The notes: generated from the letters alone by a model not told the origin. Shown: positions 1 to 64,000, counted from the stretch's first letter. The stretch: 64,000 nt of DNA from Gemmatimonadales bacterium (GCA_019038745.1 JAHOYV010000033.1:1-64000); one strand, 5' to 3'. Numbers and translations: made by a program.

Positions 1-2
1 TC

Positions 3-149
3 GAGGCCATCTGGGCCCGGGATTACCCGGTCATCATGGCCACCTCACTGATTGCCGCTGTTTCGGTGACCCTGGGTTCGCTGCTGGCGGACATCTGCTA
101 CCAATTGGCCGATCCGCGGGTTCGCTTCCGGCCGGAACGGGGGCTCTAG
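3..149 (+). CDS. ABC transporter permease, DppB-like (3' end only, truncated by window)
   Basis: Open frame 3 from the window edge to TAG at 147-149 (EAIWARDYPVIMATSLIAAVSVTLGSLLADICYQLADPRVRF); directly followed by a DppC-like permease. Confidence 0.75.
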   Translation, partial: EAIWARDYPVIMATSLIAAVSVTLGSLLADICYQLADPRVRFRPERGL

Positions 150-1031
150 ATGAGTATCCCCCTCCCGGTTCCCGGAGCGACAGGAGGCAAAGAGTCTCCC
201 TGGTGGATGCAACGCTCTACCGCTCCCGGTCTACTGCTGATTCTGGGTCTGCTGGCCATGGCCCTGCTGGCTCCGTGGTTGGCCCCCGGAGATCCAGCCG
301 CAATGGGGGAGGCCGGCGATCGTTTGGCCGCGCCCTCGTCGGATCATCCGATGGGCACGGACCTGTTGGGACGGGATGTCCTGGAGCGCCTGGTGCACGG
401 CAGCAGGGTGTCCTTGTTGGTGGGCTGGCTGAGTGTCTTGTTGTCGGTTTTCATAGGAACGGGTGTGGGGATGGCCGCAGGTCTGGGGCCCCACTGGCTG
501 GATCGTCTGCTCATGGGCGTGACCGATATGTTCCTGGCTTTCCCTCGAATCTTTCTGGTCTTGTTGCTGGTCTCGTTGATGCGCCCCTCCCTGTTGTTGG
601 TCATGGGAGTCCTGGGTCTGACCGGCTGGATGGGAGTGGCTCGTCTGGTACGGGCCGAGGCCTTGAGCATCAGGGAACGGGATTATATCGCCGCGGCCCG
701 CGGACTGGGATTGGGCTCCTGGCGGGTTGCCCTGTTCCACGTGATGCCCAATCTGCTCCCCACCGTTCTGGTGGCGGCTACCCTTCGCGTTGGCAACGCA
801 ATTTTAACCGAATCATTCCTCAGCTTTCTCGGGTTGGGTGTCCAGGAGCCAATGGTAAGCTGGGGGGCGATGATCCAGCACGGTCGGGGGCACCTGCTGG
901 AGGGATGGTGGCTATCGACTTTTCCCGGTTTGGCCATCGCCTTGACGGTTGTCGGTTACAACCTGCTGGGCGATGGGCTCCGCCGTCATCTTGATCCGAG
1001 GTTTCCCGGCCGAGGAGGGAACCATGAGTGA
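150..1031 (+). CDS. ABC transporter permease, DppC/OppC-like
   Basis: 293 aa; N-terminal TM, HPMGTDLLGRDVLERLVHGSRVSL motif and EAA-like loop EALSIRERDYIAAARGLGLGSWRV. Confidence 0.9.
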   Translation: MSIPLPVPGATGGKESPWWMQRSTAPGLLLILGLLAMALLAPWLAPGDPAAMGEAGDRLAAPSSDHPMGTDLLGRDVLERLVHGSRVSLLVGWLSVLLSVFIGTGVGMAAGLGPHWLDRLLMGVTDMFLAFPRIFLVLLLVSLMRPSLLLVMGVLGLTGWMGVARLVRAEALSIRERDYIAAARGLGLGSWRVALFHVMPNLLPTVLVAATLRVGNAILTESFLSFLGLGVQEPMVSWGAMIQHGRGHLLEGWWLSTFPGLAIALTVVGYNLLGDGLRRHLDPRFPGRGGNHE

Positions 1032-2736
1032 GCCCTTGCTCGAACTACGGGATCTGCACGTGCAGTTTCCCGGTAGGGATGGGAAACCACCGGTGGAGGT
1101 GTTGCGCGGCGTTGACCTGGCCTTGGACGTTGGTCGGAGCGTGGCTCTTGTCGGTCCCTCCGGATGCGGCAAAAGCTTGACCGCACGGGCGGCCTGCGGA
1201 TTGTTGCCGCCCAAGGCCGTATGGTCAGGTCTGATCTCATGGGAAGGGAAAATTCTTGGGGATCCCCGAGGTGAAGACTGGGCTGGTTTGAGGGGAGGGG
1301 GCATGGCGATGGTTCTACAGGAGCCCAAGACCTCCTTGAACCCGGTTCTCCGGATCGGTGACCAGATCGCTGAAGCCATCATGCTCCATGCCGGCGGCTC
1401 CCCCGGGACGGCCCGGCAAGGGGCGTTGGACCTGCTGGAGGAAGTTCATGTTCCGGAGCCGGTTCTGAAGGCCCGGAGCTATCCGCACGAACTGAGCGGA
1501 GGCATGAGACAGCGTGTTCTCCTGGCTGCTGCGCTGGCTTGTGAGCCCAGCCTGTTGATCTGCGACGAACCCACTACCGCTCTGGATCCTACGGTTCAGA
1601 AAGAGATATTGATTCTGATCGACCGGGTTAGGCGCGACCGGGAGATGGCCATGTTGTTCATCACCCATGATCGTGATCTTGTTCCCCTGGTGGCCGACCG
1701 CGTGGTTTTCATGCGGGAGGGGCGGATCGATTCACAGGATGTGACCCCGCCCCAAACTTTGAAATGCCGTTCCCGGGCCCTGATCCAGGAGTGCAATTCC
1801 GCTTTGCCGGTGCTGACCGGGCGGGGCCTGGGCTACACTTTCGGTGCCGGAAAGGAAAGCAATGAAATCCTGCCCGCTGTGGGCGGAGTGGACTTGGACC
1901 TGTTCCCTGGCCGGGCGTTGGGACTAGCCGGGGAGTCCGGCTGTGGAAAGACCACCTTGGCCCGGATGCTGGCTTTTCACCTGCGGCCTGCCAAAGGGGC
2001 CATCTCCCTGGGTGGCAGTGAGTTCCCGACTTCAGGGGCGGAACCCCCTTCCATGCTTCGACGCGAGGTCCAAATGATCTTCCAGGATCCCGGGCAGTCG
2101 CTGAACCCAAGACAGCGGATCGGTGCCGCTCTCGTTGAGGCGGCCGGGGGCGATCCTGGTTTCAGGACCGAAGAATTGTTGGCCGAAGTCGAACTTCCCA
2201 TTTCCGTAAGGGAAAGGTATCCCCACGAGTTGTCGGGGGGGCAGAAGCAACGCGTGGCCTTGGCCCGCTGTCTCGCCTGTGGCCCAAGGGTTCTGATCGC
2301 CGACGAAATTACAAGTGCCCTGGACACCTGGACCCGATCCCGAATACTCGGTTTGTTGGATAGGGCCATGGCCGACCGGGGCTTGGCTTTGCTGTTGATC
2401 GATCACAACCTTGATACCCTGCGCTCCATTTGCGAGCGGGTGATGGTAATGTACGGTGGCCTGGTGCTGGAGATTTTCAATCCCGGCGACGAGGGTGGAC
2501 CGCGTCATCCCTATACTCGTAATCTAGTGGCCGCCTCCCCTAGCGAACTGGGTCGCCATCCCCTGCCTTTGCGGACCCTGGAACCGCAGGGGATCACAAG
2601 GAAGAATCCTGATGTGAGGGGATGTCCCTGGGCACACTCTTGTCCATTGTGTAATAGTCGATGTAACAGCGAGTTGCCCCCTTTGCGGAGTTTGGGCGAC
2701 GGGAGTTATTTGCGCTGTCCTGAAATGGGATGTTGA
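1024..2736 (+). CDS. Fused duplicated ABC ATPase (DppD-DppF / YejF-like) of an oligopeptide transporter
   Basis: Two Walker A (GPSGCGKS, GESGCGKTT) and two signature motifs (LSGGMRQR, LSGGQKQR); ATG at 1024 overlaps the upstream stop. Confidence 0.92.
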   Translation: MSEPLLELRDLHVQFPGRDGKPPVEVLRGVDLALDVGRSVALVGPSGCGKSLTARAACGLLPPKAVWSGLISWEGKILGDPRGEDWAGLRGGGMAMVLQEPKTSLNPVLRIGDQIAEAIMLHAGGSPGTARQGALDLLEEVHVPEPVLKARSYPHELSGGMRQRVLLAAALACEPSLLICDEPTTALDPTVQKEILILIDRVRRDREMAMLFITHDRDLVPLVADRVVFMREGRIDSQDVTPPQTLKCRSRALIQECNSALPVLTGRGLGYTFGAGKESNEILPAVGGVDLDLFPGRALGLAGESGCGKTTLARMLAFHLRPAKGAISLGGSEFPTSGAEPPSMLRREVQMIFQDPGQSLNPRQRIGAALVEAAGGDPGFRTEELLAEVELPISVRERYPHELSGGQKQRVALARCLACGPRVLIADEITSALDTWTRSRILGLLDRAMADRGLALLLIDHNLDTLRSICERVMVMYGGLVLEIFNPGDEGGPRHPYTRNLVAASPSELGRHPLPLRTLEPQGITRKNPDVRGCPWAHSCPLCNSRCNSELPPLRSLGDGSYLRCPEMGC

Positions 2737-2752
2737 GCATCACCACAATTTA

Positions 2753-2781
2753 TTGACACGTTATAGGCCAATCTCTATATT
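2753..2781 (+). promoter_or_regulatory. Sigma70-type promoter upstream of the TonB receptor operon
   Basis: TTGACA (2753-2758), 17-nt spacer, TATATT (2776-2781). Confidence 0.7.
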
Positions 2782-2971
2782 CAATCACCAGTTGCGGCAC
2801 GGGGTTTTGATAAGTACCCCAGGTGCCCAGTTGGATAGTTGAAAACGTCAGGTTTACAGGCACCCCACGCTGCCCGACAAAGGTTCAGTGAGAAATTATA
2901 GAAACCAGTGCAAAGGTACTTTCGTGAGGCCATGTCTGGCTCGTTATGTTCCCTCGGAAAGGAGCGCCACT

Positions 2972-5900
2972 ATGCTCCGGCGTAACCGGATACAGTGGAT
3001 TTTGCCCATTTTCTTTTTGTTCATCCTGGTCTCTATGACCTTTCCGGATGATGTGGTTGCCCAGGGTGCTCCCGCCACCATCAGGGGAACCATCAGGGGC
3101 ATGGAAACCGGCGACATGTTGGATTACGCCAATGTGCTTCTGGTTGGGACAACCCGGGGAACGATGTCACTCGGTGGCGGTGTCTTCTACTTCAACGGGA
3201 TGTCGCCGGGCACTTATACGATCAAGGTACTTTATCTCGGTTACGGGCCCATGGAACAGACGGTGACGGTGAGGTCTGGTGAAACGGCGAATCTCCAGTT
3301 CGAACTCGAAACGGTTATTGTGGAACAATTGCAGGCTTTCGACGTCGAGGGCCAGGAATACATGGTGGAAGTCAAGAGTGCCGTCACCGAGCACAAGATC
3401 AGTTCCGATACTTTCCAGAAATACGCCATCGACTCGGTAGAAGATGCCTTGGCCAAGCAGGCCGGGGTTGTATCTCGCGCCGGGGAGTTGTACGTACGTG
3501 GTGGCCGATCCGGGGAAGTCAAATTCCAGGTGGACGGCGTCTCGGTAGATAACCCCCTTGGGGGCCGACGCCTTGAGGTGTCCACTCTTACCGTGGAAAA
3601 CACGAGCATGGTAACCGGCGGGCTGGATGCCAAGTACGGGAACGCATTATCGGGAGTTGTGAATCTGACAACCAAGGAAGGCGGGAGCAAGTTTGGTGGT
3701 GGTTTCCGGTTCCTGACCAACGATTTCGGACGCCAGGACAGGACCTACACCAATTTTGATCGCGTTGAGTACGGATTTGGTGGTCCCACCCCAATCAAGG
3801 GTCTGACCTACTACATTTCGGGCGACCTTATTTTCGACGATACCGAACACACCTCGCGCGCGCATCGGGATGAATACAAGGTCAATGTCGGCGACGTCAC
3901 CTTGTTCAAATTCCGTCCTCGTCAGACCAATGCAGCCAAGGGCTCTACAAAGCTTGCCTACAAGTTGAACGAGGATATGAAAGTTACCGGGGAGTACACC
4001 TATTCGATCTCCCAAACTGAGCGATACCGTTTGAATTGGGACGTTCAGGGCTATGCCCGCCGGATAGTCTACATGCCCCTGGTGGCCTATCGCTCAAGTC
4101 TGCAGGACTGGTGGTACACCGGCTGGCCCGTCCCTGTTTACTACGGGCCCTGGTATGAAAATATGCTAGAAAACGCGCGGACCGTAATGGTTGTCGATTC
4201 AAGAAGTGCCAGCGAGCAGCGGGTCCCCATGCCTATCATGGAGGTTCGGGCCGCCCACGACAATCGATTGTACACTGTTGTGGCCAGCGCTTCATTTGAC
4301 GGTTTCGCCTTCCCCTTCTCCTCTTTTTCCACGGTGGAACTGGACAGCTCCTACACTGCCTTTAATTCGGCCGACAACATGCTCCAGACCAAGAATCTTG
4401 CCCAGATCGGCAAAATTATTTGGCGGCACAATATCACCGAATCCACTTTCTACACGATGCGGTTGGGCTTGGTTGCCTTTGACAAGCTGGACGATGTTCA
4501 AGGCAAGGATCCTTGGGAATACAACCACGGTGGGATCTGGAATCCGGGCCTTTTCTTCGATCAGGATCGCTACTACTCGTTGAACGGTGACTATTATACA
4601 GACCCGCTCAGCCCCTACTTCGTCACCAGTAGCGATTTTGGAGAGTACGAGGAGGAATATAGCCGAACCTACAGTTTTGCTTGTGAACTGGTCAGTAACC
4701 GCTATGAGGGCCACTTCATCGAAACCGGTTTCGGCGTTACCTATAACGATTTGGAACGCTATGCCCTGGCCAACCCGGGGTTGATGCGTCAGGACCGATT
4801 CACGTTGGAATATTCCCAGGGCGGCAATCGGAACGTCTTCCACACCTACAATCCAGAGGCCTTCTGGTACATGCAGGACCGGTGGGAGCACGAGGGCATG
4901 GTTGTCAATTACGGACTGCGCTGGGATATGTTCTCGCCGGGGTCCGCAGCTGCCATCGATTTGGTCAACGAGGACGTTGACCGGAACGTAATCAAGTACA
5001 AAACCTCCTTCCAGCCTCGATTGGGTTTCGCTTTCCCGATCACCGAGCGGGATGGCTTTCATTTCCACTACGGACGCTTCATTCAGTTCCCGGGCCGTGA
5101 GCACCTTTTTGCAAGCCAGGATCCGGTTGGTAATAATGGTACTCTGGGCAACCCCGATCTGGAACCCATGATGACGGTTCAGTATTCAGCGGGTATCGTG
5201 CACCAGTTTACCGACTTTCTTGCCGGTCAATTCTCGCTTTACAGCAAGGATATCTTCGATTTGATATCGGCTACGCAGGCCACCGACACGGCCACCGGTA
5301 TTACATTGATACGCAGTATCAATAAAGCCTACGCTTCGGCCAGGGGCATCGAAGCTACCTTGAACAAGAGGTTCAGCGACCGGTACCAATTCCGGTTCAG
5401 CTACACGTATTCCTTTGCTGACGGTGTTGCTTCCGACACCAATTTCGGAGCCAATGCGGACGGAATGGCTTTCCTGCCTAACCAGGAGCTTCCGCTCAAT
5501 TGGGATCAACGGCACACCATGAATATGATGATTGCGTTCCAGGAACCGAATGTCTGGCTGTCTTCCTTTACTTTCACCTACGGCAGCGGTTTCCCCTGGA
5601 CCCCGGTCGATCGTTTCGCCAAGAAGGTTGATCCGATGCTGGAGAACAGTGAACGGTTTCCAGCCTTGTTCTCGTTGGACACGATGCTGTCGAGGGATAT
5701 CAACTTCTACGGTAAGCGATTGGCCCTCCAGTTGCAGGGATGGAACCTCCTGAACCAGGACGTAATTATGCCGCCGGGTGGTGGTGGAGGTATCAATCCG
5801 GGAATGATCAACGGCGCGGTTTACGGTGGCATGGATATGCTAACCGAGACAGGTAAGTATGGTGCCGCCTTGCTTGTGGACGAGGATGGCAATGGACAGG

Positions 5901-5980
5901 ATGAATTCATTCCCGTGTTCGACCCGAGAACTTTCGGGGCTCACCGGTTGTTCCGGCTCGGGGTTGGTTATTATTTCTAG
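2972..5980 (+). CDS. TonB-dependent receptor with N-terminal carboxypeptidase-regulatory-like domain
   Basis: Signal peptide, IRGTIRGMETGDMLDYANVLLVGTTRGTMS domain, plug VRGGRSGEVKFQVDGVSVDNP, beta-barrel C-terminus ending FRLGVGYYF; RBS aaaggag before ATG 2972. Confidence 0.9.
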   Translation: MLRRNRIQWILPIFFLFILVSMTFPDDVVAQGAPATIRGTIRGMETGDMLDYANVLLVGTTRGTMSLGGGVFYFNGMSPGTYTIKVLYLGYGPMEQTVTVRSGETANLQFELETVIVEQLQAFDVEGQEYMVEVKSAVTEHKISSDTFQKYAIDSVEDALAKQAGVVSRAGELYVRGGRSGEVKFQVDGVSVDNPLGGRRLEVSTLTVENTSMVTGGLDAKYGNALSGVVNLTTKEGGSKFGGGFRFLTNDFGRQDRTYTNFDRVEYGFGGPTPIKGLTYYISGDLIFDDTEHTSRAHRDEYKVNVGDVTLFKFRPRQTNAAKGSTKLAYKLNEDMKVTGEYTYSISQTERYRLNWDVQGYARRIVYMPLVAYRSSLQDWWYTGWPVPVYYGPWYENMLENARTVMVVDSRSASEQRVPMPIMEVRAAHDNRLYTVVASASFDGFAFPFSSFSTVELDSSYTAFNSADNMLQTKNLAQIGKIIWRHNITESTFYTMRLGLVAFDKLDDVQGKDPWEYNHGGIWNPGLFFDQDRYYSLNGDYYTDPLSPYFVTSSDFGEYEEEYSRTYSFACELVSNRYEGHFIETGFGVTYNDLERYALANPGLMRQDRFTLEYSQGGNRNVFHTYNPEAFWYMQDRWEHEGMVVNYGLRWDMFSPGSAAAIDLVNEDVDRNVIKYKTSFQPRLGFAFPITERDGFHFHYGRFIQFPGREHLFASQDPVGNNGTLGNPDLEPMMTVQYSAGIVHQFTDFLAGQFSLYSKDIFDLISATQATDTATGITLIRSINKAYASARGIEATLNKRFSDRYQFRFSYTYSFADGVASDTNFGANADGMAFLPNQELPLNWDQRHTMNMMIAFQEPNVWLSSFTFTYGSGFPWTPVDRFAKKVDPMLENSERFPALFSLDTMLSRDINFYGKRLALQLQGWNLLNQDVIMPPGGGGGINPGMINGAVYGGMDMLTETGKYGAALLVDEDGNGQDEFIPVFDPRTFGAHRLFRLGVGYYF

Positions 5981-6031
5981 TGGGGCATTAAGCGCTCAAG
6001 CCGCCAAATGGAGCGGCTACGATAGGAAGGG

Positions 6032-8902
6032 ATGGCTATGACCTTGACCATCTTTACTGGAGCAGAAAGAAGCGGACGTCCGATCTTTGGATGGGTGTTT
6101 GCTTGTTTCCTGTTGCTGGTGGTCTGCCTGCCGGTGTCTTCCTCGGCCAAATCCGACGAGGACTTGTATCGAGGGATCGATCCCAGCGGGTTGCGTGTTA
6201 TGGATGGCTCATTCGTAATGAACGTGGGTGAAGTCCAGATTCATATCACGAATTGGGGTTTGATTGGTACCGGGCTGAATGCAAATTTTCCCTGGGGGAG
6301 TGCTCCTTCCTGCCAGTGGCCCGCCGGGTCAGGAAATGAATATCTGTGGGCGGCCGGGCTGATGGTAGGTGGCGTTGTTTTGGGCGAGCGCCTTGTTACC
6401 ACGCGAAATGAAGTTGCCCCTTTGGACAACGACGTGCAGGCCACGATTTACGAGGCAGTGGGTACCACCATCCTGCGCCCCCCGGGAAACTCCGAGGCCG
6501 GCGGCAAACGTGCGCCGTCTCCCGGCCCTGACGACGATGATGACGGCTTGATTGATGAGGAGATTCTCAACGGCGCGGACGATGACGGGGACGGGCTGAT
6601 TGATGAGGATTTTGGTCAGATCGGCAATCAGATGTTTGTCTGCACCATGTACGATAATACGCCCATGATTAAGGAACAAAACGCTGAACATAAGCCCCTG
6701 AATCTGGAAATAGTCCAGAGTACCTACCAGTGGGAGAATGATCAGGTTGATGATTTTGTCGGATTCGAGTACCAAATCACCAACGTCGGCGTAGCGGATA
6801 TCGAAAGGGTCTACATCGGTTTCAATGCTGACGCGGACATTGGTCCCAGCCAGGGTGATACTGCCGGTGACGATGCGGCCGGTTCCTGGAGAGGGGCAGT
6901 TCGCGCCTCCGACGGAAGTTTTGTTCCCGTCGAGGTCGGCTACATGTTTGATGTGGCTGAGAACGATCCCGTCGATGGATATTTCGGCATCGTGTTCCTT
7001 GGGCACGATATTGATCCTACCGGTCAGAGAGCCCCGACCAAGGTCGGCATGAGGACCTTTCAGAGCTTCCAGGGCCAAATGAGCTTTGACCAAGGCGGCG
7101 ATCCAACCAACGATGATGAACGTTATCAACTACTGAGCGCTCTGCCGGAAGAATGGGATGGAAACACAGCGGTCAACAGAGCGAACGATTTTAGATTCCT
7201 GGTTTCCGCAGGCCCGTTTGAGGTTTTGGAGAAGGATGAGACCCTGAATTTTCAGGTGGCCATAGTTATGGGTCCGGGTTTGGGATCGCCCGAGGGTGGC
7301 GAAGGGTTGCTGGCCAATTGTGCCCAGGCAGCCCAGACTTGGTACGGCATCTTCGTGAATGAGGTACCCAATATGGTCGCCCTTTCAGGGGGCGGGGAAA
7401 TCATTACCGGACATCTCGGCCGCGAGACGATGCTCTGCAAGGAAGATTTCCATGGATCGGATGCATGGGAATTTTTTGCTCCCGATTTTATGGACACCTC
7501 GTGTGTCGACGCCGAGTGGCTCATGGCCAGGCGGATAACGCCTGAAGATGAATTCGAATTCACTTTCCCTGATGGTGAATCGAAGACCTGCGCCATGTTC
7601 AATATGGACAACTGCTTTGAATGTATTCGCCAACTGGGTCCGGCCAGCCAGTTTGGGATCGCCTGCGGCCCTCTGGATTTCGAAGAGGGGAATTGGGAGT
7701 GCAACAATCCAAATGCGGCTTCTTTCTCCGGTTGCACGGGAATCGATGGTGAGGAAACGCAAATCCATTGGCTGGTTGGGATGGCACCTCCTCCTCCGTT
7801 GGGACTTCGCATGTGGCCCACTGATGGTCGGGTTCACATATTTTGGGACGACAACAGTGAGAACGTGAAGGATATTCGGTTACAAACGATCGATTTCGAG
7901 TCCTACCGTATCTGGCGGGCGGACAACTGGGATCGACCTTTTGGAAGCTCAATTGTAAATGGTCCGGAGAGTGATCTCTGGAAGCTCATTGCCGAATACG
8001 ACCTGATCAACAGTTTCGTGTCCTACCGTGATTTAATGGATGCCGATGGCAACCCCTACGTCCATCTGGACACCATCCCCTTGGGGATGAACACCGGCCT
8101 GGGTCCGATTGTCTATACGCCCCGTTGTCTTGCCGACACACGGTACGCGGGTTTGCAGGACGCCATGCAGGTAATTGTGGATTCTGATTTGAACAATGAT
8201 CTGCGGGAAAGGCCTGCCATTCGCCTTACCGATGGTTCCATTAATCCCAAATACCGGGGTTTGGTTTACTGGGAGAGCTACCCAACCGTGCTGGACACTT
8301 TTTTCTGGGTCGCCAGCAGGGAAGCGGACCTGGTCAAGCGCATTCTTCCCAAGCGCTCCACCCGATTTTATGAGTATGTGGATACCGATGTTCATAACGG
8401 CTTCCTCTATTTCTATTCGGTAACCGCTTCCGACCACGGATTGCTGCCCCCGGAGAATTCTTACGATATCGATTTGCCCGTCGGGTCAGGTCTGATCGGT
8501 GACCCAGGATCCTCCTTTACTTATACGGTTCCAGGCACGAGAGCACAGACCGTTGAGGAAAGGGCCCTGTCAGGGGCGAATATTTACGTGTTCCCGAACC
8601 CGGCGACCAGGGCAGCTCTGGAAGAGTTTCAGCAAATGGACCCCAATGGCGACGACCCTACGGGTGTCCGGGTTAGTTTTTCAAATTTGCCGATGGCCCA
8701 TAACACCATAAAAATCTTTACGGTCAGTGGCGATTTAGTACAGACGATAGTGCATGACGGCACTGCAGGAGTAGGGCATACGAGTTGGAATCTGATGAGT
8801 CGCAGCGGCCAGGAAATCGTGAGTGGAATCTATCTCTACTCCGTTCAAACCGCCGATAGCGGGTTCGAGGATTTCATTGGAAAGTTTGTTGTAATCAGGT
8901 AG
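6032..8902 (+). CDS. Large secreted protein with Asp-rich repeats and C-terminal FlgD-like/T9SS type A sorting-like domain
   Basis: N-terminal signal; DDDDDGLIDEEILNGADDDGDGLIDEDFG; C-terminal NIYVFPNPATRAA...ISGIYLYSVQTADSG...GKFVVIR pattern. Confidence 0.82.
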   Translation: MAMTLTIFTGAERSGRPIFGWVFACFLLLVVCLPVSSSAKSDEDLYRGIDPSGLRVMDGSFVMNVGEVQIHITNWGLIGTGLNANFPWGSAPSCQWPAGSGNEYLWAAGLMVGGVVLGERLVTTRNEVAPLDNDVQATIYEAVGTTILRPPGNSEAGGKRAPSPGPDDDDDGLIDEEILNGADDDGDGLIDEDFGQIGNQMFVCTMYDNTPMIKEQNAEHKPLNLEIVQSTYQWENDQVDDFVGFEYQITNVGVADIERVYIGFNADADIGPSQGDTAGDDAAGSWRGAVRASDGSFVPVEVGYMFDVAENDPVDGYFGIVFLGHDIDPTGQRAPTKVGMRTFQSFQGQMSFDQGGDPTNDDERYQLLSALPEEWDGNTAVNRANDFRFLVSAGPFEVLEKDETLNFQVAIVMGPGLGSPEGGEGLLANCAQAAQTWYGIFVNEVPNMVALSGGGEIITGHLGRETMLCKEDFHGSDAWEFFAPDFMDTSCVDAEWLMARRITPEDEFEFTFPDGESKTCAMFNMDNCFECIRQLGPASQFGIACGPLDFEEGNWECNNPNAASFSGCTGIDGEETQIHWLVGMAPPPPLGLRMWPTDGRVHIFWDDNSENVKDIRLQTIDFESYRIWRADNWDRPFGSSIVNGPESDLWKLIAEYDLINSFVSYRDLMDADGNPYVHLDTIPLGMNTGLGPIVYTPRCLADTRYAGLQDAMQVIVDSDLNNDLRERPAIRLTDGSINPKYRGLVYWESYPTVLDTFFWVASREADLVKRILPKRSTRFYEYVDTDVHNGFLYFYSVTASDHGLLPPENSYDIDLPVGSGLIGDPGSSFTYTVPGTRAQTVEERALSGANIYVFPNPATRAALEEFQQMDPNGDDPTGVRVSFSNLPMAHNTIKIFTVSGDLVQTIVHDGTAGVGHTSWNLMSRSGQEIVSGIYLYSVQTADSGFEDFIGKFVVIR

Positions 8903-8966
8903 CTGCCGTAAGTTTAGGGGCAGAGAATGTGTCAACTTCCGTCAAAGGACGGATCTGGAGGTTTCC

Positions 8967-9902
8967 ATGAAGCGCTTAGCGATCCTGACCACCATCCTGA
9001 TGGCAATGCCTTCTTTGGTTTTTGCTGCTGGTGGTTTTGCCAAGGTTGGCACCTTTGGCGGTCAGTTCCTCAAGATTGGCGTGAGCGCCAGGGCCACGGG
9101 AATGGGCTCTGCATACACAGGAGTTGTGGATGATGCTTCGGCAGTGTTCTGGAATGTCGGCGGTCTGGTCAACGTTTTGGGTAACGAAGTGTCCTTGAAT
9201 CACGTGACCTGGGCGGCCGATACCAATCTTAGCTCTCTGGTGGTGGCTTTCAACCCGCGTTCCATACCCGGCACCTTTGCCCTTTCCGCACGATCCTACT
9301 GGATGGATCCGATGCTGGAGAGGACGGCCCGTAATCCTGAGGGTACCGGGCATACTTTTGATGCCGGTATGTCCAGCTACGGGCTGAGTTACGCCAGATT
9401 TTTCACTGATAAGTTCTCCACCGGGTTTACATTGAATTATCTCCATATGGCTCTGGCCGAGGCGGTAGTAAACTCCGGCTCATTTGACTTCGGCATTATG
9501 TACCGGATTGGGATCAGGGATCTGAAGTTGGGGATGACGATCCAGAATCTGGGGGGGAAATACAAGTATGATGATCGTGAAAGCAAACTGCCGGTAATTT
9601 TCAAGGTCGGTTCCAGCTTTACCGTGTTCCAAACCGAGAGGCAGCATATGCTGGCTGCCGTCGAATTTCAACATCCCTCCGACAACCTTGAGCGCTCCAA
9701 CGTCGGGCTGGAATACAATCTGAATGACTTTTTCTTCCTGCGTGGTGGTTACCACATCAATTACGATTCGGACGGGGTTGCGGGGGGCTTCGGTGTTTCG
9801 GTTCCAACAGGAGAAACTACCGATATTGTAGCTGATTACAGCGCTGTGGATATGGATGCCCTTGGCATTGCCCATCGGATTACAGTACGGGTGATTTTCT
9901 GA
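8967..9902 (+). CDS. PorV/PorQ family outer-membrane protein (UPF0164-like)
   Basis: Signal peptide plus FLKIGVSARATGMGSAYTGVVDDASAVFWNVGGL; terminal beta-strand ending in F. Confidence 0.88.
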   Translation: MKRLAILTTILMAMPSLVFAAGGFAKVGTFGGQFLKIGVSARATGMGSAYTGVVDDASAVFWNVGGLVNVLGNEVSLNHVTWAADTNLSSLVVAFNPRSIPGTFALSARSYWMDPMLERTARNPEGTGHTFDAGMSSYGLSYARFFTDKFSTGFTLNYLHMALAEAVVNSGSFDFGIMYRIGIRDLKLGMTIQNLGGKYKYDDRESKLPVIFKVGSSFTVFQTERQHMLAAVEFQHPSDNLERSNVGLEYNLNDFFFLRGGYHINYDSDGVAGGFGVSVPTGETTDIVADYSAVDMDALGIAHRITVRVIF

Positions 9903-9930
9903 TTTTGATCTTGATGAGCTTCTTTTTTGG

Positions 9931-9962
9931 ACCGCCCCGACTTTATCGGGGCGGTTTTTTTT
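9931..9962 (+). terminator. Intrinsic terminator after porV-like gene
   Basis: ACCGCCCCGA-CTTTA-TCGGGGCGGT followed by a T tract. Confidence 0.9.
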
Positions 9963-10134
9963 ACCCGGGCGGGCGTCTATCCCTCGCCCTGAAACGGGCT
10001 ATCCAAACATTTTGCAGGCGAAGGACTGGAAAAATGGGAGAAAATCCCCTACAATCACATACGGGGAAGGTTTTTATGGCTTCCCTTCCGGTCGAGGGGG
10101 ATCGGGTTCGTCCATCAAACAGAGGCCTTTTATC

Positions 10135-11784
10135 ATGGCTGTTGTAGATTTGCGTCCTACTTGCCCTTCACGCTCGTTTTTCCGCTTCTTTTTTCTGCTA
10201 ACCGTCCTTGGTGTTGGTTTGGTTCCCGGCTTTGCAGGGGGAAGCCTGGTGCATCAATTGGAGGGGAGCGGGCAATTCCATTCCCATGTCGAAGTGATCA
10301 ACCGTTGGCGGACAGAGGAGCGCCTGGATGTCCTGGTTCTGGTGGAGGTGAGCAATGTCGATCTCGGCTTCCAGAAGGAGGAGCGGGGATTGGTCAGCCG
10401 TCTGAACCTGGAAGTTGAAATCGTTGGACCCGATGGGCGAGTAGTGCAGGAAAAAAATCAGATTCGAACGGTGGCCTTGTCCTCGACGGAAGCCGGCTCC
10501 CAAACCTTGTCACAGGTTTTCGGTTTGGTTCTCGAAGATGTTCCCTTCCGCTCCGGGCGTCTTGTTTGCCGATTATTGGATCTTACCCGCCGGCGCAAGG
10601 GAGTATACAACCAATATCGTCGGAAGAATTACTCCAGCCAGAGCGTGTGCGACTGGTCCGCCGAACAGAGCCCACGCCATGCTTCGGGATTGGCCATCGA
10701 AGACCCCTTGTTCCTGGTGCACGCTCCTATGAAGACCTGGAATCCCGATAACGTTGCCAAGGAATCAGTAAGGTCCGATTGGCTCCAGGATTACGTTCAC
10801 CCCTCCCGTCGTTACGGAGTTGAGCAGGAATCGCTGCAATTGGCTTTCCCCGTGTGGCCTCCCGCCGGGGGAATTCCGTTCGATGAGGAATTGCCGGGGC
10901 TGCTGGTGCATGCTTTCAGTCCCGATATGACTTACAGTTTCAATGATACTATCGAGTTCGACCGCCGGGGTCGTTCGGCTTTGGTCGCCGGAAGGCCAGC
11001 CTGGGTTTTCTATGAAATGGATTTAAACCAGTTGCCTGATGGATTGTATCATCTGGCCCTGGCTCCCCTTGGAGGGCAGGGTCGGGGGGTCGTGGCGGGG
11101 TTCGAGGTTACTTGGCGATTGGCCGGCATGGGCCGACATAGGGATCTGGTTCAGGGTGAGGGCTATACAATCTTTTCCGGATCGGACTTGGAGTTGTTTC
11201 TCGAGATTGGTTTGTCGGAACAGGAAAAGATGCTGGAAGAATTTTGGTTCGAACACGATCCGGATCCGGAAAATCCCGGCAATACCGCTTATCTGGAGTT
11301 CCAATCAAGGCTTTCCTATGTCCGGGGCTTTCTGGGGGGGTTCGGGCCCCACGGGGCGGTGGATGACCGGGGTTTGGTGCATTTGCTGCTGGGCCCGGCC
11401 GACGAGGTTCAGATCGAACCCATGCCGATGAACTTTCAAGCCCAGGATGACGCGCGGGTAAAGGTTTTCCATAAATTCGCGCCGGACCGCGAGAGCAGTT
11501 CCGACAAGGGCAGGGCCGGCTCCCTGGGTGGAGCACCGCATGAATCGAAAGACGGAATTCCCATGCCCTATTCCCGGCTCGCGGAGGCTCAACGTCAAAG
11601 TATACTCTTTTCCGCCAGCCACAATTTCGGCTTTGTATTGTGGAAATACGACGCCGGTGGGCGATCTCTTTTTCCCAATCGTTTTTCGAGGACCAACCTG
11701 GGAGCGCGGTTCCTGTTCATCGATCGAACAGGCTTCGGCCAATATTCCCTGGAATCATCCAACTTGTTACAGGGTGAGGAGTGA
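10135..11784 (+). CDS. GWxTD domain-like secreted protein
   Basis: FWFEHDPDPENPGNTAYLEFQSRLSYVRGFLGG...DDRGLVHLLLGPADEV matches the architecture of the GWxTD family; signal peptide from ATG 10135. Confidence 0.75.
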   Translation: MAVVDLRPTCPSRSFFRFFFLLTVLGVGLVPGFAGGSLVHQLEGSGQFHSHVEVINRWRTEERLDVLVLVEVSNVDLGFQKEERGLVSRLNLEVEIVGPDGRVVQEKNQIRTVALSSTEAGSQTLSQVFGLVLEDVPFRSGRLVCRLLDLTRRRKGVYNQYRRKNYSSQSVCDWSAEQSPRHASGLAIEDPLFLVHAPMKTWNPDNVAKESVRSDWLQDYVHPSRRYGVEQESLQLAFPVWPPAGGIPFDEELPGLLVHAFSPDMTYSFNDTIEFDRRGRSALVAGRPAWVFYEMDLNQLPDGLYHLALAPLGGQGRGVVAGFEVTWRLAGMGRHRDLVQGEGYTIFSGSDLELFLEIGLSEQEKMLEEFWFEHDPDPENPGNTAYLEFQSRLSYVRGFLGGFGPHGAVDDRGLVHLLLGPADEVQIEPMPMNFQAQDDARVKVFHKFAPDRESSSDKGRAGSLGGAPHESKDGIPMPYSRLAEAQRQSILFSASHNFGFVLWKYDAGGRSLFPNRFSRTNLGARFLFIDRTGFGQYSLESSNLLQGEE

Positions 11785-11988
11785 AAAGGGTTTGACTTGG
11801 TACCCCAGTCTGCACTAATTATATCCAGCGACTAGACCCCTATGACCGGGTGAAACGAGGCCCTTTCCGCAGCTTCGCCTGCAGACAACGGGTCAGGCTG
11901 AAGACGAACCTATGGCATCCCACCTGCCTGTGGTATCGTTGCCAGTACAAGCTTTACAAAGGGTCCCAATCTGGAGGAGACTTGCACA

Positions 11989-12864
11989 ATGGCTCGTCAT
12001 GGTATGTTTGAAAGCGCCATTTTCCGGTTCATTATCACTGGGCTTTTGGCTCTGTTGTTTGTGGCTCCGGTTCTTGCCCAGGATGAAGCCGGGGCTGAAC
12101 CCGGCGAAGACAGATTCGCCCGGATACAGGCCAGCAGTGATTCCCTTGGATTCGGTTCCACAGCTGCCGACTCCCTAAAGGAAGTCCCGATAATTATTCC
12201 GCCGATCTCAGGCTTGTCCGGGTACGTGGACCGCTCCCCGATCGGTGACACCGGAGCCGGAGAGCTCTTCGTCAAGGGCGGGACCTTCATGTGGTGGCTG
12301 CTGACGGTAGCCATGGTCGGGTTCGTCTTTCTGATTGAACGCGCCTGGACCCTTAGCCGGGCCCGAGTTAATACCCGCCGCCTGATCGGTACGGTCATAA
12401 CGACACTGCGCAACGATGGCGTCCAGGCCGCTGCCGAGGAGTGCCAAAAGGTCCGCGGTCCGATTGCCGCAATTCTGTATTCAGGCCTTCAGAAGGCCGA
12501 CAAGGGCAGTGACGCGGTTGAGAAGGCCATCGGGACGGCCGGAACCATCGAGATGTCCTTCCTCGAACGAGGCCTGATCTGGATATCCTCCGTGACTACC
12601 ATCGCTCCACTGGTTGGCTTCCTCGGCACGGTGTCCGGTATGATCAACGCCTTTGAGGCCATTGCCGCCAGTGAACAGGTAAACGCCAAGCTGGTCGCCT
12701 CAGGTATCTCCGAGGCCCTGATCACCACCGCTACCGGTCTGATCGTCGCCATCCCCGCCACCATCGGCTACAACTACTTCGTGTCCTCCATCGATCGTTT
12801 CGTGATCGAGATGGAAGAGACCAGCGCCGAGCTGATCGAAGAGTTGGAGCGGTTGAAGGGTTAA
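11989..12864 (+). CDS. MotA/TolQ/ExbB proton channel family protein with N-terminal signal/extension
   Basis: GLIWISSVTTIAPLVGFLGTVSGMINAFEAIA ... ISEALITTATGLIVAIPATIGYNYF. Confidence 0.92.
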   Translation: MARHGMFESAIFRFIITGLLALLFVAPVLAQDEAGAEPGEDRFARIQASSDSLGFGSTAADSLKEVPIIIPPISGLSGYVDRSPIGDTGAGELFVKGGTFMWWLLTVAMVGFVFLIERAWTLSRARVNTRRLIGTVITTLRNDGVQAAAEECQKVRGPIAAILYSGLQKADKGSDAVEKAIGTAGTIEMSFLERGLIWISSVTTIAPLVGFLGTVSGMINAFEAIAASEQVNAKLVASGISEALITTATGLIVAIPATIGYNYFVSSIDRFVIEMEETSAELIEELERLKG

Positions 12865-12876
12865 GAGCGGTTCAGG

Positions 12877-12902
12877 CCTCCGGAGCGGATAGCTCCGGGA
12901 GG
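12877..12902 (+). promoter_or_regulatory. Intercistronic stem-loop between exbB-like and exbD-like genes
   Basis: CCTCCGGAGC-GGATA-GCTCCGGGAGG, near-perfect stem (one bulge) in the short gap. Confidence 0.5.
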
Positions 12903-12919
12903 TGGAAGGATAGAACTCA

Positions 12920-13336
12920 ATGGCAGTCATGAAGAAAAAGAAGAAGGCGCCGATCGGCGAGTTGAGGATGGACTCGACAGCCGATGTGGCCTTTCTTCTG
13001 CTGATCTTCTTTATCGTGACGACGATCTTTGCCGCCGAGCAGGGGTTGACCCTTGTCCTGCCCGGCAAGGAGAAGAAAGAAGATACAGTCAAGGTTAAGG
13101 AAAGTAATATCGCCACCATTTTCGTTCAGGCGGACAACTCGATTACCCTGAATCGGAAACCTGTCGTCATCAACCACATCAAGCAGGCCATTGAGGATAG
13201 GCTTCTGGCCAATCCCAAAATCGTGGTGCTGCTTAAGATTCACCCCGATGCCGACTACGGTCTGATGGTTGCCTGTCTTGACGAGTTGCGATTGGCCAAT
13301 GCAAACAAGGTCTCGTTGAAGACCTCCAAGAAATAG
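12920..13336 (+). CDS. ExbD/TolR family biopolymer transport protein (1)
   Basis: MDSTADVAFLLLIFFIVTTIF single TM segment with the conserved Asp; periplasmic domain. Confidence 0.9.
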   Translation: MAVMKKKKKAPIGELRMDSTADVAFLLLIFFIVTTIFAAEQGLTLVLPGKEKKEDTVKVKESNIATIFVQADNSITLNRKPVVINHIKQAIEDRLLANPKIVVLLKIHPDADYGLMVACLDELRLANANKVSLKTSKK

Positions 13337-13349
13337 AAAGGAGGCGGAG

Positions 13350-13772
13350 ATGGATCTAGGACGCACGACGAATAAAAGTACTTTCATCCCCACCTCTTCC
13401 ATGGGGGATATCGCTTTTCTTTTGCTGATCTTCTTCATGGTCACGACGATTTTCCGTGAGGAAACGGGGCTGCCTGTTGAGCTGCCGAGGGCTGAGGCGG
13501 GGGAAGAGGTAAATCGGGAATTGGTGTCGAACATCTACATTAACCGCGTGGGACAGATTTCCATCGACGACCGGTTGGTGCAGACCAAGCACATCCCCGA
13601 TATCATCGGCACCAAGATTTCCGACAATCCACAACTGATCGTGGCCTTCAAGACGGACACCTACACCGATTACGGCGTGGTCAGCGATGTCATGGAGGAG
13701 CTGAAGGAAGTCAACGCCGTGCGTGTCTTCTTCAACAACGACATAGAATCCATGCCTGGCCAGAAGTTCTAG
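13350..13772 (+). CDS. ExbD/TolR family biopolymer transport protein (2)
   Basis: TSSMGDIAFLLLIFFMVTTIFREETGLPVELP. Confidence 0.9.
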   Translation: MDLGRTTNKSTFIPTSSMGDIAFLLLIFFMVTTIFREETGLPVELPRAEAGEEVNRELVSNIYINRVGQISIDDRLVQTKHIPDIIGTKISDNPQLIVAFKTDTYTDYGVVSDVMEELKEVNAVRVFFNNDIESMPGQKF

Positions 13773-13779
13773 GAGCGTC

Positions 13780-14433
13780 ATGAGCACGATACCCATGAAC
13801 AACGTCATTCAAATGTCTGCCAATGACGAGTTCAAGGCTAAATACAACAAGTATCTGCGTTGGTCAGCCCTGGTTGCAGTCATTTTGACGCTGATCGGCT
13901 TTATGGTCTCGCCGAACTACGTTCCAAACCCGTACAAGCTGCGGCAGGATGAGTTCGAGGTAGTGGACCTTGATGATCAGGAAATCATCGAGTTGCCCCC
14001 GCCGCCCCAGGAAGCCCCGCCACCGCCCAAGGTGATCGAGGCCGCCCCGGACGACGAGGTTACCGAGGACGTGGAAATTGCCGATACCCTGATGGATCTC
14101 GATTCCGCCATCAGTAGCAGTATGCCCACTTATGATCTCGGTGGAGACGCGGGATTCGTCGCTTCCTCCGAGAATCCCAAGATCATCAACTGGGCCAAAC
14201 CCAAGTATCCGGAGATCGCCCGCAAGGCCCTGATGGAGGGGACGGTCATCGTCAAGGTTCTGGTCGGGCCTGACGGCTCGGTCCTGGATGCCCAGCTTAT
14301 GCAGGGGGTCAACCCCTTGCTGAACGCATCGGCCCTGGATGCGGCTCGCAGGTGCAAGTTCATTCCAGGCAAACAGCGTAATATCCCGGTTCAGGCCTGG
14401 ATGGCGCTGCCTTTCAACTTCCGCCTGAACTGA
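13780..14433 (+). CDS. TonB family energy transducer
   Basis: Single TM, Pro/Glu-rich linker (ELPPPPQEAPPPPKV), C-terminal TonB domain PKYPEIARKALMEGTVIVKVLVGPDGSVLDA. Confidence 0.9.
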   Translation: MSTIPMNNVIQMSANDEFKAKYNKYLRWSALVAVILTLIGFMVSPNYVPNPYKLRQDEFEVVDLDDQEIIELPPPPQEAPPPPKVIEAAPDDEVTEDVEIADTLMDLDSAISSSMPTYDLGGDAGFVASSENPKIINWAKPKYPEIARKALMEGTVIVKVLVGPDGSVLDAQLMQGVNPLLNASALDAARRCKFIPGKQRNIPVQAWMALPFNFRLN

Positions 14434-14481
14434 TTCGGATTTTTTCGGTCCAAGCCCCTTCCCGGGGAACCAATTATAATG

Positions 14482-14510
14482 GGCTGCGTCTATCAGGCGC
14501 GGCCTTTTTT
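14482..14510 (+). terminator. Intrinsic terminator after tonB-like gene
   Basis: GGCTGCGTC-TATCA-GGCGCGGCC-TTTTTT (9-bp stem incl. two G-T pairs). Confidence 0.8.
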
Positions 14511-14736
14511 ACTGACTGGTCCGGGGGCTAAGGAACCCCCGGAAAGGTTTCCTGCAACCGGCAGTCAGGATCTGCGTAGTGTGAGCGGCTCGGAATATAT
14601 TTGGTTTTGCCGGGTATTGCGCTTGTTCTTTTTGACTCAGGCGTTCTAAGATTCAGGGGAGTACAAAATCGGCCCCAATGGCGGCGATTGATTTTTCCAA
14701 ACCCCTCAGTGGGGACAAGCTTCAGGGAGTTGGCGT

Positions 14737-16119
14737 ATGCTGGATTTCAGTCAGGTTTGTTACCGTGGTCCCTTGGCCAGGATTCTTGTTTCGTTGAGCC
14801 TTATTTCTCTCTTGTCAGGGGCTACGGTTGTTTCGGCTCCCGCTCAAGGGGGGGCCGGCGCCCCTATCAAGTCACTGGACGATTGTCTTCGGTTGGCCCT
14901 GGATGACAGTCCGAGGCTACAGATCTCCGACGAGCGTCGGGATATTGCTTCCCAGGGGATAAAATCGGCGTATGGTGCTTTTCTGCCAGGCCTTGGGCTC
15001 TCCAGGAATTGGAATAATTTCCAGCGCAAAGATTTCAATATGCCGGTTGCGGGTGAAACCCTTGTTCAGGAACGGGCCACATCCAAGAGCTGGAGTGCCC
15101 GGGTGGATCTGAATGTTTTCTCGGGTTTTTCCAAGTTCAGCCAAGTCAAATCGGCAAAAAATGATCTGCGGGCCGCTGAGGCTACCCATGGATATACGAG
15201 AGAGCTGGTTGCCGAAGTCGTAATCACCGCCTACTTCAACCTTTTGCGATACAAGGAGCTGCTTCAGGTTGCCGTCGAAACCCGAGATCAGGCAGCCAAG
15301 GAATTGGAGCGGACCGAGACGTATTTCCGCCTGGGCAGTTCCGCAAAAAGCGATGTCCTGCAACAGAGGGTCAGGCTTGAGAATACCAAGCTTGATCTGG
15401 TGATCGCGGACAACAATGTTAAAATGGCCTTTGCAGACTTGGCGTTTGCCATGAACCAACCTTTGGCCGAGACCTTCACTGTGGACGATTCCGAGTTGTC
15501 TACCGATTACTCGGTTAATGAGTTGGATGCTTTATATAAGACGGCCTTGGAGACTCGTCTGGACCTTCTCAGCAGTGGTTATTCTGCTGAGGCCCGACGC
15601 AAGGATGTCGGGACGGCTCGGGCCGGGTTGTATCCGAGTGTCAGCGCTTTTGGAAACTACAGTCGGACCGACAACAGCTCAGATGAAAGGTGGTCCTTAA
15701 CCCAGTCCTCATCGGCGAACAGTTTTGGATACGCCATATCCTGGAATGTTTTTGATCGTATGCAGACTTTGACAAATGTTTCCCGCGCCAAAGCCAACGC
15801 CCGAATTGCGAAGTATGAACTGGAGCAATCCCGCATGAACGTCCAGGTGGAGATCAGACAACTTCACAATTCCCAGCTTGAAGCCCGTGAGCGGGCCAAT
15901 GTGAGCCGGGAAACCATTCTGCAGAGCGCCGAGGAACTGCGCTTGGCCCAGGAGCGTTTCCGGGTTGGAGCGGGTACGACTCTTGATGTGATCGTGGCCC
16001 AGGTGAATCTGGCCAGTTCCCGGGCCCAGGAGGTTCAGGCCAAGTGTGATTTCCTGATCGCCAAGGCCAAGATGAATCGTGCGGTGGGTCGTCTGAACCC
16101 CGGCTTGGATGGGCGATGA
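14737..16119 (+). CDS. TolC family outer-membrane efflux protein
   Basis: Signal peptide; duplicated OEP repeat (SLDDCLRLALDDSPRLQISDERRDIA; LRLAQERFRVGAGTTLDVIVAQVNL). Confidence 0.9.
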   Translation: MLDFSQVCYRGPLARILVSLSLISLLSGATVVSAPAQGGAGAPIKSLDDCLRLALDDSPRLQISDERRDIASQGIKSAYGAFLPGLGLSRNWNNFQRKDFNMPVAGETLVQERATSKSWSARVDLNVFSGFSKFSQVKSAKNDLRAAEATHGYTRELVAEVVITAYFNLLRYKELLQVAVETRDQAAKELERTETYFRLGSSAKSDVLQQRVRLENTKLDLVIADNNVKMAFADLAFAMNQPLAETFTVDDSELSTDYSVNELDALYKTALETRLDLLSSGYSAEARRKDVGTARAGLYPSVSAFGNYSRTDNSSDERWSLTQSSSANSFGYAISWNVFDRMQTLTNVSRAKANARIAKYELEQSRMNVQVEIRQLHNSQLEARERANVSRETILQSAEELRLAQERFRVGAGTTLDVIVAQVNLASSRAQEVQAKCDFLIAKAKMNRAVGRLNPGLDGR

Positions 16120-16844
16120 TGATAAGCCCCAGGCCGAAGGAACCAATCCCGGGACCCATTATTGAGGTTCGCGATCTGCACCGTACCTACGAGGTGGGTA
16201 CCGAGAAGGTATTGGCTGTCCAGGGCGTGGACTTGGTCCTACAGCCGGGAGAGTACCTGGCAATCATGGGTTCCAGCGGTTCGGGAAAATCCACCCTGAT
16301 GAATATGCTGGGCTGTCTGGATACTCCAACGAGTGGGTCCTATCGCCTGGCTGGAACCGAGGTCAGCACCTTCAGCGATGACCAACTGGCCGAGATCCGC
16401 AACCGGGAGATCGGCTTTGTCTTTCAGACATTTAACCTGCTTCCGCGCAGCACCGCCGCCCAGAACGTGGAACTGCCACTTGTTTACGCTGGGATTCGGT
16501 CGGGCCAGAGGTCGCGAAGGGTGGCCGCCGCCTTGGAGTCGGTTGGACTGAAGGACAGGGCTGTTCATCGGCCCAATGAGCTGTCCGGAGGGCAGTGCCA
16601 GCGCGTTGCCATTGCTCGGGCCCTGGTCAACGACCCCTCACTGGTCCTGGCTGACGAACCTACCGGCAACCTTGATTCGGTGACCAGCAACGACATTATG
16701 AAGATTTTGGGAGGGCTGAACGATCAGGGACATACTGTAATCATCGTTACCCATGAATCTGATATAGCTGCCCAGTGTAAACGAGTCATTACTCTCAGTG
16801 ACGGGCGTATTATTCGAGACGAGTTAAACGCCAAGCCTTCCTGA
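16116..16844 (+). CDS. MacB/LolD-type ABC transporter ATP-binding protein
   Basis: [50 protein letters not shown]. Confidence 0.93.
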
Positions 16845-16993
16845 TCCGGACCTCCCTAGGGAACTCCGAATCATTCAGTGGTAAATTTCTGCTGCAATCT
16901 GCCGATTCTTCTGAAGACCACAAAATGTCGATTCACTCTCAATTGTCTAGTCGGCAATGGGGTCGGCCGAGTCCGTGTATCTGGAGTCGTCGA

Positions 16994-18262
16994 ATGTATT
17001 TCTTTTATTTTTATCCAATGGGATTGGATCGGAAAAGGACGCGTCCTCCGGTGTTGTCGTGGAGCCTGACGGCGTTGATGGTGGTTTCCTTTGTCTGGGT
17101 CCGGTACTTCCCGGACTTGGGTCCCCTCCGGCCCTGGGATCTTGTTTTTTTCCCTGGTAACGGCGCTCCCTGGACTGCGGTTACTGCCATGTTTTTGCAC
17201 GGCGGTTGGCTGCATCTTCTGGGTAATCTTGTGTATTTCCACGTTTTCGCCCCACCGTTGGAAGATAGGTTAGGTCCCCTTCCCTTTATTGTGTGTTTAC
17301 TGGTTATTGGAGTTTTCGGAAATCTGGTCCACGGGTTGGTCTCCCTGATGGGATGGTTGGGACAAGAAGGGATGGGGGTCTTGGGAGCTTCCGGGGCTAT
17401 CGCGGGACTGCTCGCATTCTCCATGGTGCGTTTCTACGATTCCCGCGTAGAAGTGGGGTGGTGGGTCTTTGCCCCACTGGGGGGGCAAAATAAGGCGGGC
17501 CGGACCAAGGTACCCATCTCAGCCGCTGCCGGCCTCTGGTTGTTGCTCCAGGTGGTTCAGGCCCTGGCGTCCACCGAATCGGGGGTGTCGGTTTCCTTCG
17601 GAGCCCACTTCGGGGGTTTTGTCATGGGTCTGCTCCTTGCATTGGGATTGGGACAACTCCGGCAGGGCCGGGCCGAATCCTCCCGGATCAGGGCCGAAGG
17701 TTATTTCCGAAAAGGACAATTCCACGCTGCCGTAGGGGAGTGGACAGACTTCCTGGAGCGTATTCCCGGGGATATTTCGGGAAAGCTAGGACTGGCCCGG
17801 GCGCTTCAGTTCAGTGGCCAACTCGGGGAAGCTCGGCACTATTACCACGGTTTGTTCGATGGTTTCCTGGCCAAGGGGAATATCAAAAAAGCCCTGGAAA
17901 TATATTATGAGGCAGGTCGGGGGTTGGGTGGGGACTGTTTTGGGCCCGATGCCCTGGCCAGGGTCGCCTACTACCATGAAAAGCAGATGGATTATGCGGC
18001 AGCCGTGCAGGCCCTGCGTCAATTACATGAGTCCTACTCCGAGCACACTCATGGCCAGCGGGCCCTTGTGCGAATCATCGTCCTTTACCAGGGGAAATTG
18101 GGAGATCCGGAGGCAGCTCGCTGGTGGTTCCAGGAGGCCTGTCGAAAAATGCCCGCCGGAGCTTGGCGGGATTACCTGGAAAAGGAGATCAGCTCTCCAG
18201 CAGTGCTTTGTGGAGAAGAGAAGGAATTTCTGCTGGAACCTTTCCACGTACCAGGATCCTGA
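16994..18262 (+). CDS. Rhomboid family intramembrane serine protease with C-terminal TPR-like region
   Basis: GASGAIAG catalytic Ser motif, [26 protein letters not shown] catalytic His; helical repeats after ~aa 230. Confidence 0.85.
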
Positions 18263-19478
18263 GTGCAGAGCCGTCGGCGCGCAGGCCGGCTTCGGTGACT
18301 TCAAGCTCCAAAAGGACCTCTGCTACCTGACGCTGGACTTCGAGCCAGCTGTCCGGCCTGCCCCCTGCCAGGCTGATGCAGGTAAGGTCCGTTTCCACCA
18401 GCAAGCTTACAGATTCAGGACCCCGGGCGGCGATAAATGTCTCCACCGCGTCCTGCACCGGAGTCAGGATCCGGGACGGAGCGAGCACTTCCCAGCGGAA
18501 GCCGTGCCTACTGTCCAACCACTCGGTGATGATCCCGGTCGTATCAAGCCTTTCCAACAGGCGAGGAAGCAACTCCTCCTCCGTGTCGGGGGTTTCCCTC
18601 CAGACTCTCAACCGTGTTATATCATGGGCCATGGTCATAACCAGGGGGCGGTAACGGCTTCGACGTTCCAGGGTGGAAACTTTGCCACAGTGGGGCGAGT
18701 CGAGGACTTCGCCTATCGAGGAAACGGCGCCTATCCTCGTACCGGGGCCGGCCTCGAAGCTGGATCCAACCCGCAAGGGAACCTGGTGCTCGGCTGCATA
18801 TTCGACGGCTCGGATATGGACCACCCCGCAACCGGAGGAGGCGATCCCCCTCAACTCGTCCCAACTGAGTTGTTCATGTCGCCAGGAATCCGGGACGGCG
18901 GTAGGGTCGGCGCTCATAACGCCGGGCACGTCCTTGAGGATCTCGCATCGTTCAGCACCCAGGGCAGCGGCCAGGGCTACGGCTGTGGTATCGCTGCCGC
19001 CGCGGCCGAGAGTGGTGATCTCCTTATCCAGACTGACTCCCTGGAACCCCGCGACGATTACGGTCAAGCCCTCGGCCAGGGCATCCCGGACCCGGTCGCC
19101 GCGAACCTCGATGATCCTGGCATCGGTATGACTACCGTCGGTTATGATGCCGCATTGGCTACCCGTGAAGCTGATGGCCTGACAGCCCTCCGTGGCCAGG
19201 GCCATGGCCAGCAGGCTCATCGTAATCCGCTCTCCCACCGACAGAAGCATGTCCATTTCCCGGCGTGGGGGGTTGGGATTGGCCTGGTGGGCCAGTTCAG
19301 TCAATTCGTTGGTCGTTTCGCCCATGGCGCTGACCACGACGACAACCTGGTGCCCCTGTTTCCGGGCAAGGGCGATGTCTGTCGCCACGGTCTGAATCCG
19401 CTCGACGGAGGCCAGACTGGATCCGCCGTATTTGCGGACGAGTACCCGGGAGATGTTGCCGGCTTGACGATTAACCAA
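18189..19478 (-). CDS. lysC: Aspartate kinase
   Basis: [48 protein letters not shown]-terminal ACT region. Confidence 0.93.
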
Positions 19479-19608
19479 GGGATAATCCTTCAGTTACGTC
19501 CGGATGTGGATCCGGGGTCACCTATCAATTCTCTTTCCTGTCAGGATAAATCAGGGACCGCTCCTGGACAAGGGCTCTCTCTCCCAAGAATCTTACCGGT
19601 GATGATTC

Positions 19609-20379
19609 ATGTTTAAATCCAAAGATGACAGCCATGTAGTGGCTACTCCCTCGAGAGACCCTGGTGCTCCGGGAACGAGAAATCAAGTGGGCCGGGGAGT
19701 TGCTCCGGGAGGGGATCCGGATCGCAGCTCCCGATTCCTGAGATTCGGCGCGGAGGCGTTGTCGGAGCTGGAGTTGCTGAGTTGGGTGCTGGGGCCTGGA
19801 GGTGTTATCAAGTCGGACGAGGCGGCAAGGCGGCTGCTGGAGCGTTACGGATCCCTGGCGAATCTGGCCAAGGCCAGACCGGGTGCTTTGAGGAAGGGAC
19901 TGGGGCTTGGACCGGTCCGGACGGGCCGTTTGCTGGCTGCTCTGGAACTGGGTTTGCGGGCTTCCACTCCGGTGGCCCGGACCGGAATCGTCGTCAACAG
20001 GCCTGAGGATCTGCACGAGCTGTTGTACCAGGAATTTCGCGGACTTGACAGGGAGCGGTTTGTGGCCCTTTATCTCGATACAAGGCATCGGCTCCAGGAA
20101 ATGGAGACGGTTTCCGTAGGGTCGCTCAACGCTTCCCTTGTGCATCCGCGCGAGGTGTTCAAGCAGGCTGTTATCGTATCGGCCGCAGCCTTGATCGTAG
20201 CGCATAATCACCCGTCGGGCTGTGCGCGGCCCAGTGGGGACGATCTGGACCTCACCTGTCGTCTGGATCGTTGTGGTGAACTCCTGGGGATTTCCCTGCT
20301 GGATCACCTCGTCGTCGGGGAACAGGAAATAATAAGTATAAGGGAATATGGCTGGCCGGTTTCCCGCGAAGGTTGCTGA
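19609..20379 (+). CDS. radC: RadC family JAB/MPN-domain protein
   Basis: LIVAHNHPSGCARPSGDDLDLT metal-binding motif and RadC N-terminal HhH-like region. Confidence 0.92.
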   Translation: MFKSKDDSHVVATPSRDPGAPGTRNQVGRGVAPGGDPDRSSRFLRFGAEALSELELLSWVLGPGGVIKSDEAARRLLERYGSLANLAKARPGALRKGLGLGPVRTGRLLAALELGLRASTPVARTGIVVNRPEDLHELLYQEFRGLDRERFVALYLDTRHRLQEMETVSVGSLNASLVHPREVFKQAVIVSAAALIVAHNHPSGCARPSGDDLDLTCRLDRCGELLGISLLDHLVVGEQEIISIREYGWPVSREGC

Positions 20380-20408
20380 GGGCCGGTCTCGCCGAAAGGA
20401 TTCGGGAA

Positions 20409-21443
20409 ATGCTTAAGCGTTTGAAGGGCATGTTCACCAATGATATTGCCATCGACCTGGGTACGGCAAACACTCTCGTCTACATAAAGGGCAAGGGGAT
20501 TGTTCTGAACCAGCCTTCGGTTGTGGCCTTGGACAAGGCCTCGGGCAAGGTGTACGCAGTGGGTGCGGATGCCAAGGCCATGCTGGGCAAGACTCCTGAC
20601 CAGATCACGGCCATCCGTCCCATGAAGGATGGAGTCATCGCCGACTTCGAAGTTACCGAGTTCATGCTGCGGGAATTCATCAAGCTGGCCCAGAAGCGGA
20701 GACATTTCATCGCCCCACGTATCGTGGTGTGCGTCCCCTCGGGGATAACCGAAGTTGAGAAACGTGCGGTGCGTGACAGCGCCAAACACGCCGGCGCGCG
20801 GGAAGTATTCCTGGTGGCCGAGCCCATGGCTGCGGCCATTGGGGTCGGCCTGCCCGTGGACCAGCCCAGTGGCAACATGATTATCGATATCGGCGGGGGT
20901 ACCACCGAGATCGCCGTCATCGCTTTGAACGGTATTGTGTGCGACACCAGTATTCGGGTTGGTGGAGACGAGTTGGACGAGGCCATTGTAAGCTACATCA
21001 AAAAGAATCATAATCTGCTGATCGGTGACCAGACGGCTGAGAATATCAAAAAGACCATAGGATCGGCGCACAAGCTGGAGGACGAGCGGGAGATGGAGGT
21101 CAAGGGTCTTTATCAGGTCTCGGGAGTGCCCAAGACGTTGAAAATCTCCTCCATGGAGATTCGGGAAGCCCTGCAGGAGCCTATCCAGGCCATTTGCGAT
21201 GCTCTGATGCACTCCCTGGAGCAAACACCTCCGGAGTTGGCGGCGGACATCAAGGATCGCGGCATCGTTGTGACCGGTGGGGGCGCTCTGCTCAAAGGGT
21301 TGGCGGAACTGCTGCGGGAAAAAACAGATCTGCCCATCAACCTGATGGACGACCCTCTTTTCTGTGTGGTCCTGGGCACAGGCAAGATCCTGGACGACTT
21401 CGACCGTTATCGGCCAGTGATCATGAAGGGTGGCCGCACTTGA
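20409..21443 (+). CDS. mreB: Rod shape-determining protein MreB
   Basis: DIAIDLGTANTLVYIKGKGIVLNQPSVVA; IDIGGGTTEIAVIAL; VVTGGGALLKGL. Confidence 0.97.
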   Translation: MLKRLKGMFTNDIAIDLGTANTLVYIKGKGIVLNQPSVVALDKASGKVYAVGADAKAMLGKTPDQITAIRPMKDGVIADFEVTEFMLREFIKLAQKRRHFIAPRIVVCVPSGITEVEKRAVRDSAKHAGAREVFLVAEPMAAAIGVGLPVDQPSGNMIIDIGGGTTEIAVIALNGIVCDTSIRVGGDELDEAIVSYIKKNHNLLIGDQTAENIKKTIGSAHKLEDEREMEVKGLYQVSGVPKTLKISSMEIREALQEPIQAICDALMHSLEQTPPELAADIKDRGIVVTGGGALLKGLAELLREKTDLPINLMDDPLFCVVLGTGKILDDFDRYRPVIMKGGRT

Positions 21444-21504
21444 TCCTTTCTAGGACCTGTGTCGGTTCCAATATTTTGTCCGGTTTCCCCGGAGGGTCCA
21501 AATC

Positions 21505-22353
21505 ATGGGCCGATCGCTGAGTTTTTCTTCTCGTGCCGACGTTCTGGCTCTCGCAGTCTGCATCATGCTTGCCCTTGGCTTGCTCTCATTGCCGGAAGAT
21601 ACAAAGATCTTTGTGGCTGACAGGCTGGGGCTGGTCCTGACTTCCCCCTACTGGGAAGTAAAGAATTTTGGCCAGGACGTAATTCGGACCAAGGACGAGA
21701 ACGCTTGGCTCCAACAGCGGGTGGCCGAGTTGGAGTTGTTGTCCGCTGCGACCGAACGGATGCAACGGGATATGGGACGGATGGCCGGTCCGGCCCTGGA
21801 CGCGGGCTATGATGGAGAGCTGGTTCCCTGCCAGGTGATGGTTCGGCAGCGTGGTAGATTCGCTACCATGATCAAGATCCGTAGTCTGGTTCCGGTGGAG
21901 TGGCTCCCCTGGCAACCGGTGATCACGAACTCTGGGTACCTGGGTCGGCTCAGTTCGGTGATTAATGAACGGGAAGCCTGGGTTGAACTTCTTATTGCCC
22001 CGGATTTCGCCGTTGGAGTGGAAATCGAGCGGAGCGGTCTGTTGGGTGTCCTGAGGCCCCGGGCCAACCGTTTCGAGCTGGAGATGATCGGGCGGGACGA
22101 GGATGTGCGTCCCGGGGACAGGGTGATCACTTCGGGCATTGCGGAAATTCGGGATACCAAGAACGACCCGGAAGGTCACAGCCTCACTCCCCGGGGTTTT
22201 CCGGTGGGAACGGTTCTGGATGTGGATACTCCCGCGGAAAACATATTCAAGAGGATTTTAGTGGCACCGGCAGCAGCCTTCGATTTCAACCAGACCGTTT
22301 TCGTCGTCACACCCTTGACCGGGGTGAGGCGGACTGGAGAGAGCCGGCAATGA
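21505..22353 (+). CDS. mreC: Rod shape-determining protein MreC
   Basis: N-terminal TM, coiled coil and MreC beta-domain; position between mreB and mreD. Confidence 0.9.
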   Translation: MGRSLSFSSRADVLALAVCIMLALGLLSLPEDTKIFVADRLGLVLTSPYWEVKNFGQDVIRTKDENAWLQQRVAELELLSAATERMQRDMGRMAGPALDAGYDGELVPCQVMVRQRGRFATMIKIRSLVPVEWLPWQPVITNSGYLGRLSSVINEREAWVELLIAPDFAVGVEIERSGLLGVLRPRANRFELEMIGRDEDVRPGDRVITSGIAEIRDTKNDPEGHSLTPRGFPVGTVLDVDTPAENIFKRILVAPAAAFDFNQTVFVVTPLTGVRRTGESRQ

Positions 22354-22841
22354 GGGCCTTCCTCCGCACAACCCTGATCTGGGCAGCCATTGCTTTCCTG
22401 GGCGATACGATTTTGGGTCCTGCCATTGCCATCAAGGGCATCGCTCCCGATTTTTCAGTGGTTGCGCTGGTTATTCTCGCTCTGGCCGCCGGACCCAGGC
22501 CGGCAACTGTCGGCGGTTTTCTTATTGGGCTGGTGCAGGACCTCTCCAGTCCCTCCTCGCTGGGCTTGCAGGCCTTCTGCAAGTGCACACTGGGTTATGG
22601 CTTGGGATCCTTGAGAGGGCGCCTGGTCTACGGCATGCCGGTCGTTGAGTTTTTTATGCTGGTCCTCGCTGTCCTTGCGCACGATCTGGTTTTTCTCCTG
22701 ATCCAGGCCCGGTTCGGCCCCGAATCCTTCCTGGGAACTTTCTTCCTGCGCTCGGCTCCCGTGGCCTTGTATACGGGAATTGTGGGCTTGCCTATTCTGC
22801 GACTGGTGGAGTTTTTGGGCATATTAAGGCCGGAGGATTGA
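22350..22841 (+). CDS. mreD: Rod shape-determining protein MreD
   Basis: Multi-TM 163 aa; DFSVVALVILALAAGPRPATVGGFLIGLVQDLSSPSSLG; position. Confidence 0.88.
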   Translation: MRAFLRTTLIWAAIAFLGDTILGPAIAIKGIAPDFSVVALVILALAAGPRPATVGGFLIGLVQDLSSPSSLGLQAFCKCTLGYGLGSLRGRLVYGMPVVEFFMLVLAVLAHDLVFLLIQARFGPESFLGTFFLRSAPVALYTGIVGLPILRLVEFLGILRPED

Positions 22842-22842
22842 G

Positions 22843-24669
22843 TTGGATCTGGATCGTGACCTGCTCCTGCGGAACAGCATCTTCAAAGGGGTGGTAATCG
22901 CTCTCTTTCTTTTGCTGGCCGTGAATCTTTTCCGCATGATGGTGACCCGGCACGACTATTATCGGGACCAGGCCCTGGAGAACCGTCAGGTCCGTTTCAA
23001 GGTGCCCGCACCCCGGGGCAGGATCATGGATCGGCATGGTACCCTGCTGGCCGACAACATGTTCATAGCAGACATTACTCTGGGGCGATCTTCCCTCTCG
23101 AAGGCAGGTCCCGATTCCACGCTTGAACGTCTGATGCTGTGGTTTGGTCTGCCCCGCCAGGAAACCCTGGCTCGCTTGGCCCAGCAGTTGGACCGTACCC
23201 ACAATCGCCGCAGGCTGGTTCTGGTTCCGAACGCGGAGCCCGCCCAGATCGCAGCCGTGGAGGAGCGTGGGCGTCAGTTGCCGGGCGTCAGGGTGGAATC
23301 CCGTTCCCGACGGCGTTACATATACGGACTCTTGTTTGCCCACATGATCGGCCACGTGGGTGAAGTTACAGAGGCGGATCTGGATACGACTCGAAACCCC
23401 TTCGGCTATCGTCAGGGGGATATCATCGGCAAGCAGGGTGTGGAGGCGGCCTTCGAGTCCCACTTGCGTGGTGAGGGAGGGGTTAAGCTGGAGGAGGTCA
23501 ACGCCTCCGGACGTATTGTCGGGCGCCAGGCCGTATGGTTGAACCAGGTGAGTCCCGGCCAGGACGTGAAGTTGGCTATCTCACTTTCCCTGCAGGCGGC
23601 CATGGCCGAGATCATCGGCGATCAGATCGCTTGTGGGGTGGCCATTGCCACAAATACGGGGGAGGTTCTTGCTGCCTACTCCAATCCTTCATTTGATCCC
23701 GATCTGATGACCGTGAGATTCTCGTCCCAGGATTGGGACAAGCTGGTGAACGACCCGGCCAAACCGTTCTTCAACCGGGTTGTGCAGGCGACTTATCCTC
23801 CGGCCTCCATCTACAAGCCCATAACTTCCCTGGCCGGATTAATGGCAGGGGTAGTCGATACGAACACTTTCCTGGAACCGTGCAATGGTGGCTGGACTTT
23901 GGGGGACCGTTATTTCAAGTGCTGGAAACACTCAGGGCACGGCCCTATCGACCATGCCGGAGCCATGATCCAATCCTGTGATACGTTTTACTACCAGCTG
24001 GCGTTGATGCTGGATATCGATCAGTTGGCGGTCGCGGCCAGAGCATTCGGCCTGGGCCGCACGTGTTCCAGCATCTTTCCGGAGGAATCAGCCGGCAATG
24101 TTCCGGATTCCCAGTGGTACAATGATCGTTTTGGTGAGGGAAAGTGGACACGCGGGGTGATGCTGAACAACGCCATCGGGCAGGGGGAGTTGTTGGTTAC
24201 TCCGCTGCAAATGGCCCTGTTTACCGCACGAATCGCGACCGGCGGCCGGGTTCCCGACCCTGTTTTTGTTATTTCCCCCGGGACGGAGCCGGTAATTCCC
24301 GAACCGTTGCCTTTCGCGACGGAGCATATGGACTGGATTCGACATACCCTGCGCGATGTGGTTGCCGTCGGGACAGGAAAGGCTGGTGCTCTGGAGGGGA
24401 TACCGGTCGCCGGCAAGACGGGCACGGCCCAGAACCCGCACGGAGAGGATCACGCCTGGTTCGTGTGCTACGCTCCGGCTGATGAACCTGAGGTGGCCTT
24501 TGCCATCATCGTAGAGAACGCCGGGCACGGTGGGTCGGTGGCTGCTCCGCTGGCTTCGCGGTGGCTTGAACACTACTTCAGGGAAGGCGGGATGGTTGAC
24601 CGGAGGACCGGAGGGAATTCAACGTCACTCTCCCTCCAGGGAGATCAGGTCCTGGAGGCGAGGCCATGA
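22843..24669 (+). CDS. mrdA: Penicillin-binding protein 2
   Basis: PAPRGRIMDRHGTLLADN, PPASIYKPITSLAGL (SxxK), KTGTAQNP; TTG start. Confidence 0.95.
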   Translation: MDLDRDLLLRNSIFKGVVIALFLLLAVNLFRMMVTRHDYYRDQALENRQVRFKVPAPRGRIMDRHGTLLADNMFIADITLGRSSLSKAGPDSTLERLMLWFGLPRQETLARLAQQLDRTHNRRRLVLVPNAEPAQIAAVEERGRQLPGVRVESRSRRRYIYGLLFAHMIGHVGEVTEADLDTTRNPFGYRQGDIIGKQGVEAAFESHLRGEGGVKLEEVNASGRIVGRQAVWLNQVSPGQDVKLAISLSLQAAMAEIIGDQIACGVAIATNTGEVLAAYSNPSFDPDLMTVRFSSQDWDKLVNDPAKPFFNRVVQATYPPASIYKPITSLAGLMAGVVDTNTFLEPCNGGWTLGDRYFKCWKHSGHGPIDHAGAMIQSCDTFYYQLALMLDIDQLAVAARAFGLGRTCSSIFPEESAGNVPDSQWYNDRFGEGKWTRGVMLNNAIGQGELLVTPLQMALFTARIATGGRVPDPVFVISPGTEPVIPEPLPFATEHMDWIRHTLRDVVAVGTGKAGALEGIPVAGKTGTAQNPHGEDHAWFVCYAPADEPEVAFAIIVENAGHGGSVAAPLASRWLEHYFREGGMVDRRTGGNSTSLSLQGDQVLEARP

Positions 24670-25937
24670 GTTCGATGAGCTCAATCTTTCCCCTGGGGGA
24701 CCGTCGCATCCTGTGGGCCTGGGTTCTGCTGTGTCTTGGCAGTCTGGCTTTGCTGTGGTCGGTCACCGAGCCCATCAAAGGGCCTTACGAGCAAATTGAC
24801 TCCGTGGTGGCCAAGGGAGTGTTCTATCGCCAAGTGGTATGGATGCTGATCAGTTACATTGCTCTTTTTTCCGCCTCCCGGGTTACGTTGCGTTTTTTGG
24901 AGAATATGGCCGTTCCCCTGTTCATTATCTCGGTTCTGCTGTTGGTCTATATCTTGGCCACAGGGCCCCGGATCGGTGGAGCCCGCCGTTGGTTGGTACT
25001 GGGTCCCCTGCATTTTCAGGCCTCGGAGCTCGCCAAGGTGGCCTTCATTCTGTTAATGGCCCAGATTCTTGAGCGAGCCAAGGAAGGAGGGAGGGGCTTT
25101 TCGGTAACTTTGGGCACCTTCCTGTTGATGCTAGTGCCGCTGACCCTGGTTCTGCGTGAACCGGATCTGGGCACGAGCCTGGTTTTCCTGGCCCTCTGGG
25201 TGGGGATGATATTTTGGTTCGGAGTGCCTGGAATACTGCTCCTGGGGGCTGGTAGCGCGATGCTGAGCGCGGTATTCAGTTTTTATTCCGAATCGGTTAT
25301 TCATCAGGCCCTGCCATGGGCTGTGTATCTTCTGGTCCTGGTCGGAGCGCTTTTCCTGGCGAGGATGAGCATCTTGTCCAAGGTTGTTTTGCTACTGGTA
25401 AACCTTGCCACGGGAATCGGAATTCCTTTCTTTTGGGAAAAATTACAAAGGTACCAGCAGGAGCGTATTCTCACGTTCTTCGACCCTACCCGGGATGCGT
25501 TCGGCAGTGGATATCAAGCCATTCAATCCAAAGTGGCGATAGGTTCCGGGGGCTTGTTTGGATCACACTACCTGCAGGGCACACAGAAGGGTTTGGCTTT
25601 CTTGCCGGAACGGCACACCGACTTTATCTTTTCGGTGGCTGGAGAGGAACTGGGTCTCGTCGGGGTGTTTATTCTGCTTGGGCTCTACCTTGTGGTTATC
25701 CTCAGGGGGATCCACCACGGCACACATGCCCGGCGTTCCTTCGCCCGTTTTCTGGCCATCGGGGTCGTGACCTACTTCAGCTTCCACGTCGGGGTAAACG
25801 TGGCCATTACGACTGGTTTGTTGCCGGTTACCGGATTGCCTCTGCCGTTGATCAGCTACGGGGGTTCAAATTTGTTGATCAGCAGCATTCTGGTCGGCCT
25901 GCTTTTGAACGTGAGCTCCCGCACTTTCGATGATTGA
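24666..25937 (+). CDS. rodA: Rod shape-determining protein RodA (SEDS)
   Basis: FLPERHTDFIFSVAGEELGLVG and TGLLPVTGLPLPLISYGGSNLL. Confidence 0.96.
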   Translation: MSSMSSIFPLGDRRILWAWVLLCLGSLALLWSVTEPIKGPYEQIDSVVAKGVFYRQVVWMLISYIALFSASRVTLRFLENMAVPLFIISVLLLVYILATGPRIGGARRWLVLGPLHFQASELAKVAFILLMAQILERAKEGGRGFSVTLGTFLLMLVPLTLVLREPDLGTSLVFLALWVGMIFWFGVPGILLLGAGSAMLSAVFSFYSESVIHQALPWAVYLLVLVGALFLARMSILSKVVLLLVNLATGIGIPFFWEKLQRYQQERILTFFDPTRDAFGSGYQAIQSKVAIGSGGLFGSHYLQGTQKGLAFLPERHTDFIFSVAGEELGLVGVFILLGLYLVVILRGIHHGTHARRSFARFLAIGVVTYFSFHVGVNVAITTGLLPVTGLPLPLISYGGSNLLISSILVGLLLNVSSRTFDD

Positions 25938-25973
25938 TTCCGTTTCGACGGAGATTCAGACAAGGAGTAATCC

Positions 25974-26756
25974 ATGTACCCGGAACTTCTGGGTTTCATA
26001 AAAAGTTATGGTTTGATGCTGGCCACCAGCTTCGGCCTGGGCATGTGGCTCAGCGTGCGGCGAGGTCGGCCCTATGGACTCAAACCTGAAGTGATTCTCG
26101 ACCTTGTCTTCGGTGTGTTGGTCTCCAGTCTGGTGGGAGTGAGGTTGCTGTTCGTTTTGACGCATTTGTCGCAGTTCCACCCCTGGTACCACGCTTTCTA
26201 CATCTGGGACGGTGGTTTGACCCTGTACGGGGGAATCCTGCTGTCGATAATTGTAGTCTGGGTCATGACCCGTCGCCGGGGTATTCCCTTCCTTGTTATT
26301 GCCGATATTTTTTCACCGGGAGTAATTCTGGGCATAGGGATCACCCGCATAGGATGTTTCCTGGCCGGCTGTTGTTTCGGGCGACCGACCGGTTGTTCGT
26401 GTGCGGTAACTTTTCCTCAATATGCTCCCGCTTCAAAAATGTTCGGCGTCGTGCCGGTGCATCCTTCCCAACTCTACGCTTCGGCCGCCGGCTTTCTGAC
26501 CTTTGGCCTGCTCCTTCTGATGGAGAGATGGTCCCCCCTGCGCGGAGCCACCTTCGGAAGGTTTCTGGTTTTGTACGGAGTCTCCCGCTTCGTGGTTGAT
26601 TTTTCCCGCTATTACGAGCCGGAGCAGATTGTGATGTTGGGTTGGAGTAACAACCAATGGATCAGTTTGGGTTTTGTCACGATCGGATCCATGCTCCTGG
26701 TTCTGAGTGCCAAGGGTGTGCTGGGTGGGCCGTGGCGGGCGGAGGATAATGCATGA
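25974..26756 (+). CDS. lgt: Prolipoprotein diacylglyceryl transferase
   Basis: Multi-TM; GGLTLYGGILL, GITRIGCFLAGCCFGRPT, VHPSQLYAS. Confidence 0.94.
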   Translation: MYPELLGFIKSYGLMLATSFGLGMWLSVRRGRPYGLKPEVILDLVFGVLVSSLVGVRLLFVLTHLSQFHPWYHAFYIWDGGLTLYGGILLSIIVVWVMTRRRGIPFLVIADIFSPGVILGIGITRIGCFLAGCCFGRPTGCSCAVTFPQYAPASKMFGVVPVHPSQLYASAAGFLTFGLLLLMERWSPLRGATFGRFLVLYGVSRFVVDFSRYYEPEQIVMLGWSNNQWISLGFVTIGSMLLVLSAKGVLGGPWRAEDNA

Positions 26757-27631
26757 AGGACGTACTTGAGCTGGGTCCCTCAGGCTGGGTTCGCAACGAA
26801 ATTCCCTGGGAACCTGATGCGTCGTTTTTCGGTGTGCTGGGAAATCCCATCGAACATTCACTCTCTCCAGCGATGCACAACGCGGCTCTGGCCGAGAGGG
26901 AACTGGAGTCGGAATACCTGCCCATACGCCTGGATGCGGATCAAGTCGGAAGGTTGAAGGAGTTGCCGGCTTCTGCATTCTTGGCCGGCTTTAATGTGAC
27001 GTCTCCCTTGAAGGAGGTTGTGGCGGCAATCTGCGATGATTTGACCGACCAGGCCCGGGTCCTGGAAGCCGTCAACGCGGTCAAGGTTGAGAAGAATGGT
27101 TCCTGGAGAGGCCACAACACCGACAGCGGCGGAATATTGAGTGTGTTGACCGAGGCCTGGACCGAGACCGTCCCGCCCGTCAAGGCCACGGTTCTGGGCA
27201 CTGGTGGTTCGGCACGAGCTGCGGTTGATGCTTTGACGCGCTGGGGCGTTTCGACCGTCACCGTTCAGGCACATTCGGCCGGCGGCTTTGAGCGATTCGA
27301 GGAGTGGGTCCGAAAGCAGGAAAATTTTCAGAATGTTCTGGTGGAAACCCTGCCTGCCGAACCTCCAGAAGTGCCGTCCGAGCCCGCAGTGTGGGTCTGT
27401 TGTCTCCAGGGTGGTGTCGTTTCCCGGCCTTTTTTGCCGGATGCAGGGGGGGATGTTTCCTGTCTCCTGCTGGATTTGCGTTACGGCTCCCAGTTACCCT
27501 CCTCCACGGTTCCCCTGGGTTTTCAGTTCGCTGATGGATTGCCGGTTCTGCTTATGCAGGGAGTTTTGTCCTTTGCGTGGTGGTTCGGTCCACCGATTCC
27601 CATGCTTTCGATGCGGGCGGCCTTGGGCTAA
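26753..27631 (+). CDS. aroE: Shikimate dehydrogenase
   Basis: FFGVLGNPIEHSLSPAMHNAAL; GFNVTSPLKE; GHNTDSGGI; VLGTGGSARAAVDAL. Confidence 0.95.
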   Translation: MKDVLELGPSGWVRNEIPWEPDASFFGVLGNPIEHSLSPAMHNAALAERELESEYLPIRLDADQVGRLKELPASAFLAGFNVTSPLKEVVAAICDDLTDQARVLEAVNAVKVEKNGSWRGHNTDSGGILSVLTEAWTETVPPVKATVLGTGGSARAAVDALTRWGVSTVTVQAHSAGGFERFEEWVRKQENFQNVLVETLPAEPPEVPSEPAVWVCCLQGGVVSRPFLPDAGGDVSCLLLDLRYGSQLPSSTVPLGFQFADGLPVLLMQGVLSFAWWFGPPIPMLSMRAALG

Positions 27632-27681
27632 CAGGGTCGAATCGTGCTTCCTCTTCCCGCCTCCCGGTAGGGAATTTTCAG

Positions 27682-28467
27682 GTGAGACCCCTAGAGTATC
27701 TGTCCTGCTCCATCCTGGATTTTCTATATCCTGAAAAGTGCGCCCAGTGTGGTGTCGAACACCAGGAAGGGCACTGGTGCCCGGTCGGGCCAATGGTAGA
27801 TGGCCTGCGAGCCTGGGATCGTCCCCATCTTTGCAGAGGTTGCCTGGTCGAGTTGAGTGGAGAGTCAGTCACGAGCAAGTTGTCTTTCGGGGAGGGTGGC
27901 GAGTTAAAGGTTTTGGCTGCCGCCAGGACAGGGGAGGATCTGGTTCGATTGGTGGGTGCATGGAAATACCATGGCTTGCGTGGTTTGGCTTGGCCTCTGG
28001 CATCCTGGTTGGCTCAGGCGCTGGAAGAAAAGTTTGGTTTCAAAGAAGGAAATATCGGGTTGGTCCCAGTTCCCCTTCATCGCGCCCGCAGACGTTCCCG
28101 GGGATTCAACCAGGCGGAGGTCCTGGTGAATCTCCTGGCTGAGGAGAAGCGTTTCAAAATACTCGGAGATATTCTTAAGAGAACTCGACCCACTGGTCAA
28201 CAGGCAAAGGTAGCCGGCTCTGGGGCACGCTCCAGGAACCTGCAGAATGCTTTTTATTGCGGGACTCCTGCACCACCCACGGGAGCTCCCGGACTCTATC
28301 TTGTCGACGATCTGGTAACCAGCGGAGCAACGGTGTTGTCTGCGGCCGAAACACTCACCAGGTCCGGCTGGGAGGTGACAGGTGTTATAGCTTTGGGGGT
28401 TGCGGCTCATTACTCGGAGGTAAAGGTAGAAGCCGAGGAAGCGATGGATGAGGAAGCGACGGGTTGA
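27682..28467 (+). CDS. ComF family phosphoribosyltransferase-like protein
   Basis: LDFLYPEKCAQCG zinc-ribbon, VPVPLHRARRRSRGFNQAEVL, LYLVDDLVTSGATVLSAAETL. Confidence 0.9.
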   Translation: MRPLEYLSCSILDFLYPEKCAQCGVEHQEGHWCPVGPMVDGLRAWDRPHLCRGCLVELSGESVTSKLSFGEGGELKVLAAARTGEDLVRLVGAWKYHGLRGLAWPLASWLAQALEEKFGFKEGNIGLVPVPLHRARRRSRGFNQAEVLVNLLAEEKRFKILGDILKRTRPTGQQAKVAGSGARSRNLQNAFYCGTPAPPTGAPGLYLVDDLVTSGATVLSAAETLTRSGWEVTGVIALGVAAHYSEVKVEAEEAMDEEATG

Positions 28468-28619
28468 CACGTCCAGATCCGGTTTCTACAATGGATTACG
28501 GTTTTGGGGCTGGAGGAGGTGGTCCGGTCCGCTTCCAGGCTCCCGCAAAATGAATAGTTAAACGGTTGAATTTCAAGGAAAATGGGCCGCTCATGGTCCG
28601 GGATGGAGCAAATGTAGCC

Positions 28620-29819
28620 ATGATGAAAAAGCTGGGTTTCGAGGGATTCGATCCTGCCGGCGGTAAGGTTCTGATGCGGGTGGATTTCAATGTTCCTTTG
28701 GACAAGGAGCGCTGCATCACGGATGACACACGGATAAGGGCTGCTTTGCCCACTATCAACCGGCTGTTGGAACTGGGGGCCGGAGTTATTCTAATGAGCC
28801 ATCTGGGACGGCCCAAAGGTAGGATCGACCAGACATTTTCCCTGCGTCCGGTTGCAGACCGTCTGGCGGATCTGTTGCCGGTGCCGGTGAAGTTCGCCCA
28901 GGATTCCGTGGGCCCCGACGCCCAGAAAAAAGCCTCGAAATTGCAGCCGGGTGAAGTCCTGCTACTGGAGAATCTGAGATTCAATCCTGGCGAAACGGAT
29001 AATGATGCTGGGTTCTCCGCGGGGCTTGCGGGACTGGGGGACCTTTATGTCAATGATGCTTTCGGGACCGCCCACCGTGCCCACGCTTCCACCGTGGGGG
29101 TGACCGCTCATTTCAATGAATGCAGGGCGGGCCTTCTCATGCAACGCGAACTGGAATTCCTGGGCACTCTGCTGGGAAAGGCGGAATCACCATTCGTAGC
29201 TATTCTGGGTGGCGCCAAGGTCAGCGGCAAGGTGGACGTGATCCTGAACCTCTTGGGTAAAGTTGATATCCTGATCCTGGGCGGCGGAATGATCTTCACC
29301 TTCCTGCAGGTGCACGGGATGAAAATTGGAACCAGTCTCTTGGATGAAGATAGCACGGATGTCGTGAAGGAAATCACCCTCAAGGCCAAGGAAAGTTCCA
29401 CGCAGTTGGTTTTGCCGGTAGACTGCATCGTTGCCAAGGAATTCAGTGACAAGTCGGATAAGAAGGAGGTCCTGGTTACTGATATTCCCGACGGCTGGAT
29501 GGGGTTGGATATCGGGTCCAAGACAGTGGTCCGATACTGTGAAATTCTAAACGGAGCACGGACAGTGTTCTGGAACGGGCCCATGGGTGTGTTCGAATTA
29601 CCCTCCTTCGCCGGGGGGACCCGGGCTGTTTGTCAGGCGGTAGCCGAAGCCACCGACAAGGGGGCAAAAAGCGTTGTTGGAGGTGGAGACAGTGTGGCGG
29701 CGGCCCAACAGATGGGCTTTGCGGAGCGAATCAGCCACATTTCAACCGGGGGAGGAGCCTCCCTGGAGTTCATGGCAGGCCGGGATTTGCCTGGAATTAC
29801 CGCTCTGGCAAATGTTTGA
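28620..29819 (+). CDS. pgk: Phosphoglycerate kinase
   Basis: VLMRVDFNVPLD, LMSHLGRPKG, LLENLRFNPGE, VVGGGDSVAAAQQMG. Confidence 0.97.
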   Translation: MMKKLGFEGFDPAGGKVLMRVDFNVPLDKERCITDDTRIRAALPTINRLLELGAGVILMSHLGRPKGRIDQTFSLRPVADRLADLLPVPVKFAQDSVGPDAQKKASKLQPGEVLLLENLRFNPGETDNDAGFSAGLAGLGDLYVNDAFGTAHRAHASTVGVTAHFNECRAGLLMQRELEFLGTLLGKAESPFVAILGGAKVSGKVDVILNLLGKVDILILGGGMIFTFLQVHGMKIGTSLLDEDSTDVVKEITLKAKESSTQLVLPVDCIVAKEFSDKSDKKEVLVTDIPDGWMGLDIGSKTVVRYCEILNGARTVFWNGPMGVFELPSFAGGTRAVCQAVAEATDKGAKSVVGGGDSVAAAQQMGFAERISHISTGGGASLEFMAGRDLPGITALANV

Positions 29820-29842
29820 AGCACTCTGAATCTTTCCCGAGT

Positions 29843-29871
29843 TTGACAGGGCTGGGGGAGGGTGTTAATTT
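29843..29871 (+). promoter_or_regulatory. Sigma70-like promoter upstream of secG
   Basis: TTGACA (29843-29848), 17 nt, TAATTT (29866-29871). Confidence 0.5.
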
Positions 29872-29945
29872 ACCGATCCCTGTTGCTCAGGGTAGTGGTA
29901 TCCTTGTGTCTCGTTGAAGTTTTTGTCCATCCGGGAGCGAATGGA

Positions 29946-30338
29946 ATGTTGCATACTCTGCTGGTAGTCGTTCATGTCATTATCTGTTTCGTCCTAGCCA
30001 TCGTTGTTTTGTTGCAATCGAGTAAGGGTGGAGGTCTGGCCGGGGCGTTCGGCGGCGCCGGTGGTGCTCCCCAGCAATTGCTCGGATCAAGGGGAATGAC
30101 AACCTTGTTGCACAAGCTGACGATCTATTGTGCCGTTGGTTTTTTCTTGACCAGTTTTTTGTTGTTCATGACCGAATCCAGCGGTGATGTCGGCGGGGCC
30201 GGGGTCATCAGCAAGGCCGCTCGTGAAGGTGGATTCGATGTGCCGCTGCAGGAGACGGTGGTTCCGAATGCAGCCGTAGAGATGCCGGTGGAAGCTCCGG
30301 CCGATGTTCCGTCTGATGCCGATGACGGCTCCAACTAA
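29946..30338 (+). CDS. secG: Preprotein translocase subunit SecG
   Basis: VVLLQSSKGGGLAGAFGGAGGAPQQLLGSRGMTTLLHKLT. Confidence 0.93.
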   Translation: MLHTLLVVVHVIICFVLAIVVLLQSSKGGGLAGAFGGAGGAPQQLLGSRGMTTLLHKLTIYCAVGFFLTSFLLFMTESSGDVGGAGVISKAAREGGFDVPLQETVVPNAAVEMPVEAPADVPSDADDGSN

Positions 30339-30344
30339 TTTTAG

Positions 30345-30430
30345 GCCCGGGTGGTGGAATTGGTAGACACGCTATCTTGAGGGGGTAGTGGCCACAAGCC
30401 GTGCGGGTTCGAATCCCGCCCCGGGCACCA
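30345..30430 (+). tRNA. tRNA-Leu (anticodon GAG, 30379-30381), CCA encoded
   Basis: Acceptor GCCCGGG/CCCGGGC; anticodon arm CTATC-TTGAGGG-GGTAG; long variable arm; GGTTCGAATCC T-loop; terminal CCA. Confidence 0.96.
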
Positions 30431-30434
30431 ACTA

Positions 30435-30472
30435 TAAAAAAAGAGAAACTGCTCTGCAGTTTCTTTTTTTTT
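30435..30472 (+). terminator. Intrinsic terminator after tRNA-Leu
   Basis: AGAAACTGC-TCT-GCAGTTTCT followed by a long T tract, with an upstream A tract. Confidence 0.9.
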
Positions 30473-30473
30473 G

Positions 30474-30503
30474 TTGACACATTTTTATTGGTGTCTTGAT
30501 AAT
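30474..30503 (+). promoter_or_regulatory. Sigma70-like promoter upstream of the H1-like gene
   Basis: TTGACA (30474-30479), 17-18 nt, TGATAAT. Confidence 0.55.
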
Positions 30504-30520
30504 GCAGATGCTTCACTCAA

Positions 30521-30561
30521 CAATGCAAAAGTTGGTTGAAGTTGTTTGCAACTTTTGATTG
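30521..30561 (+). promoter_or_regulatory. Strong inverted repeat/stem-loop in the presumed 5' UTR of the H1-like gene
   Basis: CAAT-g-CAAAAGTTG ... CAACTTTTG-ATTG (13 bp with one bulge, 14-nt loop). Confidence 0.6.
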
Positions 30562-30648
30562 CAACATCCGAGACAGGAGGTCTCCCTGGAATCCCAATGG
30601 GTGCGGGAACCGGGTGGACGTAGGAACTCTCAACAAGTGAGGTCCAGT

Positions 30649-30816
30649 ATGGAGGAGAGAGTAACCCTGGTTGCCGCTGGTGCGACCAAGAAGACCGCCA
30701 AGAAAAAGGCGGCGAAGAAAAAGGTAGCCAAGAAAAAGGTAGCCAAGAAGAAGGTAGCCAAGAAGAAGGTTGCCAAGAGGAAGGTTGCCAAGAGGAAGGT
30801 TGCCAAGAAAAGATAG
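30649..30816 (+). CDS. Small Ala/Lys-rich histone H1-like DNA-binding protein
   Basis: MEERVTLVAAGATKKTAKKKAAKKKVAKKKVAKKKVAKKKVAKRKVAKRKVAKKR; pentapeptide repeat, RBS-like gtgagg upstream. Confidence 0.75.
   Translation: MEERVTLVAAGATKKTAKKKAAKKKVAKKKVAKKKVAKKKVAKRKVAKRKVAKKR
30696..30813 (+). repeat. 15-bp coding tandem repeat (about 7-8 units of the aaggtagccaagaa type)
   Basis: Near-identical 15-nt units encoding K-V-A-K-K. Confidence 0.85.
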
Positions 30817-30828
30817 TGTGTTGATGAA

Positions 30829-30864
30829 AAAAACCGCCGAGGCTTTGGCCCCGGCGGTTTTTTT
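30829..30864. terminator. Bidirectional-looking terminator between convergent genes
   Basis: AAAAAACCGCCG...CGGCGGTTTTTTT: A tract, stem and T tract on both strands. Confidence 0.85.
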
Positions 30865-30878
30865 AGATGGTGGTCGGA

Positions 30879-31748
30879 TCAGCGCTTGCCGGCCTGATGT
30901 CGGGCGCGGATATCCGAAGGAAGTACATCGATGAACCAGCAGGCACCAATACTGTAATTGGTGTAATGAACCATGTTGGAATACCCCAGTTCATCAACTT
31001 CGAAGGCGAATGTTGCCGAGTCCACTTGGCCGACCAGGTTCAGGTTGTCAAAAAGTTGGTAACTGAGGGCGAAATTTCCCTCCAGGAACAGTGCTGTTTT
31101 GTCCTGGAGTTCGGAAAACCGGTTTATGATTCCGCCAAGACCGAATCCCAGTCGGGGTGTAATACCAAGAAATTTTGCCGGCTCGGCATCGTACATCAGC
31201 GCCAGTCCGCCTTTGTATATCTTGAAACCGTCATCGAAATCCACTTCCACCCGGGGGTTATTCTCACTGTCCTCCTCAATCATGTGAAGCATTGTCGTGG
31301 AAGCCCGGCTGTTGACATAGCTTCCTGCCATATCAAGGTGGAAGTTATCAGCGATATAAATTCCCACCTTGAGGGAATATCCATCCCCAGGTTCCGCTTT
31401 CTTCTGGGCAGCATCATACACAGGGCGATTTTCCGAATCCAACATGAGGGATTCGTGAACATATTCGCCGTTGTCAGCTGGGGTTGGGAAATAACTGTAA
31501 ATGCCATTGAATATATAAGCCTTTGGTGCCAGCACCTGGTTGTTCAGGTATGTGCCACCCGCGAAGTGCCCGGCCGAAAAAGTGAGCGAGTACCCCTTGA
31601 CGATGAAGTCCTCGTATTTTTCGAATTTTTTGATGGCTGCAGGGGGATCCCCGTCGTTGAGAGTATCCTCGTTTTGGGCTAGGCCGGGATCGCCACAAAA
31701 AAGCATGCCCAGCATAAGGATCAGAAAAGGAAGCATCGTTTTTTTCAT
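30879..31748 (-). CDS. Predicted outer-membrane beta-barrel protein, unknown function
   Basis: 289 aa; clear signal peptide MKKTMLPFLILMLGMLFCGDPGLAQ; alternating aromatic/polar strands. Confidence 0.7.
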   Translation of the reverse strand: MKKTMLPFLILMLGMLFCGDPGLAQNEDTLNDGDPPAAIKKFEKYEDFIVKGYSLTFSAGHFAGGTYLNNQVLAPKAYIFNGIYSYFPTPADNGEYVHESLMLDSENRPVYDAAQKKAEPGDGYSLKVGIYIADNFHLDMAGSYVNSRASTTMLHMIEEDSENNPRVEVDFDDGFKIYKGGLALMYDAEPAKFLGITPRLGFGLGGIINRFSELQDKTALFLEGNFALSYQLFDNLNLVGQVDSATFAFEVDELGYSNMVHYTNYSIGACWFIDVLPSDIRARHQAGKR

Positions 31749-31981
31749 CGAGTCACCTCAGCCGGTCTCTACGGTCGCTCTAAACAACCATAACTGATGT
31801 CCGGCGACTGGTTATTCGGTGGGGATGGCGGCATGGCTTCAGCCGGGGCAGGTAATACCTCCGGGGCTTACAGTCGCCATGTCACCTGGAATCATCATCT
31901 TTTCCCAGGCAAATAACGGTAATGTACTGGTCTGGTCGTGTCCAGAACTTTAACCTGTGGCGGGGTATCGGGCAGGGTTTG

Positions 31982-32010
31982 TTGACAGCCACCGGGTGGG
32001 CTATTACCAT
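31982..32010 (+). promoter_or_regulatory. Sigma70-like promoter upstream of the EF-G-like gene
   Basis: TTGACA (31982-31987), 17 nt, TACCAT (32005-32010). Confidence 0.5.
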
Positions 32011-32086
32011 TCTCGTTCGTCTAAAAATCTGGCCTCAGAGCCGTTAACTCCAGGCTTAGCCCCCCTTGCACTCGGGAGGATGACCG

Positions 32087-34180
32087 TTGAGTACGTACCC
32101 CATGGAAAAAATCCGCAATGTGGCCCTGATCGCTCCGCACGGTGCCGGTAAAACCTGCTTGGCAGATGCCATGCTTCATGTAACGGGAAAAGTGGGGCGC
32201 CGCGGCAATGTGGATGACGGCAGTTCCGTTTTCGATTACCTGGAAGAAGAGATCGAAAAAAAGCAGACCATCACCGCCAGCATGGCCTGTACCGATTTGG
32301 ATGGGAATAAGATCAACATTATCGACACTCCGGGTGTAGATGATTTTCGTGGCGACGTACACGCTTCGTTGCGGGTCGTTGAAGGCGTTCTGTTTTTGGT
32401 AAAGGCCGATGGCGGTTTCGAGGTGGCCTCGGAGAACCTTTGGAATCTCCTCCGTTCCACCGAACTGCCCACCTTCATTGTCATCAACCGGATGCAGAAG
32501 GAGCAGGCCAACTGGCGGGAGGCCATGAACCAGTTGAAGGACAGGGTCTCCGGAGTGGCTCCTCTGCAGTTGCCGATCGGAACCGGGGAATCCTTCAAGG
32601 GTGTGATCGACCTGGTTGCCATGAAGGCTTACGAGTTCGACGGCGACAAGTCGGTGGAGATGGAAATTCCCGGGGACATGGCGGACGCCGTCGAGGAAGC
32701 CCGTGAGATGCTTATGGATGCGGCGGCCAACGCCGATGATGAGTTGACGGAGAAGTACCTGGAGGACCTGGAACTCAGTCAGGATGATATCATCGCCGGG
32801 TTGAAGAAGGGAACCCTGGATGGCACGGTGTTTCCCGTCTTCTTTACCGACTCGGTCAGTGAAATTGGTGTTACTTCCCTTCTGCGCTCGGTGGTGAACC
32901 TCATTCCCAGTTCCGCTTCCCGCACACGGAAGGAAATGAAGGGCGTTGTCCCGGGCATGGATGAAGAGGCAATCTTCACTCCTGCCGCCGATGGACCGGT
33001 TGTGGCCTTTGCCTTCAAACGCCAGTACGAAGCCCAGGGCGGGGACGTGACTTGGCTGAGGGTTTTCAGCGGGTCCTTCAAGTCCGGCGACACTGTGAAT
33101 TGTGGTGATGGTCGGAGCCAGGAACGCATTGGACAGCTAAGTACCTGCCTTGGGAAACAACGCGATAAAATAGACATGGCAGGTCCCGGCGATATCATCC
33201 TGGCCGCCAAGCTGAAGAATACCCAGACAGGCACGTCGTTGTTTTCGGGCATAGATTTCGCTCTGGAGCCTATTTCCTATCCGGTACCCACGAGTGCCGA
33301 TGCCATCAGTCCGGAGACTTCCGGTGACGAAGACAAGATGGCTGCCGGGCTAAATAAGATCCATGAAGAGGATCCCACCTTTGAAATTCGGCACCAGCCG
33401 GAGCTCTCCCAGACCTTGTTGGCCACGCAGGGTGAGATGCACACGGGCTATATCCTGGAAAAACTCAAGAAGCAAACCGGAGTTGTAGTTTTGCGCCGCC
33501 GTCCGCGGATTAATTTCAAGGAGACGGTCCGGGGTACTGCTGAAAAACAGGGTCGTCACAAGAAGCAGAGTGGTGGCCGAGGCCAATTCGGCGACGTGCA
33601 TCTGCGGGTCGAGCCCATGCCCCGTGGCGAGGGATTCGAGTTTGCCGACGAGATCGTAGGCGGAGTAGTGCCGGGCAAGTTTATTCCCGCTGTCGAGAAG
33701 GGTTGCCGGGAGACCCTGCTCAAGGGACTCCTCGCCGGTTATGAGATGGTGGACGTCAAATGCGCGCTGTTCTTCGGTTCGTATCACAACGTCGACTCCA
33801 GCGAGGCTGCCTTCAAGATGGCTGCCAGCAAAGCTCTCAAGGGAGCCATCGATACCGAATCAGACAAGCTGCGTCCGGTTATCCTTGAGCCCATCATGAA
33901 AATTCGGATCGTTGTTCCCCAAGCCTACATGGGAGACGTGATGGGTGATGTCTCAACCCGCCGCGGGGCTATTCAGGGCAGCGAGTCTGATGGTCCCTAC
34001 CAGGTCGTTACCGCCAACGTTCCGGAGGATGAGCTGTACCAGTACGCTACTTCGCTTCGGTCCTTTACACAGGGAACGGGTACCTTCACACTGGAGTTCT
34101 CCCACTATGCGGAAGTTCCCGGTGACGTCCAGAAGCGTTTGGTATCGGAGTTCCTGAGTGAAAAGGTAGTCGAAGAGTAG
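32087..34180 (+). CDS. Elongation factor G-like protein (EF-G paralog)
   Basis: Full EF-G architecture: NVALIAPHGAGKTCLADAMLH, INIIDTPGVDDFRGDV, domain IV RPRINFKETVRGTAEKQGRHKKQSGGRGQFGDV, C-terminal domain V. Confidence 0.9.
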   Translation: MSTYPMEKIRNVALIAPHGAGKTCLADAMLHVTGKVGRRGNVDDGSSVFDYLEEEIEKKQTITASMACTDLDGNKINIIDTPGVDDFRGDVHASLRVVEGVLFLVKADGGFEVASENLWNLLRSTELPTFIVINRMQKEQANWREAMNQLKDRVSGVAPLQLPIGTGESFKGVIDLVAMKAYEFDGDKSVEMEIPGDMADAVEEAREMLMDAAANADDELTEKYLEDLELSQDDIIAGLKKGTLDGTVFPVFFTDSVSEIGVTSLLRSVVNLIPSSASRTRKEMKGVVPGMDEEAIFTPAADGPVVAFAFKRQYEAQGGDVTWLRVFSGSFKSGDTVNCGDGRSQERIGQLSTCLGKQRDKIDMAGPGDIILAAKLKNTQTGTSLFSGIDFALEPISYPVPTSADAISPETSGDEDKMAAGLNKIHEEDPTFEIRHQPELSQTLLATQGEMHTGYILEKLKKQTGVVVLRRRPRINFKETVRGTAEKQGRHKKQSGGRGQFGDVHLRVEPMPRGEGFEFADEIVGGVVPGKFIPAVEKGCRETLLKGLLAGYEMVDVKCALFFGSYHNVDSSEAAFKMAASKALKGAIDTESDKLRPVILEPIMKIRIVVPQAYMGDVMGDVSTRRGAIQGSESDGPYQVVTANVPEDELYQYATSLRSFTQGTGTFTLEFSHYAEVPGDVQKRLVSEFLSEKVVEE

Positions 34181-34188
34181 GAGAGATT

Positions 34189-34944
34189 ATGTCTGGTCAT
34201 TCAAAATGGGCGAACATCAAGCATCGCAAGGGAGCGCAGGATGCCCGGCGAGCCAAGATCTTCACCCGGTTGATTCGCGAGATCACCATCGCTGCCCGGC
34301 AGGGTGGGGGAGATCCTGATGCCAATCCAAGACTGCGCTCGGCAGTCACGACGGCCCGCGGATCGAATATGCCCAACGACACTATTGAGCGGGCCATCAA
34401 GAAGGGCACCGGCGCCCTGGATGGAATGATCATTGAGGAAGTCAACTTCGAGGGTTACGGTCCCGGCGGTGTGGCGATTCTGGTGGAGTGCCAGACCGAC
34501 AACAAGAACCGGACAATCGCCGAGGTGCGACACTGCTTCGGTAAATTCAACGGGAATCTGGGTGCCAACGGTTGCGTCTCCTACATCTTTGACCGCAAGG
34601 GAATGATCATCGTCGATGGTGAGCGTTGTGACCTGGAAACCGCCATGGATGCAGCGATCGAAGCCGGTGCCGAGGATGTCGAAGAAGAAAGCGGAATCAT
34701 CTCGGTGACTACGGCCATGGAAGATTTGCAGACAGTGGGCAGTGCCTTGACCGAGGCGAGCCTGCCCATCACATCGATGGAGCTTGTCCAGATCCCGAAC
34801 ATGACGGTCAAGGTCGAGGAAAAGGATGTCATGACTCTCATGCGTCTGATCAACTTCATGGACGATCTGGACGATGTGGCCCAGGTTTCGGCCAACTTCG
34901 ATATCGACGATGATTTGATGGCCCAGATCGAGGAGAAGCTCTGA
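34189..34944 (+). CDS. yebC: YebC/PmpR family transcriptional/translational regulator
   Basis: MSGHSKWANIKHRKGAQDARRAKIFTRLIREITIAARQGG. Confidence 0.96.
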   Translation: MSGHSKWANIKHRKGAQDARRAKIFTRLIREITIAARQGGGDPDANPRLRSAVTTARGSNMPNDTIERAIKKGTGALDGMIIEEVNFEGYGPGGVAILVECQTDNKNRTIAEVRHCFGKFNGNLGANGCVSYIFDRKGMIIVDGERCDLETAMDAAIEAGAEDVEEESGIISVTTAMEDLQTVGSALTEASLPITSMELVQIPNMTVKVEEKDVMTLMRLINFMDDLDDVAQVSANFDIDDDLMAQIEEKL

Positions 34945-34978
34945 TCGGGGACTTGGCCTCATCAGTCAGGGAAGATTC

Positions 34979-35476
34979 ATGATCGTGCTGGGTGTGGATC
35001 CAGGATCACATGCGACCGGCTTCGGGGCAATCGCCACCGGGCCGGTCGTTTGCATGTTGGGCGGAGGAGTGATCCGCACCAAATCGTCCGCGCCACTACC
35101 TGAACGTCTATTGGCCATCCACGAGGGGATCAGCGGTGCGATCGCGGAATTCAAACCGGATGTGTTGGCTGTGGAGGATCTCTTCAACGCCAAAAACGCT
35201 CGCAGTTCCTTGATCCTGGGCCATGCTCGCGGGGTTATCCTGCTGGCTGGAGCCGGGGTCGGGGTCTCGGTTGCCGAGTATGCTCCGCGTGAGATCAAGC
35301 AGGCCCTGACCGGCAATGGAGGGGCCACGAAGGAGCAGGTCCGCTTCATGGTGATGCGCCTGCTGGGTCTGAAGGAAACACCCGCCCTGGATTTGAGCGA
35401 TGCCTTGGCGGTTGCGCTGGCGCATTCCGGGCGTGCCCAACTTGGCAAAAAGCTTTCGAGGAAAATTGAGGGTTAG
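34979..35476 (+). CDS. ruvC: Holliday junction resolvase RuvC
   Basis: VLGVDPGSHATGFG; VLAVEDLFNAKNARSSLILGHARGV; LDLSDALAVALAHS. Confidence 0.95.
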   Translation: MIVLGVDPGSHATGFGAIATGPVVCMLGGGVIRTKSSAPLPERLLAIHEGISGAIAEFKPDVLAVEDLFNAKNARSSLILGHARGVILLAGAGVGVSVAEYAPREIKQALTGNGGATKEQVRFMVMRLLGLKETPALDLSDALAVALAHSGRAQLGKKLSRKIEG

Positions 35477-35485
35477 AGGATCGAC

Positions 35486-36088
35486 ATGTTGGCTTTTTTG
35501 GATGGAAAACTGGTAAGCGGAGGCACCGAGGCAGTGGTCTTGATAGGTGACGGCCTCGGTCTTGATGTTCAACTCTCGGCCTTTTCGGCTGAACAGCTAC
35601 CGGTTCCAGGGGAGTCGGTCCATCTGTGGACGCATTTGGCCGTACGGGAGGATCACTGGTCCCTTTACGGTTTCATAAGCAAGGATGAGCGTGCGATGTT
35701 CCGGCTTCTGATCACCGTTTCAGGGATCGGACCCAAGGTTGCAATGGGCATTCTTTCGAAGGCTCCTGCTGCTGAACTTGCCCAACATCTGCGTGCGGGA
35801 GACGAAAAAGCCCTGACGAGGTTTCCGGGAGTGGGGAAGAAGAGCGCCGCCCGACTGGTTGTAGAACTGGGGCAGCGGGTTCCCGAACTGGCGGAGTCAG
35901 GACTTGGTTCCGGTGGCGGACCGGAAAAGGGAACCAATGGCGGTTTGGCCGAGGCCTTGTCGGTTCTGAGCGCCATGGGAATGGGCCCCGGCCCCGCCGA
36001 GCAGGCCCTGTTGCGGGCCCGACAGAACGACCCGGGGGTTGTAGAGGATCTGGAGAAGTGGGTCCGGGCCGCCCTGCGGGTTATCTGA
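35486..36088 (+). CDS. ruvA: Holliday junction DNA helicase subunit RuvA
   Basis: LLITVSGIGPKVAMGILS HhH; FPGVGKKSAARLVVEL; position between ruvC and ruvB. Confidence 0.95.
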   Translation: MLAFLDGKLVSGGTEAVVLIGDGLGLDVQLSAFSAEQLPVPGESVHLWTHLAVREDHWSLYGFISKDERAMFRLLITVSGIGPKVAMGILSKAPAAELAQHLRAGDEKALTRFPGVGKKSAARLVVELGQRVPELAESGLGSGGGPEKGTNGGLAEALSVLSAMGMGPGPAEQALLRARQNDPGVVEDLEKWVRAALRVI

Positions 36089-36118
36089 ACACTCTGAAAG
36101 AGGACGGAAAGGAATTCC

Positions 36119-37117
36119 GTGGACGAAAATCGATTGACAGATCCCCTGGAGCAGGACCAGGACCGCGAGCACGACCAGAGCCTGCGGCCCCGGCGGCTGG
36201 ATGAGTTCATCGGGCAGGAGAAGATCAAACAGAACCTGCGGGTTTTCATCGCAGCGGCCCGCCAGCGGGGAGAAGTTCTGGATCACGTCCTGCTACATGG
36301 CCCCCCGGGATTGGGCAAGACCACCTTGGCCCAGATTATTGCCGCCGAGATGGATCTGGAAGTACGGTTGACCAGTGGTCCCGCCTTTACGAACAGCGCG
36401 GAGTTGATCGCCCTGCTCAGCGAACAAACCGAGCAACGGGCCATCTTCATAGATGAAATCCATCGCCTTGGGCGGGTTGTAGAGGAACATCTTTATCCGG
36501 CCATGGAGGATTGGCGGGTGGAGTTGATCATCGACAAGGGTCCCAACGCCAGGCACTTCAACCTGCAACTCGAGCCCTTCACCCTGATCGGGGCCACGAC
36601 TCGCGCCGGTTTGATCACGGCCGCCCTGCGCAGCCGTTTCGGGATTGTGTGCCACCTTGATTTTTATCCTCCCGAGGAATTGGCCATCATCGTAACCCGG
36701 TCAGCCGGGATCCTCGGTCTGGAGATTCGACCCGAGGGAGCATTGGAGATAGCCCGGCGCAGCCGGGGTACCCCGCGGGCGGCCAACCGGCTCCTGCGCA
36801 GGGTCAGAGACTATGCCCAGGTGGACGGACAAGACGTCATCGATCGCCAGGTCGCCGACCAGGGCCTTACCAGACTCGGCGTAGACGAGCGGGGACTCGA
36901 GCCATTGGACCGGCGGTACCTGGAGCTGGTCATCAAACATTTCGGCGGAGGACCGGTAGGGGTACAAAACCTCTCGGTAAGTTTGGGAGAGGAAACCGAT
37001 ACCCTGGAGGATGTGGTGGAGCCGTACCTGATTCAGTCGGGTCTACTGATGCGCACGGCCCGCGGGCGGGAGACGACTCCCCTGGCCCGCACCCATCTGG
37101 GGTTGGAGAACGAGTGA
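36119..37117 (+). CDS. ruvB: Holliday junction DNA helicase RuvB
   Basis: LRPRRLDEFIGQEKIKQNL; LLHGPPGLGKTTLAQIIA; FIDEIHRL; GTPRAANRLLRRVRDYAQ; GTG start. Confidence 0.97.
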   Translation: MDENRLTDPLEQDQDREHDQSLRPRRLDEFIGQEKIKQNLRVFIAAARQRGEVLDHVLLHGPPGLGKTTLAQIIAAEMDLEVRLTSGPAFTNSAELIALLSEQTEQRAIFIDEIHRLGRVVEEHLYPAMEDWRVELIIDKGPNARHFNLQLEPFTLIGATTRAGLITAALRSRFGIVCHLDFYPPEELAIIVTRSAGILGLEIRPEGALEIARRSRGTPRAANRLLRRVRDYAQVDGQDVIDRQVADQGLTRLGVDERGLEPLDRRYLELVIKHFGGGPVGVQNLSVSLGEETDTLEDVVEPYLIQSGLLMRTARGRETTPLARTHLGLENE

Positions 37118-37132
37118 CGAGATACCATGGGT

Positions 37133-38587
37133 TCAGCCCTTGAGATTGCGCATTCCCCTCAGCTTGATCTTGCCGCGGTATACCCTTCCCTGCAGATTCT
37201 TCTTGAATTGGCGTACCAGCATGGCCGTGCCGGCTCCTCGTTTGCCCTTGACCTTCCCGAAATCGCCTCGCCGGATCCGGGACTCGTAGTGGTCGATCAT
37301 TTCGTATAGATGATTCAGGGGGACATTTTTCTCGTTCAGGTACAAGCTACGGTTCTTCCGGCGAACTCGTATCCATTCCTGCAGGCCACCCAGATTGTTT
37401 GCGTTCATGGTCAGGTAGCGCAGGCGATGCCACTCCACGTTTTCCCGGGGCAGGAGCCCGTTGTCGACGGCCCAGGTCCACACCGGGGTGCTGGGCATGG
37501 GAGTCAGGATGTTGACCTCGTGCTGGGTAAGTTTGCCCTGTGCGTAGTTGCCCATGATCCAGCGGTAGGTCTCGTGGATGTCTTCCTCGGTTTCATCGTA
37601 GTGGCCGAAGATGAATCCCGCGCCGGGCTGCATCTTGTGCTTGGCCATGATGTCCAGGGCGTGTTGATTTTTTTCCACTGAACTGTAGGGATTCTTCAGC
37701 TTCTTCAGAACCCGGTCCGAACCGGATTCGGCCCCGATGCCCACCCGCTTCAGGTTCATGCGGGTCAGGAGCGTGCACAACTCGTCATCCACAACGTCGG
37801 CGCGCATGGAAGTTGAGAAAGCAGCCTTCTTCTGAAATCCACGTTGAACAATGGCCTCGGAAATGGCCCGTACGCGCTTGCGGTTTACGGCAAACAAGTC
37901 GTCCCAGAATCCTACCGACTTGACGCGTGGATAGTTGTTCAGGAATTCCTCCACCTCTTTCAAAACCCGCTCCGGGCCATGGAAACGGGTGTTGTCCCAG
38001 TATTGTGAGGATGCGCAAAAATTGCATTGATAAGGGCAGCCCCGAGAGGAAAAAAGATATGGCTTCTGCCCGTCAAGCCTGCCGAAGTCCCGGTCCGGAA
38101 ACGGCAAGTCGTCCAGGGAGGGCAGAATGGGACGCGGTGAAGTCGAAACCGCCGCCCCTGTCTGGTCCCGGTAGACTATTCCCTTGATGTCGGCCAGATC
38201 CAGAGGCTGCAATCGCTCTTGCCGCTCAATGAGCTCCAGCACTTCGACGAAAGTGACTTCGCCTTCGCGAAGGACTCCCAGGTCAACGCCGGGGGGCAGT
38301 GTCTCGGGAAAGGCGGTAATGTGCTGACCACCAAGAATTACGAAAGTTACACCCGCAACCCGAGCTGCAGCAGCCAACTCCCGGGCCGTATCGAAGTCTT
38401 GGGACATACAGGAGATACCCATAAGGTCGGGTTTCTCCCGGGTTATCTCGTCAGCCGAATGCAGTACCCGGAACTCGTGTCGGCCGGGACAGGCTCGCTC
38501 CGCGGCAGCTTTCAAGTAGCCGAAAGCCAAGGGAGCGCTCCATTGCACGTCGATCTCGTTGGTGGCCATGATGAAAGCGATCTTCAC
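37133..38587 (-). CDS. B12-binding-domain radical SAM protein
   Basis: SRGCPYQCNFCASS CxxxCxxC motif; N-terminal B12-binding-like fold (PDLMGISCMSQDF, VILGGQHITAFPE). Confidence 0.9.
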   Translation of the reverse strand: MKIAFIMATNEIDVQWSAPLAFGYLKAAAERACPGRHEFRVLHSADEITREKPDLMGISCMSQDFDTARELAAAARVAGVTFVILGGQHITAFPETLPPGVDLGVLREGEVTFVEVLELIERQERLQPLDLADIKGIVYRDQTGAAVSTSPRPILPSLDDLPFPDRDFGRLDGQKPYLFSSRGCPYQCNFCASSQYWDNTRFHGPERVLKEVEEFLNNYPRVKSVGFWDDLFAVNRKRVRAISEAIVQRGFQKKAAFSTSMRADVVDDELCTLLTRMNLKRVGIGAESGSDRVLKKLKNPYSSVEKNQHALDIMAKHKMQPGAGFIFGHYDETEEDIHETYRWIMGNYAQGKLTQHEVNILTPMPSTPVWTWAVDNGLLPRENVEWHRLRYLTMNANNLGGLQEWIRVRRKNRSLYLNEKNVPLNHLYEMIDHYESRIRRGDFGKVKGKRGAGTAMLVRQFKKNLQGRVYRGKIKLRGMRNLKG

Positions 38588-38737
38588 GGTTTTCCGCCTT
38601 TAGCAGGATTCGCATAACCTTGCCGGTTCGTGACTTTCAATACATAATTAATCCCTTCGGTCGGTCAAGTCAGGATGAAATATGAAATTCGCCCTGATTT
38701 TTGTCACCACGAAGGCTCGAGCAACGGGATACGGGAA

Positions 38738-39991
38738 TTGGGAAATATAAGTGAACAATTCGATTTTCACCTGCCTTCCGACCTGATCGCCCAGGATCCG
38801 GCCAAACGCCGGGGCGACTCCAGACTGCTTTTGGTGGAACCCCGGCAGGGAATTTCCGGAGAGCTGGTTTTTCGGGATTTACCCAGTGTGCTGAGATCCG
38901 GTGACCTGTTGGTTATGAATCAGAGCCGCGTCCTGCCGGCCCGGTTGTTCACCCGTCGCGCCGATACCGGTGGCAAGGTCGAGATCCTCTTGATTCGGCC
39001 TGCCGAAACCGAACGGACCTGGATTGCGATGGCCAGACCGACCCGGCGTTTGAAGCCGGGCACCCGTTTGGAAATTCTACCCGGCCCCTTGTCCCGGACA
39101 GTTACACCCGATGATTCGCCGCCCAGTCTGGAGGTGGTGGAAAAACGGGATGATGGCATGATCCTGGTTCACGGCCCGGTAGACCCGGCCGATCTGGCCG
39201 AGGCCTGGGGCTCTATGCCGTTGCCTCCCTACATCCGCCGGGAAGATTCGGGACCTGAAGGAATTCGGCGGGCCGGGCGCGATCTGGAACGATACCAAAC
39301 CGTGTTCGCCAAGAGCGAGAAGTCGAAGGCAGGGTCGGTTGCCGCGCCCACCGCCGGGCTTCATTTCAGCGCCTCTTCCTTGGTGGAGCTTGCCGAACTC
39401 GGAGTGCGTACCGCCCACTTGACGCTGCACATCGGACCAGGGACCTTTCAGCCGCCCTCTCCGGCTCAGCTTCAAAGTGGTCGGCTGCACCGTGAGGATT
39501 TTCATCTTCCAGCCGAGACCCTGTCCGCCGTGGCCGAGACGAGGGCTTCGGGCGGTCGGGTTATCGCCGTGGGTACGACAAGCCTTCGGGTCCTGGAAAC
39601 GGCGTCCCGGCTCGACCTCGACGGTTACACCATTAATGGAGCCCTGCCGGCAGGCGCGGAGCCGGTGGATTGTACAGGGGAGGAATTGAATTTTCCGGGC
39701 GACGGCAGGGAGGCGCCGTTCTCCTTTTGCGGTCGGGCTGTCCGGCGCAACGGTGCCTGGGAACTGACCGGACACACGAGGCTCTTCATCCGTCCTCCGG
39801 ATCGGGTTACGGCCGTCGATGGTCTTCTAACAAACTTCCACCTGCCCGGATCCTCCCTTTTGATGCTGGTCGCCTCCCTGATGGGACCCGAGACCTGGCT
39901 TCCCGTTTATCGGTATGCCGTGGAGAATAGACTGCGGTTCTACAGCTACGGTGACTGTATGCTTATCCTGCCCGGATTGGAGAGATCATGA
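38738..39991 (+). CDS. queA: S-adenosylmethionine:tRNA ribosyltransferase-isomerase (start uncertain; ORF extends upstream to 38675)
   Basis: [51 protein letters not shown]. Confidence 0.95.
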
Positions 39992-41205
39992 CCGATTCCG
40001 TACCCGGCCGTCAAACGCACCAATTGGATACGCCTTTCAGCTTCGAGCTCAGGGAACAGTCCGGCGATTGCGGTGCGCGTTGCGGTCGTCTTACCACCGG
40101 TCACGGGAGTATCGAAACTCCGGTCTTCATGCCGGTCGGGACGGTGGGGACGGTAAAGGCTGTGACTTTCGAGCAGGTGTGGTCCACAGGGGCCAGGCTG
40201 ATTCTGGGCAACACCTATCACCTGTATCTGCGCCCGGGGCACGAACTCATAGAAAAACTGGGCGGCTTGCATCGCTTTCAGGGTTGGGATGGCGCCCTCC
40301 TGACCGACAGTGCCGGTTTTCAGGTATTCTCTCTTTCCGACTTGAACCGGATCACGGAGGACGGGGTCGAATTCCGCAGCCACCTTGACGGCAGCAAACA
40401 TTTCTTCACCCCTGAATTGAGTATGGAGATACAGCTCGCCCTGGGCTCTGATATCGTGATGGCCTTCGATGAGTGCGCTTCTTACGGGGCTGAACCTCGA
40501 CAGGTCGAGGCGGCGGTTGAAAGGACCACGCGCTGGCTCCGCCGTTGCCGGGACGTGTTCGCCGGCAGGGAATTCCGAGGCGGTTGGGAGCGGGTTCTGT
40601 TCGGGATCATGCAGGGCGGGGTGGATGAGACAATGCGCCGGCGGTCGGCCGCCGAGATAGTGGAACTGGATCTACCGGGTTACGCCATAGGGGGACTCTC
40701 GGTGGGGGAGCCGATCCCGGCCATGCGGGAGATGACCGAACTTGCGGCGGGATTGCTGCCGTCGGACAGACCGCGTTACCTGATGGGGGTCGGATTTCCC
40801 GACGACATCGTCGCCGGGGTGACGGCCGGGGTGGACATGTTCGACTGCGTGCTGCCCACCCGCATGGCCAGGACGGGGACCGTCCTGACGAGGGACGGCC
40901 GCCTGGTAATCAAGAATCAGGAATTTGCCTCCGATACCTCGCCGATCGATTCCGAATGCGGCTGTCCTGTTTGCGCCAGGCATTCCCGGGCCTACGTGCG
41001 CCACCTGTTCCAGGCCCGGGAAATCCTGGGGCCTGTCCTGGCAACGATTCATAATCTGCACTTCTATCAGGAGTTGATGGCCGGGATACGGGGAGCCATT
41101 CGGGAGGGCAACTTCGGTCTTCATGCCCGAGAGGTGACCCGGCGTTGGCAAGAGGGGGAATCGGCCAGACTGGAACTTGTCTCCCGCCGCAACGGCAGGC
41201 ATTGA
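39988..41205 (+). CDS. tgt: Queuine tRNA-ribosyltransferase
   Basis: [56 protein letters not shown]; zinc ligands CGCPVC. Confidence 0.97.
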
Positions 41206-41332
41206 GTTGGTAGGACTTGCCAGCACTCCCTTTGCATAGCACCTTTGGCAGGCGAGTTTCGGCTGCCGAGTACTGCTCCTGTTCCGGCGCCATGTGGTAT
41301 GCAAACCCCCAGACCGAAGCAAGGAGAACCCT

Positions 41333-41653
41333 ATGTTCAACCTCAGCCTGCTGGCCATGGCCTCACCTCCCGAAGGGGCCGGTGGATCCAGCGCGTTGTT
41401 ACTCCAGATCATGCCCATCGCCCTTATTTTCCTGGTTTTCTGGTTCATGATCATCCGGCCGCAGAAAAAAACCCAGGATCAGCGAAAAACCATGTTGGGA
41501 GCCCTGAAACGAGGGGACAAGATAATCACCAACGGTGGTCTCTTCGCCACGATCAAGGACGTCAAGAGTGATCGCGTTGTGGCGACAATCGCCGAGGGCG
41601 TGAAGGTCGAGGTCAGCCGGCAATCGGTCAGCGCCGTTTTGGCCGAGGACTGA
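41333..41653 (+). CDS. yajC: Preprotein translocase subunit YajC
   Basis: LIFLVFWFMIIRPQKKTQDQRKTMLGALKRGDKIITNGG; RBS aaggag. Confidence 0.95.
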   Translation: MFNLSLLAMASPPEGAGGSSALLLQIMPIALIFLVFWFMIIRPQKKTQDQRKTMLGALKRGDKIITNGGLFATIKDVKSDRVVATIAEGVKVEVSRQSVSAVLAED

Positions 41654-41657
41654 GCCA

Positions 41658-42206
41658 ATGTCCGGAGGATCCGGTTCCGAACGGATCCAAGTCTACGGAT
41701 CGAAGGTTCTTCGCCGGTCCGAGCTTCCCTTGCCCGTCGGGACTGCCGAGACGAAGGCCCTCTTGGATTCGCTTTGGGAAACTCTCCAGGCCGACGGGGG
41801 CGTTGGTTTGGCCGCGCCCCAGATCGGGGCTTCGGGTAGGGCTTGTGTGGTTAGGGATCCTGGAGGATCCGGTTCAGGCGCCCGGATCGATCTGGTGAAT
41901 CCGGTTTTGAAGAAGGCTTACGGAGACTGGGAGAATTTCGAAGAAGGTTGCCTATCCTTTCCCGGGCTCTACTTCAATGTTTTGCGTCGTCGAGGGGCCG
42001 TGATCGAATTCCAGGATGCTGAGGGGGTCCAGCGTCGGATCAAGGATGGGGGCTTGTTGGCCCGAATCCTCCAGCACGAACTGGATCATCTGGATGGAAT
42101 TCTTTTCATCGACCGGATACCTGCCTGGCAACGATTCTGGCTGGGTCCGCGCTTGTTGTGGATGGTTGTGGCCGGGTTCCTGGCCAGGAAGTGGAATGGC
42201 AAATGA
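41658..42206 (+). CDS. def: Peptide deformylase
   Basis: GVGLAAPQIG, EEGCLSFPGL and LQHELDHLDGILFIDR motifs all intact. Confidence 0.96.
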   Translation: MSGGSGSERIQVYGSKVLRRSELPLPVGTAETKALLDSLWETLQADGGVGLAAPQIGASGRACVVRDPGGSGSGARIDLVNPVLKKAYGDWENFEEGCLSFPGLYFNVLRRRGAVIEFQDAEGVQRRIKDGGLLARILQHELDHLDGILFIDRIPAWQRFWLGPRLLWMVVAGFLARKWNGK

Positions 42207-43138
42207 AGATCGTTTTCATGGGATCCCCGGATTTCGCTGTTCCCTCCCTGGAGGCCCTTGTCGAGGCCCGTTTCGATGTTTGTCTGGTGGTTACCCAACC
42301 GGATCGACGGGCGGGACGCGGCCGGCGAATGTTGCCTACGGCGGTCAAGGAGGCTGCCAGGGAGCATCATCTTCCGGTTATGGATTTTGGAAAGGGTCAA
42401 CGCAAGGTAGTCACCGAGGCGGTGCTGGCCGAAGAACCGGATGCGGTCGTGGTGGTGGCTTTCGGGCACATATTGCGGGAGCCGTTGCTTTCTACTCCCC
42501 CTTTGGGCTGTATCAACGTTCATGCCAGCCTGCTCCCCCGGTGGCGGGGGGTCTCCCCGGTCCAGTACTCCATTCTGCACGGTGACTCCTGGAGCGGCGT
42601 AACGATCATGCGGATGGATGCGGGCGTGGATACGGGCCCCATTCTGGCCCAGCGAAGCCTGGGAATCAATCCAGAGGATACTGCGGGGGAACTGCTGGAA
42701 CGGTTGGCCGGCCAGGGGGCCGACTTGTTGATTCATACTTTGCGCAACCTGCAGAACGACCTGATCCAATCCATTGCCCAAGGTGATGAAGGGGCTGTGT
42801 ATGCTCCCAAGCTGACCAAGACCCTGTCGGCCCTGCGCTGGGACCGGGATCTGGTCACGGTCCACAACCAGATCCGCGCCCTGCAGCCCTGGCCCGGGAC
42901 GATCACCTACCTGGGTGAAACGATTTTGAAGGTAACCGGATCTAGACCGAAGTCCTTCCATAATTCTGCCCGAAAGCCGGGTACTGTGCTGGCCATCGAA
43001 TCCGATGGGCTGGTGGTGGCCTGCGGAGAAGGTTCGTTGTTGCTGACGGGTCTGCAGGTTCCCGGCAAGCGGCCCTTGCCGGTGGCCGAATTCCTGCGCG
43101 GATTCGAGATCCGGGTGGGGGACGTGTTGCGGTCATGA
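42203..43138 (+). CDS. fmt: Methionyl-tRNA formyltransferase
   Basis: IVFMGSPDFAVPSLEAL; CINVHASLLPRWRGVSPVQ; ATGA overlap with def. Confidence 0.96.
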   Translation: MKIVFMGSPDFAVPSLEALVEARFDVCLVVTQPDRRAGRGRRMLPTAVKEAAREHHLPVMDFGKGQRKVVTEAVLAEEPDAVVVVAFGHILREPLLSTPPLGCINVHASLLPRWRGVSPVQYSILHGDSWSGVTIMRMDAGVDTGPILAQRSLGINPEDTAGELLERLAGQGADLLIHTLRNLQNDLIQSIAQGDEGAVYAPKLTKTLSALRWDRDLVTVHNQIRALQPWPGTITYLGETILKVTGSRPKSFHNSARKPGTVLAIESDGLVVACGEGSLLLTGLQVPGKRPLPVAEFLRGFEIRVGDVLRS

Positions 43139-44580
43139 AAGTGGATCCGGTCCGCTTGCGGGCCCTGGATATTCTGAATCGGGTGCTGGACGGCCAGGCC
43201 CTGGACTCCCTGCTGGATGAAAATCTCGAGGCTCTGAAACTCCCACAGGAAAAGGCATTCCTGGCCGAGTTGGTGCGGGGAACCCTGCAGTGGCGGGGCC
43301 GCTATGATCATGTAATTGCGCACTTCGTCAGTAAGCGACCGCCCCGTGATCCCCGGCTTTTGAATCTGCTCCGCCTATCCCTCCACCAGTTGTTGGCCCT
43401 GGACGGGGTTCCTCCCTATGCAGCCATACACCAGGGTGGAGAGTTGTGCCGAAAGAGTGTTTCCCCGCGTTTGGTAGGCTTCGTCAACGGTCTACTCCGG
43501 AACGTGAAAAGGGCGGTCCTGGACGGTGATGAATCCGAGGATGCCCAGGCGAATTCCGATCTGCGGGTCCGGAGGTTGCGGCCTGTCTTTGAGCAGCTGG
43601 AAGCTGATCCCGCCGCCTGGTTGGCCGCCTGGCATTCCCACCCCCTGTGGTTGGTTCGAAGGTGGATCGAGCGCTACGGGCTGGATTGTGCTTCGGAGAT
43701 TTGCCAGTGGAATAACCAGCCCGTGAACCTCGCCTTTCATGTCTTGGCCCCGGCCGAACCCGCTGAGGCCGCAGCGTATTTGGCCGAGGTGGACTGCCCG
43801 GTTCTGTTAAGAGATTATGGCCGGACCCTGGTAACACAAAACAGGCTGTCCCGTGTCCAGTTGACCGGGATCCTGGAGCAAAGACCTGATCTCATAGTCC
43901 AGGACCCGGTCGTGCAAGAAGCTACTGCTTGGTTGACCCAGGGCCTGTTGGAGATGGAAATTCCAGCCGGCAACTTGGCGGGAGCAACAGATCCGGATAC
44001 GGGCCTTTCCGGTCATGATCTTCGATGCCTTGACCTGTGTGCTGCTCCAGGTGGGAAGACGGCCCACTTGGCCGCGACCTTGCCGGACCCCTGGCGAATT
44101 ACGGCTATGGACAATCGCCGCGGAAGGGTGCGGTTGCTGGGTGGGACGCTGAAAAGAATTGAATCCAGATCGGTGGACATGGTACTAGCTGATGGAAATA
44201 ACCCGCCGTTCGCCGCCGGTACTTTCTCTGCAGTACTGCTGGACGGTCCCTGTAGTGGAACGGGAGTTCTGCGTCATCATCCAGATGGTCGCTGGCGCCT
44301 GAATCCCGAAACCCTGGTTAGAAACGGTAAAATTCTTGGTGAATTAGCAGCCAGCGCCGTGGATCTACTGGCCCCCGGAGGTTGTTTGCTGTACGCTACG
44401 TGTTCCCTTGAGTCGGAAGAGAACGAGGATGTGTTGGATGCTCTTTTGGAGGGGCGGGACGACTTGGAACCCGTGATCGAAGCGGGCTCCGACACGGACC
44501 TGGAATGGCGCCGCGGCTGGTTGCCACCCGAGGCCGGTGGGGATGGCTTCTTCGCCGCCCGTCTACGTAAGAAATATTGA
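43135..44580 (+). CDS. rsmB: 16S rRNA (cytosine967-C5)-methyltransferase
   Basis: NusB-like N-terminus; LDLCAAPGGKTAHLA; LLDGPCSGTGVLRHHPDGRW; LLYATCSLESEENE. Confidence 0.94.
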   Translation: MKVDPVRLRALDILNRVLDGQALDSLLDENLEALKLPQEKAFLAELVRGTLQWRGRYDHVIAHFVSKRPPRDPRLLNLLRLSLHQLLALDGVPPYAAIHQGGELCRKSVSPRLVGFVNGLLRNVKRAVLDGDESEDAQANSDLRVRRLRPVFEQLEADPAAWLAAWHSHPLWLVRRWIERYGLDCASEICQWNNQPVNLAFHVLAPAEPAEAAAYLAEVDCPVLLRDYGRTLVTQNRLSRVQLTGILEQRPDLIVQDPVVQEATAWLTQGLLEMEIPAGNLAGATDPDTGLSGHDLRCLDLCAAPGGKTAHLAATLPDPWRITAMDNRRGRVRLLGGTLKRIESRSVDMVLADGNNPPFAAGTFSAVLLDGPCSGTGVLRHHPDGRWRLNPETLVRNGKILGELAASAVDLLAPGGCLLYATCSLESEENEDVLDALLEGRDDLEPVIEAGSDTDLEWRRGWLPPEAGGDGFFAARLRKKY

Positions 44581-44599
44581 TGGACCAAGGAAGAGAACC

Positions 44600-45325
44600 G
44601 TGAAGCTTTGGAAGTTCCTGTTGTTGATGGCCGGACTGGTGGTCCTGGGGGGCGTGACCCTTTTGGGTATCAACTTTATCCTGCTGCCCTCCATTATTCA
44701 CCACAACAAGATCGTAACCATGCCGGATGTTCGGGGCATGAGCCGGCAGGGGGCCGAACTGCAGCTGCGGGATCTGCGCTTGGAGATTGAAGTGTTGCGG
44801 TCACGTTCTCATCCGACCATACCGATTGGGATGATCCTGGACCAGACGCCGTTGCCGGAGGCCCGTGTACGGGGTGGCCGCCTGGTGAAGGTCATCACCA
44901 GCAGCGGTCCGCCTGCTGGTGCCCTGCCGCGCCTGACAGGGCTTTCCCTTCGCCAAGCTGAGATTACACTTCAAAGGGAAAATTATCGAATGGGCCGGGT
45001 TTTACGTATCCGTCGGCCCGGCGTGACCGAACAGGTCGTGGCTTTTCAGAGCCCGGGAGCGGGAACCGATCTGTATAAAGGAGCCACGGTCGATCTTGTC
45101 GTGGCCGAGCCTGCGGCGGCGGAACTGATGCGCATGCCGGAATTACGCGGGGTCCCCTTGTATCGCGTAAGACAGGTGGTTGCCTCGGCCGGGTTTATCC
45201 TGGCCCCTGTTACCTACCGGAGGACCAGCCAATTCCCGCCCAACATTATCCTTTCCCAACATCCCGAGGTAGGGGTGCGGATCCCCAAAGGAGAACTACT
45301 TGAGTTGGTTGCCTCGTCCCGCTGA
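44600..45325 (+). CDS. PASTA domain-containing membrane-anchored protein
   Basis: N-terminal TM then three PASTA-like repeats (MPDVRGMSRQGAELQLRDLRL; LPRLTGLSLRQAEITLQRENY; MPELRGVPLYRVRQVVASAGF). Confidence 0.88.
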   Translation: MKLWKFLLLMAGLVVLGGVTLLGINFILLPSIIHHNKIVTMPDVRGMSRQGAELQLRDLRLEIEVLRSRSHPTIPIGMILDQTPLPEARVRGGRLVKVITSSGPPAGALPRLTGLSLRQAEITLQRENYRMGRVLRIRRPGVTEQVVAFQSPGAGTDLYKGATVDLVVAEPAAAELMRMPELRGVPLYRVRQVVASAGFILAPVTYRRTSQFPPNIILSQHPEVGVRIPKGELLELVASSR

Positions 45326-45998
45326 GGGTTGTGCCCATGTTGCTCCCTCCTTGCTCAGCGCCGATTTTACGAGGTTGGCGGATGACATTGCCGATTTGAC
45401 CGCCGCCGGTGCGGACCTTCTTCATTTGGATGTGATGGATGGACATTTCGTTCCCAATATCACTTTCGGGCCTTTTATATGCGAGGCTATCCGTCGCGCC
45501 AGTGATCGGTCGCCCTGCTCCACCGGCCATTTGCCGCTGGACGCCCATCTGATGATAAGTCGTCCCGATCTGTACCTTGAGGCTTTTGCCGGATCCGGTG
45601 TGGATGCTCTGACCATTCACCTGGAATCCGACTGCGACAAGGGGCCTACCCTCGAACGGATCGGCCAGTTGGGGTTGAAAAGAGGGCTCTCCCTGAACCC
45701 CGGAACATCCCTGGAAGGGGTTTTTCCATTTTTAGCGGAATTGGACCTGGTCCTGGTCATGAGCGTGCAGCCCGGGTTCGGAGGACAGACCTTTGACCCG
45801 GGGGCCATCGCCAAAATCGGCGAGCTTGACCGATTTCGAAGGGAATCCGGCCACGACTATCTGATCTCCGTCGATGGGGGGATCAATGAAATTACCGGGT
45901 CGGAGTGCCGTACAGCCGGCGCCGACATTCTCGTTTCCGGTTCCTGGCTGGTGGGAGCCGATGATCGGGCCGCCCGGACGGATTTGCTTCGTGGCTGA
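45300..45998 (+). CDS. rpe: Ribulose-phosphate 3-epimerase
   Basis: VAPSLLSADFTRLADDI; LHLDVMDGHFVPNITFGP; VMSVQPGFGGQTF; SVDGGI. Confidence 0.95.
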   Translation: MSWLPRPAEGCAHVAPSLLSADFTRLADDIADLTAAGADLLHLDVMDGHFVPNITFGPFICEAIRRASDRSPCSTGHLPLDAHLMISRPDLYLEAFAGSGVDALTIHLESDCDKGPTLERIGQLGLKRGLSLNPGTSLEGVFPFLAELDLVLVMSVQPGFGGQTFDPGAIAKIGELDRFRRESGHDYLISVDGGINEITGSECRTAGADILVSGSWLVGADDRAARTDLLRG

Positions 45999-46316
45999 CC
46001 TGCCCGGTGGCCTCAGCGTCCTTGCGTAATTCAAGTCTGAAGGTTAATTTTTCCAACCCCGGCGATAGCTGACCCTGAACCCCACCCGGGAGTCATGGGT
46101 CGGGTTCGCTAGGTTGTTGTCTTTAAAATGGTTGCGCCTCAAAAAGTCGGCCCGGATCTTCTTCTGGCCTGATTGGAGCGGTGCGCCGTTGTGTGCTTTG
46201 TCTGATCCTCTGGAGGGATTTTCCCTGCTGGAGGGTTGTAAGTGCGGTTTTTCCAGGAAAATTCTGGGGCCCGCCAAAGCCATTACTGAGCTTAGAATCG
46301 ACTTCAGGAGCCCGTT

Positions 46317-47654
46317 TTGTTCCAGGAATTGACCAAGCGTCTCGACGCCACGATGAAGAAATTGGCAGGGCAGGACCGCCTGACGGAGGAAAACGTCAAG
46401 GAGGCCCTGCGCGAGGTGCGTTTGGCGCTTCTTGAGGCTGATGTCAACTATGGCGTGGCCAAAAAGCTGGTCGCCAATATACGGACCAAAGCCCTGGGTG
46501 CGGATGTGCTGGGCAGTCTTACGCCGGCCCAGCAAGTGGTCAAAATCGTCAACGACGAGCTGGTTGCCCTGCTTGGCGGGCAAGCGGCCGAGTTGAACCT
46601 GGAAGCCGACAAGGGCATCGCCACGGTGATGGTCATGGGCCTGCAGGGCTCAGGTAAAACCACTTTTTGCGGGAAGCTGGCCAAGCGTCTGGTAAAGGAA
46701 GGGCGCAAGCCCATGCTCGTGGCGGCGGATATCTACCGTCCCGCGGCTATCGACCAGTTGCAGGTGATCGCCGGGAGCATCGATGTTCCGGTGCACAGTG
46801 ACCTGGAGCGCAAGAACGCCGCCCAGATCGTTAAACTGGGATTACGGAGAGCCAAGGACAACAAGTGTGATGTCCTGATCGTCGATACGGCCGGCCGGTT
46901 GCACATCGACGAAACGCTCATGAACGAGCTGAAGGCCATCGACAAGATCGTCCCCATGGGCGAGAAGCTCCTGGTTCTTGACGCAATGACGGGCCAAGAG
47001 GCAGTGAACATCGCTTCGGAATTCGCCGACCAGGTGGGTTTCGACGGAGCGGTACTGACCAAAATGGACGGCGATGCCAGAGGCGGCGCGGCACTCAGCG
47101 TCCTGGAAGTTACGGGTCGGCCGGTAAAATTGGTTGGTGTGGGAGAGAAGATGGACGACCTGGAGGTCTTCCATCCCGATCGAATGGCCAGCCGCATTCT
47201 GGGCATGGGCGATGTGTTGACGCTCATCGAGCAGGCCGAGGAGAAGATGGATCTGGACGAGGCCGAGAACATGGCCGCCAGATTCGCTTCCGGCCAGTTC
47301 AACCTGGAGGATTTCCAGGGCCAGATCAAACAAATGAAGAAGCTGGGTCCCTTGAAGGGCGTGCTCAAGATGTTGCCCGGAATGAACAATGACATGCTGG
47401 ACAAGGCCAACGTCGACGATAGCCAGTTCGCCAAGGTGGAAGCCATCATCAATTCGATGACTTTCGGGGAGAGGCGCAAGCCGGATATCATCAACGGGTC
47501 CCGGCGCAAGCGGATCGCGCGGGGCAGCGGGACCACGGTCTCGCAGGTGAACAAACTTTTGAAGCAGTACCGGGACATGCGGCGGATGATGAACCAAATC
47601 AACTCCGCCGGCGGGATCCAGGAATTTGGAGCCAAGGTTCTCGGTGGGCAATAG
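46317..47654 (+). CDS. ffh: Signal recognition particle protein
   Basis: MGLQGSGKTTFCGKLAKRL; VDTAGRLHIDE; TKMDGDARGGAALS; RRKRIARGSGTTVSQVNKLLKQYRDMRRMM. Confidence 0.97.
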   Translation: MFQELTKRLDATMKKLAGQDRLTEENVKEALREVRLALLEADVNYGVAKKLVANIRTKALGADVLGSLTPAQQVVKIVNDELVALLGGQAAELNLEADKGIATVMVMGLQGSGKTTFCGKLAKRLVKEGRKPMLVAADIYRPAAIDQLQVIAGSIDVPVHSDLERKNAAQIVKLGLRRAKDNKCDVLIVDTAGRLHIDETLMNELKAIDKIVPMGEKLLVLDAMTGQEAVNIASEFADQVGFDGAVLTKMDGDARGGAALSVLEVTGRPVKLVGVGEKMDDLEVFHPDRMASRILGMGDVLTLIEQAEEKMDLDEAENMAARFASGQFNLEDFQGQIKQMKKLGPLKGVLKMLPGMNNDMLDKANVDDSQFAKVEAIINSMTFGERRKPDIINGSRRKRIARGSGTTVSQVNKLLKQYRDMRRMMNQINSAGGIQEFGAKVLGGQ

Positions 47655-47751
47655 CCCTGGTCGGTCGCTTCCTCTCGAAGCGGCCAAGGCAGGGCGAACG
47701 TACGCGGCGCGCATGGTGCGTGACGCGAAACCAACATGATGGAGGTTGATA

Positions 47752-48372
47752 GTGGCCACAACAATTCGACTGACCCGTATGGGCCGGAAAAAGCGTCCCT
47801 TCTACCGCATGGTCGTCCTGGACAGCCGTAAGCGGCGCGACGGCGCCTACCTCGCCAATCTGGGTTATTACAACCCGTTTTGTGACCCGGCTGAGGTTGA
47901 GCTGCATGCTGACGACGTAATCAACTGGTTGGGCAAGGGTGCGACGATGAGCGATACCGCCCGTAGCCTGTTGCGCGGTGAAGGGATTCTGTACCGGTGG
48001 TCCCTGGAAAAAGCAGGCCTGAGTGAAGAAGAAGTCAATGCCAAGATGACTGAATGGCGTCAGGCTTCGGACGACCGCAGGCAGAAGATCCAGGATGCCG
48101 TCGTGGCCAAGAAGGAAGCCAAAGAGGCTGCCGAGGCCAAGGCTTTGGAAGAAAAGGTCAAGGCCGAGGAAGAAGCCAAAGCCAAGGCGGAAGCCGAAGC
48201 AAGGGCGGAAGCAAAGGCCAAGGCCGATGCCGAAGCAAAGGCTGCCGAGGAGGCTGCTGCCGCTGAAGCCGCTGAAGCAGCGGAGGCTCCTGAAGCTGGT
48301 ACAGAGGAGACGGCCGCTGAGGCCAAGGCTGAAGAGCCCAAGAAGGAATCTGACGGGGAAGGCGAAAGTTGA
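47752..48372 (+). CDS. rpsP: 30S ribosomal protein S16 with long Ala/Glu/Lys-rich C-terminal extension
   Basis: IRLTRMGRKKRPFYRMVVLDSRKRRDGAYLANLGYYNP core; GTG start after ggagg RBS. Confidence 0.95.
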   Translation: MATTIRLTRMGRKKRPFYRMVVLDSRKRRDGAYLANLGYYNPFCDPAEVELHADDVINWLGKGATMSDTARSLLRGEGILYRWSLEKAGLSEEEVNAKMTEWRQASDDRRQKIQDAVVAKKEAKEAAEAKALEEKVKAEEEAKAKAEAEARAEAKAKADAEAKAAEEAAAAEAAEAAEAPEAGTEETAAEAKAEEPKKESDGEGES

Positions 48373-48806
48373 ACGGCCACGAAGAGGAAACTCCGGTGAG
48401 CCCGGAAGAATCCTCCAGCCAGGAGAAAGCCGTGGAGGGCGTAAGCCATCCCGCCGCTCCTGCCGAGGACCCGAATGATTCCGTGGACGGCAAGGAAGGT
48501 TCTGTCGAGTCTGATTCGGCTGAACCGGAGTCTGCTGCAACGGAATCAGAGGAGTTGAACATCGGCCAGGAACAGGTGCTGGAGCTGATCTCCTACATTG
48601 TAGTGAATCTGGTGGAGCATCCCGAAGAGGTGACCGTCGATATTGCCCAACGGCAAGGACGGGATATTTTCCAGGTCCGGGTCCATCAGGAAGACCTGGG
48701 CAAGGTCATCGGCAAGGGTGGGCAAACCGCTCGTGCCCTGCGGGTGCTTCTGATGGCGGTCAGTGCCAGAACGAACCAGCGTATCGGGCTGGAAATCGTT
48801 GAGTGA
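48369..48806 (+). CDS. khpA: KH domain RNA-binding protein (KhpA/YlqC-like) with acidic N-terminal extension
   Basis: ELISYIVVNLVEHPEEVTVDIAQ...HQEDLGKVIGKGGQTARALRVLLMAVSAR; position between rpsP and rimM; TTG start. Confidence 0.9.
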   Translation: MNGHEEETPVSPEESSSQEKAVEGVSHPAAPAEDPNDSVDGKEGSVESDSAEPESAATESEELNIGQEQVLELISYIVVNLVEHPEEVTVDIAQRQGRDIFQVRVHQEDLGKVIGKGGQTARALRVLLMAVSARTNQRIGLEIVE

Positions 48807-48807
48807 C

Positions 48808-49326
48808 ATGGACCGTTTTATCGCCATCGGCGAGGTCGTCAAGGCCGTAGGTTTGCGGGGCGAGGTCAAACTCTACCCGCTCCTGGACTTTTTTGAACCC
48901 CTGCTCGACAGCGGGTTCCTGATCTGGGATGACGGCGCCGAGGTGGAAGTTGTTGGCCACCGGGTGAATGGAAACACCGTGGTTTTGAAGGTCAGTGGAA
49001 TGACTGATCGGACCGCGGCCGAAGGTCTGGTGGGACGTAGCCTGGGTTTTGACCGGGATAACTATCTCCAGGATGATTTCCCTCGGCCCGACGGAGGGCT
49101 GCCTTTCCGGTATTTGGGCCGGCTGGTAGAAACGGTTTCTGGAGAGGTCGTAGGCGTGGTCGAGGAAGTCCGTTTCACCGTCAGCAACTACCTACTGGTG
49201 GTGGCTGGGGAGAAAATGGAGATCCTGATCCCGGCTGTGGAACCGATTCTGCTTCTGAATCTAGGTCTGAGTGGAAATTTGGTGATTGACCCTCCGGAAG
49301 GCCTGTTGGATGTCCAATCCGGTTGA
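48808..49326 (+). CDS. rimM: Ribosome maturation factor RimM
   Basis: IAIGEVVKAVGLRGEVKLYPLLD; PRC-like C-terminus EILIPAVEPILL. Confidence 0.94.
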   Translation: MDRFIAIGEVVKAVGLRGEVKLYPLLDFFEPLLDSGFLIWDDGAEVEVVGHRVNGNTVVLKVSGMTDRTAAEGLVGRSLGFDRDNYLQDDFPRPDGGLPFRYLGRLVETVSGEVVGVVEEVRFTVSNYLLVVAGEKMEILIPAVEPILLLNLGLSGNLVIDPPEGLLDVQSG

Positions 49327-50044
49327 GCGACCCGTCATAAAAATATTGACCCTGTTTCCGGACATGGTCCGGAGCGTCCTGGAAACCAGTATTCCGGGTC
49401 GGGCCCAGAGACAGGGACAGGTGGACTATCAAGTCGTGGACATCCGGGACTTCGCGGTGGACAAGCATCGCACGGTGGATGACACGGCTTACGGAGGCGG
49501 GGCCGGCATGATCATGATGGCGCCGCCGGTGGTCGAAGCGGTTGAATCCTGCCGGGTGCGGGACGATGCCACGGTGATCCTGACCACACCCCAGGGTGAG
49601 GTGTTCGATGAGGAACTCACGCTGGAACTGGTCGAGGATCTGCAGGTAAAGGGCGAACTTGTCCTGATCTGCGGCCACTACAAGGGAGTGGATGAACGGG
49701 CTCGGGATCTTGTGGTAAACCGGGAGATCTCCATCGGCGACTTCGTTTTGTCCGGCGGGGAACTGCCGGCCCTGGTGATCGCCGATGCCCTGGTCCGGCG
49801 ATTGGAAGGAGTTCTGCACAACGAGGACTCCGCCAATAACGATAGTTTTACCGAATTGCGCGGAGGTGGCCTGGATTGTCAGTGGTACACCAAACCGCCG
49901 GCCTATCGTGGTCTGGAAGTTCCCGAGGTTCTGCTCTCGGGACACCACGCGAAGATTGAACAATGGCGTCTGGAACAGGCCGCCGGTCGGACTAGGGACC
50001 GGAGACCGGATTTGTTACCGGATGAGCAGGATGATACGTCCTGA
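49310..50044 (+). CDS. trmD: tRNA (guanine37-N1)-methyltransferase
   Basis: IKILTLFPDMVRSVLETSI; VDDTAYGGGAGMIMM; LICGHYKGVDERA; ISIGDFVLSGGELPALVIADAL. Confidence 0.97.
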   Translation: MSNPVERPVIKILTLFPDMVRSVLETSIPGRAQRQGQVDYQVVDIRDFAVDKHRTVDDTAYGGGAGMIMMAPPVVEAVESCRVRDDATVILTTPQGEVFDEELTLELVEDLQVKGELVLICGHYKGVDERARDLVVNREISIGDFVLSGGELPALVIADALVRRLEGVLHNEDSANNDSFTELRGGGLDCQWYTKPPAYRGLEVPEVLLSGHHAKIEQWRLEQAAGRTRDRRPDLLPDEQDDTS

Positions 50045-50138
50045 CGGACGAGACATCGGGACCTTGGGAATTTTGGTACTAGTTTCTTGAAGTTGGTAAA
50101 GGTCGGCCGCGTAGTGAAAAACGGCGGACCGTTGGAGA

Positions 50139-50161
50139 CCGGAAAGCCTTTGGCCTTCCGG
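50139..50161 (+). promoter_or_regulatory. Stem-loop just upstream of rplS (possible L19 leader)
   Basis: CCGGAAAGCC-TTT-GGCCTTCCGG (one mismatch), immediately before the rplS RBS. Confidence 0.5.
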
Positions 50162-50177
50162 ACTATAGGAGGCAGAG

Positions 50178-50522
50178 ATGAACATCGTAGAAACAATGCG
50201 GAGCACCGGGCTGAGGGATGATCTTCCCGATTTCAACATCGGGGACACCATCAGTGTCGGTGTCCGGATCCAGGAGGCCGGTAAAACCCGGATCCAGACT
50301 TTCATCGGGGCCGTGATCGCGCGCCGGGGCACCGGCCTTGAGGCCACCGTCATGGTGCGCAAGATTTCCGGCGGCATTGCCGTGGAGCGCATTTTTCCGC
50401 TGGAGTCACCGAACGTGGACTCCATTGCAGTCAAAAAGCGGGGCCGGATCCGTCGGGCCAAGCTCTACTATCTGCGCGAGCGCACCGGTCGCAAGGCTCG
50501 TATCCGCGAAGCCCGTCGGTAA
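50178..50522 (+). CDS. rplS: 50S ribosomal protein L19
   Basis: FNIGDTISVGVRIQEAGKTRIQTFIGAVIARRG...RRAKLYYLRERTGRKARIRE. Confidence 0.97.
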   Translation: MNIVETMRSTGLRDDLPDFNIGDTISVGVRIQEAGKTRIQTFIGAVIARRGTGLEATVMVRKISGGIAVERIFPLESPNVDSIAVKKRGRIRRAKLYYLRERTGRKARIREARR

Positions 50523-50525
50523 ACC

Positions 50526-51158
50526 GTGTCGGCCGCAGGCAGCTCTCTGGCCCGGTTCGATTACCGGAAGTCGGAGGGTGGCCGCCTGCTTTTGGCCGGG
50601 GTGGACGAGGCAGGGCGTGGTAGCTGGGCCGGTCCCGTGGTTGCCGCTGCGGTAATGTTGCCCGACCGCTGGTGTCCGGAGCGGTTGGACGACAGCAAAA
50701 AGCTCTCTGCCCGGGTCCGTGAAGATCTGTGCCGCGAGATTATCTCAAGCGCCCTCTGCTGGGGCGCTTGTGCTGTATCGGCGGCAGTCATTGACCGTAC
50801 CGATATCCTGAGGGCTACTTTGTCCGCCATGGGAACCTCCGTTCGCAAGTTGAATCCTTCTCCACAGCTGGTTCTTGTCGATGGTTTGCAAAAGCCGGAT
50901 CTGCTCGTACCTGCCGAGACAGTCGTCAAAGGCGACGCTACCAGTTCGGCCATCGCTGCAGCCAGCATCCTGGCCAAGGTGTTTCGGGACCGAATCATGG
51001 TCGCCTGGGATCGATACTTCCCCGGGTACGGGTTCGCAGCCCACAAGGGGTACGGGGCTGCAACTCATCAGGCGGCGTTGCGTGAAATGGGGCCCTGTAT
51101 CCTGCATCGCTTCAGCTACAAACCCATTGCGGAATTGGATCAAGGCCGCCTCTTCTGA
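50526..51158 (+). CDS. rnhB: Ribonuclease HII
   Basis: LLAGVDEAGRGSWAGPVVAAAVMLP; LDDSKKLSA; ASILAKVFRDRIM; GTG start. Confidence 0.96.
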   Translation: MSAAGSSLARFDYRKSEGGRLLLAGVDEAGRGSWAGPVVAAAVMLPDRWCPERLDDSKKLSARVREDLCREIISSALCWGACAVSAAVIDRTDILRATLSAMGTSVRKLNPSPQLVLVDGLQKPDLLVPAETVVKGDATSSAIAAASILAKVFRDRIMVAWDRYFPGYGFAAHKGYGAATHQAALREMGPCILHRFSYKPIAELDQGRLF

Positions 51159-51256
51159 TTGACCCGTCTCCATTGCCCGGATTGGCCCGGTTCTTCCACC
51201 TATCGGGTTGGGTAGATATTTCTTGGGGACTGTTTCGATAATGATGGCTCCTCCCA

Positions 51257-51634
51257 TTGGTGGTTTTCAATTTGGCGCAAGGGCATTCCCTCGGGGAATG
51301 GGGGGAGGAATTGGCCCTCCAGTTTCTGGTTAAATGCGGGTATCGGTGCATGGCCAAGCGGTTCCGTCGGCCGGGAGGAGAAATCGATCTGGTGCTTCGC
51401 CGGGGTGATATACTGGTCTTCGTTGAAGTGAAGATCAGGGGGCCCGGAAGTCTTGCTCCCGCAGAGTATTGGGTCCACCCTCGTCAACTCCAACGGATGC
51501 GCCGTTTGGCGAGGGTCTGGCTGTCCGAGGGCGGTGGTTGTCCACCGGGAGGATGCCGTTTCGACGTGGTGGCCATTGATTTTGCGGGAGAGGATGAGGG
51601 GCTTAGCCTGCGGCATCACGTGGGGGTCGGTTGA
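51257..51634 (+). CDS. YraN/UPF0102 family endonuclease-like protein
   Basis: LGEWGEELALQFLVKCGYRCMAKRFRRPGGEIDLVLRRGDILVFVEVKIR. Confidence 0.92.
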   Translation: MVVFNLAQGHSLGEWGEELALQFLVKCGYRCMAKRFRRPGGEIDLVLRRGDILVFVEVKIRGPGSLAPAEYWVHPRQLQRMRRLARVWLSEGGGCPPGGCRFDVVAIDFAGEDEGLSLRHHVGVG

Positions 51635-51851
51635 TCCAGTTGCAGAAGTGGCGCCACGGTTAAGACGGGAGCCTACAATCCCCGATGGGATTGCCGGAGT
51701 GGGCCAGTGTCCGTATTGTCAGTACGGGGCCCGGTTTCCGGTGTCTCCCGGCCTGGAGTCCGACTAGGGATGCGTTCCAAAGCAGGGGCATGCATCCGAC
51801 AAGCTGGTTGATATTCCAGGTAACACTGACCGCGCGGTTACGTAAGGGATT

Positions 51852-51867
51852 GTCAACTCCGGTTGAC
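51852..51867. promoter_or_regulatory. Perfect inverted repeat upstream of the S8 protease gene
   Basis: GTCAAC-TCCG-GTTGAC. Confidence 0.35.
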
Positions 51868-51919
51868 GTCTTCCATTCGGATGTTGGCTGGTCATCAACA
51901 AGCACAGCGAGGATCCGAA

Positions 51920-54900
51920 ATGAGCGTTTCCCGTACAGAACGCGTTCGACACATGGCCCAGGCTGCACCCCACCTGCGCTTGGCCCCTCGCGCTGCCGCA
52001 TTCTGTCGGTTTGGATCCCCTCCGGTCACCCGGTTCGCTCCGGTTTTGCTGGTGCTCGTGGGGATCCTGCCGGCGGTCTTTTTTCCTGCTTTTGTATTTG
52101 CTTCCCCTTTCGAAGAACTGGATTCGACTTTTCCCAAACCTGTCCCATTGGTAGATGCCGACGCCAACGGTGTGGAGGATCTCCTGGATCAGTGGCTGAA
52201 TGGTTCCAGGAGTTGGGAAGAGCTGCGGAGTACTGCCGGGGCGCCCAGTTTTATCCAGGCTTCGCCCGCCCCAAAATCGATTCCGGCTTCAGGTCCGTGG
52301 GCCGAAGGAGGGCTGCGGGTAATTCGTCTGGGTTCGGTTTCCGGGGATCTGCACCGGGCCCGGGAACGAGCAGCGGGAATCGGTCGTTGCGATCTTATCC
52401 ATTCCCTGGATCGTTTCGGAGGAGTGGCCGTCCTTGGGGTGGACCAACGGGGCTTGGCTGCGTTCCTGAAGGAAACTCCAGGGGGCAGGATTCTGCTCGA
52501 TCGGGAAGGAGTCCCGGCTCTCAATACGAGTCGCACACTTTCGGGAGCGGACCAGGCCGCGGCAGGACATTGGACAGTGGGGGAGGATTGGTCCTCTTCC
52601 GTGGCCATTCTGGATTCGGGATGTGACACGGCCCACGGGGACCTGGGGGATTATCTGGATGATGATCTGGACGGCCCTGCTCCTGCGGTTGGTGACGCCA
52701 ACGACTGGTGGCCCGCCGATTCTGGCTGGCCGACCGCCCAGCGTTACAAGGTCGTCGGCTGGAAGGATGTAACGAACGATTTTCCTTCTGCCGTCGGGCC
52801 GTGGGACTACCACCACCATGGAACCGCTTTGGCCTCGGTGGTGGCCGGCAGTGGCTTGGTGGATCCGGCCTACCGAGGGATGGCGCCGATGGCGCATCTT
52901 ACCGTAGTAAAATTTTATGATTTCGATGAAACATGGCACACTTGGGCCGGGGATTTCCTGGCAGCCTGTGACTGGACTCTGGAAAATCTGGATTTGTACC
53001 GCATCCGAACCGTCCTGATGGCCGTCAATTGGGAAGTGGATGCCGGAATTACCGAGGCAATGGCCGCCTTTGTGGATCAGGGTGTCTTGCCGGTGGCGGC
53101 CATGGGAAACTTTGGCCCTGAATCCGGCTCTGGAGGTTTTCCCGCTTCATTAGCCGATGTGCTTACCGTTGGTGCGGTGGATGAAACAGGCGCCGTTTCC
53201 AATTTCAGTGGACGTGGTTTGATGGGGACGGATAAGCCTGATCTGGTTGCGCCGGGGGGTGGTCTTCTCCAAAGCGGCGGTCGCATCACGGTCTGCGACA
53301 ATGAACCAAACGATTCCTACAGCGGGCGACAGGGAACCAGTCTGGCGGCGGCCCACGCAGCGGGAGCTCTTACCCTGTTGAACGAGGCCCTACGAAAAAG
53401 CGGGTTGGAGATGCCTCGGGACCGGGCAAGTACCCTGACCCGCAAGGCCCTCCTTAAAGCAACCTGCGCCCGGGTGGATTTCGCCGAAAACGCTTTGGGT
53501 ACCGGACACGAGGTCCTGCCTAGTCAGGTGGATCCGGACACTATCCGGGGCTGGGGACTGCTGCGTGTCGATGCTGCGATTGAAGCCGCCTTGAAGCCAA
53601 TTCCTCCCGGTGGTAATGATCAGGATTTCATCTCCAGTGATTGGTCTCGTCTGGTGGTGGCGAGGAGGTTGATTCTGCGGGAAGGAATCAATTACGAAAT
53701 CGAAGTGACCCCCTCCAGTGGCCTGGACGTTGTTCTCGAGGTTGTGGATCCTCGCTGGCTGGACAAATTCGACTGGATGGACAATTGCATTCGAGTGGAT
53801 GCAAAGGGATCGGGGTTGGCGGAGAAAACCTACTTCAGACCCAATTCGAACCAGTTCCTGGTTTTGGCTGTTAAGAGGGTTTCCGGTTTCGGCTCGGTCA
53901 CGTTGAAAGTCCAGGAAACCGACGAATTGGAAGTGTCGCGTGGTGTTACTTCGTTGCCGGGCCACATTTCCGGACCCCCCAACTACGGAACCCTGGCCGG
54001 TCAGAGTGTGCCCTCAATGGTGGTTTCCTCGCTTGTAAGTGTGGATCCCCAGGCCAGGGCAGTGAACGTTCTGGACCTGGCCGGACGAGGACTTCCCGAC
54101 TGGCCGGTCTTTTTGTTTCCTCATATTTCGAGTCTGGGCGGACTTACCCAACCCCTGGTCTGGGATTTGGACGGAATCAGTGGTGATGAGATCGTGGTGG
54201 CTTCCGCATTCGGCTCCGTCTATTTCTTCGAAGGGAATGGGCAGTATGAGGAAGTGCCCCTGACCTTCAACCTGGAGCTTACCGCCCCGGTCGGCTGGCT
54301 GGCCTGGGATGGACGTCCACTGGTGACGACGGTAGATAGGGGCGGGACGGTCCATTCCTTTACCATGGGATCAGAACTTGAATGGAGTCGGGACCTGGCA
54401 AGTCAATTTCCACTACCGCCGGCCGTGGGACAGTTGATCGGAGGGGGAAGCGAGGAGTTGGTGGTCTCCTTCGCCGGGGGACTGATCGCTGCGTTGGATT
54501 ATAATGGCAGCATGCTGGCCGGCTGGCCCGTGGATCTGGGTGTGGAATTGAGTTCTCCTCCAGTCCTTTGCGACATGGATGGCGATGGTTTCCATGAAGT
54601 GATTCAGCCTGTTCTGGATCAGGCGACAGGGACGTTGTCTACCATTGTTCTGAGGGGCAATGGACAACCAGGGCCCGGGAATGGAGCTGTCATCCAGCCT
54701 GCGGGTGGGGGAAATTGGGTGGCCGCATCTTTTCCGGTGGTTGCGGGGGGTTTTGTAGAGGGTGATTTGAGGGTCACCTTGGCCGGCTTGCATGACAACG
54801 GCGGGGTGGGTGAGGACGCTGTTTGGTCTATGGGATTAGGCCAGCTCCTGACCGATGGGAATTCAAGTTACAGACGATTACCTGGTTTCGCCCTGAGAGG

Positions 54901-55615
54901 AACCGCAAGTGCGGGCGTGTTGACCCTGGACCAGGGGTTCCTGTGCCCACCGATGTGTTGGAACTCCCTGGAGGGCACCGGCTCGGACCCCCATCTGTTG
55001 GCCCATCTTCGCTGGCGGGAAGTTCTCTATGGTTTGACTTCGGTGCCGGGCGCAATGACCGGTTGGCTGGGGAATACCGCCAATGACCGACCCTTGTCCG
55101 GTCGGCAGGATCTGATCCCGGGGGGGGCGGCCACGGCCCCGGTCTCGGCCATGGGCTCAATGCTGGTCCCCTTGGCAGGGGAGGTCCATCTACGGGTGGA
55201 GGTGCTCGATAAAACAGTATCCTTTTCGCCGGTTCCAATGGGTCGAGGCCAGGAGCCGGTCTGGTCATCCGCCCGGGGAAATTCGCGAAACTCGGGGGCT
55301 CAGCCCTTGAGGCCGGATATGTCGTCCGTGGCCCTTTCGGTCGTCGCCGGGCATCGTATTCATGCCGCCCCCAATCCTGCGGCGAGCCGTTTGCAGCTAA
55401 CTTGGAGCGGGTCCGTAAATCCGGAAGGGATCGTCTGGGAGATATTCGACTTGCGTGGCCATCTTGTTCGTTTTCTGCGTTCCGATGTATTTTCCGGAAC
55501 CGTGATGTGGGATGCCACCGATAGGGCTGGGCGTCCGGTGGCGGCTGGAACCTACCTCGTACGGGCTCGTTCCGGGAGCGCCGTGGCTTCAACGAGAATT
55601 CTTATGCAGCGGTAA
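51920..55615 (+). CDS. S8 (subtilisin-like) serine protease with beta-propeller-like region and C-terminal FlgD-like/T9SS-type sorting domain
   Basis: Asp VAILDSGCDTAHGD, His HHHGTALASVVAG, Asn AAMGNFGPESG, Ser QGTSLAAAHAAGA; C-terminal AAPNPAASRLQLTW...GTYLVRARSG. Confidence 0.9.
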   Translation: MSVSRTERVRHMAQAAPHLRLAPRAAAFCRFGSPPVTRFAPVLLVLVGILPAVFFPAFVFASPFEELDSTFPKPVPLVDADANGVEDLLDQWLNGSRSWEELRSTAGAPSFIQASPAPKSIPASGPWAEGGLRVIRLGSVSGDLHRARERAAGIGRCDLIHSLDRFGGVAVLGVDQRGLAAFLKETPGGRILLDREGVPALNTSRTLSGADQAAAGHWTVGEDWSSSVAILDSGCDTAHGDLGDYLDDDLDGPAPAVGDANDWWPADSGWPTAQRYKVVGWKDVTNDFPSAVGPWDYHHHGTALASVVAGSGLVDPAYRGMAPMAHLTVVKFYDFDETWHTWAGDFLAACDWTLENLDLYRIRTVLMAVNWEVDAGITEAMAAFVDQGVLPVAAMGNFGPESGSGGFPASLADVLTVGAVDETGAVSNFSGRGLMGTDKPDLVAPGGGLLQSGGRITVCDNEPNDSYSGRQGTSLAAAHAAGALTLLNEALRKSGLEMPRDRASTLTRKALLKATCARVDFAENALGTGHEVLPSQVDPDTIRGWGLLRVDAAIEAALKPIPPGGNDQDFISSDWSRLVVARRLILREGINYEIEVTPSSGLDVVLEVVDPRWLDKFDWMDNCIRVDAKGSGLAEKTYFRPNSNQFLVLAVKRVSGFGSVTLKVQETDELEVSRGVTSLPGHISGPPNYGTLAGQSVPSMVVSSLVSVDPQARAVNVLDLAGRGLPDWPVFLFPHISSLGGLTQPLVWDLDGISGDEIVVASAFGSVYFFEGNGQYEEVPLTFNLELTAPVGWLAWDGRPLVTTVDRGGTVHSFTMGSELEWSRDLASQFPLPPAVGQLIGGGSEELVVSFAGGLIAALDYNGSMLAGWPVDLGVELSSPPVLCDMDGDGFHEVIQPVLDQATGTLSTIVLRGNGQPGPGNGAVIQPAGGGNWVAASFPVVAGGFVEGDLRVTLAGLHDNGGVGEDAVWSMGLGQLLTDGNSSYRRLPGFALRGTASAGVLTLDQGFLCPPMCWNSLEGTGSDPHLLAHLRWREVLYGLTSVPGAMTGWLGNTANDRPLSGRQDLIPGGAATAPVSAMGSMLVPLAGEVHLRVEVLDKTVSFSPVPMGRGQEPVWSSARGNSRNSGAQPLRPDMSSVALSVVAGHRIHAAPNPAASRLQLTWSGSVNPEGIVWEIFDLRGHLVRFLRSDVFSGTVMWDATDRAGRPVAAGTYLVRARSGSAVASTRILMQR

Positions 55616-55676
55616 TTTCATCCCAGGTTGATTTCCTGCTCCCTATGAAACCGGTTTCCGTGTTAAATTTACCCCT

Positions 55677-58600
55677 ATGGAAAATTCCGGCAATGCAGAG
55701 AAAAGCTACTGGGACCTGATAGTCAGGTCTGAACAAGCCCTGACCCAGGGTGATTTTCCACTTGCCGAGAAGTTGTTCCACCAGGCCCACCTCATGCGTG
55801 AGGAATCTCCAGGTCGGGTTTTCATTTCTGAAAAAATTACTGACGGTCTGGTTGGAATGTGGGGTCGAGCTCGCCATGACAAAGGGAAACCCAAATTCCC
55901 CACGGGTCGCTGGAATAAGAGGTGTGGAAAATTCCGAGAGGAGTTTACGGGCCAGGCCGAGAGGGTGGTCCGGGAGGGTGTACGGCTGGCCGAGTTGCGG
56001 CCCGAGGATGACGCCGAGGCCAATCAACCGATTTTGGAGGCCGCCCTTTTCCTTGTCTCCAGGAGTCGTCTTTTTCGGGAAGAGCCTGCTTCCTCGGTAC
56101 CGTTGCTCATGGGCCTGTTTCGAACCGCCAGGCGTACGGGCCGGCCTTTCGATGTCCAGCTCGTACGCCACGATATTCCCTTGACCGAGGAAGACAGACT
56201 CTGGTTGGCCAGGCGTGGTGGGGAGTTGCTCGAAACCTTCGTGGAGGATGGGCATCTGGCACCGGGCAGCAAGGCCGCCGAGGAGTGGGCGGCAGTATTC
56301 CTGCAACTCCTTCAGGTCCGGTATTTCGGATCCACCAGTCGTCTGGAAGAAGAGCGCTCTTGGTTGGAAGCGGTTACGGCCGACAGGTTTCTTGACCGGG
56401 GCGCCGCCGCCGTGGCTCTCTATCGGGAGTATCTCCAGGGTAATCCCGAACCTGGAACCCGGGCGGACGAGGCCCGTGTGCGGCTGTTGGAGATGCTGGG
56501 AAATTGCGACCGCGACTATTTTCCGATTCCCCTGTATCCAGAGGCTATGGGTGCCATGCAATCGGCCGGCCTCTCTGCCGGCAATGAAGTGGCCGGTCGT
56601 TACGAGGCTGCTCTGGCCCGCATCGAGTACCGTCGTCCTGATTCCTGTCATGATCCTGCTACTTCCCTGGCCTGGGCCACGCTTTCTTTGGAGTCCGACG
56701 GTTCGGTGGGAGTTGTTTTTTGGTGGGGCGAAGAACCACGGGATGTGGGCTTTTGGCACCCAGGCGATGATCCGGAGCCCCTGGAGGAATTCCTGGCTCC
56801 CTGTGGGGAACGATTAGTGCTGGCCGACCCCGGGGTCTTGGCCGCCTTGGGGGAAGTCTGGACCGGGGAAATGGTCTGCTGGACGGCAAGGGATTTTGCA
56901 ACCGCTCTGATAAACGGGCTCCCGAGGGGGATTCCACAGGAAACGCCCCCCTTCCTGGAAATCGCCTTGAACGAGGCAGGGCCCTGGCGTGGGGGGTGGA
57001 AACCCTCGTTGGGTAATCCCATTCTGCAACCTCCGCGGACGTCTGCCATCCTGGAATCCTGGGGGGGTGGTCCGGTATCCGAAGCTCTTTTGGCAGGTCT
57101 GATTTGGTTGGGGGTCCGATCACGTATCGCTCGTGTCGATCCCACACTGCGGGCCGGTATCGGGGAACTGGCCCGGCGGGGAGACGAGGCAGCCGGTTTT
57201 CTTTACGAATTCCTCGTGCTGGATGGGGAAGCAAGCCGGGCTGTGGATCAGACCTTCGAGCCCTGGACTTTGTCACTGCTCTGGACTCGTCCGGATCCCG
57301 TAACCAAGGTTCGATCCCATGAGGTCGGACAAGGCTCCGCGTGGACAGATTCCTCCGCCCGACCTGATCTGGGGCGCAACGATCTGGCCATTGTAAGCAC
57401 CGGGGATCCTGCGGCGGTGCTGGCGGCCTGGAATGACGGGCAATCTAAATGGCGCATAGTTTTGGACCGGGCCGACCGGCTGGATGTACTGGCGGGTATG
57501 GATGCGGCGGTGATAGGTCCTAGTACGGTGATACCGCCCGGAGGGACGGTTCATTCCCTGGAGGGTGCTCTCCAATTACTTGAATCCATGTTGGGCTTCA
57601 CGGATCGTCCCACCGGAGCGGTCGATGGACTTTTGCCTCTATTCCACTGGCGTCGCCTGGTGGAGACGCACAACGGGGATCTGCTGGATTTCCTTTCGGC
57701 TGATCCCCAAACCGCCTCTGAGATACCCTTGTTCAAACGGTACGTTGAGTGGGTGGCCGATGTGCCCCGGGAGGAACCCAGCCTGGGCGAGGATTCGAGC
57801 CGGGATTCCTGGGCTGGACAGTTTAGTCAACGCGTTCGCAAATCGGGTTTGGTAGTTGGAACCGCAAATCTTTTGGATTTCGATTCCGACCGGTTGAACA
57901 ACCTCTGGGGGGTTTTCGAAGGTAGTGGCGCCTCTTGGGTTTGGTTGGATTCCGCCGCGATTCACTCTTCTCTTCTGGCCCTGGGGACCCTGGACATTCC
58001 TTCACTGCATGGGATGCTCCACCAACGCGGGCGGCGTCACTTGTCCTTGTTGACCGGGGCGGTTTGGCATCGGCAGGATGTGGAAGAATGGTTGAGCTCG
58101 TATCTGCAGATATATGGCGACCCCTATTGTCTGGCCATGACCGACTGCCGTGTGCCCACAATACGATTGGTTGCCGAAGGCTTTGCTCCTGATTCCCTGG
58201 TCCACCGCCGGGAGTCACTACTGGGTACCGTCGCCCGTATCGAAGGAGTATTCGCGGCGGCTGGTGGCGGCACTGTTCTGCTGCCCGGCCGAGGGCTTCC
58301 CGGCGAGTTCTGGTCACTGGTTGCCAATGCAGAAATTGATTTGGCAAGGGAGGGATGGTCCTTCCTGGCCTCTTCAGAGATTCATAGTCCCCTTGCGGCA
58401 AGCCTGGACGTTTCTCCCGGATCGGGAATCCTCGCCGTGCCTGTCTTGGCCTCCCTGGAAGACTGGGATTGGCCACAGGCTACCGAGGGATCACCCCAAG
58501 TCTGGGCCCAGGCTGATCGCGACCGGCGTGTTTACCGGGATCGTTTGCGAAGAGCATGCAGTCTGGAAATCGCCGGTCTGCTGGCTGGCCCCTGGGAGAC

Positions 58601-61600
58601 GGTGGAAATCCTGGATGCGAGATGGCAACGTCTTTTCCCTGCCGATGAAGCCTCCCGCACATTCGACCAACCCCGAATTGGTCACCCCGACTCGGGTCCT
58701 ATTCCTGCGCGCCTGCTTTCACTCGTGGATTCCTGGCTCGATACCCGTCCTGGGAACAGCCCAATCGTGGGGAAGCCGGATAATGTCCCGCCTACCGGCA
58801 TTCGATTCGTCCAGGAGGATCCAGCCGAAACTTGGGACAGTCTTCAGACTTGGTTGGTCGGGTCCTGGGAATGGGGAGATTCGGGAAGCCGGGTGCTGGT
58901 CGTCTCCAACAGTGTTCCGCCTTCGGCTGCGGTGTTGGTGGCAAAAGTCGGGGGCTCCGGGATTTCGGTCTGGCCTCCCTTTGAACCGGATCAGGTTCCG
59001 GGTCCGGTACTCTGGTGTCGTCCCGAAGATTTTTCGGACTCCACTCTGGGCAATACACTCGCAGAATTTCCTCCCCAGGTGGTTTTGGCCTGGGACTTGG
59101 CCAGTTGGTTGCCGGGGGCTGAGAATGAAGCTCTTGATGAGGCCCTGGCTCTGCGACGGATCCTCGACACCGGTTCGGCCTCGGTTTATCTAGCGGGTAG
59201 TTGTCTGAGCCCGGCCTGGCTTCAGTTCCTGGGCGCAGTCTGTGGTCCGGGATTCCATTCATCTCAACCTCCCGGAGCGTTTGCTTCTTCCGGGTCCGGT
59301 TCCGAACTTGGTCCGGCAGGAGAAACCACTGCCGAGCCAGTCGGCCGAAGGGTTCCGAATTGCCTGGATTGCGGGGAGGCCGAAGTGCCGGCGGCTGTGA
59401 CCGATCGTTTGCGACGCCTGCTCTCCAGGATAAGACCCATTTTGTCTTCCGGACCTGTTTTGGTTTCTGATCAAAAAGGGGCCGAAGCCACCGGGACGGG
59501 GCCGAGTGAAGATCGTCTGCTTTCCCTGGATTGGCTGGCCCGTTTGGCGGGTTTGCGCCAGGAGGATTTGGCCGAGGGGATTCGCCTGTTGCGCTGGGCG
59601 GCCCGGCTGGCCGGTGACACCCTTTCCCTGGCCGCGACGGAATCTTTGCAGGATCAAAACCGATCCATGGGACATTGCCTGTTCATCCGACATCGGTTCG
59701 CCGAATTGGAGAACATCGTGGTGCGCCTGGAGGAGCAGGCCAGGATTCTTCTTCCACTATGGTTGGGAAATCGCGCGAGCGGTGTTCCGGTCTGGGTCGA
59801 TTTGGAATCTCCTCCGGTCGATCTGAAGAATGATGAATTAGCCCTGCTGGATAATCTCCTGCTTGGCTTGGGTGATCCGGGACTCGTCGGGTGGTGCGGT
59901 CTGGTTTACTACTGTCCCGCCGGGTCGATTCACTCCAGCCGGAGGATCATCCGGTGTGATGTTCCCGGTGAAGCCATGTTGGAAAAACTTTCCGGACAAA
60001 TCCGCCTTTTCGGCAGTCGTTTGGGTGATGTGATGTCCTCCGCCGTTGAGACGGGACAGGGCTTCCTGGTGGAAACGGGATTGACCGATCTTCGGGACGA
60101 GGAGAGAGAATTCCTGGCCCTGGGATCCGCCCTGGGCTTCTGGACCTGGTCCGGGCCGTCCTGCAGGAGGGCGGTTTACATGGTGGACCTGTTGACCCTT
60201 GCCGACAGTCCCACGGCCCAGGGCTACGGTCCTGCCTGGGGTTTGTTTGGAGATCTGATTCGATCCAGTCTGGGGGACAATTTACCGCTTCATCTTCCGG
60301 AAAACGTTGAGCGGAAGAGATCACAGGGTTTCGGCGGACGATTGGTCGGTAGTCTACGATCCTGGTTGCCGGAGCAGGATGAACCGGAGGAACAAGACAC
60401 GGCATTCCGGAGGGTTTTAAAGCTACTGGACCAACCGGAAGGGAACTCATTCCTGGTCCTCAAGGGATTGGCCGGGTCCGGTCGTCAAGGAGCGCTTCTG
60501 CGGGCCTTGCTCTCCCACAGGACAAGTGGGCTGGATCCTTGTGAAGTGACGGTGTACTGCCCGGATACGGCCACCGCAGCAGGATTCGTGCGGGAGGCGC
60601 GGAAGCTCGGCTTGCCGGGGCCTTTGGACATCCGGATCCCGCAGGGAAGTGCAATTCCGGGAGGCCCGTCGGTCAAGGAATCATGGCTGGCCGATTCATC
60701 GCGGTCGGTCATTATCATGTGCGAGATCCAGCGCTTCGAGGCGGAAACCCGTTACCGGATCTCTCAGGCGGGCCGTGGACAGAGGTTGATTTTAACCGTT
60801 GATCCCTTTTCCTCCTCCGAGCCCTGGGAACACTTGTTCCTGACTACTCCGCGGGTCGATGACGTGGTCGAACTCGGGACTCAGGGAAAGGTCTGCCGTA
60901 GATTATGGTCCGGGGTCAGCGAACTTGTTCCTCCTGAATTGCAGGGTCATTCCGGCTCAGGCAACAGTTCTCCTGGATATCTGGTTTCGGATTATTCAGC
61001 CAATCTCGACCATTGCTTGTCCAGTATTTTTCAGGAACACCAGGAGGGCCGACTCCCTGGCAGAATCCGGTTGACCGGTTCAGTGGCCGGTGACCTGGAT
61101 TATCTGGGGACGCGGATCCGAGACAAGGGTTGGCTTTCGGTGGCGGAAAAAAGTCTGGATATCCTCGTACAGCCGGGGCCCTGTGAATTTTTGGCTGCGG
61201 CAACCGATGTGTTGGCCCGCTCGGGGGAATTGGCGCGGGCGTTTGACCCGGGACTCGAGGATGCTCCTTCACTGCTTCCAGCCCTATTGGGACCCCGTGC
61301 CGCCCAAGCCGCTTCCCGCTGGTTGGGGGAGGTGGACTTATCGGGTGATGCAATGTCTCTGACCGAATTTCTGGGCCTGATGCAAACAACTGATTGGGCC
61401 GGTACTTTTTTGGCCTATCCGGAAGCTGTTCTGCGCCTGAACCAACTCCTGGATAGTTGGGGCGGGTTCAATATGGCCAGGCTCCTGGATACACCGCTGT
61501 GGGAAGCGTGGTGGTACACCATGATGGATGATCTGGGCCACGCCGGACCTGAACGTCGCCGACCCCTGGTTGCCTTGGCGGCCACTGCGCGGCCTGCGGG

Positions 61601-61742
61601 CACCTGGTCTCCCGGCGGCGTTTACTTGTGTTTGGGGACCGAACCGGCCCGGCAACATTATCAGGTCCTTGGCCGAGTGACCGAGAGTTCATTGATCCTC
61701 TTCCAGGAGCAATCCCCTCTACCAGGGGAAAAAGACAGCTGA
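55677..61742 (+). CDS. 2021-aa protein of unknown function; C-terminal region resembles a degenerate SF1 helicase/P-loop core
   Basis: Uninterrupted ORF; TPR-like N-terminus; Walker A-like FLVLKGLAGSGRQGALLRALL, VIIMCEIQRF, QRLILTVDP, and C-terminal LGRVTESSLILFQE resembling SF1 motif VI. Confidence 0.8.
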   Translation: MENSGNAEKSYWDLIVRSEQALTQGDFPLAEKLFHQAHLMREESPGRVFISEKITDGLVGMWGRARHDKGKPKFPTGRWNKRCGKFREEFTGQAERVVREGVRLAELRPEDDAEANQPILEAALFLVSRSRLFREEPASSVPLLMGLFRTARRTGRPFDVQLVRHDIPLTEEDRLWLARRGGELLETFVEDGHLAPGSKAAEEWAAVFLQLLQVRYFGSTSRLEEERSWLEAVTADRFLDRGAAAVALYREYLQGNPEPGTRADEARVRLLEMLGNCDRDYFPIPLYPEAMGAMQSAGLSAGNEVAGRYEAALARIEYRRPDSCHDPATSLAWATLSLESDGSVGVVFWWGEEPRDVGFWHPGDDPEPLEEFLAPCGERLVLADPGVLAALGEVWTGEMVCWTARDFATALINGLPRGIPQETPPFLEIALNEAGPWRGGWKPSLGNPILQPPRTSAILESWGGGPVSEALLAGLIWLGVRSRIARVDPTLRAGIGELARRGDEAAGFLYEFLVLDGEASRAVDQTFEPWTLSLLWTRPDPVTKVRSHEVGQGSAWTDSSARPDLGRNDLAIVSTGDPAAVLAAWNDGQSKWRIVLDRADRLDVLAGMDAAVIGPSTVIPPGGTVHSLEGALQLLESMLGFTDRPTGAVDGLLPLFHWRRLVETHNGDLLDFLSADPQTASEIPLFKRYVEWVADVPREEPSLGEDSSRDSWAGQFSQRVRKSGLVVGTANLLDFDSDRLNNLWGVFEGSGASWVWLDSAAIHSSLLALGTLDIPSLHGMLHQRGRRHLSLLTGAVWHRQDVEEWLSSYLQIYGDPYCLAMTDCRVPTIRLVAEGFAPDSLVHRRESLLGTVARIEGVFAAAGGGTVLLPGRGLPGEFWSLVANAEIDLAREGWSFLASSEIHSPLAASLDVSPGSGILAVPVLASLEDWDWPQATEGSPQVWAQADRDRRVYRDRLRRACSLEIAGLLAGPWETVEILDARWQRLFPADEASRTFDQPRIGHPDSGPIPARLLSLVDSWLDTRPGNSPIVGKPDNVPPTGIRFVQEDPAETWDSLQTWLVGSWEWGDSGSRVLVVSNSVPPSAAVLVAKVGGSGISVWPPFEPDQVPGPVLWCRPEDFSDSTLGNTLAEFPPQVVLAWDLASWLPGAENEALDEALALRRILDTGSASVYLAGSCLSPAWLQFLGAVCGPGFHSSQPPGAFASSGSGSELGPAGETTAEPVGRRVPNCLDCGEAEVPAAVTDRLRRLLSRIRPILSSGPVLVSDQKGAEATGTGPSEDRLLSLDWLARLAGLRQEDLAEGIRLLRWAARLAGDTLSLAATESLQDQNRSMGHCLFIRHRFAELENIVVRLEEQARILLPLWLGNRASGVPVWVDLESPPVDLKNDELALLDNLLLGLGDPGLVGWCGLVYYCPAGSIHSSRRIIRCDVPGEAMLEKLSGQIRLFGSRLGDVMSSAVETGQGFLVETGLTDLRDEEREFLALGSALGFWTWSGPSCRRAVYMVDLLTLADSPTAQGYGPAWGLFGDLIRSSLGDNLPLHLPENVERKRSQGFGGRLVGSLRSWLPEQDEPEEQDTAFRRVLKLLDQPEGNSFLVLKGLAGSGRQGALLRALLSHRTSGLDPCEVTVYCPDTATAAGFVREARKLGLPGPLDIRIPQGSAIPGGPSVKESWLADSSRSVIIMCEIQRFEAETRYRISQAGRGQRLILTVDPFSSSEPWEHLFLTTPRVDDVVELGTQGKVCRRLWSGVSELVPPELQGHSGSGNSSPGYLVSDYSANLDHCLSSIFQEHQEGRLPGRIRLTGSVAGDLDYLGTRIRDKGWLSVAEKSLDILVQPGPCEFLAAATDVLARSGELARAFDPGLEDAPSLLPALLGPRAAQAASRWLGEVDLSGDAMSLTEFLGLMQTTDWAGTFLAYPEAVLRLNQLLDSWGGFNMARLLDTPLWEAWWYTMMDDLGHAGPERRRPLVALAATARPAGTWSPGGVYLCLGTEPARQHYQVLGRVTESSLILFQEQSPLPGEKDS

Positions 61743-61914
61743 GCCAGGTCTGTGCTTCATCCCCAAGTTGACGCACAACTCCCACTTGTTAGGGAACAGT
61801 CCAGGAATTAGTTTTGAGGTATTATGGATTGTCGGTTCCTGGCCATTGTCCATCCCTTGTCCGGCCATTGTCCGACCATCAGTCATGTTTTCGTTTCAGA
61901 TTGGAGCTTACTTC

Positions 61915-63315
61915 ATGGATTTGCCCTTCGAACCATACCGCGTCAAGGTCGTGGAGAGAATCCAGCGCGTCAGCAGGGAGGAACGTGTCCGTTTCCTGCA
62001 GGAATCAGGTTACAATGTCTTCAAGATTCCGTCCGAAGCCATCTACATAGATTTGCTGACCGATAGTGGCACGAGTGCCATGAGCGACTTGCAGTGGGCT
62101 GCCATGATGAGTGGTGACGAAGCCTACGCATGCAGCAAGTCATTCGCCGATTTCGAGTCGACCATCAAGGATATATTCGGGTACAAGCACGTTATTCCAA
62201 CCCACCAGGGCCGGGCTGCCGAGGGGTTGCTTTTCGCCGTCACCCTTAAGCCGGGGTTCGTCGTTCCCAACAACATCCACTTCGACACCACACGGGCCAA
62301 TGTGGAATACCAACAGGCCATCGCCCTTGATTGCATCGGCGAAGAGGGGCTGGATCCCACCCTTGAGGCACCTTTCAAGGGTGATATGTCTCTGGACAAG
62401 TTGGCCGCGGCTTTTGAGAAATACGGAGTCGATCGCATCCCCTTCGTGATGTTGACTATCACCAACAACAGCGGGGGAGGGCAGCCGGTGTCCATGGCCA
62501 ATGCCCGAGCGGTATCCGAGTTCTGTAATGAAAAGGGTGTGCCCCTGATCTTCGATGCCTGCCGTTTCGCCGAGAATGCCTGGTTCATCCAGCAGCGCGA
62601 GGAAGGTTACGCCGACTGCTCGATCCAAGAAATCAGCCGGGAGATGTTCGCCCTCGGTGCGGGCTGCACGATGAGCGCCAAAAAGGATGCCCTGGTAAAC
62701 ATCGGGGGCTTCCTCTGCCTGAATGATGAAAAGTGGGCCCAGGAGGCGACCAACCTGTTGCTGCTTCGGGAAGGTTTTCCGACGTACGGGGGACTGGCCG
62801 GGCGCGACCTGGCCGCCGTGGCCCAGGGTTTGCGCGAAGTACTGGATGTCGACTACCTGACGTATCGCATCGGCCAAGTTGCTCGCCTGGGACAACGCCT
62901 GGATGAACTGGGTGTTCCCTACCTGCGCCCCGCCGGTGGGCATGCAATTTACGTGGATGCCAGAACGGCCCTGCCCCACATTCCACAATCCGAGTTCCCG
63001 GCCCAGGTGTTCACTGCCGCGTTGTACTTGGAAGGGGCGGTTAGAGGCGTCGAAATCGGTAGTCTCATGTTCGAGCACGAGGATCCGGATACCGGGGAGA
63101 AGGTTCATCCGGCCATGGAGTTGGTGCGACTTGCCATCCCCAGGCGGGTTTATTCCCACACCCAGCTTGAGTATGTGGCCCAGGTTTGTGCCCGCGTTAT
63201 GGAGATAGGGGAGAGTCTGCGTGGCCTGGAAATTGTTTGGGAGCCGCCAGCATTGCGTCATTTTACGGCGTCCCTGCGCCCTGCCGGCGGGGGAAAGATG
63301 GTTCAGACAAACTGA
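61915..63315 (+). CDS. tnaA: Tryptophanase/tyrosine phenol-lyase family PLP beta-eliminating lyase, predicted tryptophanase
   Basis: IYIDLLTDSGTSAMSDLQWAAMMSGDEAYA; THQGRAAEGLL; GCTMSAKKDALVNIGG PLP Lys; LRHFTASL. Confidence 0.92.
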   Translation: MDLPFEPYRVKVVERIQRVSREERVRFLQESGYNVFKIPSEAIYIDLLTDSGTSAMSDLQWAAMMSGDEAYACSKSFADFESTIKDIFGYKHVIPTHQGRAAEGLLFAVTLKPGFVVPNNIHFDTTRANVEYQQAIALDCIGEEGLDPTLEAPFKGDMSLDKLAAAFEKYGVDRIPFVMLTITNNSGGGQPVSMANARAVSEFCNEKGVPLIFDACRFAENAWFIQQREEGYADCSIQEISREMFALGAGCTMSAKKDALVNIGGFLCLNDEKWAQEATNLLLLREGFPTYGGLAGRDLAAVAQGLREVLDVDYLTYRIGQVARLGQRLDELGVPYLRPAGGHAIYVDARTALPHIPQSEFPAQVFTAALYLEGAVRGVEIGSLMFEHEDPDTGEKVHPAMELVRLAIPRRVYSHTQLEYVAQVCARVMEIGESLRGLEIVWEPPALRHFTASLRPAGGGKMVQTN

Positions 63316-63326
63316 TTGGAGGGAAT

Positions 63327-63995
63327 TTGCTAGCCCTGGATTTGAGTTGTTCGGAACTTCCCGAGGAGTTTTCGGCTCTGGTGAAAGGCCACCTGGAAGG
63401 GGCTGCAAAGGCTCTTGATCTGGCGGCGGATTTCCACCACATCGAAATCTGTGCGGATGATTTCTCCGGACAGGATGGGGCTTGGTTCAGTTTTCACTCC
63501 CAGGTTGAGGGAAATAATTCCCGCGTCGGCGCAATTCTCTATTGCTCATCCGACGTATTTTGCAAATCTCGCTTCGCCTCGCCGGGGCTTATGCCCGGAG
63601 TGGAGATTTGGGAGCAGTTGCCGGTTCAGGCTTTGGAGCCGGGATTGATTCCCGGAGAATTTTCCGGCCAGGAAGCGGACAGCTTTCTGTATCACAACCT
63701 GATTTTGGCTCAGGACCTTGTTCTGGAAAGTCTGAACATGACGGCCATCCCCAACTCCATGGCGCAAGCCTTCGCTATGGCCTGGAGCGTGACCATTGAT
63801 GGCCGGCTTTCCCGACTCGGTCTGCCTGGATATTCTCTATTGCATCGTAGGGGTCGGTTCAGCAGGTTGTTTTCATCGGTTGGGGTTCTGCTTCCCGGCC
63901 ATTGGGACATATTCCAGTCACTTTGGGACGGAGCCCTGACTGCTTCTGCGGAGGTCCTTTCCGCGAGCCGGCAATTGCCTCGACTGCGGCCATGA
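63327..63995 (+). CDS. Hypothetical protein (start uncertain, TTG 63327)
   Basis: ORF in frame to TGA 63993-63995; directly follows the lyase; TGA overlaps an ATG at 63992. Confidence 0.6.
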   Translation: MLALDLSCSELPEEFSALVKGHLEGAAKALDLAADFHHIEICADDFSGQDGAWFSFHSQVEGNNSRVGAILYCSSDVFCKSRFASPGLMPGVEIWEQLPVQALEPGLIPGEFSGQEADSFLYHNLILAQDLVLESLNMTAIPNSMAQAFAMAWSVTIDGRLSRLGLPGYSLLHRRGRFSRLFSSVGVLLPGHWDIFQSLWDGALTASAEVLSASRQLPRLRP

Positions 63996-64000
63996 ACCGG

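Follow-up and report, generated by a model that had tools for sequence, protein, structure and literature searches.

What is encoded by an open reading frame of 2,021 codons whose product has no significant match in Pfam, NCBIfam, PADLOC or PDB sequences, and is it kept by selection? The question was raised by the window, that is, the whole stretch of 64,000 nucleotides analysed here, which belongs to an assembly of 3.58 Mb; most of the named relatives of this assembly are listed in GenBank as Candidatus Krumholzibacteriota or Krumholzibacteriia. The frame, which an earlier note on this DNA had described as a single 6-kb ORF, proved to be real: positions 55677-61742 of the plus strand, on which all features given below also lie, translate into 2,021 aa in one unbroken frame with no internal stop. 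The whole gene, assigned to a fused pseudohelicase protein on the basis of its translation, orthologues and dN/dS, is present as a single copy in the genome, and its product is the largest protein in the window. Two short matches in PHROGs (E 0.012 for the window protein, E 0.0027 for a homologue) were taken as chance.

The protein had been called an orphan, which holds for annotated libraries only, since orthologues occur in two Krumholzibacteriota families. In profile searches against 80 genomes of the phylum, it was present in 36 of the 38 genomes of the window's own family (f1) and in none of the 38 genomes of six other Krumholzibacteriota families; a second profile detected it in another family as well (f5), in each of its four genomes (G038, G042, G046 and G050), with the gene split over two contigs in G042. 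A scan of all species genomes with one f1-specific pattern gave 24 f1-type loci. Members of full length are all intact and range from 1,975 to 2,246 codons. Because such intact, full-length orthologues, with ~38-53% identity, are present in most f1 genomes, the gene is real beyond chance. Close pairs (82-90% amino-acid identity, dS 0.5-0.9) gave dN/dS values of 0.11-0.17 for the entire protein and 0.04-0.23 per segment, while more distant pairs, for which dS was high, gave 0.15-0.34, well below 1. This comparison among relatives, which the note had proposed, indicates purifying selection. The loss of catalytic motifs described below and the low identity between genera could suggest a decaying pseudogene or a chance open frame; but the dN/dS of the close pairs, together with intact frames of ~2000 codons in many genomes, refutes that explanation, and we give it practically no weight.

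The folds of the protein were predicted in two overlapping AlphaFold2 models, one of residues 1-1035 (pLDDT 82, pTM 0.70, 25 sequences) and one of residues 1025-2021 (pLDDT 83, pTM 0.84, 21 sequences), and were compared with the PDB by Foldseek. The best matches of the C-terminal half were UvrD, Rep and PcrA (E 3.6e-9 to 5e-7), after which came further SF1 helicases and a small number of SF2 enzymes, for example Mfd and BRR2. CasDinG, XPD and DinG were on top for the N-terminal half (probability 0.99-1.00, E 6e-4 to 6e-3, ~650 columns), and the RNA helicase Mss116 and then LGN-type TPR proteins were also among its matches. In a viral structure library, helicases were once more the matches. The Foldseek TM-scores were low (~0.2-0.4), which we attribute to the comparison of models holding several modules with targets holding a single motor. 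Thus the predicted models contain both DinG-like and UvrD-like folds.

Profile comparisons depended on which relatives were used. The f1 family profiles alone detected neither DinG nor UvrD at significance. The signal of the whole family was too weak, and for UvrD significance was reached only with the f5 homologues, which are less eroded, taken by themselves. The C-terminal part of the f5 proteins matched a Krumholzibacteriota UvrD profile over 424 columns (hhalign P 7.7e-10), compared with 0.097 for the best of 20 column shuffles and 0.41 for a reversed version. This alignment is collinear, beginning upstream of motif II, at which it places RYPTVLVEDVHALSPDQ of G042 opposite RFRHVLVDEFQDTNPLQ of UvrD, and extending as far as motif VI. 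The link to helicases therefore rests on predicted folds and on the f5 relatives. On these two lines of evidence, the C-terminus is SF1-derived, as the note had suggested, and residues ~1588-2016 (60438..61724) form a dead helicase module of the UvrD/SF1A-like type.

The module was said to be catalytically dead, and the motor motifs are in fact lost in all members seen. The quoted P-loop-like segment, FLVLKGLAGSGRQGALLRALL, lies at residues 1592-1612 (60450-60512); in this pseudo-Walker A (GLAGSGR), Arg1603 occupies the position of the invariant Lys and is followed by Gln, both of which were verified in the translation. When the corresponding column was inspected across the family, no canonical Lys was seen in any member; nearly all aligned f1 rows have Arg and two have Ala. 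Among the f5 proteins, whose P-loops were read by eye (the multiple alignment misplaces f5 there), G050 has VAGSGRSS, G038 has RTGRTT, and G046 is without a recognisable P-loop. The pseudo-Walker B, VIIMCEIQRF, is at residues 1678-1687 (60708..60737), where MCEIQR stands for the VDEFQD of UvrD; most f1 members have CE at this site, as in (M)CEVQRF, and f5 members have DD, ED or DG. QRLILTVDP, which had been compared with motif III, is at residues 1702-1710, and the two C-terminal segments thought to be remnants of motifs V and VI were located at residues 1965-1975 (VALAATARPAG) and 1998-2009 (LGRVTESSLILF). The eroded motifs V/VI, YLCLGTE...HYQVLGRVTESSLILFQE, lie at 61617..61718, and most members still have the Arg of motif VI. 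Judging by the aligned sequences, no member has a canonical Walker A Lys in its UvrD module or in the DinG module considered next, and the simplest reading is that the Lys was lost before the f1 and f5 families split.

The note's account of the helicase content was right about the dead SF1 C-terminus; its extent was underestimated, a second dead module at residues ~435-1005 having been overlooked. This region (56979..58691, boundaries by eye) appears from its predicted fold, from f5 profile comparison and from f5 Fe-S cysteines to be a dead DinG/XPD-like SF2 helicase module. Its top Foldseek matches were CasDinG (7xex, 8v44 and 7xf0), XPD (9p55) and DinG (6fws), all with probability 0.99-1.00. 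The overall DinG/XPD fold, with two RecA domains, the Arch and the Fe-S domain, was matched in the N-terminal model, at modest E-values. In the corresponding segment, the N-terminal part of the f5 proteins aligned with DinG (hhalign P 0.0092), 20 shuffles giving 0.069 or worse. Moreover, the elements of this f5 segment are arranged as in the Fe-S domain of DinG/XPD: a Cys, ~65-70 residues, C-x3-C-x(4-8)-C and then a Q..R.RR helix. A script detected the spacing in three f5 genomes, whereas G046, in which it is shorter, was read by eye; a broad version of the pattern was matched by 12 of 15 DinG proteins of the phylum. The four Fe-S cysteines are absent in all f1 members scanned, which, as read by eye, keep the post-cysteine helix without them (QFSQRVRKSGLV). 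In the window protein, the remnant of this Fe-S exit helix is GQFSQRVRKSGLVVGT (57816..57863), comparable to C-x-x-Q-x-A-R-x-R-A-R-x-A-D-L of DinG.

The catalytic motifs of the DinG module were sought at positions assigned by eye on the family alignment, where neither the DinG Walker A (GxGKS/T) nor the DEAH box is present. The eroded Walker A, DLAIVSTGDPAA (57381..57416), has no Lys, and DEAH is replaced by LDSAA-H within WVWLDSAAIH (57936..57965), of which only the Asp (D758) is invariant in the f1 alignment. The most conserved signature of the family, HWRRLVETHNGDLLDF (57645..57692), corresponds by eye to the T-x-TGDL segment of DinG proteins, and a motif VI-like segment, LEIAGLLAGPWETVEILDARWQ, whose equivalence to DinG motif VI was also judged by eye, is at 58563..58628.

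Could the protein still bind a nucleotide? The C-terminal pseudo-P-loop (G-x-x-G-S/T-G-R-H-E) might hold ATP or another nucleotide without hydrolysis, so that the protein would act as a switch. The G..G[ST]GR loop, with its Arg in nearly all f1 rows, is consistent with this, and most members also retain the pseudo-Walker B Glu and the Arg of motif VI, which is more than expected for a pocket with no role. However, the Mg-coordinating Ser/Thr after the Lys position and the Walker B Asp are replaced, usually by His and Cys, the Arg itself is lost in some members (G022, G014 and G046), and the DinG-module loop lacks any P-loop signature. A nucleotide sensor is thus, in our opinion, an unlikely explanation, though one deserving some weight.

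Two further parts complete the chain. The note had pointed to an upstream P-loop-like unit, and its quoted segments were located at residues 1070-1082 (GSRVLVVSNSVPP) and 1132-1147 (PPQVVLAWDLASWLPG); the AlphaFold model has a RecA-like alpha/beta domain there, with a strand-helix pattern. This middle module spans residues ~1040-1545 (58794..60311), and Mfd and BRR2 are the Foldseek matches cited for it (aligned range not shown). We saw no catalytic motifs in it. Its f5 counterpart contains a zinc ribbon and has a weak match to RecQ (hhalign P 0.038; shuffles 0.33 or worse). It is probably a dead third motor of SF2 type, possibly RecQ-like, although this assignment is weakly supported. The TPR-like N-terminus that had been suspected agrees with the all-helical model of residues ~11-320 (55707..56636), an alpha solenoid matching the TPR domains of LGN/Pins (Foldseek probability 1.00, E ~1e-2). 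Between the solenoid and the DinG-like module, DSSP of the model gave a small alpha/beta segment of three strands, a helix and a strand (residues ~325-415, 56649..56921), perhaps the remnant of a nuclease-like or accessory domain.

The genomic context of the gene was also conserved. In the f1 loci examined, rimM-trmD-rplS-rnhB-yraN are followed by an S8 subtilase gene, by leuS or by nothing, then by the pseudohelicase gene, a beta-eliminating lyase gene and a gene for an uncharacterised protein of ~220 aa. The neighbourhood analysis suggested in the note thus shows a stable locus, and an uncharacterised downstream gene (63186..63995 in the window) is common to both families, its homologue again lying directly downstream of the pseudohelicase gene in f5. 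Upstream neighbours were rejected as partners: the S8 subtilase (51863..55615) is replaced by leuS or missing in other lineages, and therefore it is probably not a functional partner. The pseudohelicase gene is best explained as a vertically inherited core gene of Krumholzibacteriota, one whose set of fused dead helicases matches no family in the searched libraries.

Defence systems often contain large proteins derived from helicases, and GajB was among the Foldseek matches of the C-terminal half, both of which would favour an accessory protein of anti-phage or mobile-element defence. Nevertheless, the window protein has no PADLOC match, and the gene, a single copy in its genome, is near-universal in the family and sits among housekeeping genes in a conserved order. 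Viral contigs, plasmids and phages yielded no relative. A mobile or defence origin was rejected on the lack of such relatives and of a PADLOC match, and we regard a defence function as very improbable.

To our knowledge, pseudohelicases have been known one at a time, namely RecC, AddB, Deinococcus radiodurans PriA and Utp25. In RecC and AddB, the dead SF1 domain is followed by a PD-(D/E)XK nuclease domain, and the proteins are paired with RecB and AddA, respectively. The window protein resembles them in that the helicase fold is kept and the motor motifs are lost. Unlike them, it has no nuclease domain by Pfam, its gene has no adjacent AddA/RecB-type partner, its UvrD-like module is C-terminal, and two or more dead motors share one chain. 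The inactivated SF1 domains of RecC and AddB scan single-stranded DNA for Chi (PMC4824097). The same genome encodes AddAB and separate members of the DinG, RecQ and UvrD families, so the window protein is not a replacement for any of them, and AddB replacement in particular was rejected. D. radiodurans PriA, which has lost its ATPase, retains DNA binding, and there is evidence of its interaction with DnaB (PMC4504706); this protein and Utp25 are conserved helicase relatives described as pseudohelicases (PMC4504706, PMC9539457), but both are single helicase modules and recognisable members of their families.

Active helicases were also compared. The predicted fold of residues ~435-1005 is like that of DinG/XPD helicases (E. 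coli DinG, CasDinG and archaeal XPD), and the four-cysteine Fe-S signature of these enzymes is common to the f5 homologues; however, the P-loop Lys and DEAH are missing, the Fe-S cysteines are lost in f1, and the module is part of a 2000-aa fusion protein that also has TPR and UvrD-like modules. Likewise, residues ~1588-2016 have the predicted fold of UvrD/Rep/PcrA (SF1A), supported by the collinear f5 profile match, but with Lys changed to Arg in Walker A and DE to CE in motif II, with an apparent reduction of much of the 1B/2B regions in f1, where the module has only ~430 aa, and with a C-terminal place in a fusion. A 2025 review of DinG architectures gave no match for TPR or RecQ and had UvrD solely as a cooperating protein (PMC11981726), and our literature searches found no description of a chain in which two or three dead helicases of different types are fused. 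Pseudohelicases are an already known kind of protein, and the new part is the presence of several different dead types in one chain.

The fusion and the loss of the Lys are common to both families. We consider it reasonably probable that the product is a core, non-ATPase, nucleic-acid-binding scaffold of fused pseudohelicases; for any specific process our confidence is lower. Behind a TPR solenoid, the fusion would have brought together helicases of DinG/XPD type (SF2) and of UvrD type (SF1), probably with another SF2 helicase as well, and none of them would have kept a recognisable motor motif. By analogy with RecC/AddB and D. radiodurans PriA, the retained grooves of the RecA pairs may hold nucleic acid that is single-stranded or branched, with no movement driven by ATP, while the TPR solenoid may dock partner proteins. 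The best-supported kind of function would thus be that of the known pseudohelicases, a passive platform for recognition and assembly, plausibly in the maintenance of replication forks or R-loops. The latter role is plausible because active DinG, Rep and UvrD work together there: according to Boubakri et al. 2010 (as cited in PMC11981726), they cooperate when replication crosses transcription units.

The N-terminal TPR solenoid and the fast divergence of the sequence while the fold stays would also suit a structural or signalling protein, assembled through its TPR, whose helicase folds contact only partner proteins and no nucleic acid. The genes just upstream are informational (rimM, trmD, rplS, rnhB, yraN and leuS), and nucleic-acid binding persists in the pseudohelicases that are known (PMC4504706, PMC4824097); both points count against this reading without being decisive, and we hold it to be rather improbable. 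Returning to the nucleic-acid-binding scaffold, its boldest version is a tentative suggestion: a trio of dead helicases (XPD/DinG, RecQ-like and UvrD) in a single chain might passively read stalled forks and R-loops while the TPR recruits partners, as a core factor of genome maintenance in Krumholzibacteriota with no counterpart elsewhere.

Different helicase types were apparently fused and their motors lost before the two families diverged, and strong selection appears to have maintained the product at a housekeeping locus. If this is true, it would show that the binding surfaces of several helicases can be useful in combination even when no motor is left, and the protein would offer a testable model of ATP-independent recognition by DinG- and UvrD-type, and perhaps RecQ-type, folds.

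Within the middle module of the giant protein (58794-60311, + strand), a CxxC...CxxC zinc ribbon was found in all four genomes of the second family, f5, and CLDCGE in the window's protein seems to be an eroded remnant of it.

In many genomes of the window's own family, f1, the giant gene was adjoined upstream by an S8 subtilase (1250 aa; 51863-55615, + strand in the window). This subtilase evolves rapidly in sequence, and its C-terminus gave a weak, below-threshold FlgD-like Ig match. In several lineages (records L026, L087, L088, and L089), it was replaced by leuS as direct upstream neighbor, the end of leuS lying near or overlapping the giant-gene frame. The GenBank titles of L088 and L089 name Gemmatimonas sp. 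and Latescibacterota, yet both contained the family's locus; these assemblies are probably misnamed.

Downstream lies an uncharacterized gene (63186-63995, + strand), with homologs on records L090 (~16097-16723), L026 (~13338-13850), and L091 (~6717-7265). Its ~220-aa product had no match in Pfam or NCBIfam, and the f5 homologs followed the pattern CWDVWTDGRLRQWQKPGLSQAERRR...LLPRHWxVFHxLWEG. In both f1 and f5, the homologs were located immediately 3' of the giant gene, and this protein could be a functional partner of the giant protein.
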